Source: Lutibacter citreus (GTDB lineage Bacteria > Bacteroidota > Bacteroidia > Flavobacteriales > Flavobacteriaceae). Taken from it: a stretch of DNA of 64,000 nt. Shown piece by piece: positions 1 through 64,000 of the stretch; position 1 is the first letter of the stretch; each line of letters starts with the position of its first letter. Made by a program: the position numbers and the translations under genes. Location of the stretch: the NCBI RefSeq assembly GCF_003260195.1, contig NZ_QEIH01000004.1:372001-436000 (forward strand), read 5' to 3'. The notes under the pieces were generated by a model. The model was not told the DNA's origin. It made no database searches and was given only the letters and a program-made list of their open reading frames with translations.

Positions 1-309
1 GCTATCAGTGCTTATTTTTATATATTCATCCTTCGACGATACGTCAAATCGGACTTCAGCACCCAACTTTTCTTTAGCTATAATACTGGGGACAACAAGT
101 AAAGAATCGTTTTCAGCTATTGAAACCTTAATGATAACCGGAGATAAAACCGAGATGGAAATCTTTTTTATGGATTCATTTTCAGAACATGGTATTTCGT
201 ATATAATTCCTGATTTCGATTTCTCATAAGGTTTACTACAGCTATTAAAAATCAGAAGTGCTGAAATAATTATCATCCAGCTAATAACTAGTTTTAAGTT
301 TAAGGTCAT
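1..309 (-). CDS. GH31-like lipoprotein, N-terminal part only (cut by window edge)
   Basis: The first 103 codons of a minus-strand gene are inside the window; the rest lies to the left. The start is the ATG at 307-309. Residues 1-24 form a lipoprotein signal ending in a lipobox (FNSC), so the product is probably anchored on the outside of a membrane. After the lipobox comes a beta-rich stretch (ISISVLSPVIIKVSIA) that resembles the N-terminal sandwich domain found before the catalytic barrel of Bacteroidota GH31 alpha-glycosidases. No catalytic residues are visible, so the GH31 call is inference from the N-terminal domain alone. A TAnnTTTG box lies 25 bases upstream. The plus-strand open frame over the same bases is read as antisense noise. 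Confidence 0.5.
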   Translation of the reverse strand, partial: MTLNLKLVISWMIIISALLIFNSCSKPYEKSKSGIIYEIPCSENESIKKISISVLSPVIIKVSIAENDSLLVVPSIIAKEKLGAEVRFDVSSKDEYIKISTDS

Positions 310-333
310 ATTAATTTTTTTTACGGCTTATCC

Positions 334-341
334 CAAATGTA
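334..341 (-). promoter_or_regulatory. Candidate Bacteroidota -7 box (TACATTTG)
   Basis: This is an exact TAnnTTTG match on the minus strand, 25 bases before the start codon of the GH31-like gene. No clear TTG-type -33 element was found at the usual spacing. Confidence 0.4.
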
Positions 342-496
342 CGTAATGCATAAGGCATAACATTATCAACATAAAGGCTAACAACAACTTTACACCTGTG
401 TTTTTAAAAAATCTCATGTTAAAAATATTTTCAACAAAAGAAATCAATTTCTATATAACCCATATTCTCATATGAGTTTCTTCTTAAAACATATGT

Positions 497-1384
497 TTAA
501 TCAACCAATTTCCAAGAACGAACCCAGTTATAAGTTGTTGTTCTATCTTTTTTTGACCCTGTCATTCCTCCATCAGCAGGTACAGGATTCCAATTATACG
601 TTTCAACTACCATTCTTAAATACATTGGAACATTAAAATCTGCAGGAGGTGTTACTTTATCTACAAACATTCCGTCTAAAAAGAATAATACTTCATTTTC
701 ACTTTTCCACCATACTCCAAAAACATGAAAATCATCATAAACTTTTCCTTCCATTCGTGCTTTACCTCCAATAATCCCTTTTTTTACCTCACACCCTTCC
801 TCAATATTTCTACTATGTGTATTGTAATTCATGAATTTCTCAAACTTTTGCAAATCCTCAACATCTTCACCTGTTATTTGCCCTATAGATTCTTGAATAT
901 CTAGTTCAGTACTTCTTTTATCACACCCTTCTCCATCCTCTCTATTGTTATATAACCAAAATGTTGAAGACATAAAGGTTTTATTTGCCTTCATTTCACA
1001 CTCATAATAACCATAAGTCATTCCTTCCTTAGAACCAACATAACCACCACCATGTGTGTAATTCCGGCCTTGCTTTACTAATGTCTCAGGCAATATTGTT
1101 GTAGTTATCTTTAGACTACCATCTACTACTTTTACATTTTCAGCTAAAAACAATCCTGGTGCACGACCAATCCATTCTTGTCCAGAAATTTGCCATTTTT
1201 TTTGATTGATTTCTTTACCATTAAACTCATCTGACATTCCTTGAACCAATTCCCATTTTTTACTTGATGGTTTTGGATCCTCTCCATTTTTAAAAGTTGG
1301 AGATTTTTGAGCAAACATTGACCCAGCTATTAATAGTATTATTAGCGCTGAAATTTGTTGAGATATTTTGATTAATGATTTCAT
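497..1384 (-). CDS. GH16 endo-beta-galactanase (agarase/porphyranase type), copy B
   Basis: This is a secreted endo-hydrolase of the GH16 jelly-roll family. Residues 1-25 are a signal peptide ending GSMFAQ. The catalytic motif with beta-bulge ELDIQE gives nucleophile E160, assisting D162 and acid/base E165. The conserved stretches GGGYVGS, MKANKTFMSSTFWL and TTTYNWVRSW resemble agarase and porphyranase groups rather than lichenases. About 295 residues is one catalytic domain with no carbohydrate-binding module. The ATG at 1384 is preferred: the longer frame opens with TTG and would overlap the upstream gene. It is a close paralogue of the gene at 1404-2288, 20 bases upstream, and probably co-transcribed with it. 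Exact substrate (agar, porphyran or other galactan) is not settled by sequence alone. Confidence 0.85.
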   Translation of the reverse strand: MKSLIKISQQISALIILLIAGSMFAQKSPTFKNGEDPKPSSKKWELVQGMSDEFNGKEINQKKWQISGQEWIGRAPGLFLAENVKVVDGSLKITTTILPETLVKQGRNYTHGGGYVGSKEGMTYGYYECEMKANKTFMSSTFWLYNNREDGEGCDKRSTELDIQESIGQITGEDVEDLQKFEKFMNYNTHSRNIEEGCEVKKGIIGGKARMEGKVYDDFHVFGVWWKSENEVLFFLDGMFVDKVTPPADFNVPMYLRMVVETYNWNPVPADGGMTGSKKDRTTTYNWVRSWKLVD

Positions 1385-1403
1385 ATTTTTATTTATACTT
1401 AAA

Positions 1404-2288
1404 TTAATCAACTAATTTCCAAGAACGAACCCAATTATAAGTTGTTGTTCTATCTTCTTTTGATTTATTCATTCCACCATCAGCAGGAACCGGATTCCAA
1501 TCATATGTTTCAACAACCATTCTTAAATTCATTGGAATATTAAAATCTGCTGGCGGAGTTACTTTTTTTACCAATTCTCCATCTAAAAAGAATAATATTT
1601 CATCTTTACTTTTCCACCAAACACCATATACATGAAAATCGTCATAAACTTTTCCTCCGGCAAGCTTACCGGCTTTACTAGTTCCTTTTTTATAATCACA
1701 TCCTTCAGGAATATTTCGGCTATGGGTATTTGAATTCATTGATTGATCAAAATCTTTCATCCATTTGGCATCATTTACAATTTGTCCCACACATTCTTGA
1801 ATATCTAATTCTGTAGTTCTTTTATCACAACCTTCTAAATCTTTACCTTCATTAATTAACCAAAAAGTTGAAGACATAAAAGTTTTATTTGCTTTCATTT
1901 CACACTCGTAATAACCATATGTCATTCCTTCTCTTGAACCAACATAGCCCCCGCCGTGTGTATATTCTTTATTATGTTTTACAATAGTTTTATCCATTTT
2001 AGTAGTTGTAATCTGTAAACTTCCATCAGCTACATTTACATTTTCAGCAAGAAATAATCCTGGTGCACGACCAATCCAACCTTGACCTGAAATTTGCCAT
2101 TTATTTTCATCTACTTTTTTTCCATCAAATTCGTCAGACATGTTTTTAATCAATTTCCACTTTGCATTTTTAGGTTTTAAATCCTCTCCATTTTTAAAAG
2201 TAGGAGCTTTTTGAGCAAACATTGAACCAGCAATTAAAAGTACTATTAGCACTGAAACTTGTCGAGATATTTTGATTATTGATTTCAT
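1404..2288 (-). CDS. GH16 endo-beta-galactanase (agarase/porphyranase type), copy A
   Basis: This is the first gene of a tandem GH16 pair. The signal peptide (residues 1-25, ending GSMFAQ) indicates export. The catalytic ELDIQE motif sits at E160, D162 and E165, the same positions as in copy B. The substrate-cleft motif MKANKTFMSSTFWL precedes it, and the C-terminal NWVRSWKLVD end is identical in both copies. The copies differ mostly between residues 145 and 215, which is where GH16 loops shape subsites, so they may cut different repeats of the same polymer. A long upstream segment (2331-2420) is shared with the promoter regions of the DUF5060 remnant and of the hybrid two-component regulator. 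Confidence 0.85.
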   Translation of the reverse strand: MKSIIKISRQVSVLIVLLIAGSMFAQKAPTFKNGEDLKPKNAKWKLIKNMSDEFDGKKVDENKWQISGQGWIGRAPGLFLAENVNVADGSLQITTTKMDKTIVKHNKEYTHGGGYVGSREGMTYGYYECEMKANKTFMSSTFWLINEGKDLEGCDKRTTELDIQECVGQIVNDAKWMKDFDQSMNSNTHSRNIPEGCDYKKGTSKAGKLAGGKVYDDFHVYGVWWKSKDEILFFLDGELVKKVTPPADFNIPMNLRMVVETYDWNPVPADGGMNKSKEDRTTTYNWVRSWKLVD

Positions 2289-2330
2289 ATGAAAATTATT
2301 TTTCTATTTATTTAATATTAACTTTTACTA

Positions 2331-2420
2331 AGTTAAAACCTATTAAAAGAAATTATCTCAAAAAACCCATTTGTAACCTAAAATTGTTCAAAATTGTTCT
2401 ATTTCATTTCTTTGTATAGA
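2331..2420 (-). promoter_or_regulatory. Shared upstream box, copy 1 (GH16 pair)
   Basis: On the plus strand this reads TTAAAACCTATTAAAAGAA, then CATTTG, TAAAATTGTTC and TTTGTATA in that order. The same words in the same order and near-identical spacing occur at 11027-11113, with a weaker version at 29279-29355. It lies about 45 to 130 bases before the GH16 start codon, so it is probably a promoter plus activator site. Which protein binds it is unknown. Confidence 0.5.
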
Positions 2421-2511
2421 GAAAACCTACTAAAAAGCAAAAATTTTGTAAACCAGAATTTAATTATTAAGGTATTTAAATTGTATTACTGCTCCCAATA
2501 AAACTCGTTGC

Positions 2512-3699
2512 CTAATTTACCACTAAATCAATAACTTCTAACTCCATTAATTTACAACTCATATCTGTGCGTTGCATACCTTTTACTTCATATAGAGCAT
2601 TGAAATATTTAGTATTTTTAGGTAATATTTTATAAAATTCTTTTAGCCATTTCGAATCTGTAAAATTTCTTAGTGTTGCAATTACCCCAATATCGTTATT
2701 CGAAACAAAATAAAGAGCTTCATTATTTGGACTCAAAGAAGTAAATGATACCATTGCATATTCAATCTTCCCATTTTTACCATAATTGGTATTGTAAACC
2801 TTTTCTATTTCACCTTCTTTATATTTAAATCCATCTTGATACATTGTAAATACCTTACTATTTTTAAGAAATAGTGATTTAGAAGTGTTCATAGATTTAT
2901 ATTGCCCAATAAAAAGAATGTTATTATCCTGAATTTCTTTATAATTCAGCTTACTTTCAAATTGAAGTTTAAAATCACTTTTATATTTAAAAAACCATTC
3001 AGACAATCTTTTTATAGACCATGGAACCATTTGCGATAATAACGTATAATCGGTTGTGGCTATATTTCGTTCAGGATGTTCTTTTACATAATCCAAATAT
3101 TCTTCATTACTATTTATTTCCGAGTACATTGTTGCATGAAGTTCATCCCATTGATTCTTCTCTGTTAACATAAACTGATCTGACACAATAACTAAATTGT
3201 TTGCATTTTTATCAAAAAATGATCTCCAACAAAGTTCTTGTCTTTCAAAAATTAAATACCAAGACGAAATTAGAAGCAACCCCATAAATATTATTAAGCC
3301 TAATATTTTTAAATATTTAATTGGTATTTTTATAAAACCCTTTGATTCATTACTTATCCCTTTATATACATCTGGTGTTAAAAATTTAAGATTGTACTGA
3401 CCTTTCTTTATTTCAAAAATAATAGTTTTATCGGCATCATTTTCAATATAATATTCATCCAGTTTTTTACGAAGCTTATACATGTATGACCGTACAACAC
3501 CATCATTTTTATCATCACCATAATCTTTACCCCAAAGATCCATACCAATAGTAAATTCTTTTAGGTCTTCTTCAACAAAAGCCTTTTCTACAAGATATCT
3601 AAGTAACCTTGTATTAATAGAAGAGTTAACAAAAAGCTTATGTGAGCAAATATGTTCTAGCGCTTCTTCAATAACTTTTCTATCCTTTTTTTCAATCAT
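2512..3699 (-). CDS. Membrane-anchored winged-helix transcription regulator (CadC/ToxR-like layout)
   Basis: Residues about 20-105 form a winged-helix DNA-binding domain of the type with LLRYLVE, KEFTIG and VVRSYMYKLRKKL motifs. A single hydrophobic segment follows near residues 130-151 (ILGLIIFMGLLLISSWYLIF). The last 240 residues would then be periplasmic and match no domain I recognise. This layout suggests a one-component sensor that detects a signal outside the inner membrane and binds DNA inside. The ATG at 3699 is preferred; the longer frame opens with TTG. It lies between the GH16 pair and the divergently transcribed GH2/GH29 operon, so either or both are likely targets. It is not a SARP, HTCS or anti-sigma system. 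Confidence 0.6.
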   Translation of the reverse strand: MIEKKDRKVIEEALEHICSHKLFVNSSINTRLLRYLVEKAFVEEDLKEFTIGMDLWGKDYGDDKNDGVVRSYMYKLRKKLDEYYIENDADKTIIFEIKKGQYNLKFLTPDVYKGISNESKGFIKIPIKYLKILGLIIFMGLLLISSWYLIFERQELCWRSFFDKNANNLVIVSDQFMLTEKNQWDELHATMYSEINSNEEYLDYVKEHPERNIATTDYTLLSQMVPWSIKRLSEWFFKYKSDFKLQFESKLNYKEIQDNNILFIGQYKSMNTSKSLFLKNSKVFTMYQDGFKYKEGEIEKVYNTNYGKNGKIEYAMVSFTSLSPNNEALYFVSNNDIGVIATLRNFTDSKWLKEFYKILPKNTKYFNALYEVKGMQRTDMSCKLMELEVIDLVVN

Positions 3700-3837
3700 A
3701 GCTTCAAAAGTAAGATTTGTTTTTAATAACAAAAAGTAAAGTTAAATAATTGACACCATGAATACTTACTTTGTTAACTCAGAAACAAGAACACCTCCAT
3801 AAACCACACAATAATAGTTAGATATCTAAACATTATT

Positions 3838-3868
3838 AACGGTTAATTCCACTGTGACCGCTACCGTT
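3838..3868. promoter_or_regulatory. Candidate operator (inverted repeat AACGGT/ACCGTT)
   Basis: The half-sites AACGGT (3838-3843) and ACCGTT (3863-3868) face each other across about 19 bases, in the 250-base divergent region between the winged-helix regulator and the GH2 gene. An additional GACCG lies between them. The position suits a regulator site, but a short inverted repeat can arise by chance. Confidence 0.25.
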
Positions 3869-3949
3869 TCAACACTGTTTTGTATTGAATTTATCAATTT
3901 CCTCTCATAGATTCCTATATCTTTATATTACAAAATTTATATCAATAAT

Positions 3950-6811
3950 ATGAAACGTAAATTAATAGGAATCTTGTTACTATTTATGGTTGGGAGTTTA
4001 GCTCACGCCCAATTACCTGAAGGATATCCATTAACCAATAGAACAAAACAAAATATCAATCTCGATTGGAAGTTTTCTAAAATGTCTAAAACTGAAAAAC
4101 CTACTGCAATTAATTTTGATGACAGCAGTTGGAAAAAGGTCTGTATTCCTCATAATCCCGATCCTGTTTCTTTAATGATAGACAGTGTTACCCATAATTG
4201 GATTCAAGAAACTTATTTACGCGACCATAATTGGTATCGCAAGCAACTATTAATTCAATTGAAAAAAAACGAAAAAGCCTTTATTGAATTTGAAGGTGTA
4301 CATAATGCCACTGAATTATGGGTAAATGGGAAATTTGTTGGCAGATACGCTGTGAATGGCTATACACCTCATCATTTTGACATTACTGATTTTGTTTTAC
4401 CAGGTAAAATAAACAATATTACTGTCCTTGCCGATAATAGCTTTAACCCCATTATTGCTCCAGATCCAGATGAAACAGATTATGTAAAATGGGCAGGAAT
4501 TTACCGCGACGTTTACTTAGTAAAAACCAATAAGCTACATGTAAATTTCAATTGGGAAGATTTTGATGCCGGAGTTCATATAACTACACCTACCGTAAAA
4601 AAACGAAATGGTACTGTTTCGGTTAAAACTACGGTAGTTAATGAGCATTCTAATCAAGCTGATTGCCGAATTGAAACAATGATTGTAGATGCGGAAGGTT
4701 ATGTACTAAAAAAGCTCAAAACATCTTCAATAATTTCATCGGGGCATCAAAAAACATTTAGACAATCAACCGAACTTACCAATAATTACAACTTATGGTC
4801 ACCTAATAGCCCTTACTTATACCGTGCTGTTTCTATTATCTATTTGAATAACGAAGCTGTAGATTTTGTTGAAAATAAATTTGGCTTTCGCTCTATTGAA
4901 TTAATAGATGGACAAGGGTTATTGCTTAATGGTGAACCTTTTTTTATGGTTGGAGTAAATCGTCATCAGAGTTATCCTCATATTGGTGATGCTGTTCCCA
5001 ACACGCTGCATTATGAAGCTGCTTTACGTTACAAAGAAGCAGGCATAAATGCTATACGCACCTCACATTATACCCAAGACGATGCTTTTATACAAGCCTG
5101 TGACGAGCTTGGAATGGTTGTAATGGAAGAACCATCAACATGGGTGCAATGGCAACAAGGCGCATGGATGAACAATTTAGAACAAGCATCTCGTGTTATG
5201 GTTCGTAACCACCGTAATCACCCTTCTATAATTATTTGGGGAGCTGGAATTAATCACCGCGGACCTGTTCCGCAACTTAATAGTGCCATTAAAGAAGAAG
5301 ATCCGTTTCGTTTAACAGCTAGTGCTTCAAGTGCCTGGTGCGGAATTAAAAATGCAGGAGTAACAGATATTTATGCCACCATGGATTACCGACGTACCGA
5401 TTGGCCTGAGGGTGATTTCTGTATGGTAATGGAAAATGGTTTTTCGCGCAATGGTTTAAATCAACAATTCCATATTTCACGTTACAAGAAACGTAAAAAC
5501 AACATTGGAGCACTACTTTGGGTGGGTGCTGATTATAACCGTTTGCGCCCTACACCCAAAGAACACGATATGATAACCGAATATGGTTTGCAAACTGCCT
5601 ATCGCATGCCTCGCCCAGCATATTACTGGTATCAATCCGAGAACTCTCAACTTCCTTTTGTTCACATTGCCGATGAATCAGTTTATAAAAATGAAAAAAT
5701 TCATATTTATAGTAACGCTCCTAAAGTTGCCTTATATGCTAATGATAAACTGGTAGCCATTCAAAGTCCAGATAATGATCCACTACGAATTTTAAACAAC
5801 CATCCATCATTTACTTTCCGATATAATTGGACAAACGAGAAGTTGACAGCTAAAGCAATTTATGGCAATAAAGAAGAAATATCTCATTCACGTACTAAAA
5901 CCTTAACCCCTTATGCACTTAAATTAAGTATAGACAATCCTAATATTCCATTACAAGCAGGTGGTTCCGATCTTAAAATGATACGCGCTTACATTGTAGA
6001 CAAAAACGGCGAAGTAATTACCGACGCCACAAATAAAGTCCATTTTGAAGTGAAAGGAGAAGGAGAAATACTTTATGCTAATGAAAAATACATTAAAAAC
6101 ATGCAAGCATATCACGGTGTTGCTAGTGTTTATTTACAAGGAAGTATTAATGCTGGAGAAATTAAAATTAAAGCTACATCCGGAAAAATAAAATCTGGAA
6201 CTTTAACCATAAAAACGGATGCTTTTAATTCAGATGCTATTTCTTATAATGGAAATCCTATTTACGATTACCCGATTCACAAAATCGATATTCAAGCAAA
6301 AGATCAGTTACTGCAATTTGGATGGGAAGAGCAAGTTTCAACGAATGAAGATGAATTAGTATTCACTTTAGACCAGAACATACACTTTACTATAAAAGCA
6401 GATGAAAAACTATTGAAAAGCAAAGGAAAACCAGCAATTATGGGAGATTTAGCATATATGGCTGCTGATGGAATTTATGTAGAAAAAGGACACATTTATA
6501 TGACCATAACAAATCTACCCAAAGGAAAATATGAGTTAAAGACCTATCATCACAATACTATGGGAGATAGAAAATATTTTCAGACCAACTTTATAGTAAA
6601 GCAAGAGGATACTAATGGAAAAAAAGAATATGTAGCTGATGATGTTATTGCAATATATAGTGATGGTAAAGATATGGGAGAACGCAAACCTATGTCTGTT
6701 ACCCATTTTCTTGAAAGCAATGGAAAACAAGCTATTAACTTATCTTTTAGAATTGATAAAGAAGTAGGTATTACGTGGTTGAACGGAATGGAATTTAAAC
6801 AAATTAAATAA
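3950..6811 (+). CDS. GH2 family protein, beta-galactosidase-like, acid/base residue replaced
   Basis: A signal peptide (residues 1-20, ending AHAQ) is followed by the GH2 sugar-binding, immunoglobulin-like and TIM-barrel domains (to about residue 600), then Ig-like and galactose-binding-like domains to residue 953. RTSHYTQDDAF and DELGMVVMEEP are standard GH2 barrel landmarks. The expected acid/base motif WSxGNE reads WGAGIN, which puts N435 where the catalytic glutamate should be. The nucleophile position keeps a glutamate (VMENG, E495). The product may be an unusual exo-galactosidase, an enzyme using another acid, or a non-catalytic binder. It is the first gene of a plus-strand operon, five bases before a GH29 gene. 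Confidence 0.8.
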   Translation: MKRKLIGILLLFMVGSLAHAQLPEGYPLTNRTKQNINLDWKFSKMSKTEKPTAINFDDSSWKKVCIPHNPDPVSLMIDSVTHNWIQETYLRDHNWYRKQLLIQLKKNEKAFIEFEGVHNATELWVNGKFVGRYAVNGYTPHHFDITDFVLPGKINNITVLADNSFNPIIAPDPDETDYVKWAGIYRDVYLVKTNKLHVNFNWEDFDAGVHITTPTVKKRNGTVSVKTTVVNEHSNQADCRIETMIVDAEGYVLKKLKTSSIISSGHQKTFRQSTELTNNYNLWSPNSPYLYRAVSIIYLNNEAVDFVENKFGFRSIELIDGQGLLLNGEPFFMVGVNRHQSYPHIGDAVPNTLHYEAALRYKEAGINAIRTSHYTQDDAFIQACDELGMVVMEEPSTWVQWQQGAWMNNLEQASRVMVRNHRNHPSIIIWGAGINHRGPVPQLNSAIKEEDPFRLTASASSAWCGIKNAGVTDIYATMDYRRTDWPEGDFCMVMENGFSRNGLNQQFHISRYKKRKNNIGALLWVGADYNRLRPTPKEHDMITEYGLQTAYRMPRPAYYWYQSENSQLPFVHIADESVYKNEKIHIYSNAPKVALYANDKLVAIQSPDNDPLRILNNHPSFTFRYNWTNEKLTAKAIYGNKEEISHSRTKTLTPYALKLSIDNPNIPLQAGGSDLKMIRAYIVDKNGEVITDATNKVHFEVKGEGEILYANEKYIKNMQAYHGVASVYLQGSINAGEIKIKATSGKIKSGTLTIKTDAFNSDAISYNGNPIYDYPIHKIDIQAKDQLLQFGWEEQVSTNEDELVFTLDQNIHFTIKADEKLLKSKGKPAIMGDLAYMAADGIYVEKGHIYMTITNLPKGKYELKTYHHNTMGDRKYFQTNFIVKQEDTNGKKEYVADDVIAIYSDGKDMGERKPMSVTHFLESNGKQAINLSFRIDKEVGITWLNGMEFKQIK

Positions 6812-6816
6812 TTAGA

Positions 6817-8463
6817 ATGAAAAATAAATATAGCTTTTACATCATAGGAGCAATTATACTAACTCTATTTGGTTCTTGCACTTCAAAAAAGCAAGAAAAA
6901 ACTTCCAAAACAACAGAACAATACGAATCCAATTGGGAATCATTGCGTCAGCACGAAACTCCTGAATGGGCCTTGGATGCAAAATTTGGTATTTATGCTT
7001 GCTGGGGTGCCTATAGCCAAGTTGGTGCTTGGAAGGATGTAAATAACATAAACTGGGGTAATTACTACATTACACCTTACGATGGTATTTATAATACCGA
7101 TGCAAACGAACCACGTAGAAAAGCTTTTGAAAAACGTTTCGGCTCCATAACCGAGGGCTTTGGTTACCGTGAGCTATGCGAGAACATGGATGATTCTGGG
7201 TTTGATCCAGTTCAGTGGGGTGAACTCATAAAAAGCTCTGGCGCAAAATACGCAGGAATTTGTACAATTCATCATGATGGGTATGCTATGTGGGACTCTG
7301 AAGTAACTCCGCATTGTGTTGGAAAAACCGGTCCAAAACGTGATGTACTTGGTGAAATACTCTCAGAAATCAAAAAGCATGATATTAAAACAATTGTCAC
7401 ATTTCATCATGCGCGTACCTACCATCAGTTTACTAAATATCAAAAAAACTTAAAGGAAGCTGGAATCACAAGAGCTGATTTATTGGATCCTGAAAATGAG
7501 GATTATTATTGGTTTCTCGGTGGTAAAGAACGTTTTATTAAAAACAGAAAAGCACTAACCTTCGAAGTAATCGATAAATACAAACCAGATATTTTATGGT
7601 TTGACGGATTCTCAGGTGGAGGTGATGATTTTGGTACGGAAGAGATTTTGGCTCATTATTTTAATATGGGCATTAAAGAAAATAAAGAACTTAGTGTTCA
7701 CAATAAAGGAAACTTTGGTACCAACTTCGGAATCTACTCCTATGAGAATGGTTCTAATCGCCCAGGATTTGTAGACTGGCCGTGGGAAGATGATACTCCA
7801 TCAGGTGTTGCATGGTGCGATTGGTCATGGTGGTATGGCATTGAATATAAAAAACCTCGTAACGTTGTGGTAAGATTGGTAGATTTAGTAGCTCGTAACG
7901 GAGGACTTTTGTTATCTATGAATCCAAGACCAGATGGTTCCTTTGATAAGGGTCAAATTGATTTATTGGAAGGCATCGGAAAATGGCTCGGACAAAATGG
8001 GGAAGCTATTTATGAAACACGTCCTTGGATTATTTATGCAGAAGGACATGTAGACCCTATTTTTAAGCAAGACCCAAACTGCCCAATTGAACATCATTAT
8101 GCATTCGGAAAAGAAGCTCGCCCTACCCAGCCAGATTCAGAACAATTTAACGCTACTGATATCCGCTTTACAGCAAAAGAAAATACGTTGTATGCCATTC
8201 AATTGGACATTCCCAAAGGTGGGAAAACAATTATAAAATCCTTAGGCTCTAAAACAGAAATTTCGGATAAAAATAAAATCAAATCCATTGAGCTAATTGG
8301 ACATGGAAAAGTCTCTTTCAGAAGAGAATCAAATCAGTTAATCATAGATTTACCTTCAAATATGCCGAACGATTGGGCTCCTGCATTTAAAATAGAAGTA
8401 AAAGGAAAATTGAAACAACGTAAGTTAGAAGGAAAAAACAAAATTATCCCGATGCAATCGTAA
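6817..8463 (+). CDS. GH29 alpha-L-fucosidase/alpha-L-galactosidase-like lipoprotein (copy 1)
   Basis: A lipobox (LFGSC, Cys21) predicts a lipoprotein. The GH29 TIM barrel carries IHHDGYAMWDS and the nucleophile motif ILWFDGF, with D263 as nucleophile. A C-terminal beta-sandwich follows. GH29 enzymes release alpha-L-fucose, and some release alpha-L-galactose from porphyran-type galactans. Oddly, the sugar-binding histidine of the FGIYxHWG motif is a cysteine here (YACWG, Cys62), while the neighbouring paralogue keeps histidine. The gene starts five bases after the GH2 stop, so both are one operon. The last 80 codons are almost identical to copy 2, more so than the rest of the gene. Confidence 0.85.
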   Translation: MKNKYSFYIIGAIILTLFGSCTSKKQEKTSKTTEQYESNWESLRQHETPEWALDAKFGIYACWGAYSQVGAWKDVNNINWGNYYITPYDGIYNTDANEPRRKAFEKRFGSITEGFGYRELCENMDDSGFDPVQWGELIKSSGAKYAGICTIHHDGYAMWDSEVTPHCVGKTGPKRDVLGEILSEIKKHDIKTIVTFHHARTYHQFTKYQKNLKEAGITRADLLDPENEDYYWFLGGKERFIKNRKALTFEVIDKYKPDILWFDGFSGGGDDFGTEEILAHYFNMGIKENKELSVHNKGNFGTNFGIYSYENGSNRPGFVDWPWEDDTPSGVAWCDWSWWYGIEYKKPRNVVVRLVDLVARNGGLLLSMNPRPDGSFDKGQIDLLEGIGKWLGQNGEAIYETRPWIIYAEGHVDPIFKQDPNCPIEHHYAFGKEARPTQPDSEQFNATDIRFTAKENTLYAIQLDIPKGGKTIIKSLGSKTEISDKNKIKSIELIGHGKVSFRRESNQLIIDLPSNMPNDWAPAFKIEVKGKLKQRKLEGKNKIIPMQS

Positions 8464-8565
8464 TTATAAGGTTTTATAAAATCGATAATAAACAAATAAG
8501 GTCTTCCCCCATTAACAGTAAACACTTACTTTTAAGTTTCAAAAATTAAAAACATACTATTAAAA

Positions 8566-10200
8566 ATGAACATCTTTATAAACCAATTCATCTATATATC
8601 ATTAGCTTTTATGTTTATTTTTAATACCGTCATTGGACAGTCAACTAGCAAAAAAAACAAAGATAAATACAACGCCAATTGGGAATCCTTACAAAAGCAC
8701 GAAAACCCTGAATGGGCATTAGATGCTAAGTTTGGAATTTATGCTCACTGGGGTCCTTATACACAAACAGGAGCCTGGAAAGATAACCCGAACATTAATT
8801 GGGGAAACTATTATATAACTGCTTACGATGGTATTTATAACCCAGACTCAACTGAAGCTCGCCGTAAATCATTTGAAAAACGATATGGTTCAATAACACG
8901 TGGAATTGGTTACCGAAATCTATGCGAAGATTTTAAAGCTGAAGCTTTTGATCCTGTTTCTTGGGCCGATTTAATTAAACGCTCAGGAGCACAATATGCA
9001 GGTATTTGTGCTATTCATCACGATGGCTATGCTATGTGGGATTCGGAGGTCACACCTCATTCTGCAGGTAAAACAGGACCTAAACGAGATCTATTTGGTG
9101 AAATGATGACTGAAATTAAGAAACGAAACCTAAAAACCATTGCAACTTTCCATCATGCACGAACCTATCAACAATTTGTACATATCCGCAAAAATTTAAA
9201 ACAATCTGGGATAGAAGGTGTTGATATTATGGATCTTCACAATGAAGATTACTATTGGTTTCTTGGAACTAAAGAACGTTTTACTAAAAATAGAAAAGCG
9301 CTAACCTATGAAGTAATTGACAAATACAAACCTGATGTATTATGGTTCGATGGTGGCGGCGGTGACTTTGGAACCGAAGAAATATTAGCACATTATTTCA
9401 ATATGGGTATTGAAGAAAATAAAGAAGTAGCTGTTCACAACAAAGGAAATTTTGGAACAAACTTTGGAATTTACTCTTACGAGAATGGGGCACATCGTCC
9501 AGGTTTTGTGGATTGGCCATGGGAAGACGATACACCATCGGGTGTTTCATGGTGCGACTGGCCATGGTGGTACGGCATTAAATATAAAAAACCTCGAGAT
9601 GTGGTGGTTCGCTTAGCCGATTTGGTGGCACGAAACGGTGGGCTATTATTATCTATGAATCCTCGCCCGGATGGTTCCTTTGATCAAGGACAAATTGATT
9701 TACTGGAAGGTATCGGAACTTGGCTTAGACAAAACGGTGAAGCAATTTATGGAACACGCCCTTGGGCAATCTATGCTGAAGGTCATGTAGAACCCATTTT
9801 TTGGAAAGATGTGAACTGCCCAATACCTCATCATCCTGGTTTTGGCAAAAAGGCTCGACCAATTCAACCAGATTCAAAACAATTTGATGCTACTGATATT
9901 CGGTTTACAGCAAAAGGAAATACATTGTATGCTATTCAGCTAGATATTCCTAAAAGTGGTAAAACAATTATAAAATCCTTAGGATCTAAAACAGAAATTT
10001 CAGATAAAAATAAAATCAAATCCATTGAACTAATTGGACATGGAAAAGTAGATTTCTTGAGAGAATTAAATCAGTTGATTATTAATTTACCCACATTCAT
10101 GCCGAACGATTGGGCTCCCGCTTTTAAAATAGAAGTAAAAGGGAAACTAAAGCAACGTAAGTTAGAAGGAAAAAACAAAATAATTCCAATGCAATCATAA
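8566..10200 (+). CDS. GH29 alpha-L-fucosidase/alpha-L-galactosidase-like (copy 2)
   Basis: This is a tandem paralogue of the gene 100 bases upstream. It has an N-terminal signal peptide without the lipobox cysteine (ends VIGQS), so it may be periplasmic rather than lipid-anchored. The barrel shows the intact YAHWG motif, IHHDGYAMWDS, and nucleophile D262 in VLWFDGGGG. The C-terminal tail KLEGKNKIIPMQS equivalent is shared with copy 1. An insertion near residues 85-130 (GNYYITAYDGIYN and following) is common to both copies and absent from the other GH29 proteins here, which marks them as one subgroup. A decayed third copy follows at 10218. Confidence 0.85.
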   Translation: MNIFINQFIYISLAFMFIFNTVIGQSTSKKNKDKYNANWESLQKHENPEWALDAKFGIYAHWGPYTQTGAWKDNPNINWGNYYITAYDGIYNPDSTEARRKSFEKRYGSITRGIGYRNLCEDFKAEAFDPVSWADLIKRSGAQYAGICAIHHDGYAMWDSEVTPHSAGKTGPKRDLFGEMMTEIKKRNLKTIATFHHARTYQQFVHIRKNLKQSGIEGVDIMDLHNEDYYWFLGTKERFTKNRKALTYEVIDKYKPDVLWFDGGGGDFGTEEILAHYFNMGIEENKEVAVHNKGNFGTNFGIYSYENGAHRPGFVDWPWEDDTPSGVSWCDWPWWYGIKYKKPRDVVVRLADLVARNGGLLLSMNPRPDGSFDQGQIDLLEGIGTWLRQNGEAIYGTRPWAIYAEGHVEPIFWKDVNCPIPHHPGFGKKARPIQPDSKQFDATDIRFTAKGNTLYAIQLDIPKSGKTIIKSLGSKTEISDKNKIKSIELIGHGKVDFLRELNQLIINLPTFMPNDWAPAFKIEVKGKLKQRKLEGKNKIIPMQS

Positions 10201-10217
10201 TTTTAAAAATTATTTAA

Positions 10218-10372
10218 ATGAACAATTAATATTTAATAATCATTTCTTTTATCATAAATCTGCCCTGCAATGCTCAAAAAAAGAATGATTCTAAAGAGAA
10301 TTCGATAGTATTATATAATAATTTTGAGGCAAACGTTGAATCATTAAAACAATACAAAACTCCAGAATGGCC
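10218..10372 (+). pseudogene. GH29 remnant (5' end of a third tandem copy)
   Basis: In the frame of the ATG at 10218 the sequence encodes MNN, a TAA stop, a hydrophobic signal-like stretch ending CNAQ, then FEANVESLKQYKTPEW. The last part matches the YESNWESLRQHETPEW opening of the two GH29 genes just upstream. Homology stops right after TPEW, where ALDAKFG should follow. The gene is therefore dead: a nonsense codon in the signal peptide and loss of everything after about residue 52. It abuts the remnant of a convergent gene. Confidence 0.7.
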
Positions 10373-10384
10373 TTTTCTTCTGAT

Positions 10385-10971
10385 TTTTCTTTTTACATCA
10401 TAAGAGTATAGTGCAGTTTCAACTTAATTAAAACCATTTCTTTTGTTAAATTCAATAAATGCTCTGTTTTTAAAGTTGCTTTTTAATTCTCATAATCCAA
10501 TGCAAATAACCAATCTATTTCAAAAGATTGTAAAAAATAAGGTGCACCATCCTCATAAGCGAATTTCTTTGGATTGTTTTTTTCAATTACAATTGCTCCA
10601 TGTTTAGTTACTTCCGAAGGAGAAACATTAAACTTTCCTTTATTATTAAGCTCATTTAACGAAGAAAATGTAGTGTACGTCCATTCTCCAATTTCATTAG
10701 CTGAAAAACGTAGCAACCATTCTTTAGTATCATTATAAAAACCTGAAATTTTCAGTTTCTCGCCATTTGGCTTGGTAAAAACTGCACCAAAATCAACTTC
10801 AAAAGGTTGTTGTACTATTTTTTTAGATTTAAATGAAATATCAATTACTTCAAACTTCTCTATTTCTATTTTTTTCTTCTTAAATACTTCCTTTCTCAAT
10901 TGTGAAAAAGAACTACTTGAAATTAATAAACAGCCTACTATTAGTGCTAATTGTACAATTGATTTTTTCAT
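10385..10971 (-). pseudogene. Truncated DUF5060-domain glycoside hydrolase
   Basis: The intact part is 162 codons. A signal peptide (residues 1-23, ending SSFSQ) is followed by a DUF5060 immunoglobulin-like domain (FEVDFGAVFTKPNGEKL, GEWTYTTFSS) and the start of the barrel linker (KKFAYEDGAPYFLQSFEIDW). Full-length relatives are several hundred residues longer. The frame ends at DYEN, but homology continues past the stop: TEHLLNLTKE in the same frame, then NGFN-stop-VETALYSYDV in another frame. So there are at least two stops and a frameshift before the sequence runs into the GH29 remnant. An upstream box shared with the GH16 pair shows that this gene was once regulated with them. Confidence 0.7.
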
Positions 10972-11026
10972 TATATTATTTTTGAGAAACTACTTATTTT
11001 TATATTATTAAATTTTAAGTACTCCT

Positions 11027-11113
11027 AATTTAAAACCTATTAAAAGAATTAATTAAAAAAAACATTTGCACTTTAAAATTGTTCGTTAGTGCCCTAATTC
11101 ATTTGTTTGTATA
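11027..11113 (-). promoter_or_regulatory. Shared upstream box, copy 2 (DUF5060 remnant)
   Basis: Plus-strand words TTTAAAACCTATTAAAAGAA, CATTTG, TTAAAATTGTTC and TTTGTATA occur in the same order and spacing as at 2331-2420, starting about 56 bases before the start codon. The box survives although the gene behind it is broken. Confidence 0.5.
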
Positions 11114-11167
11114 AAAAAGGTATACCTTTTAAATCACTTTCTACATTTCAAAATTATCAAAACTTAA

Positions 11168-12565
11168 TTAATTCGAACAAATAACTTTAAAAGTCACTGC
11201 ATGTTTTAAGTTTAAATTTGAAGGTATATTAATATTTAATTCTTCCCTGGTTTGATTCCATTCAACCTTTCCAGAATACCCTAATATTTCAACAGAACTT
11301 ATTCTATCATCCAGCTTTCCTGCAGCACCCAAAGCACGGATTTTTATAGTTGATTTTGAAGGCAATCCTAAACACATAGCGTAGATATTATTACCTCCAG
11401 TTGTAAAACGAAAATCATTTTCAGTCCAAGAATGTTTCCCTGAATGATCAGAGTGATGACCTTCAGCATGAAAATTAGCAACTCCCTCTCCATATATACT
11501 CCAAGGAACAGCATTATAAATTGCCTCGCTGTTTATTTTAAGCCAATCCCCAACATCCAACAAGGTATTACTAACTTCCTTAGAAAAACTACCATCAGCT
11601 TTTGGTGGAATGTTCAATAAAAGACAACCATTTTTACTGACTACATCGGCAAGCATATCTACTATAGTATTTGCATTTTTTAATGGGCGACCTTCAATGT
11701 AAAACCAGGTTCCGTTTTCAGGAGTATAGATATTATCCTGATGAATATTCATATCTATGTCTGTCATCCAAAAATCATATTGAACATCTTGTAATAAACC
11801 ATTTTCAATATCACGAGTTCCAATTCCAGGTGGAATATCAAATTGTTTATATACAAATTCAACTTCTCTATTCTTATTAATGGCATCATTATAAAAACTT
11901 GCAATAAATTGCTTTTGAAGGTTAGATGGCAAATCTCCAATTGTATTATCTTTTCCAGATAGTTTACCTCCAGTATAGTTTTTCTTATTAACCGCCTTTT
12001 TTGTTCCTCCAAAGCCAGCATCTACCCAAAATATATCTGGTTGATATTTATTTACAACTTCCTGCCCATAAGCCAACCATTCTTTATTCCAACCAGAGTG
12101 TAAAGAAACCATATATTTCATTCCTTCTGCCTTAATGGCTTTCTCCATCTCACCTACAAAATCTAATCCAGGTCCATTATCTACCATATTAAAATTAGAA
12201 ATATCACTGTCCCAATGTTTATAATCACTACCGTGCCAAGCTACTGGCCCCGCAAATTGTGCTCCTGCATCTTTATACAATTTTGCCCATTCCTTTGCAT
12301 TAAACTTATCTGGATGAAACAATGGAATTAAGTCTTCTGTACTTAAATCTTTGTTACCCGGTAGCTGTTTTACGGCACTTAATCCCCAATGGGTATATAT
12401 TCCAAAACGCATTCCTTCGAACCAATGAGGTGTTTGGTGATTCCTCAAAGACATCCAATTTGGCTCAAAAACTACTGCTTTTTTAGTTGATTCCTTTTGC
12501 TGCTTATCACAAGACAGCACAACAATCATTAACATGATTATTAAAATTGACTTTTTATTTTTCAT
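11168..12565 (-). CDS. GH29-like lipoprotein, divergent active site
   Basis: A lipobox (VVLSC, Cys19) predicts a surface or periplasmic lipoprotein. The GH29 barrel shows FGIYTHWG and a nucleophile motif IFWVDAG with D182; the C-terminal beta-sandwich follows from about residue 360. The usual HHDGF pair that contacts the sugar reads WHGSDY here, so the second histidine is glycine, and FHHAR is replaced by LHSGW. This points to a substrate different from plain fucose, or to weak activity. At 465 residues it is shorter than its relatives in the window. It lies 150 bases downstream of the SGNH gene and ends the long minus-strand sulfatase operon. Confidence 0.75.
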   Translation of the reverse strand: MKNKKSILIIMLMIVVLSCDKQQKESTKKAVVFEPNWMSLRNHQTPHWFEGMRFGIYTHWGLSAVKQLPGNKDLSTEDLIPLFHPDKFNAKEWAKLYKDAGAQFAGPVAWHGSDYKHWDSDISNFNMVDNGPGLDFVGEMEKAIKAEGMKYMVSLHSGWNKEWLAYGQEVVNKYQPDIFWVDAGFGGTKKAVNKKNYTGGKLSGKDNTIGDLPSNLQKQFIASFYNDAINKNREVEFVYKQFDIPPGIGTRDIENGLLQDVQYDFWMTDIDMNIHQDNIYTPENGTWFYIEGRPLKNANTIVDMLADVVSKNGCLLLNIPPKADGSFSKEVSNTLLDVGDWLKINSEAIYNAVPWSIYGEGVANFHAEGHHSDHSGKHSWTENDFRFTTGGNNIYAMCLGLPSKSTIKIRALGAAGKLDDRISSVEILGYSGKVEWNQTREELNINIPSNLNLKHAVTFKVICSN

Positions 12566-12714
12566 TGAATTTAATTTATTAAATCAATCGTTAATTTATC
12601 TTAAACAATAAAATTATGTGTGTCTATTAGTTTATAAAGAGTACTCTTGAATAATTTTTTATTCATTAATATTGAATTAACCTTTTATTAAAAAAAACGC
12701 TACTTATTTAAAAA

Positions 12715-14084
12715 TTACAATTTATTTAAATTATAAAAATGTTTTACAGGAATATTTCTTGAATAAATTTCATTTCTAATCTGCTCTAATTCTATCCACA
12801 ACTCTTTTTCCTTTGGTAAAATCTCAAAATATTTATTAGAAGTCATTTTACTATATTCATACCATGACTTCCCCTTACTATTTTCAACTTGTTTTTCCAA
12901 ATAGACTTTTTGAGATTCAAGATTTTCAGGTCCTTTATAATTATTCAAACTTCTATATCTAATTAAAGCCAACACTCTTAATTTACTTTGAACATCATGA
13001 TATTTAGCACATAAATCAAATACCTTTTCAGCTTGCTTGTACTGAGGTGTTAATTGGTTTGATGCTAAATTCACTCCTTTTTTCAGTTCCTTAGTTGATA
13101 ATGTATCAATTGCTACTTCATCAATTTTAAGAACATAAATTCCTTTCTTTAATCCTAATATTTGAAGTTCCTCTTTATTATAGTTTTCAATAAAAGGAAC
13201 AAACTGTTGAGCTTCTTTAAAGTTATCATTTACAGGAAAAGGCAAAGATTTGTTTTTAATACTAAATTTATTCTGTCCACTTTCTATTTTTACAGCACAG
13301 TTATCATCTTTTTGAATAGATTTCTCTTTAATATTGATAGAAATACTTGAGACATTTTCAGTTGGGAAAATTGTGTTTAAAATTTTATACGCCATTATAA
13401 AATGACCTGTTTCTTTTGGGTGAACCCGATCTGGACCAACTATTGTATAAAACGGATCTTTTTTCTGAGCTTCATTATTAATATGAAGCATAAAAGGATT
13501 TAGATCAACTACTGGAGCATTATACTTTTTACCTAATTCTCGCACAAGCTTAGCACATTTCACTAATGCATCATTCTTACCAAATTTTGCAGGTATTTTT
13601 AAAGTTGCTGTTTGGTCATAAATAGAAGGTGTCATTAAAATTGGTTTTATGTTATGTGTAACCAATAATTTAACCAAATTATCTGTATGACCTTGATATG
13701 TTTTCAGCGCTTCTTCTCGTTTTTCCAACAGTTCAGAATCTACCTTTATTCCAGCCGTAAATAAATAGCCATACATATCATTCATCCCAGTCATTAGAAA
13801 AGCATAATCAGGATTATGCCCAAAACATCTTTCTCAAAACGTTCAATCATTCCAGGTGCATTATCACCAGAGACACCACAACTAATAAACTTCACCTTAT
13901 TACCTGGGAAATGAATAGCATAATAAGCCTGAACCAACATGTGATAGGTTCCAGCCTGCGTTATACTATTACCTATAAAGCATACAGTTTGCCCATCTTT
14001 AAATATGGGTAATTTCTGAGCAAATACGCTTACTGAAAAGACAATTACAAAAATTGAACTTAAAATTATTTTAGAAAACTTCAT
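12715..14084 (-). pseudogene. SGNH/GDSL-type esterase interrupted by a one-base frameshift
   Basis: Two frames together encode one SGNH hydrolase. The N-terminal part (signal peptide ending SVFAQ, block I FIGNSIT, block II GVSGDNA) runs to VLG near 13822. Shifting by one base continues smoothly with HNPDYAFLMTGMNDMY (block III), and DRVHPKETGH (block V) follows. The break lies in the run TTTTGGGC at 13818-13825, where one G appears to be missing. The rest of the frame, about 360 codons, is open. Such enzymes remove acetyl or other esters from polysaccharides. It may be a real recent mutation, a phase-variable run or a sequencing error. The ATG at 14084 is preferred over an upstream GTG because it opens the signal peptide. 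Confidence 0.7.
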
Positions 14085-14113
14085 ATAAAATTTTATCACA
14101 CTTTAATCTTCTT

Positions 14114-14121
14114 CAAATTTA
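14114..14121 (-). promoter_or_regulatory. Candidate -7 box (TAAATTTG) before the SGNH gene
   Basis: This is an exact TAnnTTTG match on the minus strand, 30 bases before the ATG at 14084, in the 88-base gap after the preceding sulfatase gene. It may give the SGNH/GH29 end of the operon its own start. Confidence 0.3.
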
Positions 14122-14172
14122 TTGTAATAAATATTAACTACAACTCCTTCTAGTTATTTGTTTAGGTTTTCT

Positions 14173-15729
14173 TTACAACTTATGATTCCCAGTGAAAATT
14201 TCACTTCTTATCGTTTCTTTATACTTAGTATATAACTCACTAACCTTGTTTTGATAATCTGGATTATTAATATAGTTTTTGTTTTCTACTTCAGTAACAT
14301 TATCATTCAAATTAAACAACGCAATAGGTTTACTATCTTCAAACTTCATGCTTTTTTTATTCACTTGAATAATTAGCTTCCAACCTTTATCGTTTATTAT
14401 AAATTCTTTATTTGCACCACCTTGAACAAAAAATACATCACGCGTTTTCGCTCTCTTCTTATCCTTAAGAACAGGTACAAGATTATGTGAGTCTTGCGCA
14501 ACGTTTTCCTTTATTTTTTGTTTTGTAATACCTGCCAAAGTTGCCATAATATCTAACCCAATAATTGGTTCATTTGAACTTGTATTCTTTTTTACTTTAT
14601 TTGGCCATACTACAATAAACGGAACTCTGTGCCCACCTTCATAAGGTGAATTTTTAGAGCCTCTGTAAAGGTCACTTGACTGATGTCCTGATTTATATGA
14701 TTCAGGTACAATATCAGAACCTAATCCTCCATTATCAGAAGTAAAAATGATTACCGTATTTTCGTAAATACCTTGTTGCTTTAGTTCGTTAATCAACATA
14801 CCAACTTGTTCGTCCAGCTCCTTAACCATATCTAAATGCTTTGAAGGAGTTGTTCCTTTTATTTTAATACCATTAATTTCAGTAGGCGGATCATGTGGAG
14901 TATGAACGGCTTGTGAACAGTAATACATAAAAAACGGCTCTTCATTATGTGCATTTTTAGCAATATAATCAACTGCTTTATTTGCTAAAATAGGACCTAT
15001 TTCACTTGGGTTCCAATTAGAATCTCCGTATCCAGGTTTATTAAAATGATCTGTACCTAAATTGTCCATATACTCTTTATCAATAACTCTTATTGTTGAA
15101 TTATCTCTCATTTTTAACCATTCATGATTTTCATAAATAGCATAAGGCATATTCTGAATTCCTGCAGGTAAAGAAAGACTATAATCAAAACCTAACTGTT
15201 TTGGCCCATATAATATTTTAGTAATATCTATAGGTACACGAGGATTCTTTTTTTCTTGTCTATTTGAAATAAATGATACTTCTGAATTGTCTTTTCTTGG
15301 AAAACTTGTACCAATATGCCATTTACCAAAAAATGCGGTATTATAATTGGCTTGCTTCATTAAACGACCTAAAGTTAATTGTTCATCTTGAATTACAGAT
15401 TTTGAATATCCCCCCCAAACACCCCAACCTTCTTTACTACGATAACAGCTGTTCCCTGTCATAATAGCATATCGTGATGTTGCACATAAAGCTGCTGGTG
15501 AATGTGCATTCGTAAAAATCATTCCCTCGTTGGCAAGTTGATCTATATGAGGTGTTTCTAGAATAATTTTATTACTATGCAACCTCCTATAATGTGAAAT
15601 ATCTCCTGTTCCCAAATCATCTGCTAAAACAACAATAACATTTGGTTTATCATTTTTTTGTGCTTTGGCGCTAAAACCAAAAGCTAGTATAATGCATACT
15701 ACACTAGATATAATTTCATTAAATTTCAT
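14173..15729 (-). CDS. S1 sulfatase with unusual CATSR activation motif
   Basis: A signal peptide (ends SAKAQ) is followed by the sulfatase alkaline-phosphatase fold: metal-binding VVLADDLG near residue 35, the formylglycine site LCATSR with Cys82, GKWHIG, and the second metal site IIFTSDNGG. The standard activation motif is C-x-P/A-x-R; here the third position is threonine (codon ACA). The call to sulfatase is firm by fold; whether Cys82 is matured is uncertain. At 518 residues it is complete. It lies in a run of four sulfatase genes (14.2-20.5 kb) with gaps of 7 to 86 bases. Confidence 0.85.
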   Translation of the reverse strand: MKFNEIISSVVCIILAFGFSAKAQKNDKPNVIVVLADDLGTGDISHYRRLHSNKIILETPHIDQLANEGMIFTNAHSPAALCATSRYAIMTGNSCYRSKEGWGVWGGYSKSVIQDEQLTLGRLMKQANYNTAFFGKWHIGTSFPRKDNSEVSFISNRQEKKNPRVPIDITKILYGPKQLGFDYSLSLPAGIQNMPYAIYENHEWLKMRDNSTIRVIDKEYMDNLGTDHFNKPGYGDSNWNPSEIGPILANKAVDYIAKNAHNEEPFFMYYCSQAVHTPHDPPTEINGIKIKGTTPSKHLDMVKELDEQVGMLINELKQQGIYENTVIIFTSDNGGLGSDIVPESYKSGHQSSDLYRGSKNSPYEGGHRVPFIVVWPNKVKKNTSSNEPIIGLDIMATLAGITKQKIKENVAQDSHNLVPVLKDKKRAKTRDVFFVQGGANKEFIINDKGWKLIIQVNKKSMKFEDSKPIALFNLNDNVTEVENKNYINNPDYQNKVSELYTKYKETIRSEIFTGNHKL

Positions 15730-15815
15730 AAATTATTATTTTTTGAATGTTAAAGTAGTTATCTCCCTCATCATTTAAAGATTTACGTTTTTCTTGTATT
15801 TCCCCTTCCCGTTCT

Positions 15816-17447
15816 CTAAATCTTTGATTTTACATTTGTGTAACTGAGAACTTTTGGTTTTCCTTCTCCTCTAGCTTTTTTAATTTCAACTTTCCAAGCT
15901 TCTCTTAATTCTTTAAGAATGGCTTTATGTTCAGGCTTACTTATTAAATTGTAAACCTCGTTTGGATCTTTTTTCAAATCGTACAATTCTTCATAAACAG
16001 GTTTTTCACCATTTATTGGCCCTTCTACAAAATTTCTATAAACCGCCAACTGACTTGGGTGCACTTCATACAACATTACACGCAATGGAATTTTGTATTC
16101 TTTAGCTAATTTTATTTTTTCTTGAGCTGAAATATTATTATTTTTATAATATCTAATGTATTTCCATTCTTTTGTTTGAACAGCCTCACATCTAGGATTC
16201 CCAAAGGTTGTAGACCACAAATTTTCCGTAAATAAATAATTACGAACTTTCGGTTGTTTTCCTTGAACAAAACTTGAAATATCTTTTCCTTGAATTGATT
16301 TTGGAATTTCTACACCTCCTAATGAAAGAATAGTTGGTGCAACATCAATAGTTTGTACTAAAGCATTACTTCTGAAGCCTTTTTTCTGTTTAGGATTGTA
16401 AATAAACATCGGTACATGAGTTGTTTTCTCATAACACAAAGATTTCCCTCCTAAACCTTGTTCTCCCATAAACAAACCGTGATCTGAGGTAAAAATGATT
16501 ATAGTGTTTTTATCCAATTTTAACTTTTTTAATTGCTTTCTAAGTTTACCTAACAACTTGTCAATTCCCGTTATACATTGTAATTGACGAATGTATCGTT
16601 CCCGAAAATCTTCAGGAGTATTTACGTAATTATAACTAGCTTGACGGTCATTTGCATGATGAATATCTACAGGGAGTTTGGGCGTTTCTATATCAGCTTT
16701 AGCTATATAATTCTCTGGCAATGAAATTTTTAAATCTCTATAAAGTGTACGATACATTGGATCGTCTGTTTCTTTTTGTCGCATAGTACTAGTAGTTGCA
16801 CCATGAGGTATATTAAACATTAAGTTTAATAAAAAAGGTTTGTCTGCTGGACGAGCTTCTAAAAAACTAAGGGCACCTTTTAATTTTCTTGCATTTGGAT
16901 CTAAAAATTGGTTTACACCTTCTTCTAATATCTCCACCTGTGTATCTGCAATGGCATCTTGATAAATATCACGTTTTTCCTTCGGATAAAAATAGACTCC
17001 TCCATGGCTAGCATACCAAAAGTCAAAACTTTTTTCTGCCAAGCCACTTTTATAACCACCTTTACCTATTGGAGAATGATTTTTACCAATATATCCTGTA
17101 TAATACCCTGCTTTTCGCATTAAAACAGGATAAGATTCTGACCAAGCCTCTTCGGAAATTGTTGTGGCTGAATTAAAATTTACACCGTGTTTACGTTCGT
17201 ATTGTCCTAACAAAATAGAAACTCTACTTGGCGTACAAATAGCACTACTTACGTGTGCATTTGTAAACAACACACTCTCACCAGCCAACTTATCAAAATT
17301 AGGAGTTTGAATTATATCATTACCGGTACAGCCCATCATTCCGTAAGATTGATCATCGGTAAGAATGAATATGATATTTGGTCGCTCTTGCGCTTTACCA
17401 ATTATTGAAATTAATACGACTAGTATTACTAAAATATATTTTTTCAT
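15816..17447 (-). CDS. S1 sulfatase (secreted)
   Basis: The signal peptide ends GKAQ at about residue 20. FILTDDQSYG provides the first metal ligands, ICTPSR gives the canonical formylglycine site at Cys71, GYIGKNH matches the GKWH region, and IIIFTSDHG carries the second metal site. At 543 residues this is a typical single-domain exo- or endo-acting S1 sulfatase that would remove sulfate from an algal glycan. The stop is seven bases from the next start upstream in the operon. The sulfate position and subfamily cannot be fixed from the sequence alone. Confidence 0.88.
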   Translation of the reverse strand: MKKYILVILVVLISIIGKAQERPNIIFILTDDQSYGMMGCTGNDIIQTPNFDKLAGESVLFTNAHVSSAICTPSRVSILLGQYERKHGVNFNSATTISEEAWSESYPVLMRKAGYYTGYIGKNHSPIGKGGYKSGLAEKSFDFWYASHGGVYFYPKEKRDIYQDAIADTQVEILEEGVNQFLDPNARKLKGALSFLEARPADKPFLLNLMFNIPHGATTSTMRQKETDDPMYRTLYRDLKISLPENYIAKADIETPKLPVDIHHANDRQASYNYVNTPEDFRERYIRQLQCITGIDKLLGKLRKQLKKLKLDKNTIIIFTSDHGLFMGEQGLGGKSLCYEKTTHVPMFIYNPKQKKGFRSNALVQTIDVAPTILSLGGVEIPKSIQGKDISSFVQGKQPKVRNYLFTENLWSTTFGNPRCEAVQTKEWKYIRYYKNNNISAQEKIKLAKEYKIPLRVMLYEVHPSQLAVYRNFVEGPINGEKPVYEELYDLKKDPNEVYNLISKPEHKAILKELREAWKVEIKKARGEGKPKVLSYTNVKSKI

Positions 17448-17454
17448 TTATAAC

Positions 17455-19050
17455 TTATTTTCTAACTACTCTAACTCTTTTTGCCCATACATACCATCTG
17501 TCAATCATGAAAATCAATTTATCTGGATACTTAACTGCTAAATCTTTTCTTTCTGTTGGGTCTTTTTTCAAATTAAACAACTCCCATTTTTGACCATCCT
17601 TATCTCTTGACCAAGCAATTTTCCAGCTTCCTTTTCTATAGGCTTTATTTCGTCCGTGCTCCATATACCATTCATCTCTATCTAGGTTTTCACCTTCAAA
17701 AACAGGCATTAAACTTAAACCTTCCATTGGCTGAATTTTATTTCCATTGTATGAAGTCGGATAATCCGTTTTTGAAATATCGAGAATGGTTGGCATTAAA
17801 TCAATGATGCTAGCAACGTCCTTTTTTATGCTATTCTTCTTTTTTAACTTATTAGGCCAATGCATAATAAACGGAGTAGCTGAACCACCTTCGTGACCAG
17901 ATTTTTTATATTTCCGATATGGTGTATTACTTAAATTTGCCCAACTTGGACCATAACTCATATAACTTGTAGCAGGTCCAGGCATTATGCTTGGTTTTAA
18001 TCCTGGTGTGATTTTTTCTCCTTTTAAAGTTATTGTAACCTCTTTTTCACTTACCCACTGTTCAACACCTTCTAAAATTTCTGCACAACCTCCATTATCA
18101 GATAGAAAAACAATTAACGTATTATCTAACTCTCCTTCTTTTTTTAATTTATCAACTATTCTTCCAATACCTTGATCCATATTATCAATTTGGGCAGCAT
18201 AGGTTTTCATCCGTTCTAATTCCCACTTTTTATTTTCAGCAGATTTCCACTCTTTTCCACGAAAATCGCGCTCACTCAATTTGGTTTTCCTAGGAACAAT
18301 TCCTAATTTCTTCATTCTCGCCAAACGTTCATCTCTTAATACATCCCAACCTTTATCAAAAACACCTTCATATTTTTCAATGTCTTTATCTAAAGCGTGT
18401 AATGGCCAGTGTGGAGCAGTATATGCAACATAAAAGAAAAATGGTTTTTCTGCTTTCTCTTTAAAATGTCTATCTAAAAAAGTTACTGTAGAATCTGAAA
18501 TAGCATCGGTATAATAAAACTCATCTTCAGGTTTTAATTTTACCTCTTTATTATTGTGGGTTAAGGTATATGGATCAAAGTAACTTCCAACACCTTTAAT
18601 GGTTCCAAAAAACTCATCAAAACCTCTTTGGTTTGGCCAATTATGGATATCATCATTTGTATTTGAATCTGCAACATGCCATTTACCAGTCATATAGGTT
18701 TGGTAACCGTTTGTTTTTAGTGCTTCTGCAATTGTAACTGCTTTATTGCTTAAATCTCCGTGACCGTGGCCAACCATTCCTCCAACTCCTGCTTGGTGAG
18801 GATACAACCCAGTTAAAAGTGCTGCACGTGTTGGGCAACATCTGGCATTATTGTAAAACTGACTAAATCGAACACCATTTTCTGCTAATTTATCAAGGTT
18901 TGGTGTTTTAATTTCACCTCCATAACAACCGATATCTGAAAAACCCATATCATCAGCCATTATTAAAACAATATTTGGTTGTTTTTGAGCATTGATTTGA
19001 ACTGATAACAATACAAAAAATACACTCAAAAAATAATATTTACCACTCAT
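17455..19050 (-). CDS. S1 sulfatase, arylsulfatase-type (secreted)
   Basis: The signal peptide ends QINAQ. LIMADDMGFSDIGCYG is the metal-binding start of the family, ARCCPTRAALLTG gives the formylglycine site with Cys71 (followed by a second cysteine), and the sequence continues with YPHQAGVG, GKWHVAD and LIVFLSDNGG. The first part resembles the broad arylsulfatase subgroup that often acts on monosaccharides or aryl esters, so a late step on oligosaccharide products is plausible (inference). It lies between two sulfatase genes with gaps of 7 and 18 bases. Confidence 0.88.
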   Translation of the reverse strand: MSGKYYFLSVFFVLLSVQINAQKQPNIVLIMADDMGFSDIGCYGGEIKTPNLDKLAENGVRFSQFYNNARCCPTRAALLTGLYPHQAGVGGMVGHGHGDLSNKAVTIAEALKTNGYQTYMTGKWHVADSNTNDDIHNWPNQRGFDEFFGTIKGVGSYFDPYTLTHNNKEVKLKPEDEFYYTDAISDSTVTFLDRHFKEKAEKPFFFYVAYTAPHWPLHALDKDIEKYEGVFDKGWDVLRDERLARMKKLGIVPRKTKLSERDFRGKEWKSAENKKWELERMKTYAAQIDNMDQGIGRIVDKLKKEGELDNTLIVFLSDNGGCAEILEGVEQWVSEKEVTITLKGEKITPGLKPSIMPGPATSYMSYGPSWANLSNTPYRKYKKSGHEGGSATPFIMHWPNKLKKKNSIKKDVASIIDLMPTILDISKTDYPTSYNGNKIQPMEGLSLMPVFEGENLDRDEWYMEHGRNKAYRKGSWKIAWSRDKDGQKWELFNLKKDPTERKDLAVKYPDKLIFMIDRWYVWAKRVRVVRK

Positions 19051-19068
19051 AATAACAGTTTTATAGAA

Positions 19069-20496
19069 TTACTTTTTTGAAATATCTTTTTCTAAAGCCT
19101 TATCATATCTAGTCATTTGCTTTAAAAGCTGTTTTGCTTTTTTTGCGTTTGAATCGATTACATTCTCTGCCTCTGATTTATTCTCTTTCAAATTGAATAA
19201 TTTGATTTTAGTGTCTTCTTTGGTAAGTTTTCTCCAAGAAGTTTTTCTGTAGCCATTAATTACATATTTCCAATCACCAACACGAACTCCATCAATTTTA
19301 GTTGAATTAGAACCATAGAAATACATTTCTTTACGAGGTGATTTTTTCGATTTTCCCTTCAGAAACTTTGAAATATCATATCCGTCAAAAACTCTACCTT
19401 TTGGCATAGAAATACCAGCATACTTCGCAATGGTTGGAAAAATATCTAGTGAAGAAACAATTTCATCACTTACAACTCCTTGTTTAATTTTATTAGGCGC
19501 CCAAAAAACAGCAGGAACCCTTTGCCCTCCTTCATACGTGTCAAATTTTCTTCCTTTTAATGGTTTTGCTGAACCGTGACTATTTGGTCCATTGTCTGAA
19601 GTAAAAATCACAATCGTATTTTTATCCAAACCATTTTCTTTTAACGCTTTAAAAACTTCACCAACACTCCAATCAATTTCCTGAACTGCATCATAATAAG
19701 GTGTTGTTCCACTTGAACCTTTAAATTTATCTCCAACAAAAATTGGTACGTGAGGAAACGAATGCGCCAAATACAAAAAGAATGGTTTTTCCTTATTCTT
19801 TTGAATAAATGAAACTGCTTCGTTCGTATAACGTTCCGTTAAAGTTGTTTGATTTGTAGGATATTCAACAATTTCATTCCCTCTCATTAATGGAGGTTTA
19901 TTTTTCAATGCATTTTTTGATCCTTTTTTAGACTCCACTTCAACTCTACTAATATCCGAATGCATTTTTTCGAGCGTATAGCCATCATTAAAAACTATGT
20001 TTGGCGAAATATCAATTCCCGATGCAATTGACATATTGTTGCTATATGGAATTCCAAAATACGAATCAAACCCTTGATTTAAAGGTAAATATTTTTTATC
20101 GTGACCTAAATGCCATTTCCCAACTAATGCTGTTGCATAATTTTTTTCTTTCAATAATTCTGCAATTGTTATTTCTTCAGTAGAAAGTCCTTTTTCGTTT
20201 TTCTTAGGAAATAATACGCCAGGCACACCAACTCGTTTTGGCATTCTTCCAGTTAACAACGCTGCTCTTGAAGGTGAACACACTGAAGAAGCTACATAAA
20301 AGCTCGTCAATTTCATCCCCTCATTTGCCATTTTATCAATGTTTGGTGTCTTCAATTTATTTGAACCAAAACAACTTAAATCTTCATACCCTTGATCATC
20401 AGTAAAAATGACAATAAAATTAGGTTGCTCTTGTGCACTAAGTGTCTTCAGCCCTAGAAAACAACAAAAAATAAAAATTTGGATTCTATATTTCAT
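19069..20496 (-). CDS. S1 sulfatase (secreted)
   Basis: The signal peptide ends LSAQ. FIVIFTDDQGYEDLSCFG, SVCSPSRAALLTGRM (formylglycine site Cys73), GKWHLGH and IVIFTSDNG mark a canonical S1 sulfatase. At 475 residues it is the shortest of the ten here and lacks any C-terminal extension. It is seven bases downstream of the GH29 gene at 20504, and translation is probably coupled within the operon. Paired sulfatase and GH29 genes suggest that sulfate removal exposes the sugar for the GH29 enzyme (inference). Confidence 0.88.
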   Translation of the reverse strand: MKYRIQIFIFCCFLGLKTLSAQEQPNFIVIFTDDQGYEDLSCFGSNKLKTPNIDKMANEGMKLTSFYVASSVCSPSRAALLTGRMPKRVGVPGVLFPKKNEKGLSTEEITIAELLKEKNYATALVGKWHLGHDKKYLPLNQGFDSYFGIPYSNNMSIASGIDISPNIVFNDGYTLEKMHSDISRVEVESKKGSKNALKNKPPLMRGNEIVEYPTNQTTLTERYTNEAVSFIQKNKEKPFFLYLAHSFPHVPIFVGDKFKGSSGTTPYYDAVQEIDWSVGEVFKALKENGLDKNTIVIFTSDNGPNSHGSAKPLKGRKFDTYEGGQRVPAVFWAPNKIKQGVVSDEIVSSLDIFPTIAKYAGISMPKGRVFDGYDISKFLKGKSKKSPRKEMYFYGSNSTKIDGVRVGDWKYVINGYRKTSWRKLTKEDTKIKLFNLKENKSEAENVIDSNAKKAKQLLKQMTRYDKALEKDISKK

Positions 20497-20503
20497 AATA
20501 CAA

Positions 20504-22021
20504 TTATTTCAATTTAATTTTATAAACAATTGCTGCATCACCTTCAGTAGGCTTGCTTCTTGGTGAAGTAACGACCAATCCTTCATTCGTTTTTTTCCAA
20601 CGAATTCTTTCTTTACTTCCTAAAACTGAAATTGATTTAATTTTGAAGTTTTTAGCTTTTCCTGCAAAAGTTTTTAGTGTAATTTCTTTTTTAGAACCTG
20701 GCCAGCCTAATTGAATTGCATATACGTTTTTACCATTTTTAGTATAACGAATATCATCACTATTTAAATCGTTTAAACCTGCTTTAATAGCTCCATAATC
20801 ATTCCATTCATCTTCTGGATTTCGTCTCATTTCAGTTGGTCCTTGACCAAATTCAACAAAAGGACGTGTATTGTAAACTGATTCTCCATATAACTGTAAC
20901 CAAGCTCCAATTTCTGCCATAGTTTTGGCTTGTTCCTCAGGAATTATACCTTCAGCCATTGGCGCAGCAGCTAAAATCATCACCCCGTTTTTACTGATAA
21001 CTTCAGCTAAAATTCTTATCAATTTTTTTGGATCAACGGCAGTACGCTTGTCTTTATTATAACCCCAAGAACTACCTAATTGAAAATCTGTTACCCAAAC
21101 AAATGGTGTAATATCTTCCATTGTTGCTCTTTCAACATTTACGACAGCCAAATCTGTAGGGAAAAAATCTCCTTTCGTATTTACAACCACCTCTTTGTTT
21201 AATTCTTGTGCTTTATTAAAATAATTAGCCAAAAATTGCTGACGGTAATTTTCTTGTACATAACCCTGTGCAAAATCCATCCAAATATAATCTGGGCAAT
21301 ATTCGTTAATTACTTCATCTAATTTACCTAACCAAATATCACATTCTTCTTTGTATGACATTGTTCCATAAAGTGCACGGTATTTTGGATCTTGAGGAAC
21401 TTCTGGATTTTTATAAACTACGTTGTGTTCACTTAACGGACGAAGTGCACTGTTTTCTTTTTTTGGAAAAAACATCATATGAAATCCGTGATGGAATGTT
21501 GTCATAAATTTTAAATCACGACTTTTAACTTCTTTTGCAATTTGCTTAACTACATCAATTTTCGGCCCTTTATCTTTAGAATTCCAAGGATTCACATCAC
21601 TTTCCCATAATGAAAAACCATCGTGATGCTCTGCTATTGTACCAATAAATTTGGCTCCCATATTTTCGAACATATCTACCCAACGTTTTGCTGAAAATTT
21701 TTCAGCTTTCCATTGAGGAATAAAATCGTGATAATCTACATCTCTACCGTATGTTTTTGTATGGTAATCGTAAATATCTCTACCCCAAGATTTTCTACGA
21801 TCTTTTTCATACATAAAACGTCCGTACCACTCGTTACCATTTGCTGGAACATTGTAAACTCCCCAGTGAAAATAAACTCCTAATTTTGCATCTGCAAACC
21901 ATTCTGGCGCCGCATTGTGCTTTTTTAAACTTTCCCATTCTGGTTTAAACTTTTCTTGGGCAGTAGTCAAACTCATCGTTCCCATTATGGCTACTATAGC
22001 TAGTAATATCCTATTTTTCAT
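20504..22021 (-). CDS. GH29 alpha-L-fucosidase/alpha-L-galactosidase-like (secreted)
   Basis: The signal peptide ends LTTAQ, with no lipobox, so export to the periplasm is likely. The barrel carries GVYFHWGVYN, EHHDGFSLWES, FHHGFH and the nucleophile motif YIWMDFAQG with D249. A C-terminal beta-sandwich begins near residue 400. It lacks the insertion that marks the two tandem GH29 copies at 6.8-10.2 kb but resembles the lipoprotein at 44.9-46.5 kb (HGRDxYDYH/DYHDFIP region). It sits between two sulfatase genes in one operon. Confidence 0.87.
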   Translation of the reverse strand: MKNRILLAIVAIMGTMSLTTAQEKFKPEWESLKKHNAAPEWFADAKLGVYFHWGVYNVPANGNEWYGRFMYEKDRRKSWGRDIYDYHTKTYGRDVDYHDFIPQWKAEKFSAKRWVDMFENMGAKFIGTIAEHHDGFSLWESDVNPWNSKDKGPKIDVVKQIAKEVKSRDLKFMTTFHHGFHMMFFPKKENSALRPLSEHNVVYKNPEVPQDPKYRALYGTMSYKEECDIWLGKLDEVINEYCPDYIWMDFAQGYVQENYRQQFLANYFNKAQELNKEVVVNTKGDFFPTDLAVVNVERATMEDITPFVWVTDFQLGSSWGYNKDKRTAVDPKKLIRILAEVISKNGVMILAAAPMAEGIIPEEQAKTMAEIGAWLQLYGESVYNTRPFVEFGQGPTEMRRNPEDEWNDYGAIKAGLNDLNSDDIRYTKNGKNVYAIQLGWPGSKKEITLKTFAGKAKNFKIKSISVLGSKERIRWKKTNEGLVVTSPRSKPTEGDAAIVYKIKLK

Positions 22022-22043
22022 TTTTATATTGTTTTCTTTATTC

Positions 22044-23594
22044 TTAATTTTTATCTCTTTCTCCTATTGGTAATAAATGCTTGTTTTCAAATCCTTTGAA
22101 GTAATAAGGGTAGTTATCCCAAGGAGATTCTCCTTTCATTCTAGGGTCTCCAGTCTCTTTTAAATATTCAAAAAGTTCAGCTTTTAAATCTTTACATAAT
22201 TCAGCATATTTTTCTTCTGAAGCTAGATTACGTAGGTTATACGCATCTTCTTTTACGTTGTATAATTCAACCTCTGGATGTTTAGCTACTGATAAATCGA
22301 AATAATATTTCACTTCCGGATTGTCTTTATTATCTATTAAATATTCACGAGATGCTCCTGCATCAATATCTCCATAAAAACCTTGATGTGGCGATGCAAA
22401 ATCATCAGTTCCTGCAGGCCATCTATCTGATTCAAAATTCACCATATACAACCAATCTCCTTTTCTAATTGTACGAATAGGGTAAGGCAAACCATTTGGG
22501 CGGCAATATGTGTGGCGTTCTAAAGCTGTAAAAACTCTATTTCTTGTTTCATCAACTTGTCCGCTTTTTCCAGAAAACAGGATATCTAGAAAACTTTTAC
22601 CAGATGTTCCTTCTGGAATTTCAAGTCCTAAAGCCTCTAATAGAGTTGGAGAAAAATCAGTAAAACTGATAAAATCATCCACTTTAGCTCCGCCTTTAAT
22701 TTTATTTCCCCAACAAATAGCCAAAGGCATATGGGTTCCATAATCGTAGCAAGTAGATTTTGCTCTTGGAAATGGCATTCCATTGTCTGCAGTAACAATA
22801 ATTATGGTATTCTCTAATTCTCCTGCTGCTTCCAAAGATTTAATCATGCTGCCTAAATGAGAATCAAACCATTCAATTTCATAAAAATAATCAGCTATAT
22901 CACTTCTTACCAAATCGTTATCAGGTAAAAACCCTGGTACTTTAATTTTAGAAATATCTTTACCTGATCTAACTCCAATTCCAGGGTTATAGGCTCTATG
23001 CGCTTCGTGAGATCCATACCAGAAAAAGAAAGGTGCATCTTTATCTTTTTTAGATAAAAACTCATCAAAATTTCCAGCATAGTCTTTATTAGATAAAAAT
23101 TGAGGAACTTTATTTCTTACCTTATTATACTCTAGAGCTAATGGTTGAGTTTGATATGGTTCTTTTTTATTAGCAGGCATATAACCTTTACCACTATAGC
23201 CTGTTACGTATCCATTTTGTTTTAACAAACTTGTAAACGTTGGAAACTTTTTTGGTAAACCTCCAAACAACAAGCCTCCTTGTTCTAATTCCCAAATATT
23301 TCGACCTGTAAGAATAGAAGCTCTTGATGGAGCACAAGATGACACATTGCAATAGGCATTATTGAATAAAACACCACTGTTTGCAACTCTATCAAAATTA
23401 GGTGTACTTACCTCCGCTGTTCCTTGAATTGAAGTATGAATAAAACTTACATCATCAGCAACACAAAATAGAATATTTGGCTTTTTTTCAGTCTTTTTAG
23501 ATTGACAACTAGCATTTAAAACTAAAAAACAAATAAGTAGAACAATATATCTCCATACCATTAATTGATTTCGATTGATTTCGAATAATTTCAT
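22044..23594 (-). CDS. S1 sulfatase lipoprotein
   Basis: The N-terminus has a lipobox (LNASC, Cys30), so unlike its operon neighbours this sulfatase is probably membrane-anchored. ILFCVADDVSF carries the first metal ligands, SSCAPSRASILTGRN the formylglycine site (Cys87), and IIIVTADNGMP the second metal site. At 516 residues it is a complete single domain. Two short intergenic gaps (22 and 7 bases) place it in an operon between the alpha,alpha-barrel hydrolase and a GH29 gene. Confidence 0.88.
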   Translation of the reverse strand: MKLFEINRNQLMVWRYIVLLICFLVLNASCQSKKTEKKPNILFCVADDVSFIHTSIQGTAEVSTPNFDRVANSGVLFNNAYCNVSSCAPSRASILTGRNIWELEQGGLLFGGLPKKFPTFTSLLKQNGYVTGYSGKGYMPANKKEPYQTQPLALEYNKVRNKVPQFLSNKDYAGNFDEFLSKKDKDAPFFFWYGSHEAHRAYNPGIGVRSGKDISKIKVPGFLPDNDLVRSDIADYFYEIEWFDSHLGSMIKSLEAAGELENTIIIVTADNGMPFPRAKSTCYDYGTHMPLAICWGNKIKGGAKVDDFISFTDFSPTLLEALGLEIPEGTSGKSFLDILFSGKSGQVDETRNRVFTALERHTYCRPNGLPYPIRTIRKGDWLYMVNFESDRWPAGTDDFASPHQGFYGDIDAGASREYLIDNKDNPEVKYYFDLSVAKHPEVELYNVKEDAYNLRNLASEEKYAELCKDLKAELFEYLKETGDPRMKGESPWDNYPYYFKGFENKHLLPIGERDKN

Positions 23595-23601
23595 TAAATT
23601 A

Positions 23602-24912
23602 CTATTTAAAATTAACTCCTATTTTTTCACTTAGCTTTTGAATTTTCTTCTCTTTTAAATCTGTAGGATTGTATTTCAACTCCAATTCCAACGGTAAAAT
23701 ATACGCTAAAGAAGACCAACCAAAGAATGGATTCATTCCTAATCCTTCTCCAGTTTCAGCATTAAAAAATTCTCTTGTATTTTCATTATTCAATACCATA
23801 TTGTAGGTTTTTAGAGCAATCTCTTTTGCCAAATCTTCATATCCATAGTCTAGCAAACCGTGACAAATCATATAGTTTGTAGGAATCCAAGTAGAACCTT
23901 TCCAATTACATCCTTTTTGACCTTGATAGTTTTGACGATAATCTGGTTCTGTAAGGGCATAACCTGGAACTGGAAATTTTGTCCAAAATTCCTTAGGATT
24001 TTTTAAATGCTCATCAACCAATCTTTTTGTTTGCTCTTTTGAAGCAACACCTGACCAAATTGGTGTAAATCCAGAAACAGATTTCACATAAGTAGTTTTT
24101 CCGTTTTCCTCATTTCTATCATAATAAAACCCTGATCTTTCATCCCAAAGGTGCTCGTTAATCAGTTTTTTCAATTTTTTAGCGTGTGCTAAATAACCTT
24201 TAACATCTTTTTTCTTTCCAATTTCTTTAGCAATAATTGCCATTGCTTGTAATTCACGAACCAAGTAACAGTTTAAATCTACACCTTCACTTAAACCTAA
24301 AGTACGTGTGTTCTGGTTATCCATTCCGCTATGATCAGCTGCTCCAGACCAACTTCCTTTTTGCTGCCCAGACCAATATGCTAAGCCATTTTTATCAGTA
24401 TCATATTCAAACCAATGATTTAAATATAACTGCGTTTTTTCGTAATACTTTTTTGCCCAATCCCAGTTTCCTGTTTGACGAGAACCCAACACTATTATTT
24501 GTGCAATAAAAGGTTTAAAATGATGATCTGCACCGAAGTTTTTTGGTCCGAAAGAGCGCTTTATAAATCCATCTGGGTGTTGTATTTCAAAAAAGCCTTC
24601 TAAATTATCGAAGTTGTATTTTGAAATTCCATAATAGGACATATAGATATTTTCAAAATATAAATCCCAATCGTAAAATTGTTCGTATCTATAACCTGTT
24701 AAAAGTTTCTTATTGGTGATCGTGGTATCCAATAAAATTCCGAAATTATTAATGTCTCTGTTTAATTCTCTCAATCTTGTTTTTAAGATTATTGAATTGG
24801 CATCAAACTTTTTGTTGATAGGAATTTCTACTGGTTTCTTTTGAGCATTTATACTCATAAAAATGAATAATAAACCTATAAGTAATACCGTAGTTTTTTT
24901 AAACTTCCACAT
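23602..24912 (-). CDS. Alpha,alpha-barrel glycoside hydrolase (GH37/GH63, MGH1-like)
   Basis: The signal peptide ends SINAQ. The rest (about 410 residues) resembles the (alpha/alpha)6 barrel of trehalase-like and mannosylglycerate-hydrolase-like enzymes: YEQFYDWDLYF, the candidate acid DHSGMDNQ, WKGSTWIPTNY, and the candidate base in NAETGEGLGMNPFFGWSS. Such enzymes usually release an alpha-linked sugar with inversion. It is the first gene of the long sulfatase/GH29 operon that runs down to 11.2 kb. Substrate is unknown. The TAAAAACTTATTAAAAG box at 24974-24990 lies about 60 bases before its start. Confidence 0.75.
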   Translation of the reverse strand: MWKFKKTTVLLIGLLFIFMSINAQKKPVEIPINKKFDANSIILKTRLRELNRDINNFGILLDTTITNKKLLTGYRYEQFYDWDLYFENIYMSYYGISKYNFDNLEGFFEIQHPDGFIKRSFGPKNFGADHHFKPFIAQIIVLGSRQTGNWDWAKKYYEKTQLYLNHWFEYDTDKNGLAYWSGQQKGSWSGAADHSGMDNQNTRTLGLSEGVDLNCYLVRELQAMAIIAKEIGKKKDVKGYLAHAKKLKKLINEHLWDERSGFYYDRNEENGKTTYVKSVSGFTPIWSGVASKEQTKRLVDEHLKNPKEFWTKFPVPGYALTEPDYRQNYQGQKGCNWKGSTWIPTNYMICHGLLDYGYEDLAKEIALKTYNMVLNNENTREFFNAETGEGLGMNPFFGWSSLAYILPLELELKYNPTDLKEKKIQKLSEKIGVNFK

Positions 24913-24970
24913 AATTAAAATTCTGTTATTTGTTACTAGCTAAAGTAGCTATTGTTAAGCAAAAAACAGG

Positions 24971-24992
24971 GTGTAAAAACTTATTAAAAGCG
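24971..24992 (-). promoter_or_regulatory. Shared box core (TTATTAAAAG) before the sulfatase/GH29 operon
   Basis: Plus-strand GTAAAAACTTATTAAAAG resembles the core TTAAAACCTATTAAAAG of the boxes at 2331 and 11027. Only the core is kept, without the CATTTG and TAAAATTG parts, so this is a weaker candidate. Confidence 0.3.
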
Positions 24993-25048
24993 GGGGGATT
25001 TTCTAAACAATACTAACTTTCAAATAAATAACACTGCAAAACAGGTTT

Positions 25049-28000
25049 TCATGAGTTTTTAGAATTTTTTCTTTTAAAATCTGATGGTGAAATAGAGAAT
25101 TCTTCTTTAAAGCTATTTCTAAAATATTTTAGATCTGAAAAACCTACTTCATAGGTTACATCACTCACAGAATAATTACCCGTTGACAATAATTTTGCAG
25201 CTCTTTTTAAACGAACAGATCTAATAAATGCATTTGTTGTTTTGCCTGATAAAGCTTTTAATTTTTTATTAAGAATTGTTTGTGACATTCCACATTCTAA
25301 TGCCAAATATTGTACTGTTAAATCTTTATCAGAAATTTTAGATTCTATTTTTTGAAGAATTTTTGTTAGTAAAGCATCATCAACTTTAGTCATTGAAAAT
25401 TCGGAAGGTTCAATATCTATAACATTTTTAAATTTTTCTTGAAGTTGTTTTTTATTTCTCAATAAACTATCTATTTGAGCTTTTAACACTTCCAAATCAA
25501 AAGGTTTTTCAACATACGCATTAGCTCCCAATGTATATCCTTTTACTTTATCTTGAGTAGCCGTTTTTGCAGTTAGTAAAACTATTGGAATATGACTATA
25601 ATTTACATCTTGTTTTAATGTTTTACACATTTCAAAGCCATCCATCTTAGGCATCATAACATCACTTACAATTAAATCTGGGAAATTTATCTCACACTGT
25701 TTTAACCCTTCCTCTCCATTCTCTGCCTCAACAATAATATAATATTCATTTAAATTGTTAACTATAAATTTCCTTAACTCAATATTGTCTTCAACAATAA
25801 GCACTTTTGGTTTATCATTTTCTATTTCAACCTCAATTAAAACGGGCTCAATATTTTCACCTTCAACAATTAAAACATCTTCACTTTTGAAGGATTGAAA
25901 GTTCTTTTTCACCAATAATTCATTGCCTTTAAAATGATTATTCCCTTTAAATAGTGTTACAATAAATTTAGTTCCTTGTTCCTCTTCACTTATTAACTCA
26001 ATATCTCCATAGTGCATTTCTACAAGACCTTTGACGTATGACAAACCAATTCCTGTGCCTTCAACTTCAATATCTTCAAATTTATCTGCTTGAAAAAATC
26101 GATTGAACACGAATTCTTGTTTATCTTTTGAAATTCCAATTCCATTGTCTTCAACAATTATTGAAATTTGATTGTCTTCTTCAACTAACTTAACCTCAAC
26201 TTTTCCTTTTCTATTGGTAAACTTAAAAGCATTGGATAGTAAATTCATTAATACTTTTTCAAGCTTATTTGCATCAAACCAAAACGGCAGATTAGTTGTA
26301 GAATGTTCAAAAGAAAATTCAATTTCTTTTTGATCTGCCATAAAATTGAAAGACGTGACTACTTTCTGAATAAAGGCTACTAAATTCCCTTCACTCGCTT
26401 TTATGCTTATTTTATCTTGTTCAAATTTTCTAAAATCCATTAATTGATTAATTAACCTCAACAAGCTATTGGCATTCCTATTTATGATCTCATAATTTTC
26501 CTTCACTTTAAGGCCAGACATTGATTCTCTTTCTTTTATTAATTTTGAAATTGGACCAATAATTAAAGTAAGTGGTGTTCTAAATTCGTGTGAAATATTA
26601 GTGAAAAATTTCAATTTCATTTGCGAAAGCTTTTGAATTTTCTCCTTTTCAAAGCTTTCCATTATTAACTGACTTTTACGTTGAATTCCAATAATTGTAA
26701 AACGTCTAAAAAACCATAATGACAATAGAAACAACAGAATGTAGATTGTTATCGAAATTCTAGAAAACCACCATGGTGATTGTACAATTATTTTAATGGC
26801 TTTAGGGTTATTATTCCAATAACCATCACTATTTGAAGCAACAACATTTAAAGTGTAATTACCCGGACTTAAGTTGGTGTATTTTGCAAAACGTGTATTT
26901 GAACTCATTGACACCCAACTATCATCAAAACCAATTAATTTGTACTTATATTGGTTTTTACTAGGCGAAGCAAAATGCAACCCTGAAAAATAAATTGTAA
27001 AACTATTCTCTTGATATTTTAGTTCTAATAGAGCTACATTATTGATAGATTTATTTAAAATAACTCTCCCTTTAAATTCGTCTCCAACATTTATTGGTTG
27101 ATTCAAAATTTCAAGGTCTGTAAAAACAACTTTATTTACCGTTGTATCAAGAGACATATCATCTGGAAAGAATGTATTAAAACCATTTACACCTCCAAAA
27201 ATCATTTCTCCCGATTTTCGTTTATAACAAGCAAAATCTCTAAATTCAAAATCTTGTAATCCATCACTTACTCCAAAATTTCGAATGCTTTTATCTTCAG
27301 GATTAATACGACTAATTCCTTTATTACTAGAAATCCATAAATTCCCTTGTTCATCTTCTAAAATACCCTTAATAACATTATTTGGCAAGCCTTCTTTTGT
27401 TGTTAATGTTTCAAAATAGTACGTTCCAGTTTCATTTTCACATAATTTATTTAAACCTCCACCCAAAGTTCCAATCCATAAGTCACCTTTTGAAGATTCA
27501 AATAAGGGTAAAATATAATTATGGCTTATGCTCAACTCGTTATTAACATCATTTTTAAAGACTTTAAAATTAAGGTTACTACTTAACTTTTCTTCAAACT
27601 TAATTTTATTTAAACCTATGGAAGTCCCAATCCAGATATTTCCATCCTTATCTTCCAATAAACTTCTTACAATATCTGAAGACAATGAATTATTTTTTCC
27701 TTCAGAAAGAAATTGTGTGGATGAATATTTTCCATCATCCTCTAATTTCAATCGCCATAATCCTTTGCCATAAGTTCCAACCCAAACTATTCCTTGACTA
27801 TCTATTAATATTGAAAAAACAGAACTTAATTCCTTAAAATTTCTTTTAGATAAAAAAATCTCTTTTCCTGTCTTAGAGCTAAATGTTTTTAATCCCGCAG
27901 GTAAACCTACCCAAACTCTATCATTTTTTTTATCTAGGCTTAATACGGTAACAAAAGTGTGATTTGGTAGTAATGAAATAAAGCCAGTATCATAATTATT

Positions 28001-29119
28001 CTTGTTATCAATAGAAAGAAAATTCAGTCCACCATTTTCTGTTCCAATCCATAAATTTTGATAGTTATCTTCTAAAACAGACCTCACTGTTTTATGTGAT
28101 AAGCTACCTTCATTTTTGGTTGATGTATGATGCTTAAAAAATTGACCTTTTGGATTATACACCTCAATACCTCCTCCACTAGTTCCAATCCAAATTAACC
28201 CAGAATTATCTTTTAATAAAGATGATACATTATAATTATTAAAATCATTTTCCCTTGAATTCCATTTAACACTATTTAAAACTGCAGAAATAGGATTACC
28301 TTTAATTAATTTATATAAATAAACACCTTTTTTAAAAGAAGCAACCCACAAATTATTTGCTTCTACTAATATTGATTTTCCACCTAAAACATCTGGTAAT
28401 TTTGCTGCGTTATTTCTCTCTTCATTAAATTTATATACTCCTCCATCATTTGATAATAATAAATCATTACCCCATTGAGCCATATCAACCACTGTCATTC
28501 CTAGCTTAATCTCTTTCTCTACTTTATTGGTTTTTACATTAAACTTTAATAAACCTTCTAATGTACCAACCCAAATTACACCTTCTTTATCTTCAAATAT
28601 TGACCGAAGATGAGTACCTATTCCTTCACTCTCCAATACTCTTTCTACGTTATTAGTTTTAGAATTAATTACATCAATTCCTTTATTAGACAACACCCAA
28701 ATATTTCCTTTACTATCTGCTAGTAATTTTAAACTTCCGTTTGAAGTTAAGAGTTTTGAATTATTTTTTCTATTAATAATTGACGTAAACTTATTTGTTG
28801 ACACATTGTATTTACTAACGCCATTATCAATTGAACCAATCCACAAATTACCTTGTGTATCTTCAACAATTGAATTAATTATATTGCTTCGTAACCCTCC
28901 TTGCTGTCTTGGTGCTTTTCTAAATACTTTAAAGTCATATCCATCATATCTGTTTAGCCCATCATTAGTGCCTATCCAAATAAAACCCCTGCTATCTTGA
29001 AAAATATAATTAACATCGTTTTGAGAAAGCCCGTCAAGAGTTGTTAATTTTTGAAACTCATTTGCGCTTAATTCTATAATAAATAAGCAAAAAATTAGTA
29101 TGAATATACTTTTTTTCAT
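25049..29119 (-). CDS. Hybrid two-component system regulator (HTCS)
   Basis: This is a one-protein sensor, kinase, receiver and transcription factor typical of Bacteroidota polysaccharide loci. In order: signal peptide (1-20), a periplasmic two-propeller sensor built of Reg_prop repeats (GxIWIGTxxGL) to about residue 690, a Y_Y_Y domain (to about 780), one membrane span near 790-812, a histidine kinase with NISHEFRTP (H844) and HATPase (NLLSNAFKFTN), a receiver with VSDVMMP (D1153), and an AraC-type DNA-binding domain (1245-1356). It probably binds an oligosaccharide released by the locus enzymes and switches on the flanking operons. The ATG at 29119 is used; the extra codon upstream is TTG. 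It lies just downstream of the catabolic tyrosine operon. Confidence 0.93.
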   Translation of the reverse strand: MKKSIFILIFCLFIIELSANEFQKLTTLDGLSQNDVNYIFQDSRGFIWIGTNDGLNRYDGYDFKVFRKAPRQQGGLRSNIINSIVEDTQGNLWIGSIDNGVSKYNVSTNKFTSIINRKNNSKLLTSNGSLKLLADSKGNIWVLSNKGIDVINSKTNNVERVLESEGIGTHLRSIFEDKEGVIWVGTLEGLLKFNVKTNKVEKEIKLGMTVVDMAQWGNDLLLSNDGGVYKFNEERNNAAKLPDVLGGKSILVEANNLWVASFKKGVYLYKLIKGNPISAVLNSVKWNSRENDFNNYNVSSLLKDNSGLIWIGTSGGGIEVYNPKGQFFKHHTSTKNEGSLSHKTVRSVLEDNYQNLWIGTENGGLNFLSIDNKNNYDTGFISLLPNHTFVTVLSLDKKNDRVWVGLPAGLKTFSSKTGKEIFLSKRNFKELSSVFSILIDSQGIVWVGTYGKGLWRLKLEDDGKYSSTQFLSEGKNNSLSSDIVRSLLEDKDGNIWIGTSIGLNKIKFEEKLSSNLNFKVFKNDVNNELSISHNYILPLFESSKGDLWIGTLGGGLNKLCENETGTYYFETLTTKEGLPNNVIKGILEDEQGNLWISSNKGISRINPEDKSIRNFGVSDGLQDFEFRDFACYKRKSGEMIFGGVNGFNTFFPDDMSLDTTVNKVVFTDLEILNQPINVGDEFKGRVILNKSINNVALLELKYQENSFTIYFSGLHFASPSKNQYKYKLIGFDDSWVSMSSNTRFAKYTNLSPGNYTLNVVASNSDGYWNNNPKAIKIIVQSPWWFSRISITIYILLFLLSLWFFRRFTIIGIQRKSQLIMESFEKEKIQKLSQMKLKFFTNISHEFRTPLTLIIGPISKLIKERESMSGLKVKENYEIINRNANSLLRLINQLMDFRKFEQDKISIKASEGNLVAFIQKVVTSFNFMADQKEIEFSFEHSTTNLPFWFDANKLEKVLMNLLSNAFKFTNRKGKVEVKLVEEDNQISIIVEDNGIGISKDKQEFVFNRFFQADKFEDIEVEGTGIGLSYVKGLVEMHYGDIELISEEEQGTKFIVTLFKGNNHFKGNELLVKKNFQSFKSEDVLIVEGENIEPVLIEVEIENDKPKVLIVEDNIELRKFIVNNLNEYYIIVEAENGEEGLKQCEINFPDLIVSDVMMPKMDGFEMCKTLKQDVNYSHIPIVLLTAKTATQDKVKGYTLGANAYVEKPFDLEVLKAQIDSLLRNKKQLQEKFKNVIDIEPSEFSMTKVDDALLTKILQKIESKISDKDLTVQYLALECGMSQTILNKKLKALSGKTTNAFIRSVRLKRAAKLLSTGNYSVSDVTYEVGFSDLKYFRNSFKEEFSISPSDFKRKNSKNS

Positions 29120-29278
29120 CAATGGAATTTAGTTCTCTTTTTTAATAAAAAAAGTAAATTTATAAATATTCTAAAATAACATATAAATTCACTTTCACCA
29201 AGTTATTCTTTATTCTTTGTAATACTTATTTCAAAACAAATAATACAAAATTCAACAGAATTAATGATTCTTATAATT

Positions 29279-29355
29279 CTACTAATTTAAAGCCTATCTT
29301 TTAATTATAGAATAAAATAAACATCTGTTCCTTAAAATTAATCTAAAGTGCTAGA
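29279..29355 (-). promoter_or_regulatory. Shared upstream box, copy 3 (HTCS gene)
   Basis: Plus-strand CTACTAATTTAAAGCCTAT, AAACATCTG, TTAAAATTAATC and AGTGC align with CTCCTAATTTAAAACCTAT, AAACATTTG, TTAAAATTGTTC and AGTGC at 11027. The spacing is a little longer. It lies 160-235 bases before the HTCS start, which would suit autoregulation. Confidence 0.4.
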
Positions 29356-29373
29356 CTTTTAAAAAGTACAATT

Positions 29374-29414
29374 AAAAAAGGTGCTTACTAGAATTCTAGT
29401 GAGCACCTTTTTTT
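29374..29414. terminator. Bidirectional intrinsic terminator
   Basis: The arms AAAAAAGGTGCT (29374-29385) and AGCACCTTTTTT (29402-29413) pair, with the palindrome ACTAGAATTCTAGT extending the stem between them. T-runs flank it on both strands. It lies 20 bases past the stop of the last gene of the tyrosine operon. Confidence 0.75.
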
Positions 29415-29433
29415 AAAATATATATCTAAAAAA

Positions 29434-30327
29434 TCACAAACAAAATAATACTTTTACAGCCAAATTTAAATTTTCTTTATCTAAATTCAATTTAACTATT
29501 TTATGTATTTTTTCTATTTTCAATTGCCCATCTTTAATAGAAAGAACTTCCTCTATTTTAGGTAAACTTTTAATCTCATTAATCTCATTACTTGACGGAA
29601 TTTTCTCATAATTACCCAGCCTTCCAATATTATTCCCTGAAAGAATATTAGTTTTAAAAATATGTTTAGGTAAATTATCTACACCAATACCCTTTGAAGT
29701 TATCGGTTTTGGAATTTCAAAAAGTGAATCTTCTGTAATTCTCGTGTACCAACTTCCACCCAAGCGAGCAACTAAATCTAATTTTTTAGTATCTAGGTTA
29801 TTGTTTTTATCTAAATATTCATTATTTATATGAATATAAACTACTTTACAAATCACTAAATTCCCTGCTCCTCCTTCATTACCTAAAGGAATAATATTTT
29901 CAACAGTACATTCAAAAGAAACTGGTGATTCCAATACTCGCGGCGGTTTTACTTTAATAGAATTTCCTTCGGCAAAACCTGCTTTTTGAAATTCATTTAC
30001 ACCTTTTTCATATTCTGTACTTGTTAAAGACATTTGCTCAACAATAGGAAAATTCACAATGTTAATTACAACCTCTTTTACTTCTTTAACATTTTGCAAG
30101 GTATGTTTTGTAGTATTATCTCTAACTCTCCGAGCCGGTGAAAAAATTAACGTAGGCGGATTAGAACTAAACACGTTAAAAAAACTAAACGGACTTAAAT
30201 TTACATCTCCTTTTAAATTTATTGTACTTGCAAAAGCAATTGGCCTGGGCGCAACAGCTGTTAGTAAAATATTGTGTAATTCCTTTGTTGAAATTGAATT
30301 AGGATCTATAGAAGTAACTTGTTTCAT
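29434..30327 (-). CDS. Flavin reductase-like FMN-binding split-barrel protein
   Basis: The N-terminal 200 residues match the flavin reductase split-barrel: LLTAVAPRPIAFAST, NLSPFSFFNVFSSNPP and VIN(I/V)VNFPIVEQM motifs for FMN binding. The protein has no signal peptide and is cytoplasmic. It is the last gene of the tyrosine operon, six bases after fumarylacetoacetase. Relatives often sit next to fumarylacetoacetase in flavobacteria, but its step in the pathway is not known; it could supply reduced flavin or act on a quinone or side product (inference). The C-terminal 80 residues are unassigned. Confidence 0.75.
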   Translation of the reverse strand: MKQVTSIDPNSISTKELHNILLTAVAPRPIAFASTINLKGDVNLSPFSFFNVFSSNPPTLIFSPARRVRDNTTKHTLQNVKEVKEVVINIVNFPIVEQMSLTSTEYEKGVNEFQKAGFAEGNSIKVKPPRVLESPVSFECTVENIIPLGNEGGAGNLVICKVVYIHINNEYLDKNNNLDTKKLDLVARLGGSWYTRITEDSLFEIPKPITSKGIGVDNLPKHIFKTNILSGNNIGRLGNYEKIPSSNEINEIKSLPKIEEVLSIKDGQLKIEKIHKIVKLNLDKENLNLAVKVLFCL

Positions 30328-30333
30328 AATTAA

Positions 30334-31569
30334 TTATTTTGAAGGTAATATTTGAGCTTTAACTTCACCAAAACCAACTCTAATATCGTCTTTTTTACAA
30401 TAACCACGTATAATTACAGTATCATAATCTTCTATAAATTTACGTTCTTCACCGTTATTCAATTTTATTGGATTCTTACCTGCCCAAGATAACTCTAACA
30501 TTGAACCATATGAATCTTTACTCTTTCCACTTATGGTTCCTGAAGCCAACAAATCCCCCACATTAACATTGCAACCATTACTTGTATGATGCGCTAATTG
30601 TTGCGACATATTCCAATACATATATTTAAAATTCGAGTTACTCACAACTGTTTCTTCTGAATTATTTGGAGAAATCGACACTTCTAAATTTATGTCGAAA
30701 TTCTTTAAACCATTATATTCTAAATACGGTAAAACTTTTGGTGTTTGCTCTGGACCAGCAATTCTAAAAGGCTCCAAAGCTTCTAGTGTTACCACCCAAG
30801 GAGAAATAGATGAAGCAAAATTCTTTGCCAAAAAAGGCCCTAATGGAACGTACTCCCATTTTTGAATATCTCTAGCAGACCAATCGTTAAATAATACTTT
30901 TCCAAAAATATAATCTTCTGCTTTTTCTGTTGAAATTGAATCTCCAACTTCAGTTTGCTTACCAATTATAAAACCCATTTCCAATTCAAAATCCACTCTC
31001 GCCGAAGGCTCAAAAACCGGCAAAGTTTCATTCAGTTTTAAAACTTGTCCTTTTGGTCTGTGAATATTTTTACCACTAACCATAATAGATGAAGCTCTAC
31101 CGTGATAACCAACAGGAATGTGTTTCCAGTTTGGTAACAAAGCATTTTCTGGATCTCTAAACATCACACCAACATTTGTAGCGTGTTCTATGCTCGAATA
31201 AAAATCAGTGTAATCACCAACTTTAACTGGCAAATGCATTTCAACATCTTTTTGAAGCACAAATGCTTCTTTTGAAGATTTCAACACTGAATTCTCATTA
31301 CATAATTCATCTTGAATAATGGTTCTAACTTTTTTTGTAATCGATTTTCCTAATGAAATAAAATCATTTAAAAAGTCTGATTCAAAAATAGTTTTTGAAA
31401 AGCTTAATTGCTTAAACAAGCCTAAATCATAAACAACTGACAAATCTAAAACAGCATCTCCAATTGCAATTCCAACTTTCTTTTTTGAAGTTGGAGTTGA
31501 AAAAATTCCAAAAGGAATATTATATATCGTAAAATCTGAATTTTCGGATACTTTAAACCACGTTTTCAT
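30334..31569 (-). CDS. fahA: Fumarylacetoacetase
   Basis: It hydrolyses fumarylacetoacetate to fumarate and acetoacetate, the last step of tyrosine degradation. The N-terminal SH3-like domain is followed by the catalytic fold with metal-binding DYTDFYSS, FELEMGFIIG (Glu ligands) and LFNDWSARDIQKWEY. The 411-residue length fits the family. It lies 16 bases after the phenylalanine hydroxylase gene. No maleylacetoacetate isomerase gene is present in the operon; that step may be spontaneous, glutathione-independent or encoded elsewhere. Confidence 0.92.
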   Translation of the reverse strand: MKTWFKVSENSDFTIYNIPFGIFSTPTSKKKVGIAIGDAVLDLSVVYDLGLFKQLSFSKTIFESDFLNDFISLGKSITKKVRTIIQDELCNENSVLKSSKEAFVLQKDVEMHLPVKVGDYTDFYSSIEHATNVGVMFRDPENALLPNWKHIPVGYHGRASSIMVSGKNIHRPKGQVLKLNETLPVFEPSARVDFELEMGFIIGKQTEVGDSISTEKAEDYIFGKVLFNDWSARDIQKWEYVPLGPFLAKNFASSISPWVVTLEALEPFRIAGPEQTPKVLPYLEYNGLKNFDINLEVSISPNNSEETVVSNSNFKYMYWNMSQQLAHHTSNGCNVNVGDLLASGTISGKSKDSYGSMLELSWAGKNPIKLNNGEERKFIEDYDTVIIRGYCKKDDIRVGFGEVKAQILPSK

Positions 31570-31585
31570 TGTATTTTTTTTATTT

Positions 31586-33331
31586 TTAAGATAGTAGATT
31601 TAAACCATCTTCAATTAATTTCTTGTATTTATTATCTTGTTTTAATTTTTCTAATTGTTTTAAAACTGCTTCTAAAAAACGACCTTCCGTTTTATAAGTT
31701 AGCTCATAGATTTCTAAAAACAGCAACCATTCTTTATTATAATTATTTAAAACTTCATTAAAAATTGTTTCAATTATAACCAAGCTTATTTGTTCAGATT
31801 CTCTCATTTTTCTTATTTCATTGTAATAAGAATGAAGCTTCAACTTATTTTTAGAATAGTTAATTTTATGTGTTTTTTCTGAAGGAACTTCGTAAATATT
31901 CTCAAAAGATTCACTTGATGCTGGTCCAGAAAATGCAGAAACAACATCTTTTCCAACTGCCATATCATAAATTCCCCATTCGGGCTTGAATAGAGTTTCA
32001 TCTTGATAAGTAACCGTACAATTCTTAAAAGAAATCAACATTATTTTTCCTTGTAAATCTCTTATTCCAGTAATTATTTGTCCATTAACTTTAACTCCTC
32101 CTTCAAAAAGCAATTCAGTTTTTAAACCTTCATAAATTCCATAAGCCTCTAAATCTTTTGGAGACATATCTTCAATTGCTAAGTTTATTCCTTCCAACTT
32201 TCCAATAGGACTTCCAAATCCCTCTTTATGATATTCAACTCCGTGACCAATCAACTCTTTATCTCTTGAAGCTAAAGCCGTTTCACCTGTTGTTTGAATA
32301 TAAATTGGTTTATTTTCATCACTAACAACATTCATAAAAACTCCTGAAATTTGTAGTCCAGTACTTAACTCTATAGTTCCTATATTTTTTGAAACTATTA
32401 ATTTTTGAATTCCTTTTAAACCTCCTTTTCGTAGCGCTATTGTATTTGCAAACTTTTCCAAAACATAACTTAAATGAGCAAAATCTGGAGTCACAAATAA
32501 CTGAGGCTGTGGCTTTGTTATATCAAAATTAATTTGTGCCGCTTTTATAGAATATGGTATCTTTTCAATTTCTTTTTGTAAACAAGTTTTACTTTCTCCT
32601 ATAGAAGATAATAAACCAGCTCCGTATATTTTTGGGTTTTCTAGCTCTCCAATTAAGCCATATTCCACAGTCCACCAATGCAAATTTCTAATTTGGGCCA
32701 TTTCAGATAATTCACCCATATTGTTTTGAAGAACATTTACAATCTCTGTGGCTTTATCAATTTCCTTTTCACAAGTATTTGGATCTTCTTTTATAATGGA
32801 CAAATGCCTAACGGCTTCATACATTTCATAATCCTTTTCAGAAGAAATTGCCTTACTTCCAATTTCACCAAAACGCCTTAAATATTCAGCATATTCTGGA
32901 TTTGCAATTATTGGTGCGTGACCAGCAGCTTCGTGAATAATATCTGGTGCAGGTGTATATTCTATATGCTCTAATGTTCTAATATCTGATGCAATTACCA
33001 ATACGTTATATGCTTGAAATTCCATAAAGGCATTAGGAGGTATAAATCCGTCAACAGCAACTGCCGCCCAACCAATTTCTTTTAAAATTCTATTCATTCC
33101 TTCCATTTTAGGAATGCTATCTACTAAAATTCCCGTTTTTTCTAGGCCTTCTAAATAATAACTATGCGCCGTGTTTTTTAAATAATCAATATTTACTCGC
33201 ATAACATATCGCCACACAGCTTGGTTTTGAGCTGTATATTCCTCATATGGTTGCTTCATTATAAACTTTAGTAAATGTTTTGGCAACCTTTGAGTTACAG
33301 TATTTAATTCTATTTTATGTTTAGAATTCAC
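31586..33331 (-). CDS. Aromatic amino acid hydroxylase (phenylalanine 4-monooxygenase), long form
   Basis: It converts phenylalanine to tyrosine with a pterin cofactor and non-heme iron. The iron ligands are visible: H133 and H138 in HEAAGH and E223 in WTVEYGLIG. The catalytic domain covers about residues 15-290. A further 290 residues follow (from about LRKGGLKGIQ) that are absent from the short Proteobacterial enzyme and match no domain I recognise. The start is a GTG at 33331, because the conserved opening LPKHLLKF lies before the first ATG. It lies ten bases after the dioxygenase gene in the operon. Confidence 0.88.
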   Translation of the reverse strand: MNSKHKIELNTVTQRLPKHLLKFIMKQPYEEYTAQNQAVWRYVMRVNIDYLKNTAHSYYLEGLEKTGILVDSIPKMEGMNRILKEIGWAAVAVDGFIPPNAFMEFQAYNVLVIASDIRTLEHIEYTPAPDIIHEAAGHAPIIANPEYAEYLRRFGEIGSKAISSEKDYEMYEAVRHLSIIKEDPNTCEKEIDKATEIVNVLQNNMGELSEMAQIRNLHWWTVEYGLIGELENPKIYGAGLLSSIGESKTCLQKEIEKIPYSIKAAQINFDITKPQPQLFVTPDFAHLSYVLEKFANTIALRKGGLKGIQKLIVSKNIGTIELSTGLQISGVFMNVVSDENKPIYIQTTGETALASRDKELIGHGVEYHKEGFGSPIGKLEGINLAIEDMSPKDLEAYGIYEGLKTELLFEGGVKVNGQIITGIRDLQGKIMLISFKNCTVTYQDETLFKPEWGIYDMAVGKDVVSAFSGPASSESFENIYEVPSEKTHKINYSKNKLKLHSYYNEIRKMRESEQISLVIIETIFNEVLNNYNKEWLLFLEIYELTYKTEGRFLEAVLKQLEKLKQDNKYKKLIEDGLNLLS

Positions 33332-33341
33332 AAATTACGTT

Positions 33342-34508
33342 TTAAAGTGTTCCTCTGTTTTCTTGCTCTCTTTCTATTGCTTCAAACAATGCTTTAAAGT
33401 TTCCTTTTCCAAAGGATTGTGCGCCTTTTCTTTGAATAATTTCAAAAAACATTGTTGGTCTATCTACAACAGGTTTTGTAAACAATTGTAGCAAATAACC
33501 CTCATCATCTCGGTCTATTAAGATACCGTGTTTTTTTAAAACCTCAATATCCTCATCAATTTTTCCTACACGCTCTAACAAATCGTTATAATAATTCTCC
33601 GGAACATATAAAAACTCAACTCCTCTATCTCTCATTGCTGAAACTGAAGCTACAATATCATTTGTTGCAACAGCAATATGTTGAACTCCTGGACCATTAT
33701 AAAAATCTATATATTCTTCAATCTGAGATTTCTTTTCTCCTTTAGCTGGTTCATTAATTGGGAATTTAATTCTTCCATTTCCGTTAGACATTACTTTACT
33801 CATTAAAGCCGTAAAATCAGTTGAAATATCTTTATCATCAAATGAAATTATTTGGGCAAATCCCATCACTTTTGCATAAAACTCACACCACTTATTCATT
33901 TCACCCCAATCAACATTACCAACTATATGATCAATAAATTTTAATCCTACTGGTTCTGGGTTGTAATGAGATTCCCATTTTTTATAATTTGGTAAAAACA
34001 CACCTTTATAGTTTTTCCTCTCCACAAAAACGTGCACTGTATCACCATAAGTATGTATTCCTGAACGAACTACATATCCATTCTCTCCATCATCTTCACG
34101 TGTAGGTTCCATATAAGATTTCGCACCTCTTTTAACCGTTTCTTCCCAAGCTTTTTCAGCGTCTTCAACCCAAAGAGCCACTACTTTTACTCCATCTCCG
34201 TGCTTGTTAATATGCTCATTAATTTCACCACCTTTTTCTAGTGAAGTTGTTAGAACCAATCGAATTTTATCTTGCTTTAAAACATACGAAACTCGATCTT
34301 TCATTCCAGTTTCTAAACCTGCATAAGCTTCAGATTGAAAACCAAAAGCCGTTTTATAATAATTAGCCGACTGCTTTGCGTTTCCTACATACAACTCCAC
34401 ATAATCCGTACCTAATAAAGGTAGAAAATCTTCTGCATCATCGAATAATTTTTTTAAGGAATATTCGGTGTTTTGTAAATCTTTTAAATTTTTAATTTCT
34501 GCTGACAT
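33342..34508 (-). CDS. hppD: 4-hydroxyphenylpyruvate dioxygenase
   Basis: It converts 4-hydroxyphenylpyruvate to homogentisate. Two vicinal-oxygen-chelate domains are present (about residues 35-165 and 185-370). The iron-binding triad is H194 (FIDHIVGN), H277 (GVQHIAVAT) and E356 (FFEIIQRKG). The 388-residue length is normal. The gaps to the neighbours are 11 and 10 bases, so it is in the middle of the tyrosine operon. A cytoplasmic enzyme without signal peptide. Confidence 0.95.
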   Translation of the reverse strand: MSAEIKNLKDLQNTEYSLKKLFDDAEDFLPLLGTDYVELYVGNAKQSANYYKTAFGFQSEAYAGLETGMKDRVSYVLKQDKIRLVLTTSLEKGGEINEHINKHGDGVKVVALWVEDAEKAWEETVKRGAKSYMEPTREDDGENGYVVRSGIHTYGDTVHVFVERKNYKGVFLPNYKKWESHYNPEPVGLKFIDHIVGNVDWGEMNKWCEFYAKVMGFAQIISFDDKDISTDFTALMSKVMSNGNGRIKFPINEPAKGEKKSQIEEYIDFYNGPGVQHIAVATNDIVASVSAMRDRGVEFLYVPENYYNDLLERVGKIDEDIEVLKKHGILIDRDDEGYLLQLFTKPVVDRPTMFFEIIQRKGAQSFGKGNFKALFEAIEREQENRGTL

Positions 34509-34519
34509 TATTAATTATT

Positions 34520-35680
34520 TTAGTTAGTTTTCCAAGATTTATAGTAATCTTCAACCTGTAGTTTTAATGCTTCTTCAGTAATAGACAATGATCTAAAAGG
34601 ATCAATCATAACTGCTAATTCTTGTGTTTTCTTTTTCCCAACACTTCTTTCTATTGCTCCAGGATGTGGTCCGTGAGGAATTCCTCCAGGATGCAATGTT
34701 AACTGACCAATTTCTATATTATTTCTACTCATAAAATCGCCATCTACGTAATACAACAATTCATCCGAATCTATGTTTGAATGATGATAAGGAGCAGGAA
34801 TTGATTTTGGGTGATAATCATACATCCTCGGCACAAAACTGCACACTACAAAACCTTTAGATTCCCAAGTTTGATGAACTGGTGGCGGTTGATGAATTCT
34901 GCCATTTATTGGTTCAAAATCGTGAATTGAAAATACAAACGGATAATGAAACCCATCCCAACCAACAACATCAAAAGGATGATTTCCATAGCTATACTCC
35001 CACATATTTCCATGCTTTTTAACCTTCACCTTAAAATCTCCTTTTTCATCAATTGTTTCAAGGTTTTCAGGCAACCTAAAATCGCGCTCACAAAACGGTG
35101 AATGCTCTAATAATTGTCCAAAATTGTTACGGTATCTTTTAGGTGTGAAAATTGGTTCAAAAGATTCTACATATAAAATTCTATTATCTTCAGAATCAAA
35201 TTCTATTTGGTATATAATTCCCTTTGGAATAATTACATAATCTCCATATTTAAAAGAAATTGAACCATAACAAGTTTTTAATTTCCCTGAACCTTTATGA
35301 ATAAATAACATTTCATCGGCATCGGCGTTTTTGTAGAAATAGGCTTTTGAAAAACCCATGGGAGCAGCTAAGCCTATATGTAAATCATTATTTACAAACA
35401 ATGTTTTTCTACTCTCTAGAAAGTCTTCTTCTGGTTTAATTGAAAAGCCTTTGAAACTTAAAGCTTTCATATTTTTTTTAACCCCAATTTTTGGTGCAAC
35501 TGAACCTAAATCTGTTACTTCATTTACAACTGTTGGCGGATAAATATGGTATAAAAGCGATGATATTCCTGAAAAACCTGCAGTACCAAAAAGCTCTTCT
35601 TGGTACAAGCCTCCTTCAGTTTTTACAAAGGTAGTATGACGCTTCTTAGGAATATTTCCTAAAGTGTGATAACGTGCCAT
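34520..35680 (-). CDS. hmgA: Homogentisate 1,2-dioxygenase
   Basis: It opens the ring of homogentisate to give maleylacetoacetate. This is the short bacterial form of 386 residues with cupin-type barrels. PYHHSNIDSDELLYY and GGIPHGPHPG hold the candidate iron ligands (His, Glu, His). It lies 37 bases after the aminotransferase gene and 11 bases before the 4-hydroxyphenylpyruvate dioxygenase gene. Together these genes give the complete phenylalanine-to-fumarate route apart from the isomerase step. Confidence 0.93.
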   Translation of the reverse strand: MARYHTLGNIPKKRHTTFVKTEGGLYQEELFGTAGFSGISSLLYHIYPPTVVNEVTDLGSVAPKIGVKKNMKALSFKGFSIKPEEDFLESRKTLFVNNDLHIGLAAPMGFSKAYFYKNADADEMLFIHKGSGKLKTCYGSISFKYGDYVIIPKGIIYQIEFDSEDNRILYVESFEPIFTPKRYRNNFGQLLEHSPFCERDFRLPENLETIDEKGDFKVKVKKHGNMWEYSYGNHPFDVVGWDGFHYPFVFSIHDFEPINGRIHQPPPVHQTWESKGFVVCSFVPRMYDYHPKSIPAPYHHSNIDSDELLYYVDGDFMSRNNIEIGQLTLHPGGIPHGPHPGAIERSVGKKKTQELAVMIDPFRSLSITEEALKLQVEDYYKSWKTN

Positions 35681-35717
35681 TATGTGATTTTTTTAGTTTA
35701 GTATTTTCTATAAGCAA

Positions 35718-36842
35718 TTAATTAAGTGAAATTAATTTCAACTTATTTAATGCTTTTATTAAAGCTATATTAGCCTCTCTAGTTCCAATTGTAATTCTAA
35801 CTTTTCCATTTGCACCAAAATTATCTACTGGTCGCACAGCAATTCCCTCTCCAGCCAAAAACTGCACAAATTCATTTGACGGAATTGGTGGATTTATTAA
35901 ATAAAAGTTAGCTTGTGTAGGGTAAAACTTAATTCCTAATTTGTTATATTCTACTTTTAAAAAGCTTTTTTCGGAATGAATAGTTTCTATTGTTTCCTTA
36001 ATAAAGTTAGCATCCTTTAATGATGCAATTGCACCTTCAAGAGATAATTTTGTAATTAAAAACGGCTTACAAATTTGTCGTAAATAGGCTGCTACTTCTT
36101 CATTCATATAAGCATAACCAACTCTTAATGATGCCAATCCATACGTTTTAGAAAAACTATTAATTGCTATTAAATTAGGGTAATTAGAGATGTAAGGCAA
36201 TGCTGTTGTATAATCATCTGTATTTGCAAAATGCCAATAAACTTCATCAAATACAACAACAACGTCCTGTGGCAATTCATTTAACAAATACTCTAATTCT
36301 TCTTTTGAAATATATGAACCTGTTGGATTGTTAGGACTTGTTAAAAAAATTATTCTTGTTTTTTCTGATACCGACTTTAAAATTCCTTCAACATTTAAGC
36401 TATAATCGTTTTCAAACAAAGGAACATCAACAACTGTTGCTCCAGACCAGCAAGAAAACATTTTGTAGGGCACAAAACAAGGTGTAGAAATAATAACTTC
36501 ATCTTCTTCTCTTACAAAAGCTCTTATTATTAAATCTATTATTTCGGAACCGCTTGCTGCGCAAATAAATTGTTCTTTTAATAATTGCTGTTTATAATAT
36601 ACCTCTAATGCTTCACGTAAACGAATATCTGTTGTATCTGGGTACAAATGTAAATCACTTAAAGAGTTTTTAATTGCTTTTAAAGCAAAAGGCGACGTAC
36701 CAATTGGATTTTCATTTGAAGAAAGTTTATACACTTTTTGTCCTTCTTTTTTTTGTGAAATCCCGCGCCCTCCTTTGTAACCATTTTTAACTGTTAAGTA
36801 TGGTTTAAATAGAGTCTTTATTGATTTAGATGTAGTTTTCAT
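35718..36842 (-). CDS. PLP aminotransferase, HisC-like, probable aromatic aminotransferase
   Basis: This fold-type I aminotransferase has the PLP lysine K232 in NSFSKTYGLASLRVGY, SPNNPTG for substrate carboxylate binding and VVFDEVYW before it. Its closest look is histidinol-phosphate aminotransferase, but it is the first gene of a tyrosine degradation operon, so transamination of tyrosine to 4-hydroxyphenylpyruvate is the likely role. The 374-residue length is normal and there is no signal peptide. A TAnnTTTG promoter box lies 40 bases upstream. Confidence 0.85.
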   Translation of the reverse strand: MKTTSKSIKTLFKPYLTVKNGYKGGRGISQKKEGQKVYKLSSNENPIGTSPFALKAIKNSLSDLHLYPDTTDIRLREALEVYYKQQLLKEQFICAASGSEIIDLIIRAFVREEDEVIISTPCFVPYKMFSCWSGATVVDVPLFENDYSLNVEGILKSVSEKTRIIFLTSPNNPTGSYISKEELEYLLNELPQDVVVVFDEVYWHFANTDDYTTALPYISNYPNLIAINSFSKTYGLASLRVGYAYMNEEVAAYLRQICKPFLITKLSLEGAIASLKDANFIKETIETIHSEKSFLKVEYNKLGIKFYPTQANFYLINPPIPSNEFVQFLAGEGIAVRPVDNFGANGKVRITIGTREANIALIKALNKLKLISLN

Positions 36843-36881
36843 TAGTTTAGTTTAGAAAAAAATAAGGTAGTTCTCTAAAAC

Positions 36882-36889
36882 CAAATATA
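36882..36889 (-). promoter_or_regulatory. Candidate -7 box (TATATTTG) of the tyrosine operon
   Basis: This is an exact TAnnTTTG match on the minus strand, 40 bases before the aminotransferase start. A -33 TTG element was not found. The remaining upstream sequence to the terminator at 37100 is AT-rich with no gene or repeat that I can support. Confidence 0.4.
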
Positions 36890-37099
36890 ACACACTTACT
36901 ATCTTTTTTATTTTTTTAATCCATTAAATATTGAATATTTAGATTTTTTAACTAATAAAATAGGGTTTAATAGATTTTTAATCCGTATAATCATAAACTT
37001 TATATATTTAACCAAACAAAAATCTCTATAAGATCTGAAATGGATAAAACTGAAATAAACATTTTAGAAAGTCGTTTAAATGAATAAAAAATTAACAGA

Positions 37100-37145
37100 A
37101 AAAGGTTTGTATTAAAGCAACGCTTAAACACAAACCTTTTTTTTT
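37100..37145. terminator. Intrinsic terminator after sulfatase gene
   Basis: AAAAGGTTTGT (37100-37110) pairs with ACAAACCTTTT (37130-37140). T-runs follow on both strands. It lies 33 bases past the stop of the sulfatase at 37178 and separates it from the tyrosine operon promoter. Confidence 0.7.
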
Positions 37146-37177
37146 ATGAATGCTTTTAACATTCATATTTTAATAAT

Positions 37178-39031
37178 TTATTGATTGATATATTCCAATC
37201 TTCTTAACACTTGAGATTCGTCAAGAACTACTTTATTAATTTTATCTTTTTTAATGTTAAAAGCATACTTTTTAGCTCCATCTTTCATTAAAACAACTGA
37301 GTTTAAAATTAACAAAGCCTCTGCACCATCTTTAGACTCATAAAGTGCATTTGTCATAACTTCCGTAGGGTTTTGTTTCCCTATTAAACCTAAAAACTCA
37401 GCGGCTCTTACTTTATTAATTAATTCAGAATCTGATTTTGCTATTTCTTTTGCTGTTCCAACAAACTCGCTTGCTTGTTCACCAAAACTACTACAAGCAA
37501 TTAAAGCCCAGTAACGTTTCCAAGGATCTTGAGATTTTAAATTTTCTGTAATTTTAGTTTTAGCAGCCTCAAAATTCAATAAGTTTAAATTTGCAACTTC
37601 TATATATCTTTGAATATCTTTTTTATGCTTTTGACCGAATTCAACAGGATATGAAAATGCATTTTTCTTTAAATAAAACTCTGGATAAAAAGATAAATCT
37701 GGCATTGATTTTACTCTATTATTCAAATTAACTCTTAACTGTTTTAAAATTGTTGCATTTTCAGGATTACCTGCTATATTATTAGTTTCATACGGATCCG
37801 CTTCAACATCATATAATTCTTCTGCTTGTTTAGTCTCAAAAAATTTAGATTGAGTTTTATTCAATTTACCTTCTTCATATAATTGTGCCCATTCTTGGTA
37901 AGCCAATTGTTTATAACGGTAATTATTCATTAAGCCATCAAAATTAAATGGTTGGTAGTTTCTAGTATATTTATACTTACCTTTTCTTACCGCACGAACC
38001 ATATCGTATTTTTCATCAAAACGATCTGCATAACTAAATGTTTCATCACGTTTTGCAACATCTGCAGCAGTAACACCTTTTCCTAAAAATGGTTTTCCAT
38101 CAATTCCTTTAGGTAAATTAACACCTGCAAGATTTAAAACAGTAGCTCCAAAATCAATAAAACTAACAAAACCATCTACTTTAGTACCTGGTGTAGCATC
38201 TACTAAATCTTTATATTTTGAAGGAATATGAACAACTAAAGGTACGTGAACACCCATTTCATTTATATATCCTTTACTACCAGGTAAAACTCCTCCGTGA
38301 TCTCCATAATAGAAAATAAATGTACTATCGTACAAACCATCTTCTTTCAATTTTGCTACCACTTCACCAACTTCACCATCCATTTGTTGAATCTTATCTC
38401 GGTAATAAGCATTTGTATATTTAAATAACTCTGTTTGAGGATGATTTGGTTGCACAAAAACAGAGTTCACATCCGTTTTTGTTCCTTTTTTCATATCCTC
38501 TTTTGTAAAATGCAAACGACCTTCATGTGTTGTTTCAATATTAAACACATGGTAAAAAGGTTGCCCTGGTTTACGATCTCTCCAAGTTGCTTTTTTTGAA
38601 GACATATCCCAAACATTATCATCTTTAATAATATTATAATCTTCTTTAGCATTATTGGTTGTATGGTAACCTGCTTCTTTTAAATAAGCAGGAAACATTT
38701 CAACTCCAGTTGGTAGTGGAACTAATTCCAACTTTCTGTGATAATGACTTGCCAAACGAGGTCCGTAAGAAGCAGAAATCAATGTTGATCTTGCAGCACT
38801 ACAAACAGCAGCGTTTGAAAACGCATGAGTGTAAGTTAATCCTGTTTCTGCCAAACTTTCAATATTTGGAGTTTCAATACCATGCTCATCAAACATTTTT
38901 AAATAATGTTTTGAGTTATCTTCTGAAACAATCCAAACAATATTAGGGCGTTCAATTGGTTTTACTTTTTGGCTACAAGCTGTAAAAACTTGAAGCGTAA
39001 CTAAACAAAATAGTAATAATTTAAATTTCAT
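37178..39031 (-). CDS. S1 sulfatase lipoprotein with HEAT-like C-terminal domain
   Basis: Lipobox FTAC (Cys19) predicts membrane anchoring. IVWIVSEDNS opens the fold, AAVCSAARSTL is the formylglycine site of the C-x-A-x-R type (Cys77), and FIFYYGDHGG is the second metal site. The catalytic domain ends near residue 460. The last 150 residues contain helical repeats such as DPWKRYWALIACSSFG and NKVRAAEFLGLIG that look like HEAT repeats, an extension found in only some sulfatases. At 617 residues it is the second longest sulfatase here. Its partner upstream is a GH29 gene, with a repeat element between them. Confidence 0.88.
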   Translation of the reverse strand: MKFKLLLFCLVTLQVFTACSQKVKPIERPNIVWIVSEDNSKHYLKMFDEHGIETPNIESLAETGLTYTHAFSNAAVCSAARSTLISASYGPRLASHYHRKLELVPLPTGVEMFPAYLKEAGYHTTNNAKEDYNIIKDDNVWDMSSKKATWRDRKPGQPFYHVFNIETTHEGRLHFTKEDMKKGTKTDVNSVFVQPNHPQTELFKYTNAYYRDKIQQMDGEVGEVVAKLKEDGLYDSTFIFYYGDHGGVLPGSKGYINEMGVHVPLVVHIPSKYKDLVDATPGTKVDGFVSFIDFGATVLNLAGVNLPKGIDGKPFLGKGVTAADVAKRDETFSYADRFDEKYDMVRAVRKGKYKYTRNYQPFNFDGLMNNYRYKQLAYQEWAQLYEEGKLNKTQSKFFETKQAEELYDVEADPYETNNIAGNPENATILKQLRVNLNNRVKSMPDLSFYPEFYLKKNAFSYPVEFGQKHKKDIQRYIEVANLNLLNFEAAKTKITENLKSQDPWKRYWALIACSSFGEQASEFVGTAKEIAKSDSELINKVRAAEFLGLIGKQNPTEVMTNALYESKDGAEALLILNSVVLMKDGAKKYAFNIKKDKINKVVLDESQVLRRLEYINQ

Positions 39032-39090
39032 TTTATTAATTTTATATATAAATTTTTATTTTGTGAATCCGTTTATGTCATATAGTTAAT

Positions 39091-39177
39091 ACGTCACCCT
39101 AAATTTATTTTAAGTTTTCAACTTATTGTTATTATTTACAATAATATGCGATTCTGAAACAAGTTCAGAATGACGGG
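39091..39177. repeat. Degenerate palindromic intergenic repeat
   Basis: The right arm GATTCTGAAACAAGTTCAGA-ATGACGGG (39150-39177) is a diverged inverted copy of the left arm beginning CGTCACCCTAAATTT (39092). The centre TATTGT..ACAATA forms its own hairpin. It resembles the GTCACCCTGAACTTGTTTCAG repeats common between genes in flavobacteria (recalled, not searched). No other copy was seen in the window. Confidence 0.55.
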
Positions 39178-39218
39178 TTTTATATTTTATGACTCTTTAC
39201 GGTTATATAAATTTTTAT

Positions 39219-40808
39219 CTAATCTACATGAGTATCAACGGCTCCTCCAATATTATTTTCTGTATACCCTTCTAAAGTAATTTTATATGCATGTGCATAT
39301 TCTGAAGGAACAGATTTAGGAGCTTTAATTACTACACCTCTACTATCTCTTACCCACGAAATTTCTTCATTACTACCTAATAATTCAATTTTTACAATTT
39401 TTGAATTTAAAACACCAATATCAGTACTTAAAGTTTTTAAGATAGTTTCACCTTCAGGTTTATCCATTACAATTGCATAAAACACTTTATCTGATTTTTT
39501 TGTATAACGAATATCAGCGTTTTTATATACAATTTTAAGTTTTTCAATTTTATGTCCACCTTCTGGTAAACGAGTTGGTCCTTCACCAAAAACTGTCCAA
39601 GGTCTAGTTTTAAAAATAGCCTCACCATTTATGTTTAACCAAGCACCCATTTCTTTTAATAAATGAGCCATTTCATCAGGAATAGAACCATCTGGATTTG
39701 GTGGTACATTTAACAACATTGAACCGTTTTTAGCTACAATATCAATTAAAATATCAACCAATTCATTAGGTGTTTTAAATTTAGCACCTGGGCGGTAAAA
39801 CCATTGTCCTGGAGAAGTGTCTGTTAACCAAACTTGATTTTTCGGTTGATTTGGACGTCCTCTTTCGTAATCTTTAATTGCTGTGTTTTCAGGAAAAGTA
39901 GATTCTTTATAACAAACAACTACATCTTTTCCCCATTCAATCCCTTTATTATAGTAGTAAGCCAAAAACTTTTCACGAGATTGTTCAGTCATGTTTTCTA
40001 ACCACCAATCAAACCAAATCAAATCTGGTTGATAAACATCAATAAATTCTTTTAATTTAGCCCACCATTGATCGTAAAAATCAGCATCTGGTGTATCAGA
40101 ATCTAAACTATGTGGATTTGTATATAAATCATAATCTTTTGGCTTAACACCTCCGTATTTATGAGCTGGAGCATAATATTTCCAAGTGAATGCGTGGTGA
40201 AAAGAACCCATAAATTTCATTCCTTTCGCTTCAATTTCTTTTTTTAAAGCTGCAGAAGGGTCAATCCCTCCATAATTCATAGAATTCCAACGTGTAGATT
40301 TTGCATCCCACATTGCAAAGTTATCATGGTGCATCGCTACAGGACCAGCAAATTTTGCGCCAGATTCTGCAAATAAATCGGCCCACTCTTTAGCGTTAAA
40401 ACCAGTTGGTTTAAACTCTTCAATTATTTCAGTATATCCATGTCTTTTTGGATCTCCATATTTCTTTTTATGATGAATAAAATTAGAAGTTGGAGTTCCG
40501 TTTTTTGTTGGAACTTTTTTTCCGTCTTCATACATTTTCATACCATGCCAACCAGCATAATGTTTTTCTGGATCTGCACCTACAAAGGCATTTGAGACTG
40601 GCCCCCAGTGTGTATAAATACCAAATTTGGCATCTCTAAACCATTCTGGCTGCTCATTAACTTTACTTAATGATTCCCAATTTTCTTTAAATTTTTCTTG
40701 AGCTTTAGTGTTTGAAATACCTACTACACTAATAACTAATACCATTAAAACAAGTTTCCTTAGAAAACTAAACTGCATACTTTTAATTTTTGAATTATTA
40801 TTTTTCAT
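39219..40808 (-). CDS. GH29 alpha-L-fucosidase/alpha-L-galactosidase-like (secreted)
   Basis: A long N-terminal hydrophobic signal (through about residue 36, ending NTKAQ) leads into a GH29 barrel: GIYTHWGPVS, MHHDNFAMWDA and the nucleophile motif LIWFDWWLEN with D267 (numbered from the ATG at 40808). HHDN replaces the usual HHDG. A C-terminal beta-sandwich starts near residue 410. The ATG at 40808 is used; the longer frame opens with TTG. It precedes the HEAT-type sulfatase in the same direction with a 187-base gap that carries a palindromic repeat, so separate transcription is possible. Confidence 0.86.
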   Translation of the reverse strand: MKNNNSKIKSMQFSFLRKLVLMVLVISVVGISNTKAQEKFKENWESLSKVNEQPEWFRDAKFGIYTHWGPVSNAFVGADPEKHYAGWHGMKMYEDGKKVPTKNGTPTSNFIHHKKKYGDPKRHGYTEIIEEFKPTGFNAKEWADLFAESGAKFAGPVAMHHDNFAMWDAKSTRWNSMNYGGIDPSAALKKEIEAKGMKFMGSFHHAFTWKYYAPAHKYGGVKPKDYDLYTNPHSLDSDTPDADFYDQWWAKLKEFIDVYQPDLIWFDWWLENMTEQSREKFLAYYYNKGIEWGKDVVVCYKESTFPENTAIKDYERGRPNQPKNQVWLTDTSPGQWFYRPGAKFKTPNELVDILIDIVAKNGSMLLNVPPNPDGSIPDEMAHLLKEMGAWLNINGEAIFKTRPWTVFGEGPTRLPEGGHKIEKLKIVYKNADIRYTKKSDKVFYAIVMDKPEGETILKTLSTDIGVLNSKIVKIELLGSNEEISWVRDSRGVVIKAPKSVPSEYAHAYKITLEGYTENNIGGAVDTHVD

Positions 40809-40940
40809 TTTATTTTTTATTCTAATAATCAAGCTTTTATAAGCTTATAAACATTCTTTTTTTTAGATTACTAAATAATGAAATTAAAATGTTTTTGAAG
40901 ACCACTTTTGTCGAAAAACAAGTAACATATGGTTTTTATT

Positions 40941-41170
40941 TTATTTATTTGCCTTACCTCCGCTTGTAGACTTTATAAAATACTCTTTACGTTCATATTC
41001 AGTTTTGTAAATATTTTCTACATGTGTATCTGGTCGTAAAACAAAAGTCTACATTTTTTTAAATCTTTTCAATATTTTAATACTGGCAATTAATTAATCC
41101 CATTTAATGATTCAGGTTTTGGTTACTTAATTCCTGCATCACCTAAAATTATTGAAAAAACATCACACCA
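40941..41170 (-). pseudogene. S1 sulfatase remnant
   Basis: On the minus strand, from about 41163, one frame reads DVFSIILGDAGIK-stop-PKPESLNGIN-stop-LPVLKY. This matches the sulfatase segment that usually reads PTILxLAGIKxPxxLxGIxLLPVLK. After more stops another frame ends with LRPDTHVENIYKTEYERKE and a TAA at 40941, which looks like the original C-terminus. The middle is deleted and stops are frequent, so it cannot be functional. The 530-base gap between the GH29 gene and the sulfatase at 41339 is thus mostly this relic. Confidence 0.55.
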
Positions 41171-41290
41171 TATTTAGTTAACTTATCTAAATATTAGAAT
41201 GAAAATATCTTTACTCTGTTAAAACCTGCATCTCCCTAACCTCGATAGTTAAAAACTATAATTAATACATTTGTTTAGATTATGACACAA

Positions 41291-41313
41291 CACTTTTACC
41301 TATTAAAAAGAAT
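41291..41313 (-). promoter_or_regulatory. Shared box core before the sulfatase relic
   Basis: Plus-strand CACTTTTACCTATTAAAAAG is close to the TTAAAACCTATTAAAAG core found before the GH16 pair. It lies upstream of the sulfatase remnant, so it may be a leftover of that gene's promoter. Confidence 0.25.
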
Positions 41314-41338
41314 ACTAGTGTAATTTTTAAAATTGTTT

Positions 41339-43150
41339 TTATTTTTTAGTTATGTACACATAAAAAGATGCCAAATCTTCTTTTTTATCATTTGTAAAGT
41401 AAGCTTGTAATTGCTGACGACCTTTTGAAAGGTAAGCGTTAAACTTCACTGATTTTTTTGTCATATCTACTACTTTCTCTTGTTTAATCCCTTCAATTTT
41501 TAAGGTTGCCTTTTTAAAATTAAGTTGAATTCCTGCAGGCCTAATATCTGTCCATTTTGTTTTAACTCCCTGCTGTGGAACAACTGCATTTAAAGCTAAA
41601 TCTGATTCTTTTGGCCATCTTCTTAATTCTATTTCATATTCACCTCTTTGCTGAACATCAATCATCCAAAACCCTTGTGGTACGGCTGGCTTCTTATTGT
41701 AAAAAGGATCACGAATATAAGACTGATTCCAAGCTAAAGGGTCATCAGAATGTAAATCGTGGTTTGTAAGTGTTGTTTCTTTTATATGAGTTGCTCCAAT
41801 TTTATACGCTTCAAAATGTCCAAAATCTTGCGAAACATAGTCCCACCAATTTTCATAAGCAGCTCTCATTTCATTTAATTTCTTAGGAAATTTCTTAGCT
41901 AAATCATCTTCTTGACCAACATCATTTTTAATATTGTACAATTCTTCCCCATCAACCAAGCGCCAATTATCATCCATTACTGCAGATTTATACCATTTAA
42001 TTGGTTGTTGTTTTCTATTGCTATCCGTAAATGTATATCTGTGTGGCCAATCATTAACTTCTTGTGTTAACAAAGGTTTTAAACTTATACCATCAAGTGT
42101 TGGTCCATCAATTTTAGATAAAGAACATAAATCCATAAGCGTTGGTAAAATATCATAATTCATTGTAATGTTATTCACGTCAACTCCTCCTTTTATCCCT
42201 CCATTATTCCAACGAATAAAAAATGGCACACGATGTCCTCCATCATAAGAAGATGATTTATGACCTCGCATTCCAGCATTATAACCATAGCTTACTCCTT
42301 TTACAACTTTATGTCCTGTAGCTGTACCATTGTCTGTCATAAAAATTAAAATAGTATCATCTTGTATACCTAATTGCTTTAATTTTTTTTCTAACACTCC
42401 AATATTATCATCAATATTGGTAATCATTCCATAAAATGCCTTTTGACCTTCGGTAATTGATTTTTCGTTTTTATATAAATCGTAATATTTTTCGGGAACA
42501 TTTAACGGTCCGTGTGGTGCATTTGTAGATATATAAACAAAAAATGGTTCGTCTTTTTTCTTCTCAATATAATTTATTGCTTCTTTAAAAAATACATCAG
42601 TACAATAACCATTAATTTTTTCAGGACTTCCATTTCTAGAATAAGTATCATCAAAATAATCATTCATCCAATAATCAGGAGTTTGCCCAATTCCACCACC
42701 TCCGTGACATACTGTTTCCTCAAAACCTCTATCTTGTGGTAAATATGGATAAGCATCACCTAAATGCCATTTTCCAAACATACCTGTTGCATACCCGTTT
42801 TCCTTAAAAACTTGAGGCATTGCTATAAACTTTTCTCTTAAAATACTACAACCTCCAATGGTATGCCAAACTCCAGCTCTGTTTCCGTAAGCTCCACTCA
42901 TTAAACCAGAACGACTTGGCGCACAAGTTGGACCTGTATGATAATTTGTTAAACGAACACCTTCGTTATGCAAATTATCCATATTAGGAGTTTTTATTAC
43001 TTTATTTCCGTTAGCCGCAATATCTCCATAACCTTGATCGTCCGTTAAAATAAAAATAACGTTTGGTTGTTTTACTTTCTGTTGTGCTTTTAGCTTAATA
43101 CAAGTGAATGCAGCTAAAACAAAAACCACATAAATAAATCTATTTTTCAT
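41339..43150 (-). CDS. S1 sulfatase with C-terminal beta domain (secreted)
   Basis: The signal peptide ends KLKAQ. FILTDDQGYGDIA, TCAPSRSGLMSG (formylglycine Cys76), GKWHLGD and ILIFMTDNGT define the S1 fold, to about residue 460. The remaining 140 residues form a predicted beta-rich extension (FWMIDVQQRGEYEIELRRW, QQLQAYFTND) that is often found in sulfatases with this layout and may bind substrate or sugar (inference). The total of 603 residues fits that architecture. It lies nine bases downstream of the next sulfatase, so the pair is co-transcribed. Confidence 0.87.
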   Translation of the reverse strand: MKNRFIYVVFVLAAFTCIKLKAQQKVKQPNVIFILTDDQGYGDIAANGNKVIKTPNMDNLHNEGVRLTNYHTGPTCAPSRSGLMSGAYGNRAGVWHTIGGCSILREKFIAMPQVFKENGYATGMFGKWHLGDAYPYLPQDRGFEETVCHGGGGIGQTPDYWMNDYFDDTYSRNGSPEKINGYCTDVFFKEAINYIEKKKDEPFFVYISTNAPHGPLNVPEKYYDLYKNEKSITEGQKAFYGMITNIDDNIGVLEKKLKQLGIQDDTILIFMTDNGTATGHKVVKGVSYGYNAGMRGHKSSSYDGGHRVPFFIRWNNGGIKGGVDVNNITMNYDILPTLMDLCSLSKIDGPTLDGISLKPLLTQEVNDWPHRYTFTDSNRKQQPIKWYKSAVMDDNWRLVDGEELYNIKNDVGQEDDLAKKFPKKLNEMRAAYENWWDYVSQDFGHFEAYKIGATHIKETTLTNHDLHSDDPLAWNQSYIRDPFYNKKPAVPQGFWMIDVQQRGEYEIELRRWPKESDLALNAVVPQQGVKTKWTDIRPAGIQLNFKKATLKIEGIKQEKVVDMTKKSVKFNAYLSKGRQQLQAYFTNDKKEDLASFYVYITKK

Positions 43151-43159
43151 TATATTACC

Positions 43160-44731
43160 TTATTTCTTTTTGTTTTTATTTTTTTTGTCTTGCATAATTT
43201 TTTGAAGTCTTAATACTTCTTGATAATCACCTGTTAAGTATTGTTTTTTATCGGCAGCCTTGGCACTTCTATCAAAAAGAATACTATATTTTTTATAATC
43301 GTTATAATCTATAACTTCTCTTTCCATTTTTTTCAATTGCTTGTCGTATAACTTGCGCATTTTTTTTAACTGATTATTATATATTGAATTATGAGCATAA
43401 TTATTCATTTCTAAACGATCATTACCAATATTATATAGTTCTTCAACTGGCTTCATTTTTTCATTAGCATATTGCCAATAAATATATTTCCAATCCTTTG
43501 ATACAACAGACATTTCTTGAATTTCATCATTTCCCCACATGTTTGTTAACGTAACAGTTTTACGTTTAATCCCTTTTGGTTTATTAATTAATGGAATTAA
43601 ATTTTCACCATCCATATTTTTTGGAATTTCAATACCCGCATAACTTAAAATTGTTGGAGCCATATCAATATTTGCTGTAACAACTTCTCTTCTTTGACCT
43701 CTTTTATTTTTAGGTGCACGCGGATCGTAGATAATTAAAGGAGATTTTGAAGCTTCTTCATAAGGCAATGCTTTACCTGCTAGATTATGTGCTCCACAAC
43801 TGTAACCGTTATCACTTGTAAAGATGATAATTGTATTTTTATCAACTCCTTGTGCTTTTAAAGATTTACGAATCATTCCAATAGCATAATCTACACCATG
43901 AATTAACTGATTGTAACCTTTAATTGCTTTTTGATAACTCTCTTCAGAATCTCTCCAAAAATTATAACTATTGTATTGACGTCCAGATTTTGCTTGTGGA
44001 GATAAATGTTTTGCATTTTCTGCTCCATAATTAGCTGGTTTTTTATAGGTTTTATTCTTGTACACATAATCAAAATACTTATCTGGAGTAAAAGGTAAAT
44101 GTGGTGCTTTAAAACTAATAGACATACAAAATGGTTTTCCTGAATTTTTTGCTTCTGAAATAAAATCATTTGCCCAAGCTCCATAAGCTCTTGAACTGTG
44201 CGGATACTCTTTTGCGTATTTTGCTATTGTTCGATTTTTATCAGTTTTATACAGGGTTTGTCCAGGACCTCCACCCCACATATCAAATTCCTCAGATGGA
44301 ATAACTTTCATATTTTTATCATCCCAACCTTCTTGATTAGAAACTGGAAATCCAAATTTACCAGCAAAACCTGTAAAATACCCTGCTTTTTTTAATAATA
44401 CTGGATACGCTTTTTGAAACTTTTCTTTACGTAAAGATCCGTGCATAAAATTACAACCCGTTTTATACTCATACATACCAGTCATAATAATTGCCCTACT
44501 TGCCATACAAATTGAAGTTGTGTTGTAATGGTTTTCAAACAAAATCCCTTCTGCTGCTAAATTATCCATATTTGGTGTTACAACCTGATCATTTCCATAA
44601 CATCCAACTGAAATACTTGTTTGATCATCTGACAATAAAAAGATGATATTTGGGCGTGTGTCTTTTTGTGCGCAAGAAATAAACACATTTAACAACAGAG
44701 CAGCTGCTAGTAAACAATTTAATTTTTTCAT
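43160..44731 (-). CDS. S1 sulfatase lipoprotein (CMASR type)
   Basis: Lipobox VFISC (Cys20) predicts anchoring. FLLSDDQTSISVGCYG and SICMASRAIIMTGMYEYKTG give the metal site and a C-x-A-x-R formylglycine motif (Cys75); IIIFTSDNGYS is the second metal site. The C-terminus is a lysine-rich tail. At 523 residues it is a single domain. It is probably the first gene of a two-sulfatase operon, with a TAnnTTTG box 26 bases upstream. Confidence 0.88.
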   Translation of the reverse strand: MKKLNCLLAAALLLNVFISCAQKDTRPNIIFLLSDDQTSISVGCYGNDQVVTPNMDNLAAEGILFENHYNTTSICMASRAIIMTGMYEYKTGCNFMHGSLRKEKFQKAYPVLLKKAGYFTGFAGKFGFPVSNQEGWDDKNMKVIPSEEFDMWGGGPGQTLYKTDKNRTIAKYAKEYPHSSRAYGAWANDFISEAKNSGKPFCMSISFKAPHLPFTPDKYFDYVYKNKTYKKPANYGAENAKHLSPQAKSGRQYNSYNFWRDSEESYQKAIKGYNQLIHGVDYAIGMIRKSLKAQGVDKNTIIIFTSDNGYSCGAHNLAGKALPYEEASKSPLIIYDPRAPKNKRGQRREVVTANIDMAPTILSYAGIEIPKNMDGENLIPLINKPKGIKRKTVTLTNMWGNDEIQEMSVVSKDWKYIYWQYANEKMKPVEELYNIGNDRLEMNNYAHNSIYNNQLKKMRKLYDKQLKKMEREVIDYNDYKKYSILFDRSAKAADKKQYLTGDYQEVLRLQKIMQDKKNKNKKK

Positions 44732-44756
44732 AATTTATTTCAAAATATTATTTACC

Positions 44757-44764
44757 CAAAGTTA
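44757..44764 (-). promoter_or_regulatory. Candidate -7 box (TAACTTTG) of the two-sulfatase operon
   Basis: This is an exact TAnnTTTG match on the minus strand, 26 bases before the sulfatase start. Just upstream on the same strand lies AAATAAACATATG (44783-44795 on the plus strand), loosely like the CATTTG part of the shared box. Confidence 0.4.
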
Positions 44765-44931
44765 AAGTTTAACCGAGGCTTTGAAATAAACATATGATTT
44801 TGTTTATAGCATAAATGTTCTTTATTTATACCGCTCCCTATAAATAAGCACTATACAACTTGTATACTAAAACTCATAAACAAGCATAACACCCATTAAT
44901 TCTGCTGTTATTTTAAATAAAACTGAAATAT

Positions 44932-46461
44932 TTATTCAAATTCTACTTTAAATACTGTAGCGATATCATTCATTAAATTAGCATTTGGAGTGGTTAGTTC
45001 CAGTAATCCATCTTTAAAATTTCTTTTAATTTTTGTATTATTCCCTACTATGGATACATTCTTAATTTTCTGATTTGCATTCTCACTAAAAACATGTTGA
45101 ATTTTAATTACACTATTTTCTTTAGGCATCCCTAAACAAAATACATATAATGCTTTTTTATCTTTTGAAGTTGTAAAACGGATATCACTTTCATTATATT
45201 TTACAGTAGCAGATTGACCTCCAAAATGACCTTCTTTAATTTCAGCTTCTCCATATCCATAAACATCATGTGTTCTTGTACCATAAATTGCTTCTGCATT
45301 GGCTTTAGTCCATTTTCCAATTTCAGCCAAAATAGCTCTTTGTTCATCTGGAATTACACCATCTGCTCTTGGTGAAACATTTAGTAACACAATACCTTTT
45401 TTACTCCAAACATCAATCATATTTTTAATTAATAACGGAGCGCTTTTATATTTTAAGCCATTAGTAAAACACCAACTTCCGTCACTAATTGTTATATCTG
45501 TTAACCAGTAATCTGGAGACATTTCTTTCATCCCTCCTTGTTCAATATCTAAAACTCCAACATTTCTTGGAAGATCTTTTTGCTTATAAGCAACTAAGTT
45601 TTCTTTATTATTTTTCACCCCAGAATTAAATTGATGAGCAACCATTTTTTGAAGATAACTTTCAGGAATTTGATCTAACCATGAATCAAACCAAATAATA
45701 TCAGGCTGATAATTATCTACAACTTCTTCAACCTCATCCAACCAATATTGATTAAATTCATCTTCTTCCAAATTGCCGTAAAGGTATTTTAATTTAGGAT
45801 CTGTAGATGATGTAGCGTATTTAGGATTGTATGGGTAATGACTTGCTGTACCTCCCCAATTTGCCGTATCTTTAGTATAACGCTGTAAAGTTCGCGCATG
45901 ATGAAAAGTTGCAATTGTTTTTAAATCTCGCTTTTTTAATTCTTTATATAAATCTCCTAGAATATCTTTCTTAGGCCCCATATCCTTCACATTCCAAGGG
46001 TTTACCTTACTAGCCCACATTGCAAACCCATCATGATGCTGGGCTACTGGCCCTGCAAATTTAGCTCCTGCACTTTTAAACAATTCTGCCCATTCTTTTG
46101 CATCAAATTTTTCAGCTTTAAACATTGGAATAAAATCATGATAATTAAATACTGAAGGATCTCCAAAATGCTCTTTATGGTATTGAAAAGTTCCTTTTCC
46201 CCATTTATCTCTATTTTCTACATACATCCAACGTGGATACCATTCACTACTAAAAGCTGGCACACTATAAATACCCCAATGAAAATAGATTCCTAATTTG
46301 GCATCAGCAAACCAATCTGGTTCTTTATTATTTTTGGCTAAAGACTCCCAATTAGATTCAAATTTATCTACAACTATTTCGTCTACAACTTGTTTTTTCT
46401 CTTCTTTACAAGAAAACAACATTAAAACTCCTAATACAATTACAATCCCTTTGATTCTCAT
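44932..46461 (-). CDS. GH29 alpha-L-fucosidase/alpha-L-galactosidase-like lipoprotein
   Basis: Lipobox LMLFSC (Cys18) predicts anchoring. GH29 landmarks are GIYFHWGIYS, QHHDGFAMWAS, FHHARTLQRY and the nucleophile motif IIWFDSWLDQ with D259; a C-terminal beta-sandwich follows. All canonical sugar-contact residues that can be recognised are kept, so of the seven GH29 genes this looks like one of the most likely true fucosidase or galactosidase activities. It is 51 bases downstream of the sulfatase-lactonase fusion, and the two are probably one transcript. Confidence 0.87.
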   Translation of the reverse strand: MRIKGIVIVLGVLMLFSCKEEKKQVVDEIVVDKFESNWESLAKNNKEPDWFADAKLGIYFHWGIYSVPAFSSEWYPRWMYVENRDKWGKGTFQYHKEHFGDPSVFNYHDFIPMFKAEKFDAKEWAELFKSAGAKFAGPVAQHHDGFAMWASKVNPWNVKDMGPKKDILGDLYKELKKRDLKTIATFHHARTLQRYTKDTANWGGTASHYPYNPKYATSSTDPKLKYLYGNLEEDEFNQYWLDEVEEVVDNYQPDIIWFDSWLDQIPESYLQKMVAHQFNSGVKNNKENLVAYKQKDLPRNVGVLDIEQGGMKEMSPDYWLTDITISDGSWCFTNGLKYKSAPLLIKNMIDVWSKKGIVLLNVSPRADGVIPDEQRAILAEIGKWTKANAEAIYGTRTHDVYGYGEAEIKEGHFGGQSATVKYNESDIRFTTSKDKKALYVFCLGMPKENSVIKIQHVFSENANQKIKNVSIVGNNTKIKRNFKDGLLELTTPNANLMNDIATVFKVEFE

Positions 46462-46512
46462 ACTATTTTTTATTAGTTTTTATTATTATTTTAATATTAC
46501 TCTATTAAAATC

Positions 46513-48798
46513 TTATTTTGAATATGGATTTAAATTAACTCTTAAAATTAAATCATCACTTGTTATAAATAAAAATTGACCATCATCACTAAAGGCACAA
46601 TTACCTGTTTTTTTATTTGTTTTTATAGTCCCTAAATGGATTCCTTCAGATGATAAAATTAAAACCCCGTCAGGTCCAGCTACAAATAAATTTCCATCTT
46701 TATCAACCTTCATACCATCAGGACATTGTTTGCTTACGCTTGCTCTATGAAGTGCCGTTGCATCAAAAAATATTCTTTTATTATTTACTATTCCATCATT
46801 TACAATATCAAAAGCCCATACCTTTGGAAAATCAGAGTCAGAATCTGCAACATATAAAACTTTTTCATCCTTTGAAATAGCAATTCCGTTTGGTAATTTC
46901 ACTTCTTTTGTTAATAATTTCACATTTCCTGTTTTATCTACAAAATACACACCGTTAAAACCAATATCGCTTTTTTTCCCTTTCCCTAAACCAAAAGTAG
47001 GATCAGTAAAATAAAGATTTCCTTTTGAATCAAAAACTAAATCATTTGGTGAATTAAACTTTTTACCCTTATAATCTTTAACTATTGGCTGAAAAGTGGC
47101 ATTGCTGGAGTCAACCCTAGTTACAAGTCTACTTATTACCCTATCTGCAACCTGACAAAGAATTAAATTCCCTTGATTGTCTAACACTAATCCGTTTGAA
47201 CCTTTTACTTTCTTTTCTAACGTATTTGGAATCATTCCTGAAGGCGATAAATAAACGCTTAAACCTGTAATATCATTCCATTGATATGCTTTATTTTCAG
47301 GAACATCAGAAAAAATTAATTTTTGACCTTTAGGTTGCCAAACAGGACCTTCAGACCAAGTAAATCCTTCAGCAATCAATTCTATTCTTGCATCTTTAGA
47401 AATAATATTATCCAATGCTGGATTTAGTCTTTTAATTTCCCCAAATGAAGGATATTTCTTTAGTGAATCTATAATTTTTTCGAACTTTAATTTCAAAAAT
47501 TCTTCTTCCTTGGCATAATTTTCTAATGGATTTAATTCCAATTCATCTTCTTTGGTATTATAAAACCTACCATCTCCGTATAATTTATATTCTTTATTTA
47601 GAGCAAATTCAGAACGATAAAAATCCTTTTTACCTGCACCTGGCTTGGGATTATAACTCATATAAACCCAATCTCTTCTTTTTGATTCTTCGTTTTTTAA
47701 AACAGAAACAAAACTTTCACCATCTGTATGAAAATCTTTTGGAACTGATTTTCCTGCCAACTCTAAAATTGTAGGTAAAAAATCTATCGCGTCAATATAT
47801 TCATCTGTTTCAATTCCTTCTTTCACAAAGTTTGGAAGATTAGCAATAAATGGAACCTTAATTCCTGCTTTAATAGTTAAACCTTTACCACCTTGCACAA
47901 TTTTATCACCCATTTTGGAATAAATTTGTTGATGAGTTCCATTATCCGAATAGAATAAAATTATTGTATTTTCTCTTAATCCATTCTTGTCTAAATTTTT
48001 AACAATATCTCCAACAATCTTATCGGTATATTCAACCATATCCTTAAAATAAACTGGTTTGTCTAAAAACCGTTTTTCAGGATCTTTCCATTCTTTTGAA
48101 TTTGGAGTTGGAGAAAAAGGATTGTGTGTTAAAACCATTGGGTAATAAACAAAAAATGGCTTTTCTCTTTTTTTATTTACAAAATCATTTAAGTAATTCA
48201 CAAAAATATCTGGTCCGTATTTTCCTTTTGTATCGGTTAAAAATTTACCATTTTGATATATTGTAGGATCTGCAAAGCGAGAACCTTTATCTTCTGTATG
48301 CCCCGTGTGCCATAAACTATACTCTTCAAAACCTGCATTTTCAACCTTCATTCCCGTATCTCTTCTATTCTCCGAACCTGGATAATCCACGGGATCATAA
48401 CTTTGTAATTGCCACTTTCCAACCATACAAGTTGTATAGCCTGCATCTTGCATTAAATGTCCAAAAGTTTTCTGATCTGGATGTAAAATACCAAAAGAAG
48501 TCCAATTTCTATAATTATACTTCCCCGTCATCAATTTCACTCTGGTGTTAGTGCATAGCGGTTGTGCATAGGCTTGATTAAAAAGAACACCAGTACTTGC
48601 TAGTTTATCTATATTTGGAGTTTTATAAGAAGTCCCTCCATAGCAGCCAATTGATTCATACCCTAAATCATCAACCATTATTAGAATTATATTTGGAGGA
48701 TTTTTATTTCCTTTACATGATATTCCTGTAAAAAAAACTAATAACATTATAAAAACTATAGCAATATTTAAATTGGGAAAACTCTTAGATTCAATCAT
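46513..48798 (-). CDS. Fusion lipoprotein: S1 sulfatase plus SMP-30/gluconolactonase domain
   Basis: This 761-residue protein joins two enzymes. After lipobox TGISC (Cys28) comes a sulfatase (about 35-455): LIMVDDLGYESIGCYG, PLCTNTRVKLMTGKYN with candidate formylglycine Cys82, GKWQLQ and IILFYSDNGT. The activation motif has asparagine instead of proline or alanine. From residue 469 a six-bladed SMP-30 propeller follows: SEGPVW (metal ligand E483), NSPNDLVF (N585), LPNGIAIS and CPDGMKVD (D694), all standard metal or active-site positions of sugar lactonases. The fused enzyme could remove sulfate and open an aldonolactone of the same sugar outside the cytoplasm (inference). A dehydratase and an aldonate-type transporter are encoded next upstream. 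Confidence 0.85.
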   Translation of the reverse strand: MIESKSFPNLNIAIVFIMLLVFFTGISCKGNKNPPNIILIMVDDLGYESIGCYGGTSYKTPNIDKLASTGVLFNQAYAQPLCTNTRVKLMTGKYNYRNWTSFGILHPDQKTFGHLMQDAGYTTCMVGKWQLQSYDPVDYPGSENRRDTGMKVENAGFEEYSLWHTGHTEDKGSRFADPTIYQNGKFLTDTKGKYGPDIFVNYLNDFVNKKREKPFFVYYPMVLTHNPFSPTPNSKEWKDPEKRFLDKPVYFKDMVEYTDKIVGDIVKNLDKNGLRENTIILFYSDNGTHQQIYSKMGDKIVQGGKGLTIKAGIKVPFIANLPNFVKEGIETDEYIDAIDFLPTILELAGKSVPKDFHTDGESFVSVLKNEESKRRDWVYMSYNPKPGAGKKDFYRSEFALNKEYKLYGDGRFYNTKEDELELNPLENYAKEEEFLKLKFEKIIDSLKKYPSFGEIKRLNPALDNIISKDARIELIAEGFTWSEGPVWQPKGQKLIFSDVPENKAYQWNDITGLSVYLSPSGMIPNTLEKKVKGSNGLVLDNQGNLILCQVADRVISRLVTRVDSSNATFQPIVKDYKGKKFNSPNDLVFDSKGNLYFTDPTFGLGKGKKSDIGFNGVYFVDKTGNVKLLTKEVKLPNGIAISKDEKVLYVADSDSDFPKVWAFDIVNDGIVNNKRIFFDATALHRASVSKQCPDGMKVDKDGNLFVAGPDGVLILSSEGIHLGTIKTNKKTGNCAFSDDGQFLFITSDDLILRVNLNPYSK

Positions 48799-48881
48799 TT
48801 TTAAGTTATTAAAAAATTAGTAGTTATTATTTAAAATCAGAATTTACCATTCCGTAAAACTTCAATCCTTATTCCTCTATA

Positions 48882-49002
48882 TTAGATTAGACTAGCTATT
48901 TTCACTTCTTCAGCTACCTTCCCCCTTCAATTTTGACCCCTAATCCAGGTTATCAAACAATTTAATATATCCACCTTTAACATTAAAAACTTCTGGGTTG
49001 AA
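48882..49002 (-). pseudogene. Remnant of a second enolase-superfamily (mandelate racemase type) gene, C-terminus
   Basis: The minus strand reads FNPEVFNVKGGYIKLFDN, then after a one-base shift PGLGVKIE, then after another shift VAEEVKIASLI followed by a TAA at 48882. This is the typical C-terminal end of dehydratases of this superfamily (PEVFxxxxGYIxLPxxPGLGVxID). It differs from the end of the intact gene at 49107, so it is a relic of a separate paralogue. No upstream part is recognisable in the 100 bases before the intact gene's stop. The remainder of the 308-base gap shows nothing else. Confidence 0.6.
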
Positions 49003-49106
49003 CCATAATTAAAAAAATATATCCCAATTTTATAATGAATCCTTATACTATTTCTTGAATAAAGCTATTTAACACATTATTAAATTATTCTAACATTTTT
49101 AGTGCA

Positions 49107-50267
49107 TTACCAATTATTTAAAGAACCATCATCTCTTGATAACCTTGGTATTTCAACAGGCTTGAATTCTTGATTTTTTATATATTCTTCATCTAAATCA
49201 ACCCCTAAACCTGGCGTATCTAAAACAGGATATCTAGCACCTTCAAGTTTTGGCTGTATAGGATAATATTTTAAATCATTTGTAGAGGTATGTGCTCCTG
49301 AATTAACTTCTTCTAACCAACTAAAATTAGGACATGCAGCTGCCACATGAATAGTAGCAGCGGTACAAATTGGTCCTAATGGATTATGAGGCATTAAATC
49401 AATATAATGCGCCTCAGCTAAAGAAGCCACTTTCATTGATTCGGTTATTCCACCAACGTTACAAACATCTATTCTTGCATATTGGGTAATATTTCTTTCT
49501 AAAAATGGTAAAAACTGCCATTTACTTGAAAATTCTTCTCCAATGGCAAATGGAATATCTATCATTTTCCTTAATGCTTCATAAGCTTCTGGATTTTCAT
49601 CTCTAATTGGCTCTTCAATAAAATCGATTGTTCCACGAGGCATTCTTTTCATAAAAGAATATGTTTCAGGTATTGTTAATCGTGTATGATAATCAATTCC
49701 TATTGTAACACTTGAACCAACTTTTTTACGCAATTTAGTTAACCAATCTGCTATTATACTTATTGACTCACGAGGTTCAAATCTATGATCTTTCTTAAGC
49801 TCTTTTTCAAATTCAGCTGGTGCTAAACGCAACATGTCCCATCCATTTTTTACAAAATAAAGAGAGCGCTCTATTAATTCCTCATACGTTGCAAATCTTA
49901 CGGATGCAAAACAAGGAATATAATCACGTTGTTTCCCTCCTAATAATTCATAAACTGGCACATTAAGAGCTTTTCCTTTTATATCGTATAATGCAATATC
50001 AATAGCAGATATAGCAGCTGTAAGCACTCTTCCTCCTTCAAAATACTGACCTCTATATAAATCTTGCCAAATTGCCCCAATTTGCATTGGGTTTTTGCCT
50101 ATTAACAACGGTCTATAATGTTCAATTGCACCAACTACAGCTAATTCTCTCCCAGATAATCCTGAAGCTCCCCAACCATAAATCCCAGCATCGGTTTCAA
50201 TTTTCACAACTAACTGACTTCCAGAACCAACATTTATTGGATAGGTAATTATATTTGTTATTTTCAT
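49107..50267 (-). CDS. D-galactonate dehydratase-like enolase-superfamily enzyme
   Basis: This cytoplasmic 386-residue protein belongs to the mandelate racemase subgroup. Visible residues are D192 and H194 (IDYHTRLT), E218 (IEEP), E244 (IGEEF), D267 (RIDVCNVGG) and H294 (MPHNPLGP). The spacing 192/194/218/244/267/294 is exactly nine more than the D183/H185/E209/E235/D258/H285 set I recall for E. coli galactonate dehydratase, so 2-keto-3-deoxy-galactonate formation is the leading idea. A cycloisomerase acting on 3,6-anhydrogalactonate is an alternative in this context. It is the last gene of the 49-61.6 kb operon, 21 bases after the transporter. Confidence 0.82.
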   Translation of the reverse strand: MKITNIITYPINVGSGSQLVVKIETDAGIYGWGASGLSGRELAVVGAIEHYRPLLIGKNPMQIGAIWQDLYRGQYFEGGRVLTAAISAIDIALYDIKGKALNVPVYELLGGKQRDYIPCFASVRFATYEELIERSLYFVKNGWDMLRLAPAEFEKELKKDHRFEPRESISIIADWLTKLRKKVGSSVTIGIDYHTRLTIPETYSFMKRMPRGTIDFIEEPIRDENPEAYEALRKMIDIPFAIGEEFSSKWQFLPFLERNITQYARIDVCNVGGITESMKVASLAEAHYIDLMPHNPLGPICTAATIHVAAACPNFSWLEEVNSGAHTSTNDLKYYPIQPKLEGARYPVLDTPGLGVDLDEEYIKNQEFKPVEIPRLSRDDGSLNNW

Positions 50268-50288
50268 ATTTATGAGTGTGATTTAATA

Positions 50289-51575
50289 TTAATCTTTAGG
50301 AACTATTCTTTCAACTTTTCCAACAATAAAGGTATAACTAAAGAATCCTAAAAAAGCAATTGCACCTATAAAAAACAATGCCGGTCTAAAATCTCCATCT
50401 TGAACTAAATAACCAATTACGGTTGGTATTACTATTCCTGACAAACCTCCAATAAAATTAAAAGTTCCTCCTACCAAACCTAAATGTTTTTTAGGAGCTA
50501 ATAACGAGACAAAAACCCAAGCTATACTAGCCAAACCTGTTCCGAAAAAAGCCAAAGCTAAAAATAGAATTACGTAAAAAGTATCATCTGTATAGTTTGC
50601 TCCAATTATACAAGTAGACAATAGCATTCCTATAATAATTGGTGTTTTTCTTGAAATTTCTGCTGAATACCCTTTCTTGATTAAAAAATCTGATGTAAAC
50701 CCAGAAAGTAATACTCCAAAAAACGCAGCTAAAAACGGAATTGAGGCTAAAAATCCAGATTGTAAAAAATCCAATCCTCTATATTCAACTAAATAAGTTG
50801 GAAACCATGTTAAGAAAAATATTGTTGTTGCTCCTAAGCAAAACTGACCTATATAAATCCCCCACAGTTTTCTATATTGAAATGCATATTTTAAATCGCC
50901 CCAATTAAATTTAATTTTGGTTTTCTCCTTATTTTCAGAACCTATAAGTCCACCTCCTTTTTCAATATGCTCTAGCTCCGCTTCATTTATTTTTTTATGA
51001 TCTCTTGGGTCTCTATAAAAAATATACCAAATTCCTGCCCAAACTAAACCAATAATCCCAGACACTATAAAAAGACCTCTCCACCCCATTGAATCTTGAA
51101 TTGCAACAAGAACTGGAGTTAAAAATGCAAGTCCTAAAAACTGTCCTGAAGTATAAACGGCAATTGCAGATGCTCTTTCGTTTTCTGGAAACCAACGACT
51201 CACAACTAAATTATTAATTGGATATGAAGGTGCTTCAAAAATTCCAATACTAGCTCTTAAGCCAAGTAAAACAATAAATGAATTTACAATACCCTGCAAT
51301 AGGGTTGCAATAGACCAAAAGGTTAAAATAAATGTATATAAAACACGTGATTTAATTTTATCAGCAATAATTCCTCCTGGAATCTGAAGAAGTGCATAGG
51401 TCCAACCAAACGCTGAAAAGACATATCCCATTTGAATGGTATCTAATCCTAAATCTTCTCTTAAGGCTGGAGCAGCTACCGAAATATTACTTCTATCTAG
51501 ATAATTTATAACAACAGTAATAAAAATCATTGTAAGGATTTCGAACCTTTTTTTTGTCATTGGTTTTTTACTCAT
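50289..51575 (-). CDS. MFS transporter, anion:cation symporter (hexuronate/aldonate) family
   Basis: This protein of 428 residues has about 12 membrane spans. The N-terminal signature NYLDRSNISVAAPALREDL and the loop IPGGIIADKIKSR are typical of the ACS family that moves sugar acids such as glucarate, galactonate and hexuronates with protons. It would bring an aldonate into the cytoplasm for the dehydratase encoded immediately downstream. The inner loop and C-terminal half look complete. It is 143 bases from the beta-propeller gene upstream, so it may still be part of the same operon. Confidence 0.86.
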   Translation of the reverse strand: MSKKPMTKKRFEILTMIFITVVINYLDRSNISVAAPALREDLGLDTIQMGYVFSAFGWTYALLQIPGGIIADKIKSRVLYTFILTFWSIATLLQGIVNSFIVLLGLRASIGIFEAPSYPINNLVVSRWFPENERASAIAVYTSGQFLGLAFLTPVLVAIQDSMGWRGLFIVSGIIGLVWAGIWYIFYRDPRDHKKINEAELEHIEKGGGLIGSENKEKTKIKFNWGDLKYAFQYRKLWGIYIGQFCLGATTIFFLTWFPTYLVEYRGLDFLQSGFLASIPFLAAFFGVLLSGFTSDFLIKKGYSAEISRKTPIIIGMLLSTCIIGANYTDDTFYVILFLALAFFGTGLASIAWVFVSLLAPKKHLGLVGGTFNFIGGLSGIVIPTVIGYLVQDGDFRPALFFIGAIAFLGFFSYTFIVGKVERIVPKD

Positions 51576-51717
51576 ATTTTATTTCTGTTTTTCTATTATT
51601 ACTGATGATTAGGTAAATATCACAAATATTTTATAATTACAAAGACTTAACTGTATATAAAAATCATTTTCATTAGTTTGATAAAGGCTTGTATTTGTTT
51701 AATATAATACGATTCCT

Positions 51718-53373
51718 TTACCTAATAATAACATTTCCTTCAAGAGTAGAAGGTTTTTGTTCTTTCTGATTAATTATTACTCTAATAGTTGCTAGTTCTC
51801 CAATCTCCGCAAACTTTTTAGAACTCATTTCTATAATTGTTTTTTCAAAAGGTTTTAAAGCTGGAGCATTTCCTGTAGCCAATTCAATCCATTTTCCATC
51901 TTTTTTGAAATAAATTTTCACTGGTGTTTCTATTGATGTAACCTGACCGAAATTTTCAATTTCTAAACTAACCTTTAAATGATTACCATTTAATTCCAGC
52001 ACAGGATATTTACTTGACAATGCTTGCTGGTTATAATCCAACCAAGGTAAACGTGCGTAACCAAACAACATTTTTCCTTTTCTTGTTTTCCCTAATAATT
52101 TCCCTGCAAAATTTTCTTCAGTAATTCCATTTCCTAATCCTTCAAAAGTTAAAACTAAATCATTGTCAACTTTTTCCTTTTCAATTACTTTACTTCCTCC
52201 ACCAAAATTCACAACTTCAGAAGCTCCAAATCTCAAAGATTTAATATTTAAATCTTTTTGAGGATTAAATCCTTCTTCTGCCTGAATTTTTAAACGAATA
52301 GTTTTAGTATTAGCATCAATTTTAGTTGTATTCAAAATTGTAATTAATTTACCAACCGTTAAAGGAATTCCAATATTTTTTGAGCTATGATTATCACTTC
52401 CTTTGTCTTGTCTTTTAATTGTGTCAGCAACGGCAAAATTAGCTTGAATTGCACGTCCGTGTATATCTTGAAATACTTTCATTCGTTCAAACTTATACCA
52501 ATCTTCCAACGTTTTATCTTCATACTTTGCTATTCCTGGTAAATAAGCTTCACCGGCATCTAATTTCCAATGAATACCATCTTTAGAGCGCTGATAATAG
52601 GCTATTCTCCCCATCCAATCATTAACAATCATATGGTATTGAATATTAGTTCTCCAAATAACAGGATCTTCATAACGACCTTCATACGGCGGGTAATTAC
52701 TTTTATCTGTTACCATATAAAAAGGAGGCAATCCGGTTTCACTAAATAAAACCTCACCTCCACGACTTACCATTAAATAAGAACCATCTTCACGTTGAGC
52801 AAACGTATTATTTGTAAAATGATCTAAGATTGGTTTTTCACGTTGATCGTATTCAAACTTTAAAAACCCCCATGGTCCATTTAAACTTTCTGACAAATAA
52901 TAACCTCCATTTACAGAAATTACAAATCGCCCATCTTTAATCTTATAAATCTCTGGATTATGACCTTTACCAATGGTTTCAACATATTTAAAAGGACCAA
53001 ATAAATTATCTGAAACTACATGTGTAACTTCTGATCGTGGCCACTCCATATGCCCTTTTTCTGAATCTTCTCTCCAACGACAAACAAATTGATGGTATTT
53101 ACCATCTTCACCTTGTATTTTATTTCCTCCCCAATAAGACCAATCTTTATCTTCAATTCCGTTATCCATATAACGAGGAATTACTTCTTTTGCTCCCCAA
53201 GTATTAGAAGATTTTTTACCGATTTTTGGAATGGGTAAAAACCGATCAATAAACCTACTTCCTTCAACTAAACCATCCCATTCTTTAGGTCTTGATCTTT
53301 CTACATCTTGAGCTACTAAATTGTTAACAGTAATTATTAATAAAACTAAAATTGATAAAAATTTTGTATTCAT
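51718..53373 (-). CDS. Secreted five-bladed beta-propeller glycoside hydrolase-like protein (GH43/GH117-like)
   Basis: The signal peptide ends NLVAQ. Residues about 75-325 look like a five-bladed propeller: WSYWGGNKIQGEDGKYH, SEVTHVVSDNLFGPF, GHNPEIYKIKDGRFVIS and YEDPVIW (234-240), which resembles the central acidic motif of GH43 and related families. A C-terminal beta-sandwich (350-551) follows. Related folds cleave anhydrogalactose or alpha-galactose links in agar and carrageenan, but I cannot assign a family. The ATG at 53373 is preferred as it opens the signal peptide. It follows a sulfatase in the operon by four to 21 bases. Confidence 0.65.
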   Translation of the reverse strand: MNTKFLSILVLLIITVNNLVAQDVERSRPKEWDGLVEGSRFIDRFLPIPKIGKKSSNTWGAKEVIPRYMDNGIEDKDWSYWGGNKIQGEDGKYHQFVCRWREDSEKGHMEWPRSEVTHVVSDNLFGPFKYVETIGKGHNPEIYKIKDGRFVISVNGGYYLSESLNGPWGFLKFEYDQREKPILDHFTNNTFAQREDGSYLMVSRGGEVLFSETGLPPFYMVTDKSNYPPYEGRYEDPVIWRTNIQYHMIVNDWMGRIAYYQRSKDGIHWKLDAGEAYLPGIAKYEDKTLEDWYKFERMKVFQDIHGRAIQANFAVADTIKRQDKGSDNHSSKNIGIPLTVGKLITILNTTKIDANTKTIRLKIQAEEGFNPQKDLNIKSLRFGASEVVNFGGGSKVIEKEKVDNDLVLTFEGLGNGITEENFAGKLLGKTRKGKMLFGYARLPWLDYNQQALSSKYPVLELNGNHLKVSLEIENFGQVTSIETPVKIYFKKDGKWIELATGNAPALKPFEKTIIEMSSKKFAEIGELATIRVIINQKEQKPSTLEGNVIIR

Positions 53374-53394
53374 TTTAAATTCTTTAATCATAAC

Positions 53395-54984
53395 CTAATC
53401 GTTCCAATGTTCATTAATTATCTTTTGAATATGTGGATATTCTTTATCCGTTTCATTCAATTCTATACGTTGTCTTTTTAGTTCTACTTTTAACTCTTCA
53501 ATAATTTCTTTAAAAGCAGGATCGTTATATCTATTATGTAATTCTTTTGGATCATTTTTTAAATCGTAAAATTCCCAAGCTACAGGAGTTTGAACATTGT
53601 GTCCTAATTTAGATTTTATCCAATATTGGTTTGTAAAATCTTTAGCAGTTAAATAATGTGATCCATAGTAAAATATTAGTTTATAATCTTTTGTTCTCAA
53701 TCCAAAATGCGCAGGAACTGCATGGTGAATCATATGCATCCAATAACGGTAATACGTTCCTGTTCTCCAATCTTTCTCGCTTTTACCTTTTAATGTATTT
53801 ATAAAACTTTTCCCTTGCATATACTTTGGAGTTTTACCTCCTGCAAGTTCAATCATTGCAGGCGCATAATCTGTATTGTTAATTAACAAATCTGTTGTTT
53901 GTCCTTTTTTAATCATATTAGGATAGTGCACAATAAATGGCATTCTCATTGCTTCGTCATAAATCCAACGTTTATCAATTAAATCGTGTGCACCTAGCAT
54001 CATACCTTGATCTCCAGTATAAATAATAACTGTGTTATCCCACAATCCTTCTTTTTTCAAATAATCAAATAAACGACCTAAATTATCGTCAACACCTTTA
54101 ACACATCGTAAATAATCTTTCAAATACTTTTGATAAGCTAAATGAGTACCCAATTTTGGTTCAATATCTTCACCAAAAAATCGCGCAGTATAATCTGATG
54201 CACTCACACTATTCTCATGTCTCGGCGAAACTGAAGTTCCTATAAAATGAACCAAACTATCGTTTTTACCTCTTGTTCCTTCTGAACCCCAAAAAGGTTG
54301 ATTGTACATACTTGCTGGTTCAGGAATTTCAGTGTTTTTTAAATAATCTTCATAACGTGGTGCATATTGAAACATATCATGCGGCGCTTTGTAATGATGC
54401 ATTAAAAAGAAAGGTTTAGACTTATCTACGTTTTCTAAATAATTAATAGCCAAATCCGTAATAACATCAGATGAATGTCCTTTAGATTTTACTATATTTT
54501 TTGGCCAGGTTCCTTTCCCTTTTTCTCTAAAAGTAGGGTTAAAATACTTTCCTTGACTTGGAAGCACCTTATAATAGTCAAATTTAACTGGCTCATTTTT
54601 TAAATGCCATTTTCCAATCATAGCAGTTGTATAGCCCAATTTCTTCATTTCAATTGGTAAATACTGCTTTTCAGTATCCAAATCCATATCTAAATCTAGC
54701 ACACCATTAGTTTGTGAATATTGCCCACTAATAATACTCGCTCTACTTGGTGTACAAATTGAATTGTTACAAAAAGCATTTTTAAATAAAATTCCTTCCG
54801 AAGCTAACTTATCAATATTTGGAGTTGGGTTTAATTTTGCCAAATCACTACCATAAGCTCCAATTGACTGGGCTGCGTGGTCATCGGACATTATGTAAAT
54901 AATATTTGGTTTTTTGTTTTGAGCAAATAAAACACTTGCCATAAGAAAAACACTTACTTGAATGTACTTTTTTATTGTTTTCAT
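53395..54984 (-). CDS. S1 sulfatase (secreted)
   Basis: The signal peptide ends VLFAQ. IIYIMSDDHAAQSIGAYG, SICTPSRASIISGQYS (formylglycine Cys77), GKWHLKN and VIIYTGDQGM mark the fold. The conserved HHYKAPH and HDLIDKRWIYDE stretches and the late LKRQRIELNETD region are typical of a subgroup that often acts on polymeric or oligomeric algal glycans (inference). The 529 residues are complete. It is the fourth gene of the operon that starts with GH3. Confidence 0.88.
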   Translation of the reverse strand: MKTIKKYIQVSVFLMASVLFAQNKKPNIIYIMSDDHAAQSIGAYGSDLAKLNPTPNIDKLASEGILFKNAFCNNSICTPSRASIISGQYSQTNGVLDLDMDLDTEKQYLPIEMKKLGYTTAMIGKWHLKNEPVKFDYYKVLPSQGKYFNPTFREKGKGTWPKNIVKSKGHSSDVITDLAINYLENVDKSKPFFLMHHYKAPHDMFQYAPRYEDYLKNTEIPEPASMYNQPFWGSEGTRGKNDSLVHFIGTSVSPRHENSVSASDYTARFFGEDIEPKLGTHLAYQKYLKDYLRCVKGVDDNLGRLFDYLKKEGLWDNTVIIYTGDQGMMLGAHDLIDKRWIYDEAMRMPFIVHYPNMIKKGQTTDLLINNTDYAPAMIELAGGKTPKYMQGKSFINTLKGKSEKDWRTGTYYRYWMHMIHHAVPAHFGLRTKDYKLIFYYGSHYLTAKDFTNQYWIKSKLGHNVQTPVAWEFYDLKNDPKELHNRYNDPAFKEIIEELKVELKRQRIELNETDKEYPHIQKIINEHWND

Positions 54985-55022
54985 TTTTTATAAATTGAAA
55001 TATATTATTCGTGATTTTTATT

Positions 55023-57806
55023 CTATTTTCTTACAGTAACAACACTAAAATCAGCAAATTTTCCATTTTTTGAAGTTACCCAAATTTTAGTTAGACCATT
55101 ATTAACAGCTATTACTTCTCCTTTTTTATTAACTTTTGCAATTAAAGTATTTTCAGATTTCCAAACCAAATCTTCTTTTGAAAATTTTGAATTTATAATA
55201 TTTGCTGATAGTTGTTGTTTTTCTCCTTTATACAACTCAACTGTATTGTCTGAAACTTCAATAATTTTAATATTATTTCCATCTTTAATTTTTCCTTTAT
55301 AAAACCCACACCCTAAAGTTGCTGCCCACATTTCATTTGGCTTATGAATATTGAATTTTATATCTTCAATTTTATGTGGAATTGTAATATTTGTATTGTT
55401 CTTTGTCCAAGTTTCCCCTCTATCACGACTTATATAAACCCCTGGGTTTTTAGCCATATGCTCTACAGTTACAACTAATAAATTATTATCAAATGGAGAA
55501 ATATCTATACACTGTGCTCCTGGGTACTTAAATATTTGTTGCCATTTTTTTCCAAAATCATCAGAATACCAAACTCCACTTCCACCTTGGCGAAAACCTG
55601 TAGTTATATACATTCTGTTTGTGTTATCCATACATATAAAGTTTACTCCTTTAATTGAAGATGGTGTATTTACTTTTCGCCAATTTAATCCTCTATCTGA
55701 AGTATAAAACAAACCTCCTTCAGCTTGTGGACCATGATAATTTATTGTATGTTTTTCCGCAGCTATAAAGAATGATTTATTCGATTTATCTCTTGGATCA
55801 AACTGAATATCCTTAATTCTTGCAGGACTTGGCAAACCATTATTTCTTGGAGAAAAAGTTTTTCCATAATCTTCAGAAATAAAAAAACCACCCATTTTAG
55901 CCTTTTTAGGATTCTCTATTATCGTAATACCCAAATACATATATTTAGAGTCAACTGGGTCAATAGTTAACGCATTTGAATAAAAATCATCCAACCAATT
56001 GTTTGTTGCAGGTGTGGCAACTCCGTAATTTTTCCAGTTTAAACCTCCATCAGTTGAACGGAAAATATTTTGTTTGTTTTCTTGTCTATTTGAAGTTGCA
56101 TACACTGTTTTGGCATTGTATGGATCAAAAGCTATTGTACTAACTGTAGGTTGCGTGCTCCCAACGTATTTTAATGCTTGACGATTATCTGGACTGTCAT
56201 CTGAAGGAATCCACAATTCGTGTTCTCCTGAACCCAATAAGGTAGTTTCAAATCGTTTGTCTTGTGCTATTGTTAACCCCGGTAAATTACTATTACCGTG
56301 ACCTATAATTGCTCCTGAAGGTGTATAATCTTCATCCATTTGCTGCCATGTTACACCGTGATCTGTACTTAACATTGTACTATGGTCAGAAATCATCATT
56401 ACGCTACCATCAACTCCAACATCCAAACCACGTGTTGAACGCAAGGCATAATCTTTACCAAAACGCATATGTGGTGATGAGTGACCTACCTTCATATTTT
56501 CGTGATAAGGATTTCCTCTTTCTTCCCAATAAGTTTTGTCTTTTGCCCAAGTTTCTTCATACAAACGTGCTGTATTTACCCATTTTTCACCATAGTTTGA
56601 AGTTGTCCAAATACGACCTGGCATAATAGAATTTGCAACTTGAGGATCTGCAAAACCAATATAAACAGCTCCTTCTCTACTTGGATCTGAACTAAGCATA
56701 TTAAAATATTGCAGTGCTTGTGTTGGTAATTCTGGATATAATGATTTAGCTTTTTGAACTGAAATATTTAGCCATTTTGAAATGTATTTGTAATAATTTT
56801 TAGGAACTCCGCCCGTTAGTCTATTGATATCTAACCCTAAATCTCCGTTCATTTTAGTCCAAGATTCACCTTCATTAGAAGAATAAAAAATACCTCCTGA
56901 ACATTTTGTTGTTTTTCCGTTTGGAATGTAATGAACCTGATCTATCAGGTATAAAATAAACTTACCTGATTCAGCATTGTAATAATAGTCCATATCCATT
57001 ACAATGTTATTATCTAGTTTGTTTTCAGTTATTTGCTTCCACGTTGAACCACCATTATTTGAACGATACACTCCGTAATTTGAAGCAGCAAAAACCTGTT
57101 TTGAATTTTTAGGGTTTACAATTATCCTTCCAACTTGTGTTTTAGAGGTCAATCCAATATTAACTAGTTTCCAACTTTTTCCTGCATTTTTTGTTCTCCA
57201 AAGTTTTCCTTGAAGCTGCACTTCTTTTCCGTGAGTATTTTTAGTAGTTACATCTTTATAACTAGACAACCAATCTTGCCCTCTAACGTTTTCTCCACCA
57301 CCTACAAACCATATTTCATCATCATTAGGATCTATTGCTAATGATGCTACTTTTTTTCTCCAACCATCTTTATCACTTCCATCAACGTCAGGTTTATACC
57401 AAGGACAATTCTTAACCAATTGCCAAGTTCTAGCAGTATCTTTTGACACCCACAATTCCGAAGAAGCAATTGCAATTGCAGTTTTAGGGTTACTTATAGA
57501 ATATTCTAAATCTCGTAAATGGTAAAAAGAAGCATCTCCATCATAGTCTGTAATCCCATACCATTGTTTTCCATTGTTATCAGATTGATAGGCATTCCAC
57601 ATATCAGGACAAAGAGCAACTTTACCTGGTATAGTTGGATGGTATCTTAATAAATTTTCATAACCAGCATTTCCTGGTGCAACTTGCTCCCAGATAACTT
57701 CTTTACTTGATACAACTCGTTCTTTTTCTAATTTATTAAAAAAACTTTTTTGAGCACTTACAGAAATAGTTATTACTGAAAGAATTAAAACTAAATAGTA
57801 TTTCAT
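55023..57806 (-). CDS. Secreted BNR-repeat double beta-propeller protein with C-terminal Big_2 domain
   Basis: The signal peptide ends VSAQ. The mature part (about 20-840) contains at least ten Asp-box-like motifs of the form S-x-D-x-G-x-T/S-W (for example RSNNGGSTWKQI, STDGGLNWKNY, SRDRGETWTKN), which fold into beta-propellers as in sialidases and GH74 xyloglucanases. The last 80 residues (ELYKGEKQQLSANI, VNKKGEVIAVNNGLTKIWVT) are a bacterial Ig-like Big_2 domain. No known catalytic set was recognised. It could be a new glycoside hydrolase or a glycan-binding protein. It lies five bases after a GH29 gene in the operon. Confidence 0.7.
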   Translation of the reverse strand: MKYYLVLILSVITISVSAQKSFFNKLEKERVVSSKEVIWEQVAPGNAGYENLLRYHPTIPGKVALCPDMWNAYQSDNNGKQWYGITDYDGDASFYHLRDLEYSISNPKTAIAIASSELWVSKDTARTWQLVKNCPWYKPDVDGSDKDGWRKKVASLAIDPNDDEIWFVGGGENVRGQDWLSSYKDVTTKNTHGKEVQLQGKLWRTKNAGKSWKLVNIGLTSKTQVGRIIVNPKNSKQVFAASNYGVYRSNNGGSTWKQITENKLDNNIVMDMDYYYNAESGKFILYLIDQVHYIPNGKTTKCSGGIFYSSNEGESWTKMNGDLGLDINRLTGGVPKNYYKYISKWLNISVQKAKSLYPELPTQALQYFNMLSSDPSREGAVYIGFADPQVANSIMPGRIWTTSNYGEKWVNTARLYEETWAKDKTYWEERGNPYHENMKVGHSSPHMRFGKDYALRSTRGLDVGVDGSVMMISDHSTMLSTDHGVTWQQMDEDYTPSGAIIGHGNSNLPGLTIAQDKRFETTLLGSGEHELWIPSDDSPDNRQALKYVGSTQPTVSTIAFDPYNAKTVYATSNRQENKQNIFRSTDGGLNWKNYGVATPATNNWLDDFYSNALTIDPVDSKYMYLGITIIENPKKAKMGGFFISEDYGKTFSPRNNGLPSPARIKDIQFDPRDKSNKSFFIAAEKHTINYHGPQAEGGLFYTSDRGLNWRKVNTPSSIKGVNFICMDNTNRMYITTGFRQGGSGVWYSDDFGKKWQQIFKYPGAQCIDISPFDNNLLVVTVEHMAKNPGVYISRDRGETWTKNNTNITIPHKIEDIKFNIHKPNEMWAATLGCGFYKGKIKDGNNIKIIEVSDNTVELYKGEKQQLSANIINSKFSKEDLVWKSENTLIAKVNKKGEVIAVNNGLTKIWVTSKNGKFADFSVVTVRK

Positions 57807-57810
57807 TTTA

Positions 57811-59256
57811 TTATTTATTTAAAGAAGACCCAACTTCTAATTCCGTTATTATTGCTTTTGAACCGTTCGCTTTCAAAATTTCAATCTTCAAAAAACGAGC
57901 TTTGCTTTTTTCAAAAGAGATGTTTCTATATTTATTATTAGATTCCCAATTGTATTCTCCAACTTCAGTAAAAGATTCATTATCAACACTAGTATAAACT
58001 TTACATTTTGTAATATTCCCTTCTGCTAATGAAGTTTCTGGAGCTGGTTTACATCTATGATTAGGAACTATAGTTAAAACATCAATATCCTCCTTCACAG
58101 CTCCTAAATCCAATAAAATAGTTTGAGGAAAAGCGGCATCAGATTCCCAAGTGTAATAGTTTTTACCTGGAATTTTAGTTCCGTCAATCAAATAGCTGGC
58201 CTCACCACTTGTTGCTTTTATACTTTCTACTTGATACGTTTTAATAATTTGTTTTCCTTGGTTTGGTAATTCTGGACGAGAAGTATTTGGCTTCCACTTA
58301 TTACCAATTTCAGAAAGTAAATCAATAAATAAAGGATCTAATAATCCATCACGGTTTGGCATACAATTCAACATAAAATTACAATACCTATCTTCACAAT
58401 CTGTCAATTTATTCAAAATCACATCAACACCCTCATCTGCTTTTAAACCATTTGGTGTTTCTTCATTCCAAAACCAACCATTCCCTTTTACACTGCAATG
58501 TCCCAAAGCAGAAGCCATTGTATTATCTTCAGATGGATATGCTCCAAAAGGACCTTCAAAATATGGAATATCCATATGATAAGGCGCTTGCATATGCGTA
58601 TGGTCCGTAATTAAACAATTTGGCTGTAATTTTCGTATTAATGATCTTATTTCATCATACGAAACTTCATTATGTCCCATTCGCCAAAACCATCCATCCA
58701 TTACAAAATAATCAACCTTCCCATAATTACTTAACAACTCTATAATTTGACCTTTTATAAAAACCATTTTCTCATCCGTAATTTGGCCTTTATCAACTCC
58801 TTCAGTACTATCCCAAATAGAATAATACAAGCCAACACCTAATCCTTTTTCTCTAAAAGCATCCGTATATTGTTTAACAATATCTTTTTTATATGGGGTT
58901 GAAGCTACATCATAGTCTGTAAATTTACTATCCCACAAACAAAACCCTTCGTGATGTTTTGTAGTTAATAAACCAAATTTCATTCCTGCTGAAACTGCCG
59001 CATCAGCCCACTGATTACAATCTAATTTTTGTGGATTAAATGACTCTATCGGGTAATTAGCTTCTCCCCAACCGGCTCCATAAGACATAATATTGTAGCA
59101 AATAAACATTCCAAAACGTTTATTTATAAAGTCTTTTTTCGCTATTTCAATAGAACTGACTTGCTCTTCATCTTTAGTTGAACACTGAATAGTACTAATA
59201 ATTAATATAGCAACTAAGCCAATTGTTAAAGTAGATTTTAAATTGTAAAAACTCAT
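57811..59256 (-). CDS. GH29 lipoprotein with C-terminal F5/8-type (CBM32-like) domain
   Basis: Lipobox STIQC (Cys25) predicts anchoring. The barrel holds [12 protein letters not shown], a nucleophile-type motif YFVMDGWFW (D187) and LITDHTHMQ. The residue that is histidine in FIHWG/FIHFG of other GH29 proteins is cysteine (FICYN, Cys53). From about residue 340 an F5/8 discoidin-like domain follows ([39 protein letters not shown]), which usually binds galactose-type sugars. This places it in the second GH29 type, different from the other six. It lies between GH3 and the BNR protein with gaps of three and four bases. Confidence 0.82.
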
Positions 59257-59259
59257 AGT

Positions 59260-61623
59260 TTAATTTCTTTCAGAGAAAAATATTGAACGCCCGTTTTTTA
59301 ATACTTTTTTAGTTCCTTTTAAATCTAAATCGCTCTTTAAACGAATATCTGTTGACGAAGCGCCAACCAAAAATTCAAAATTTTCAGGTTCTATTACCCA
59401 TTCATCATTTTTATACTGCACAAATTGTTGTGGAGAAACTTTAAACGTTACTGTTTTCTCTTCTCCTGCTTTTAAAGCAACTCTTTCAAAACCTTCCAAT
59501 TGAATTTTATTTAATGTTGAAGTCTCACTTTTTGGAGAAACATACAACTGTACAATTTCAGTTCCATTAACTTTCCCTACATTTTTCACTTTAAACGATA
59601 ATGGAATTCTCTCATCATTTACATTTGCTGAAGTTCCCATTACTAAATCACTATACTCGTAATTTGTATATGACAATCCAAACCCAAATGGATATTGAGG
59701 CTTGTTTTCTTTCGTATAACCATTCTTGTAATTAATCTCTTGTTTATCTTCTGTACTTGGATACGTAACACATAATTTTGCCGATGGGTTTACATTACCA
59801 ACCAAAATATCTGCAATAGCATTTCCACCTTCTTCTCCAGGAAACCAAGCTTGTACAATTGCAGCACATTTATCTTCAAACTTGCTAACCAATTGTTGTC
59901 TTCCTCCCATAATAACTAAAACCACAGGTTTACCCGTTGCTATTAATTTCTCTACAAAAGCTTCTTGCTCACCCGGAAGTCTTATTCCTTTTCGTTTTCT
60001 ACCTTCACCAACTAAATAAATATTTTCACCTACTGCTGCAATAATTACATCGCTCTCTTTTGATATTTTTAATGCATTTTCTAAATCAGGTTGGGCTACA
60101 CCTTTTATACTCATCATTTTTAATTTACTCAATCTATCATCCCCCATTTCTGGTTGAATAACAGATTCTAATGCTGCACTCCAATCACAACCTCTTTCGT
60201 GTTGAATAGTAACATCATCACCTAATTTAGCTTCTAAACCTTCACTTAAAGGAACTAATTTTGGGTTGTTAGCATCAAACGGTGTACTCCACCAAAAAGA
60301 AATCATAGATTGGTAGGTATAATCTCCTAACATTCCGTAAACACTTGCTGCATTTGGCCCAACCAATGCCACTTTTTTAATATCTTTTTTCAACGGTAAA
60401 ATTCCGTTATTCTTCAATAAAACTATTGACTGGCAAGCAGATTCATATGCTAATTCTCTATTAACAGGTGGATCGAAATCTAGATCTCCATCAACACCAA
60501 TTTGAGGATTTTCATCTAACAACCCCAATCTTGCCTTCATAATTAAAGAACGTCTAACAGCATCATCAACCTTTGCCATTGTAGTTAAACCTTTTTCAAT
60601 TGCTTCTGGCAATAGCGGAAAACATTGTCCATTTGAAAGTTCAATATCCGTTCCTGCATTTAAAGCCATTGCTCCAGCTTCTACCATAGATTTTGCTTGT
60701 TTATGCCCTTTATATGTTAATCTTATAGATCCGTAATCACTTACTACAACACCATTAAACCCAACTTTATCACGTAAAATACTAGTTAACATTTCTTTAT
60801 TTGCAACTACAGCCATTCCTTTATATTTTCCGTAAGACGGCATTACACTTTTAACACCTCCTAATTTAATTACCACTTCGTGAGGCTTTAAATATTCTTC
60901 GTACAATTCTTTAGGACTATTGTTTTGTGCTCCATAACCTGCAAAATGCTTTGTTGTACAAGCTACACCATTACTTAAATCATTACTTTGTAAACCTTTA
61001 ACAAAAGCCAAACCTAAAGCAGATGTTAAATAAGAATCTTCACCATAACTTTCCTCTATACGTTCCCAATGTGCAGTTCTACTTATATCTAACATTGGAG
61101 AAAGCGCATAAGTTGCTCCAGCTGCTCTCATATTTAAACGTGTAGTATTTGTGTTTTTTGAAATTAATTCTTCATTCCAAGAACATCCCATTCCTATTTG
61201 TTGGGGAAAGGTAGTAGCTCCTTGCGTTGCAAAACCTGTAATTGCTTCTTCATGAAAAATTGCAGGAATTTTAGAGTTGGTTTCTGTCATTAAATAATTT
61301 TGAACAGAACGTACAAAATCTCTTAACTCTTCAGGCTCCATAGTTAAACCTGATGAAAACTGGCTAAAATGCCCAATTCCGTTTGGTATTTTTTCTCTAC
61401 ATTTTTCTAAAGATATTTTTCCATCTTTCATTATTTCCATTGGTCTAATCCCTTGAATTTGAGCCAACTTTTCATCCATTGACATTTTACCCATTATGGA
61501 TTCAACTTTTGCATCAATTTCTGATGTTGAAAAAGGAGTAACTAATTGAGTTTGTTGCTCTGTTTTTTTTGTTGAACAAGAAAAAACAACTAGCAGAAAA
61601 AAGGAGATTGAAAGAATTCTCAT
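59260..61623 (-). CDS. GH3 beta-glycosidase lipoprotein
   Basis: Lipobox VVFSC (Cys16) predicts a lipoprotein. The GH3 N-terminal barrel carries FHEEAITGF, CTTKHFAGYG and the nucleophile motif VVVSDYGS with D296; the second domain (GPNAASVYGMLGDY, PGEQEAFVEKL) and a C-terminal fibronectin III-like domain (VKNVGKVNGTEIVQLYV) complete the standard layout at 787 residues. GH3 enzymes remove terminal beta-glucose, xylose or galactose. In this setting it would act on oligosaccharide ends (inference). It starts the seven-gene operon, with a TAnnTTTG box 48 bases upstream. Confidence 0.9.
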   Translation of the reverse strand: MRILSISFFLLVVFSCSTKKTEQQTQLVTPFSTSEIDAKVESIMGKMSMDEKLAQIQGIRPMEIMKDGKISLEKCREKIPNGIGHFSQFSSGLTMEPEELRDFVRSVQNYLMTETNSKIPAIFHEEAITGFATQGATTFPQQIGMGCSWNEELISKNTNTTRLNMRAAGATYALSPMLDISRTAHWERIEESYGEDSYLTSALGLAFVKGLQSNDLSNGVACTTKHFAGYGAQNNSPKELYEEYLKPHEVVIKLGGVKSVMPSYGKYKGMAVVANKEMLTSILRDKVGFNGVVVSDYGSIRLTYKGHKQAKSMVEAGAMALNAGTDIELSNGQCFPLLPEAIEKGLTTMAKVDDAVRRSLIMKARLGLLDENPQIGVDGDLDFDPPVNRELAYESACQSIVLLKNNGILPLKKDIKKVALVGPNAASVYGMLGDYTYQSMISFWWSTPFDANNPKLVPLSEGLEAKLGDDVTIQHERGCDWSAALESVIQPEMGDDRLSKLKMMSIKGVAQPDLENALKISKESDVIIAAVGENIYLVGEGRKRKGIRLPGEQEAFVEKLIATGKPVVLVIMGGRQQLVSKFEDKCAAIVQAWFPGEEGGNAIADILVGNVNPSAKLCVTYPSTEDKQEINYKNGYTKENKPQYPFGFGLSYTNYEYSDLVMGTSANVNDERIPLSFKVKNVGKVNGTEIVQLYVSPKSETSTLNKIQLEGFERVALKAGEEKTVTFKVSPQQFVQYKNDEWVIEPENFEFLVGASSTDIRLKSDLDLKGTKKVLKNGRSIFFSERN

Positions 61624-61960
61624 AAATACTATAATTTGATAAGTTTATTGGATGTTGATAAAAACCCTATCAAATATAAAAATTATTAAAGTTTCATTTA
61701 AACTATTTTTTCAATTAGTCTATAATACAAGGTTAAAAACCCAATTGAACAACAGTTCAACCCAAAAGTTCTATTTTCAACAACAAAAGCTATGATTATT
61801 TTATGATAAAAAATGGTTTACTCTAGTTTTTTTGATCAATTTATTTTTAAAACCTTCTTTAATATTTTTTGTTAAACAATTGTTAACAGTGTCACATTTA
61901 GCGAATATGATAGTCTTTTATATAACTGAAACTAATAAAAATAACTTAAAACTACTTATC
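61624..61960. other. Divergent intergenic region between GH3 operon and small secreted protein gene
   Basis: It holds the GH3-side promoter box (61671-61678) and, on the other side, an imperfect palindrome GTTAAACAATTGTTAAC (61872-61888) about 75 bases before the small gene. No further gene is seen. Confidence 0.45.
61671..61678 (-). promoter_or_regulatory. Candidate -7 box (TATATTTG) of the GH3 operon
   Basis: This exact TAnnTTTG match on the minus strand lies 48 bases before the GH3 start and is identical in sequence to the box before the tyrosine operon. A -33 element was not found. Confidence 0.4.
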
Positions 61961-62290
61961 ATGAAAAAATTTAAATTAATGACTTTAGCCATATTAATTG
62001 GAACTTCAAGTTTATTCGCAATGACTTCAAATCCAGATTTAGTAAAAAAAGAAATTAGAACAGAAATTATTAATTTATTAAAAACTCCAGATTTTCAAGT
62101 TGATAAAGAAATTAATATTTTAATGACATTTACTTTTAGTTCAGAAGGAAAAATAATAGTTTTAGATGTAAATACTAAAAACAATGATGTGCTAAATTAT
62201 ATTAGAAAAAACATCAATCACAAAAAAATAAATAACGCAAGTATAACTGGTAAAAAATATATTATGCCTTTAAAATTAAAAGCTTCATAA
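61961..62290 (+). CDS. Small secreted protein, TonB C-terminal-like fold (function unknown)
   Basis: The ATG at 61961 is chosen over an earlier one (61832) because it opens a clean signal peptide (MKKFKLMTLAILIGTSSLFA) and follows a leader without coding look. The mature protein has about 90 residues. The pattern EINILMTFTFSSEGKIIVLDV followed by a charged tail (split here: EINILMTFTF, SSEGKIIVLDV) resembles the short beta-alpha-beta domain of TonB C-terminal-like proteins that are frequent in flavobacteria. Its role is unknown and it has no evident link to the polysaccharide genes. It is followed by a strong terminator. Confidence 0.65.
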   Translation: MKKFKLMTLAILIGTSSLFAMTSNPDLVKKEIRTEIINLLKTPDFQVDKEINILMTFTFSSEGKIIVLDVNTKNNDVLNYIRKNINHKKINNASITGKKYIMPLKLKAS

Positions 62291-62310
62291 TATAATATTT
62301 GAAATAATAA

Positions 62311-62344
62311 AAAAGCTCAAACTAATAAGTTTGAGCTTTTTTTT
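62311..62344. terminator. Bidirectional intrinsic terminator
   Basis: A perfect 13-base inverted repeat, AAAAGCTCAAACT and AGTTTGAGCTTTT, with loop AATA, is followed by a run of T. It sits between the convergent small secreted protein gene and the phosphorylase gene. Confidence 0.9.
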
Positions 62345-62388
62345 GATAGCAAAAAACGCTATCTATTAATAGACAATATTTTTCAATT

Positions 62389-64000
62389 TTAGTATAATTC
62401 CTCGTAATATTGAGTAGCCATTCTAGCGCTTGTAAATTCAGGAATTGTATCATCTATACCTTTAAAAACAATTTCCTGCCATTTTTTAGGCTTATCGTAA
62501 TAAGTTGGTAAAACCTTATTTTCTAGAATGTCGTATAAGTTTGCACAATCTTTTTCGTCTTGTTCCCAAACAGGTAATTTGTAATCTACTTCTGGAAGTA
62601 CAAAACAATTTTCTCCATTTTTTTCAAATTCAGGAATCCAACCATCATTAATAGATACATTTACTGAACCATTAAATGCAGCTGTCATACCACTTGTTCC
62701 TGAAGCTTCACGAGTAATTCTTGGTGTGTTTAACCAAATATCTGATCCACATTTTAATTTTCTTGATAAATCCATTTCATACCCTACTAAAACTGCTAAA
62801 TTTTTAGAGTTTTTAGAGAAATTTACTAAATGATTAAAAACCTCAATAGCTTGATAATCTTTAGGATATGGTTTTCCAGCCCATATAATTTGTACTGGAT
62901 ATTTTTCGTTTGACAATAATTTTTCAAAACGCTTTAAATCATATAAGAACATATCAGCTCTTTTATACCCTGCAAAACGTCTTGCCCAAACTAAAGTTAT
63001 TACATTTGGATCAAATATTTTTTTAGTTTGATTTAAAACTTCACTAAACAATTCTTGTTTAAGTACAGTTTTTCTCTCTCTAAATTTCTTTGCACTTTTC
63101 TTTTTCCAAGCTTTTTTAATTTCTTCATCTTGCCAGAAAGATTGGTTTTGCGCATTTGTGATAGGAATAATTTCACTAATACCTTCATAACCTTTCCACA
63201 TATCATTAGAAACTATGGCATGCAATTTAGATACAGCATTTGCTTTTTTAGCCATACGCAACGCAGAAACGGTATAGTTTATAAGACCATCGTTCACCAT
63301 TTCTTTTCTTAATTCATCTTCTGAATAATTTCTTCCAAAAAACCCACATCTATTTAAAAGACGACCATCATGTTCTTCATTTCCAGCCTTTTCAGGTGTA
63401 TGAGTTGTAAAAACCATTTGATCTTTTGTTACTCCTTTATCTCTTAAATAATAAAATGCAGGTAAAGCGTGACCTTCGTTTAAATGGTAAACATCAGCAT
63501 CTCCTAAAGCTTCAACAACTTTAGCTCCACCAACACCTAAAATAATACTTTGAGAAATTCTAGTAAGTTCATTAGAATCATATAAATGATTTGTAATTGT
63601 TTTAGATAAGTGGTCATTTCCCTCTACATCAGTACTTAGCAAATACATTGGCACACAACCAAATATTTCAGGTTTTAAAATATATACTTTTACTTTAACA
63701 CCTGGGTTATCGTGTATTGGAACTTCTACTTCAATTCCTGTATCTTCTAAAAAATTATATGTTTTCTCAATATAATCAGCACGTAAAGTTTGATCTTCAT
63801 TTCTTGCTTGGTCATAGTATCCGTATTTCCAAAGCATTCCAATACCAATCATATTTTGCTTTAATTCAAATGCAGAACGCATATGAGAACCTGCTAAAAA
63901 CCCTAATCCTCCCGAATAAATTTTCAAAGCTTGGTGAATTCCAAATTCCATACTAAAGTATGCAACTTTTTTATCAAACTTTTTGTTAATTTTATACGGA
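62389..64000 (-). CDS. Alpha-glucan (glycogen/maltodextrin) phosphorylase, GT35, C-terminal part
   Basis: The gene runs off the right edge. Reading continues past the ATG at 63951 into VAYFSMEFGIHQ, the conserved GT35 start of the catalytic core, so that ATG is internal. Conserved features are YSGGLGFLAGSH, HLNEGHALPAF, HTPEKAGNEEHD and FAGYKRADMFL. The family releases glucose 1-phosphate from alpha-glucans and uses pyridoxal phosphate bound to a lysine in EASGTSGMKAA. Here that position is threonine (codon at 62683-62685, ACA). A group of Bacteroidota relatives may share this, but that is memory, not a search. The protein is cytoplasmic and belongs to storage-glucan use, not to the algal locus. 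Confidence 0.85.
   Translation of the reverse strand, partial: PYKINKKFDKKVAYFSMEFGIHQALKIYSGGLGFLAGSHMRSAFELKQNMIGIGMLWKYGYYDQARNEDQTLRADYIEKTYNFLEDTGIEVEVPIHDNPGVKVKVYILKPEIFGCVPMYLLSTDVEGNDHLSKTITNHLYDSNELTRISQSIILGVGGAKVVEALGDADVYHLNEGHALPAFYYLRDKGVTKDQMVFTTHTPEKAGNEEHDGRLLNRCGFFGRNYSEDELRKEMVNDGLINYTVSALRMAKKANAVSKLHAIVSNDMWKGYEGISEIIPITNAQNQSFWQDEEIKKAWKKKSAKKFRERKTVLKQELFSEVLNQTKKIFDPNVITLVWARRFAGYKRADMFLYDLKRFEKLLSNEKYPVQIIWAGKPYPKDYQAIEVFNHLVNFSKNSKNLAVLVGYEMDLSRKLKCGSDIWLNTPRITREASGTSGMTAAFNGSVNVSINDGWIPEFEKNGENCFVLPEVDYKLPVWEQDEKDCANLYDILENKVLPTYYDKPKKWQEIVFKGIDDTIPEFTSARMATQYYEELY

Follow-up and report, generated by a model that had tools for sequence, protein, structure and literature searches.

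A gene in the window (the whole stretch of 64,000 nucleotides of Lutibacter citreus DNA that was analysed) encodes a sulfatase joined to a sugar lactonase in a single protein, and proteins of this sulfatase-SGL architecture form a stable family throughout Bacteroidota and also occur in one Verrucomicrobiota MAG. From the fusion itself, its conserved active-site residues, the co-located genes and the repeated joining of such sulfatases to lactonases, all of which can be read directly from the sequences, we infer with moderate confidence a bifunctional exported enzyme that would convert a sulfated aldonolactone into a free aldonate for import, its two activities, their shared substrate, the order of the steps and the sugar all being predicted.

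The fusion protein and its active sites

The gene and the parts of its product are as follows.

46513..48798, minus strand: sulfatase-SGL fusion gene, 761 aa (open frame, Pfam and structure model)
48715..48798, minus strand: N-terminal export signal with Cys28 as likely lipid-attachment site (read from the sequence)
47500..48696, minus strand: S1-type sulfatase half (PF00884 at residues 35-349, then SGSH_C to residue 433)
48541..48555, minus strand: maturation motif C82-T-N-T-R86, with Asn replacing Pro (homologue alignment)
46558..47358, minus strand: SMP-30/SGL lactonase propeller (PF08450 at residues 481-747; ligands E483, N585, N637 and D694)

The sequence-only reading had placed the gene correctly and left out its strand. 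The 761 codons form a single frame without internal stop, and the domains exceeded their Pfam cut-offs (PF00884 Sulfatase 164.1 bits against a curated cut-off of 25, SGSH_C 47.8 bits against 29.3, and PF08450 SGL 144.8 bits against a curated cut-off of 26.3), which agrees with the earlier statement that a full S1 sulfatase and a full SMP-30 propeller stand in one protein. The structure model of the 761-aa fusion had a pLDDT of 89.9 and a pTM of 0.83, and its propeller has the lactonase fold, within 1.5 A rmsd of the exported gluconolactonase 3dr2.

Active-site residues were compared in an alignment of 47 fused homologues, which we chose from the 56 fused proteins among the best 120 matches of the lactonase half. 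The window protein has all of D43, D44, C82, R86, K128, H225, D285, N286 and K305, which we take to be the catalytic and metal residues of the sulfatase; D285 is conserved in 46/47 of the aligned fusions and the other eight are invariant (47/47). In the lactonase half E483 (46/47), N585 (47/47), N637 (47/47) and D694 (46/47), presumably the E, N, N, D metal ligands of SMP-30/SGL proteins, all align with the ligand positions of 3dr2. Three of these, E483, N585 and D694, had been named from the sequence and are indeed present; N637 was missing from that list. Given that the active-site residues are conserved across the 47 aligned fusions, both halves look maintained for catalysis.

The canonical formylglycine signature of S1 sulfatases is C-x-P-x-R. 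The window protein reads C-T-N-T-R instead, and among the fused homologues position 84 of the motif is Asn in 15/47 and Pro in 32/47. This Asn may impede formation of formylglycine, and the protein is assigned to PF00884 by its profile and residues, its maturation being predicted. Matches to the FGE family were found at 8 places in the host genome, and no anaerobic maturase over the cut-off was found there. A triple-domain relative (P0178) has Ser at the Pro/Asn position.

The earlier term lipoprotein fits the window protein by eye, with C28 standing behind a hydrophobic stretch, and does not extend to the whole family, in which a loose lipobox pattern precedes the sulfatase domain in 15/47 fused homologues and the signal of several others ends, by eye, in an AQ-type site. 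A scan around the fusion gene gave promoter-like matches no better than those of shuffles and no terminators.

Recurrent fusion of one sulfatase subfamily to lactonases

The protein search with the lactonase half took proteins of 0.55-1.75 times the length of the fusion; 2459 passed and the best 120 were examined, of which 56, the window protein included, also contained PF00884 (hand count). Scanning genome contigs yielded 80 loci, and 26 of these (L038-L063, among them one truncated by a contig end, L062) carried the SGL fusion. The hosts were Lutibacter, Kriegella, Arenibacter, Flavicella, Maribacter, Zobellia, Seonamhaeicola, Algibacter, Jejuia, Flexithrix and Saprospiraceae, together with other Bacteroidota MAGs and one Opitutales MAG (Verrucomicrobiota). 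The suggested search for S1 plus SMP-30 architectures thus found such proteins well beyond the window, and the idea of a unique oddity was ruled out by the existence of this family. The fusion had been called rare, which describes its full-length presence in 6/149 sampled genomes of the host's family (window genome included) and does not describe a family that is stable across Bacteroidota. Read-through or an assembly error joining two genes, which the sequence-only reading had given as the way in which its claim could fail, is excluded because the architecture recurs, at 26 loci and, among the best 120 protein matches, in 56, and as an explanation an annotation or assembly artefact has a practically negligible probability.

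Several features were observed beside the fusion genes. At L048:9854-13197 a separate SGL lactonase gene lies 20 bp ahead of the fusion gene, forming tandem SGL copies, and in L040, L042 and L049 (two Arenibacter and one Zobellia) the gene of a PhoD-like protein just upstream shares 4 bp with the fusion gene. The host genome (5.1 Mb) is very sulfatase-rich: 209 pieces of it match the fusion query and, among the matches listed, nearly all hit the sulfatase half.

The sulfatase half was also found joined to a lactonase of another kind. In 9 of the 54 other relatives from the contig scan a C-terminal PF10282 seven-bladed lactonase replaces the SGL domain (BLAST for all 9, with Pfam confirmation for the 2 that were submitted; 2 of the 9 are shortened by contig ends), and PF08450 and PF10282 are distinct Pfam families. 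When the PF10282 half was used as the query, 64 proteins were obtained and PF00884 was present in 58/64. In a tree of 84 sulfatase domains, made by a quick method without bootstrap and with long outgroup branches, the SGL fusions grouped in a single clade of 27 rows (SH-aLRT 98), and a separate clade of 9 rows (SH-aLRT 99), nested among lactonase-free sulfatases, contained the PF10282 fusions; 44 rows had no lactonase, some of them being truncated by contig ends. Two proteins, P0178 and the fragmentary P0180, contain sulfatase, PF10282 and SGL domains in this order. Their SGL domains are 30-31% identical to that of the window and lie on a long branch, and were therefore probably acquired separately. 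Fusion of one sulfatase subfamily to lactonases has occurred repeatedly, an argument whose weight is a matter of judgement.

Aldonate genes around the fusion

On the minus strand of the window the gene order is MFS transporter, ENOL1 (a name coined here), fusion, GH29 and then sulfatase genes. The features next to the fusion are listed below.

50289..51575, minus strand: MFS transporter of the D-galactonate transporter subfamily (TIGR00893, 398.7 bits, cut-off 395)
49107..50267, minus strand: ENOL1, acid-sugar dehydratase-like member of the enolase superfamily (PF13378/PF02746)
48847..49064, minus strand: remnant of a D-galactonate dehydratase C-terminus, its frames broken (translated match, 39.3 bits)
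44932..46461, minus strand: GH29 glycosidase directly downstream of the fusion, after a 51-bp gap (PF01120)

Several parts expected of a De Ley-Doudoroff route were found. The transporter belongs, narrowly, to the D-galactonate subfamily (398.7 against 395 bits), and a PF01081 KDPG/KDPGal-type aldolase lies about 7 kb beyond the right edge of the window (C30:443104-443637), on the same strand and amid sulfatase and glycosidase genes. No host-genome match exceeded the NF010624 cut-off for an intact D-galactonate dehydratase. The best NCBIfam match of ENOL1 was galactonate dehydratase at 278 bits, below the cut-off of 311. A role of ENOL1 as anhydro-galactonate cycloisomerase was considered and disfavoured because ENOL1 scores 198.6 bits with 3rr1, a putative D-galactonate dehydratase, and 146.7 bits with DauB 5olc. 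No sugar oxidase was recognised among the scanned proteins of the window's PUL and no PF07995 dehydrogenase in the host genome, whose sole Gluconate_2-dh3 match is on another contig, beside genes for a 568-aa oxidoreductase-like protein and a 3-keto-disaccharide hydrolase. The nearest PDB entries to the GH29 protein were fucosidase 7snk and the exo-alpha-L-galactosidases 7ljj/7lnp.

The relic fills part of the gene-free 308-bp gap between ENOL1 and the fusion and matches the last 60-75 or so residues of D-galactonate dehydratase; its 39.3 bits exceed both the best of 200 mononucleotide shuffles (26.6) and the 14.2-18.1 scored by eight other gaps within the window. The nearest relative, a Lutibacter (78% identical), has the dehydratase (625 bits against the cut-off of 311) and the order MFS, ENOL1, GntR, D-galactonate dehydratase, fusion, GH29, two sulfatases, GH29 and sulfatase. 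Given the relic beside the fusion, the window locus probably once carried this order and then lost the dehydratase, after which either ENOL1 took over or the pathway is moving to another acid.

Two other features of the window were seen on the minus strand: a 557-aa protein of the same gene run (51718-53391) had no Pfam or PDB match at the thresholds used, and a block resembling tyrosine/homogentisate catabolism (29434-36842; flavin reductase-like, FAA hydrolase, biopterin-dependent hydroxylase, HPPD-like, HgmA and aminotransferase genes) stands between parts of the sulfatase/GH29 cluster.

Neighbours were counted at an identity of at least 40% within about 10 kb of the fusion. At least one of D-galactonate dehydratase, ENOL1 (its MFS-linked paralogue) and KDPG aldolase was present in 12/26 fused loci, compared with 0/54 loci of the other relatives and 0/13 loci of stand-alone sulfatases, the 13 being the sulfatase-only matches listed from the host's own family (Fisher's exact test, p = 2.3e-8 against both control sets pooled and p = 0.0025 against the 13 alone). 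The individual counts in fused loci were 10/26 for D-galactonate dehydratase, 6/26 for ENOL1, 7/26 for KDPG aldolase and 7/26 for the MFS transporter, and include self-matches by construction in that the reference dehydratase came from L038 and L040 and the reference aldolase from L039, L040 and L041. Collapsing by genus or group, with labels assigned by hand and a group counted if any member was positive, gave 10/17 versus 0/13 (Fisher, p = 0.0006). These statistics are guides only because the loci are related: six of the fused loci are from Zobellia, and genomes recur between sets (L041 and L164; L052 and L169). Mean locus length was 21.3 kb for the 26 fused loci and 16.2 kb for the 54 controls, and below 40% identity the 54 controls held dehydratase-like matches of 30% (L064) and 29% (L078) and an ENOL1 match of 24% (L115). 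At 40% identity the three enzymes were absent from 14/26 fused loci, including the six of Zobellia, and from all loci with a PF10282 fusion (0/9).

Five of these 14 fused loci carry other oxidative sugar genes. In L055 the gene 32 bp downstream of the fusion encodes a glucose/sorbosone dehydrogenase of PF07995 that also has a cytochrome c domain, and in L042 the second gene downstream encodes a related PF07995 protein (40% identical, 31.9 bits against a cut-off of 25); both genes lie within 1.6 kb downstream of the fusion. In L057 genes for a Zn-dehydrogenase and an SDR directly precede the fusion, in L058 an ILVD_EDD dehydratase gene follows it after 10 bp, and L062 has a divergent Amidohydro_2 protein near the fusion. 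PF07995 enzymes are PQQ-dependent and exported, and L055 and L042 therefore possibly pair the fusion with a candidate lactone-forming enzyme in the right compartment; at the level of whole genomes PF07995 was present in 10/11 host genomes and is too common to discriminate. In the remaining 9 loci (six Zobellia, two Algibacter and Flexithrix), many of whose neighbours have no assignment, no oxidative sugar gene was recognised. L056, one of the 12 loci with aldonate enzymes, additionally has TRAP-transporter subunits and dehydrogenases.

The association was also viewed from ENOL1. Orthologues with an E value of 1e-120 or better amounted to 31 copies in 24/397 genomes of the family, and in their neighbourhoods, all 31 of which were read, an MFS transporter was present in 27/31 and an SGL lactonase in 9/31. 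Four of these lactonases are fused (the window, L164, L168 and L169) and five are separate (L131, L166, L175, L178 and L181). L175 packs SGL, D-galactonate dehydratase, aldolase, kinase, ENOL1 and MFS genes into one compact run (BLAST to reference proteins), and in L181 an L-fuconolactonase-like gene (252.7 bits, below the cut-off of 400) and a FucP-like transporter (by eye) accompany ENOL1, MFS and SGL. In the SGL tree, which left out P0013, P0024, P0082 and P0104 (long or two-domain SGL) and the duplicate loci L164 and L169, the sulfatase-free SGL of L131, part of an ENOL1-aldolase operon, branches within the fused clade, and this lineage therefore seems to have lost the sulfatase and retained the lactonase beside ENOL1 and the aldolase.

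Proposed route, alternatives and known systems

In the mechanism that we favour, the sulfatase half would strip the sulfate ester from a sugar unit oxidised at C1, either before or after the oxidation, and the SGL half would open the resulting aldono-lactone outside the cytoplasm. The neighbouring MFS transporter, of the D-galactonate type, would import the free aldonate, and ENOL1 would dehydrate it, a task that in relatives a true D-galactonate dehydratase would share; the KDPG-type aldolase past the window would then cleave the product. Overall this would be a route like that of De Ley and Doudoroff with extracytoplasmic first steps. The sugar may be D-galactose, given the D-galactonate dehydratase of relatives, L-galactose, given the proximity of GH29 to 7ljj/7lnp, or L-fucose, given the several GH29 genes and the L181 locus. 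The hexose oxidase known in Chondrus crispus converts sugars into lactones by oxidation (excerpt of PMC4513209), and such an enzyme is a possible outside source of lactone for the window genome. The sequence-only reading had likewise proposed that a sulfated sugar lactone is handled outside the cytoplasm, which is supported by the separate fusions to two lactonase families, the aldonate genes at 12/26 fused loci and PF07995 at two, its shared substrate remaining a prediction; its firm step to algal galactose lacks support, the GH29 protein being closest to a fucosidase and exo-alpha-L-galactosidases and the genome having no D-galactonate dehydratase over the cut-off.

The case for this mechanism is weakened because 14/26 fused loci lack the three enzymes and 9 of these have no recognised oxidative gene, because none of the nine PF10282-fused loci has the three enzymes, because the host genome lacks PF07995 as well as an over-cut-off D-galactonate dehydratase, and because only 9/31 ENOL1 copies have SGL nearby; moreover the Asn of the maturation motif may hinder formylglycine formation, and the propeller might do no more than bind. 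A more specific version, which we hold only tentatively and think somewhat doubtful, is that a PQQ-type dehydrogenase oxidises the still-sulfated sugar, yielding the sulfated aldonolactone that the fusion turns into free aldonate, and that the sulfatase subfamily is specific for sulfated aldonates or their lactones. Such a specificity would account for its having been joined to lactonases perhaps three times, to SGL in Bacteroidota, to PF10282 in Planctomycetota/Verrucomicrobiota, and to PF10282 and SGL in one protein.

The two halves might instead never share a molecule, the sulfatase trimming glycan oligosaccharides and the tethered lactonase independently serving a parallel supply of aldonate from lactones that, for example, algal oxidases or other bacteria produce. 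Glycosidases and sulfatases of a large PUL make up many of the neighbours, the subfamily elsewhere mostly lacks a lactonase (the 44 tree rows, some truncated by contig ends), and the Chondrus enzyme would provide sugar lactones; convenience alone would nevertheless hardly explain why separate clades carry two lactonase families and why a triple fusion exists, and we regard independent activities as rather unlikely. Beta-propellers are common accessory domains. The protein could thus be a sulfatase whose propeller binds carbohydrate or surfaces without lactonase chemistry, and other multimodular sulfatases are known, one being the rhamnosidase FA22250 with its S1_25 module (PDB title of 6hr5). 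The conservation of the four ligands in 46-47 of the 47 fusions, the close fit of the model to an exported gluconolactonase and the occurrence of the sulfatase-free lactonase half in the aldonate operon of L131 argue against such a module and make it quite improbable. If the favoured mechanism is true, the opening of the lactone, and probably the oxidation too, shifts outside the cytoplasm and the cells import acids instead of sugars, which would explain the aldonate transporters and dehydratases within these loci.

A word search of open-licence literature found no description of a sulfatase-lactonase fusion, and in the excerpts of one matching article the genes appear as separate ones. The closest single-domain counterpart of the lactonase half is XC5397 (PDB 3dr2, Xanthomonas), likewise an exported SMP-30/SGL gluconolactonase, which has about 300 residues, is about 30% identical and lacks a sulfatase. 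The sulfatase half shares its fold and sequence family with the marine galactan enzymes S1_16 9fo1, S1_19 ZgCgsA 9hh2 and Ps i-CgsB 6bia/6b0j, labelled carrageenan sulfatases by their depositors, which are 24-28% identical and lack a lactonase. In FA22250 a sulfatase is likewise fused to a glycan-degrading enzyme, the partner of its S1_25 sulfatase being a rhamnosidase and not a lactonase according to the partial description.

In the oxidative breakdown of 3,6-anhydro-D-galactose by DauA-D of Zobellia galactanivorans, a part of its carrageenan pathway which proceeds via 2-keto-3-deoxy-D-galactonate (excerpt of PMC5698469), an algal sugar is oxidised and the genes lie in a sulfated-galactan PUL, as in the proposed route; unlike that route, a soluble NAD(P)-linked dehydrogenase oxidises the sugar after its release, and the main text of the article does not contain the words lactonase or SMP-30. 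In the carrageenan PUL of Pseudoalteromonas carrageenovora the lactonase is a separate gene, and the excerpted text of PMC6262041 does not describe a sulfatase-lactonase fusion. A galactonate dehydratase and a sugar lactone lactonase were noted in that PUL as a possible De Ley-Doudoroff route, with GntR in a figure legend, a combination that resembles the fused loci. The presence of a lactonase with a galactonate dehydratase in a sulfated-galactan PUL had thus already been noted, and oxidative use of anhydro-galactose shown in Zobellia, according to these excerpts.
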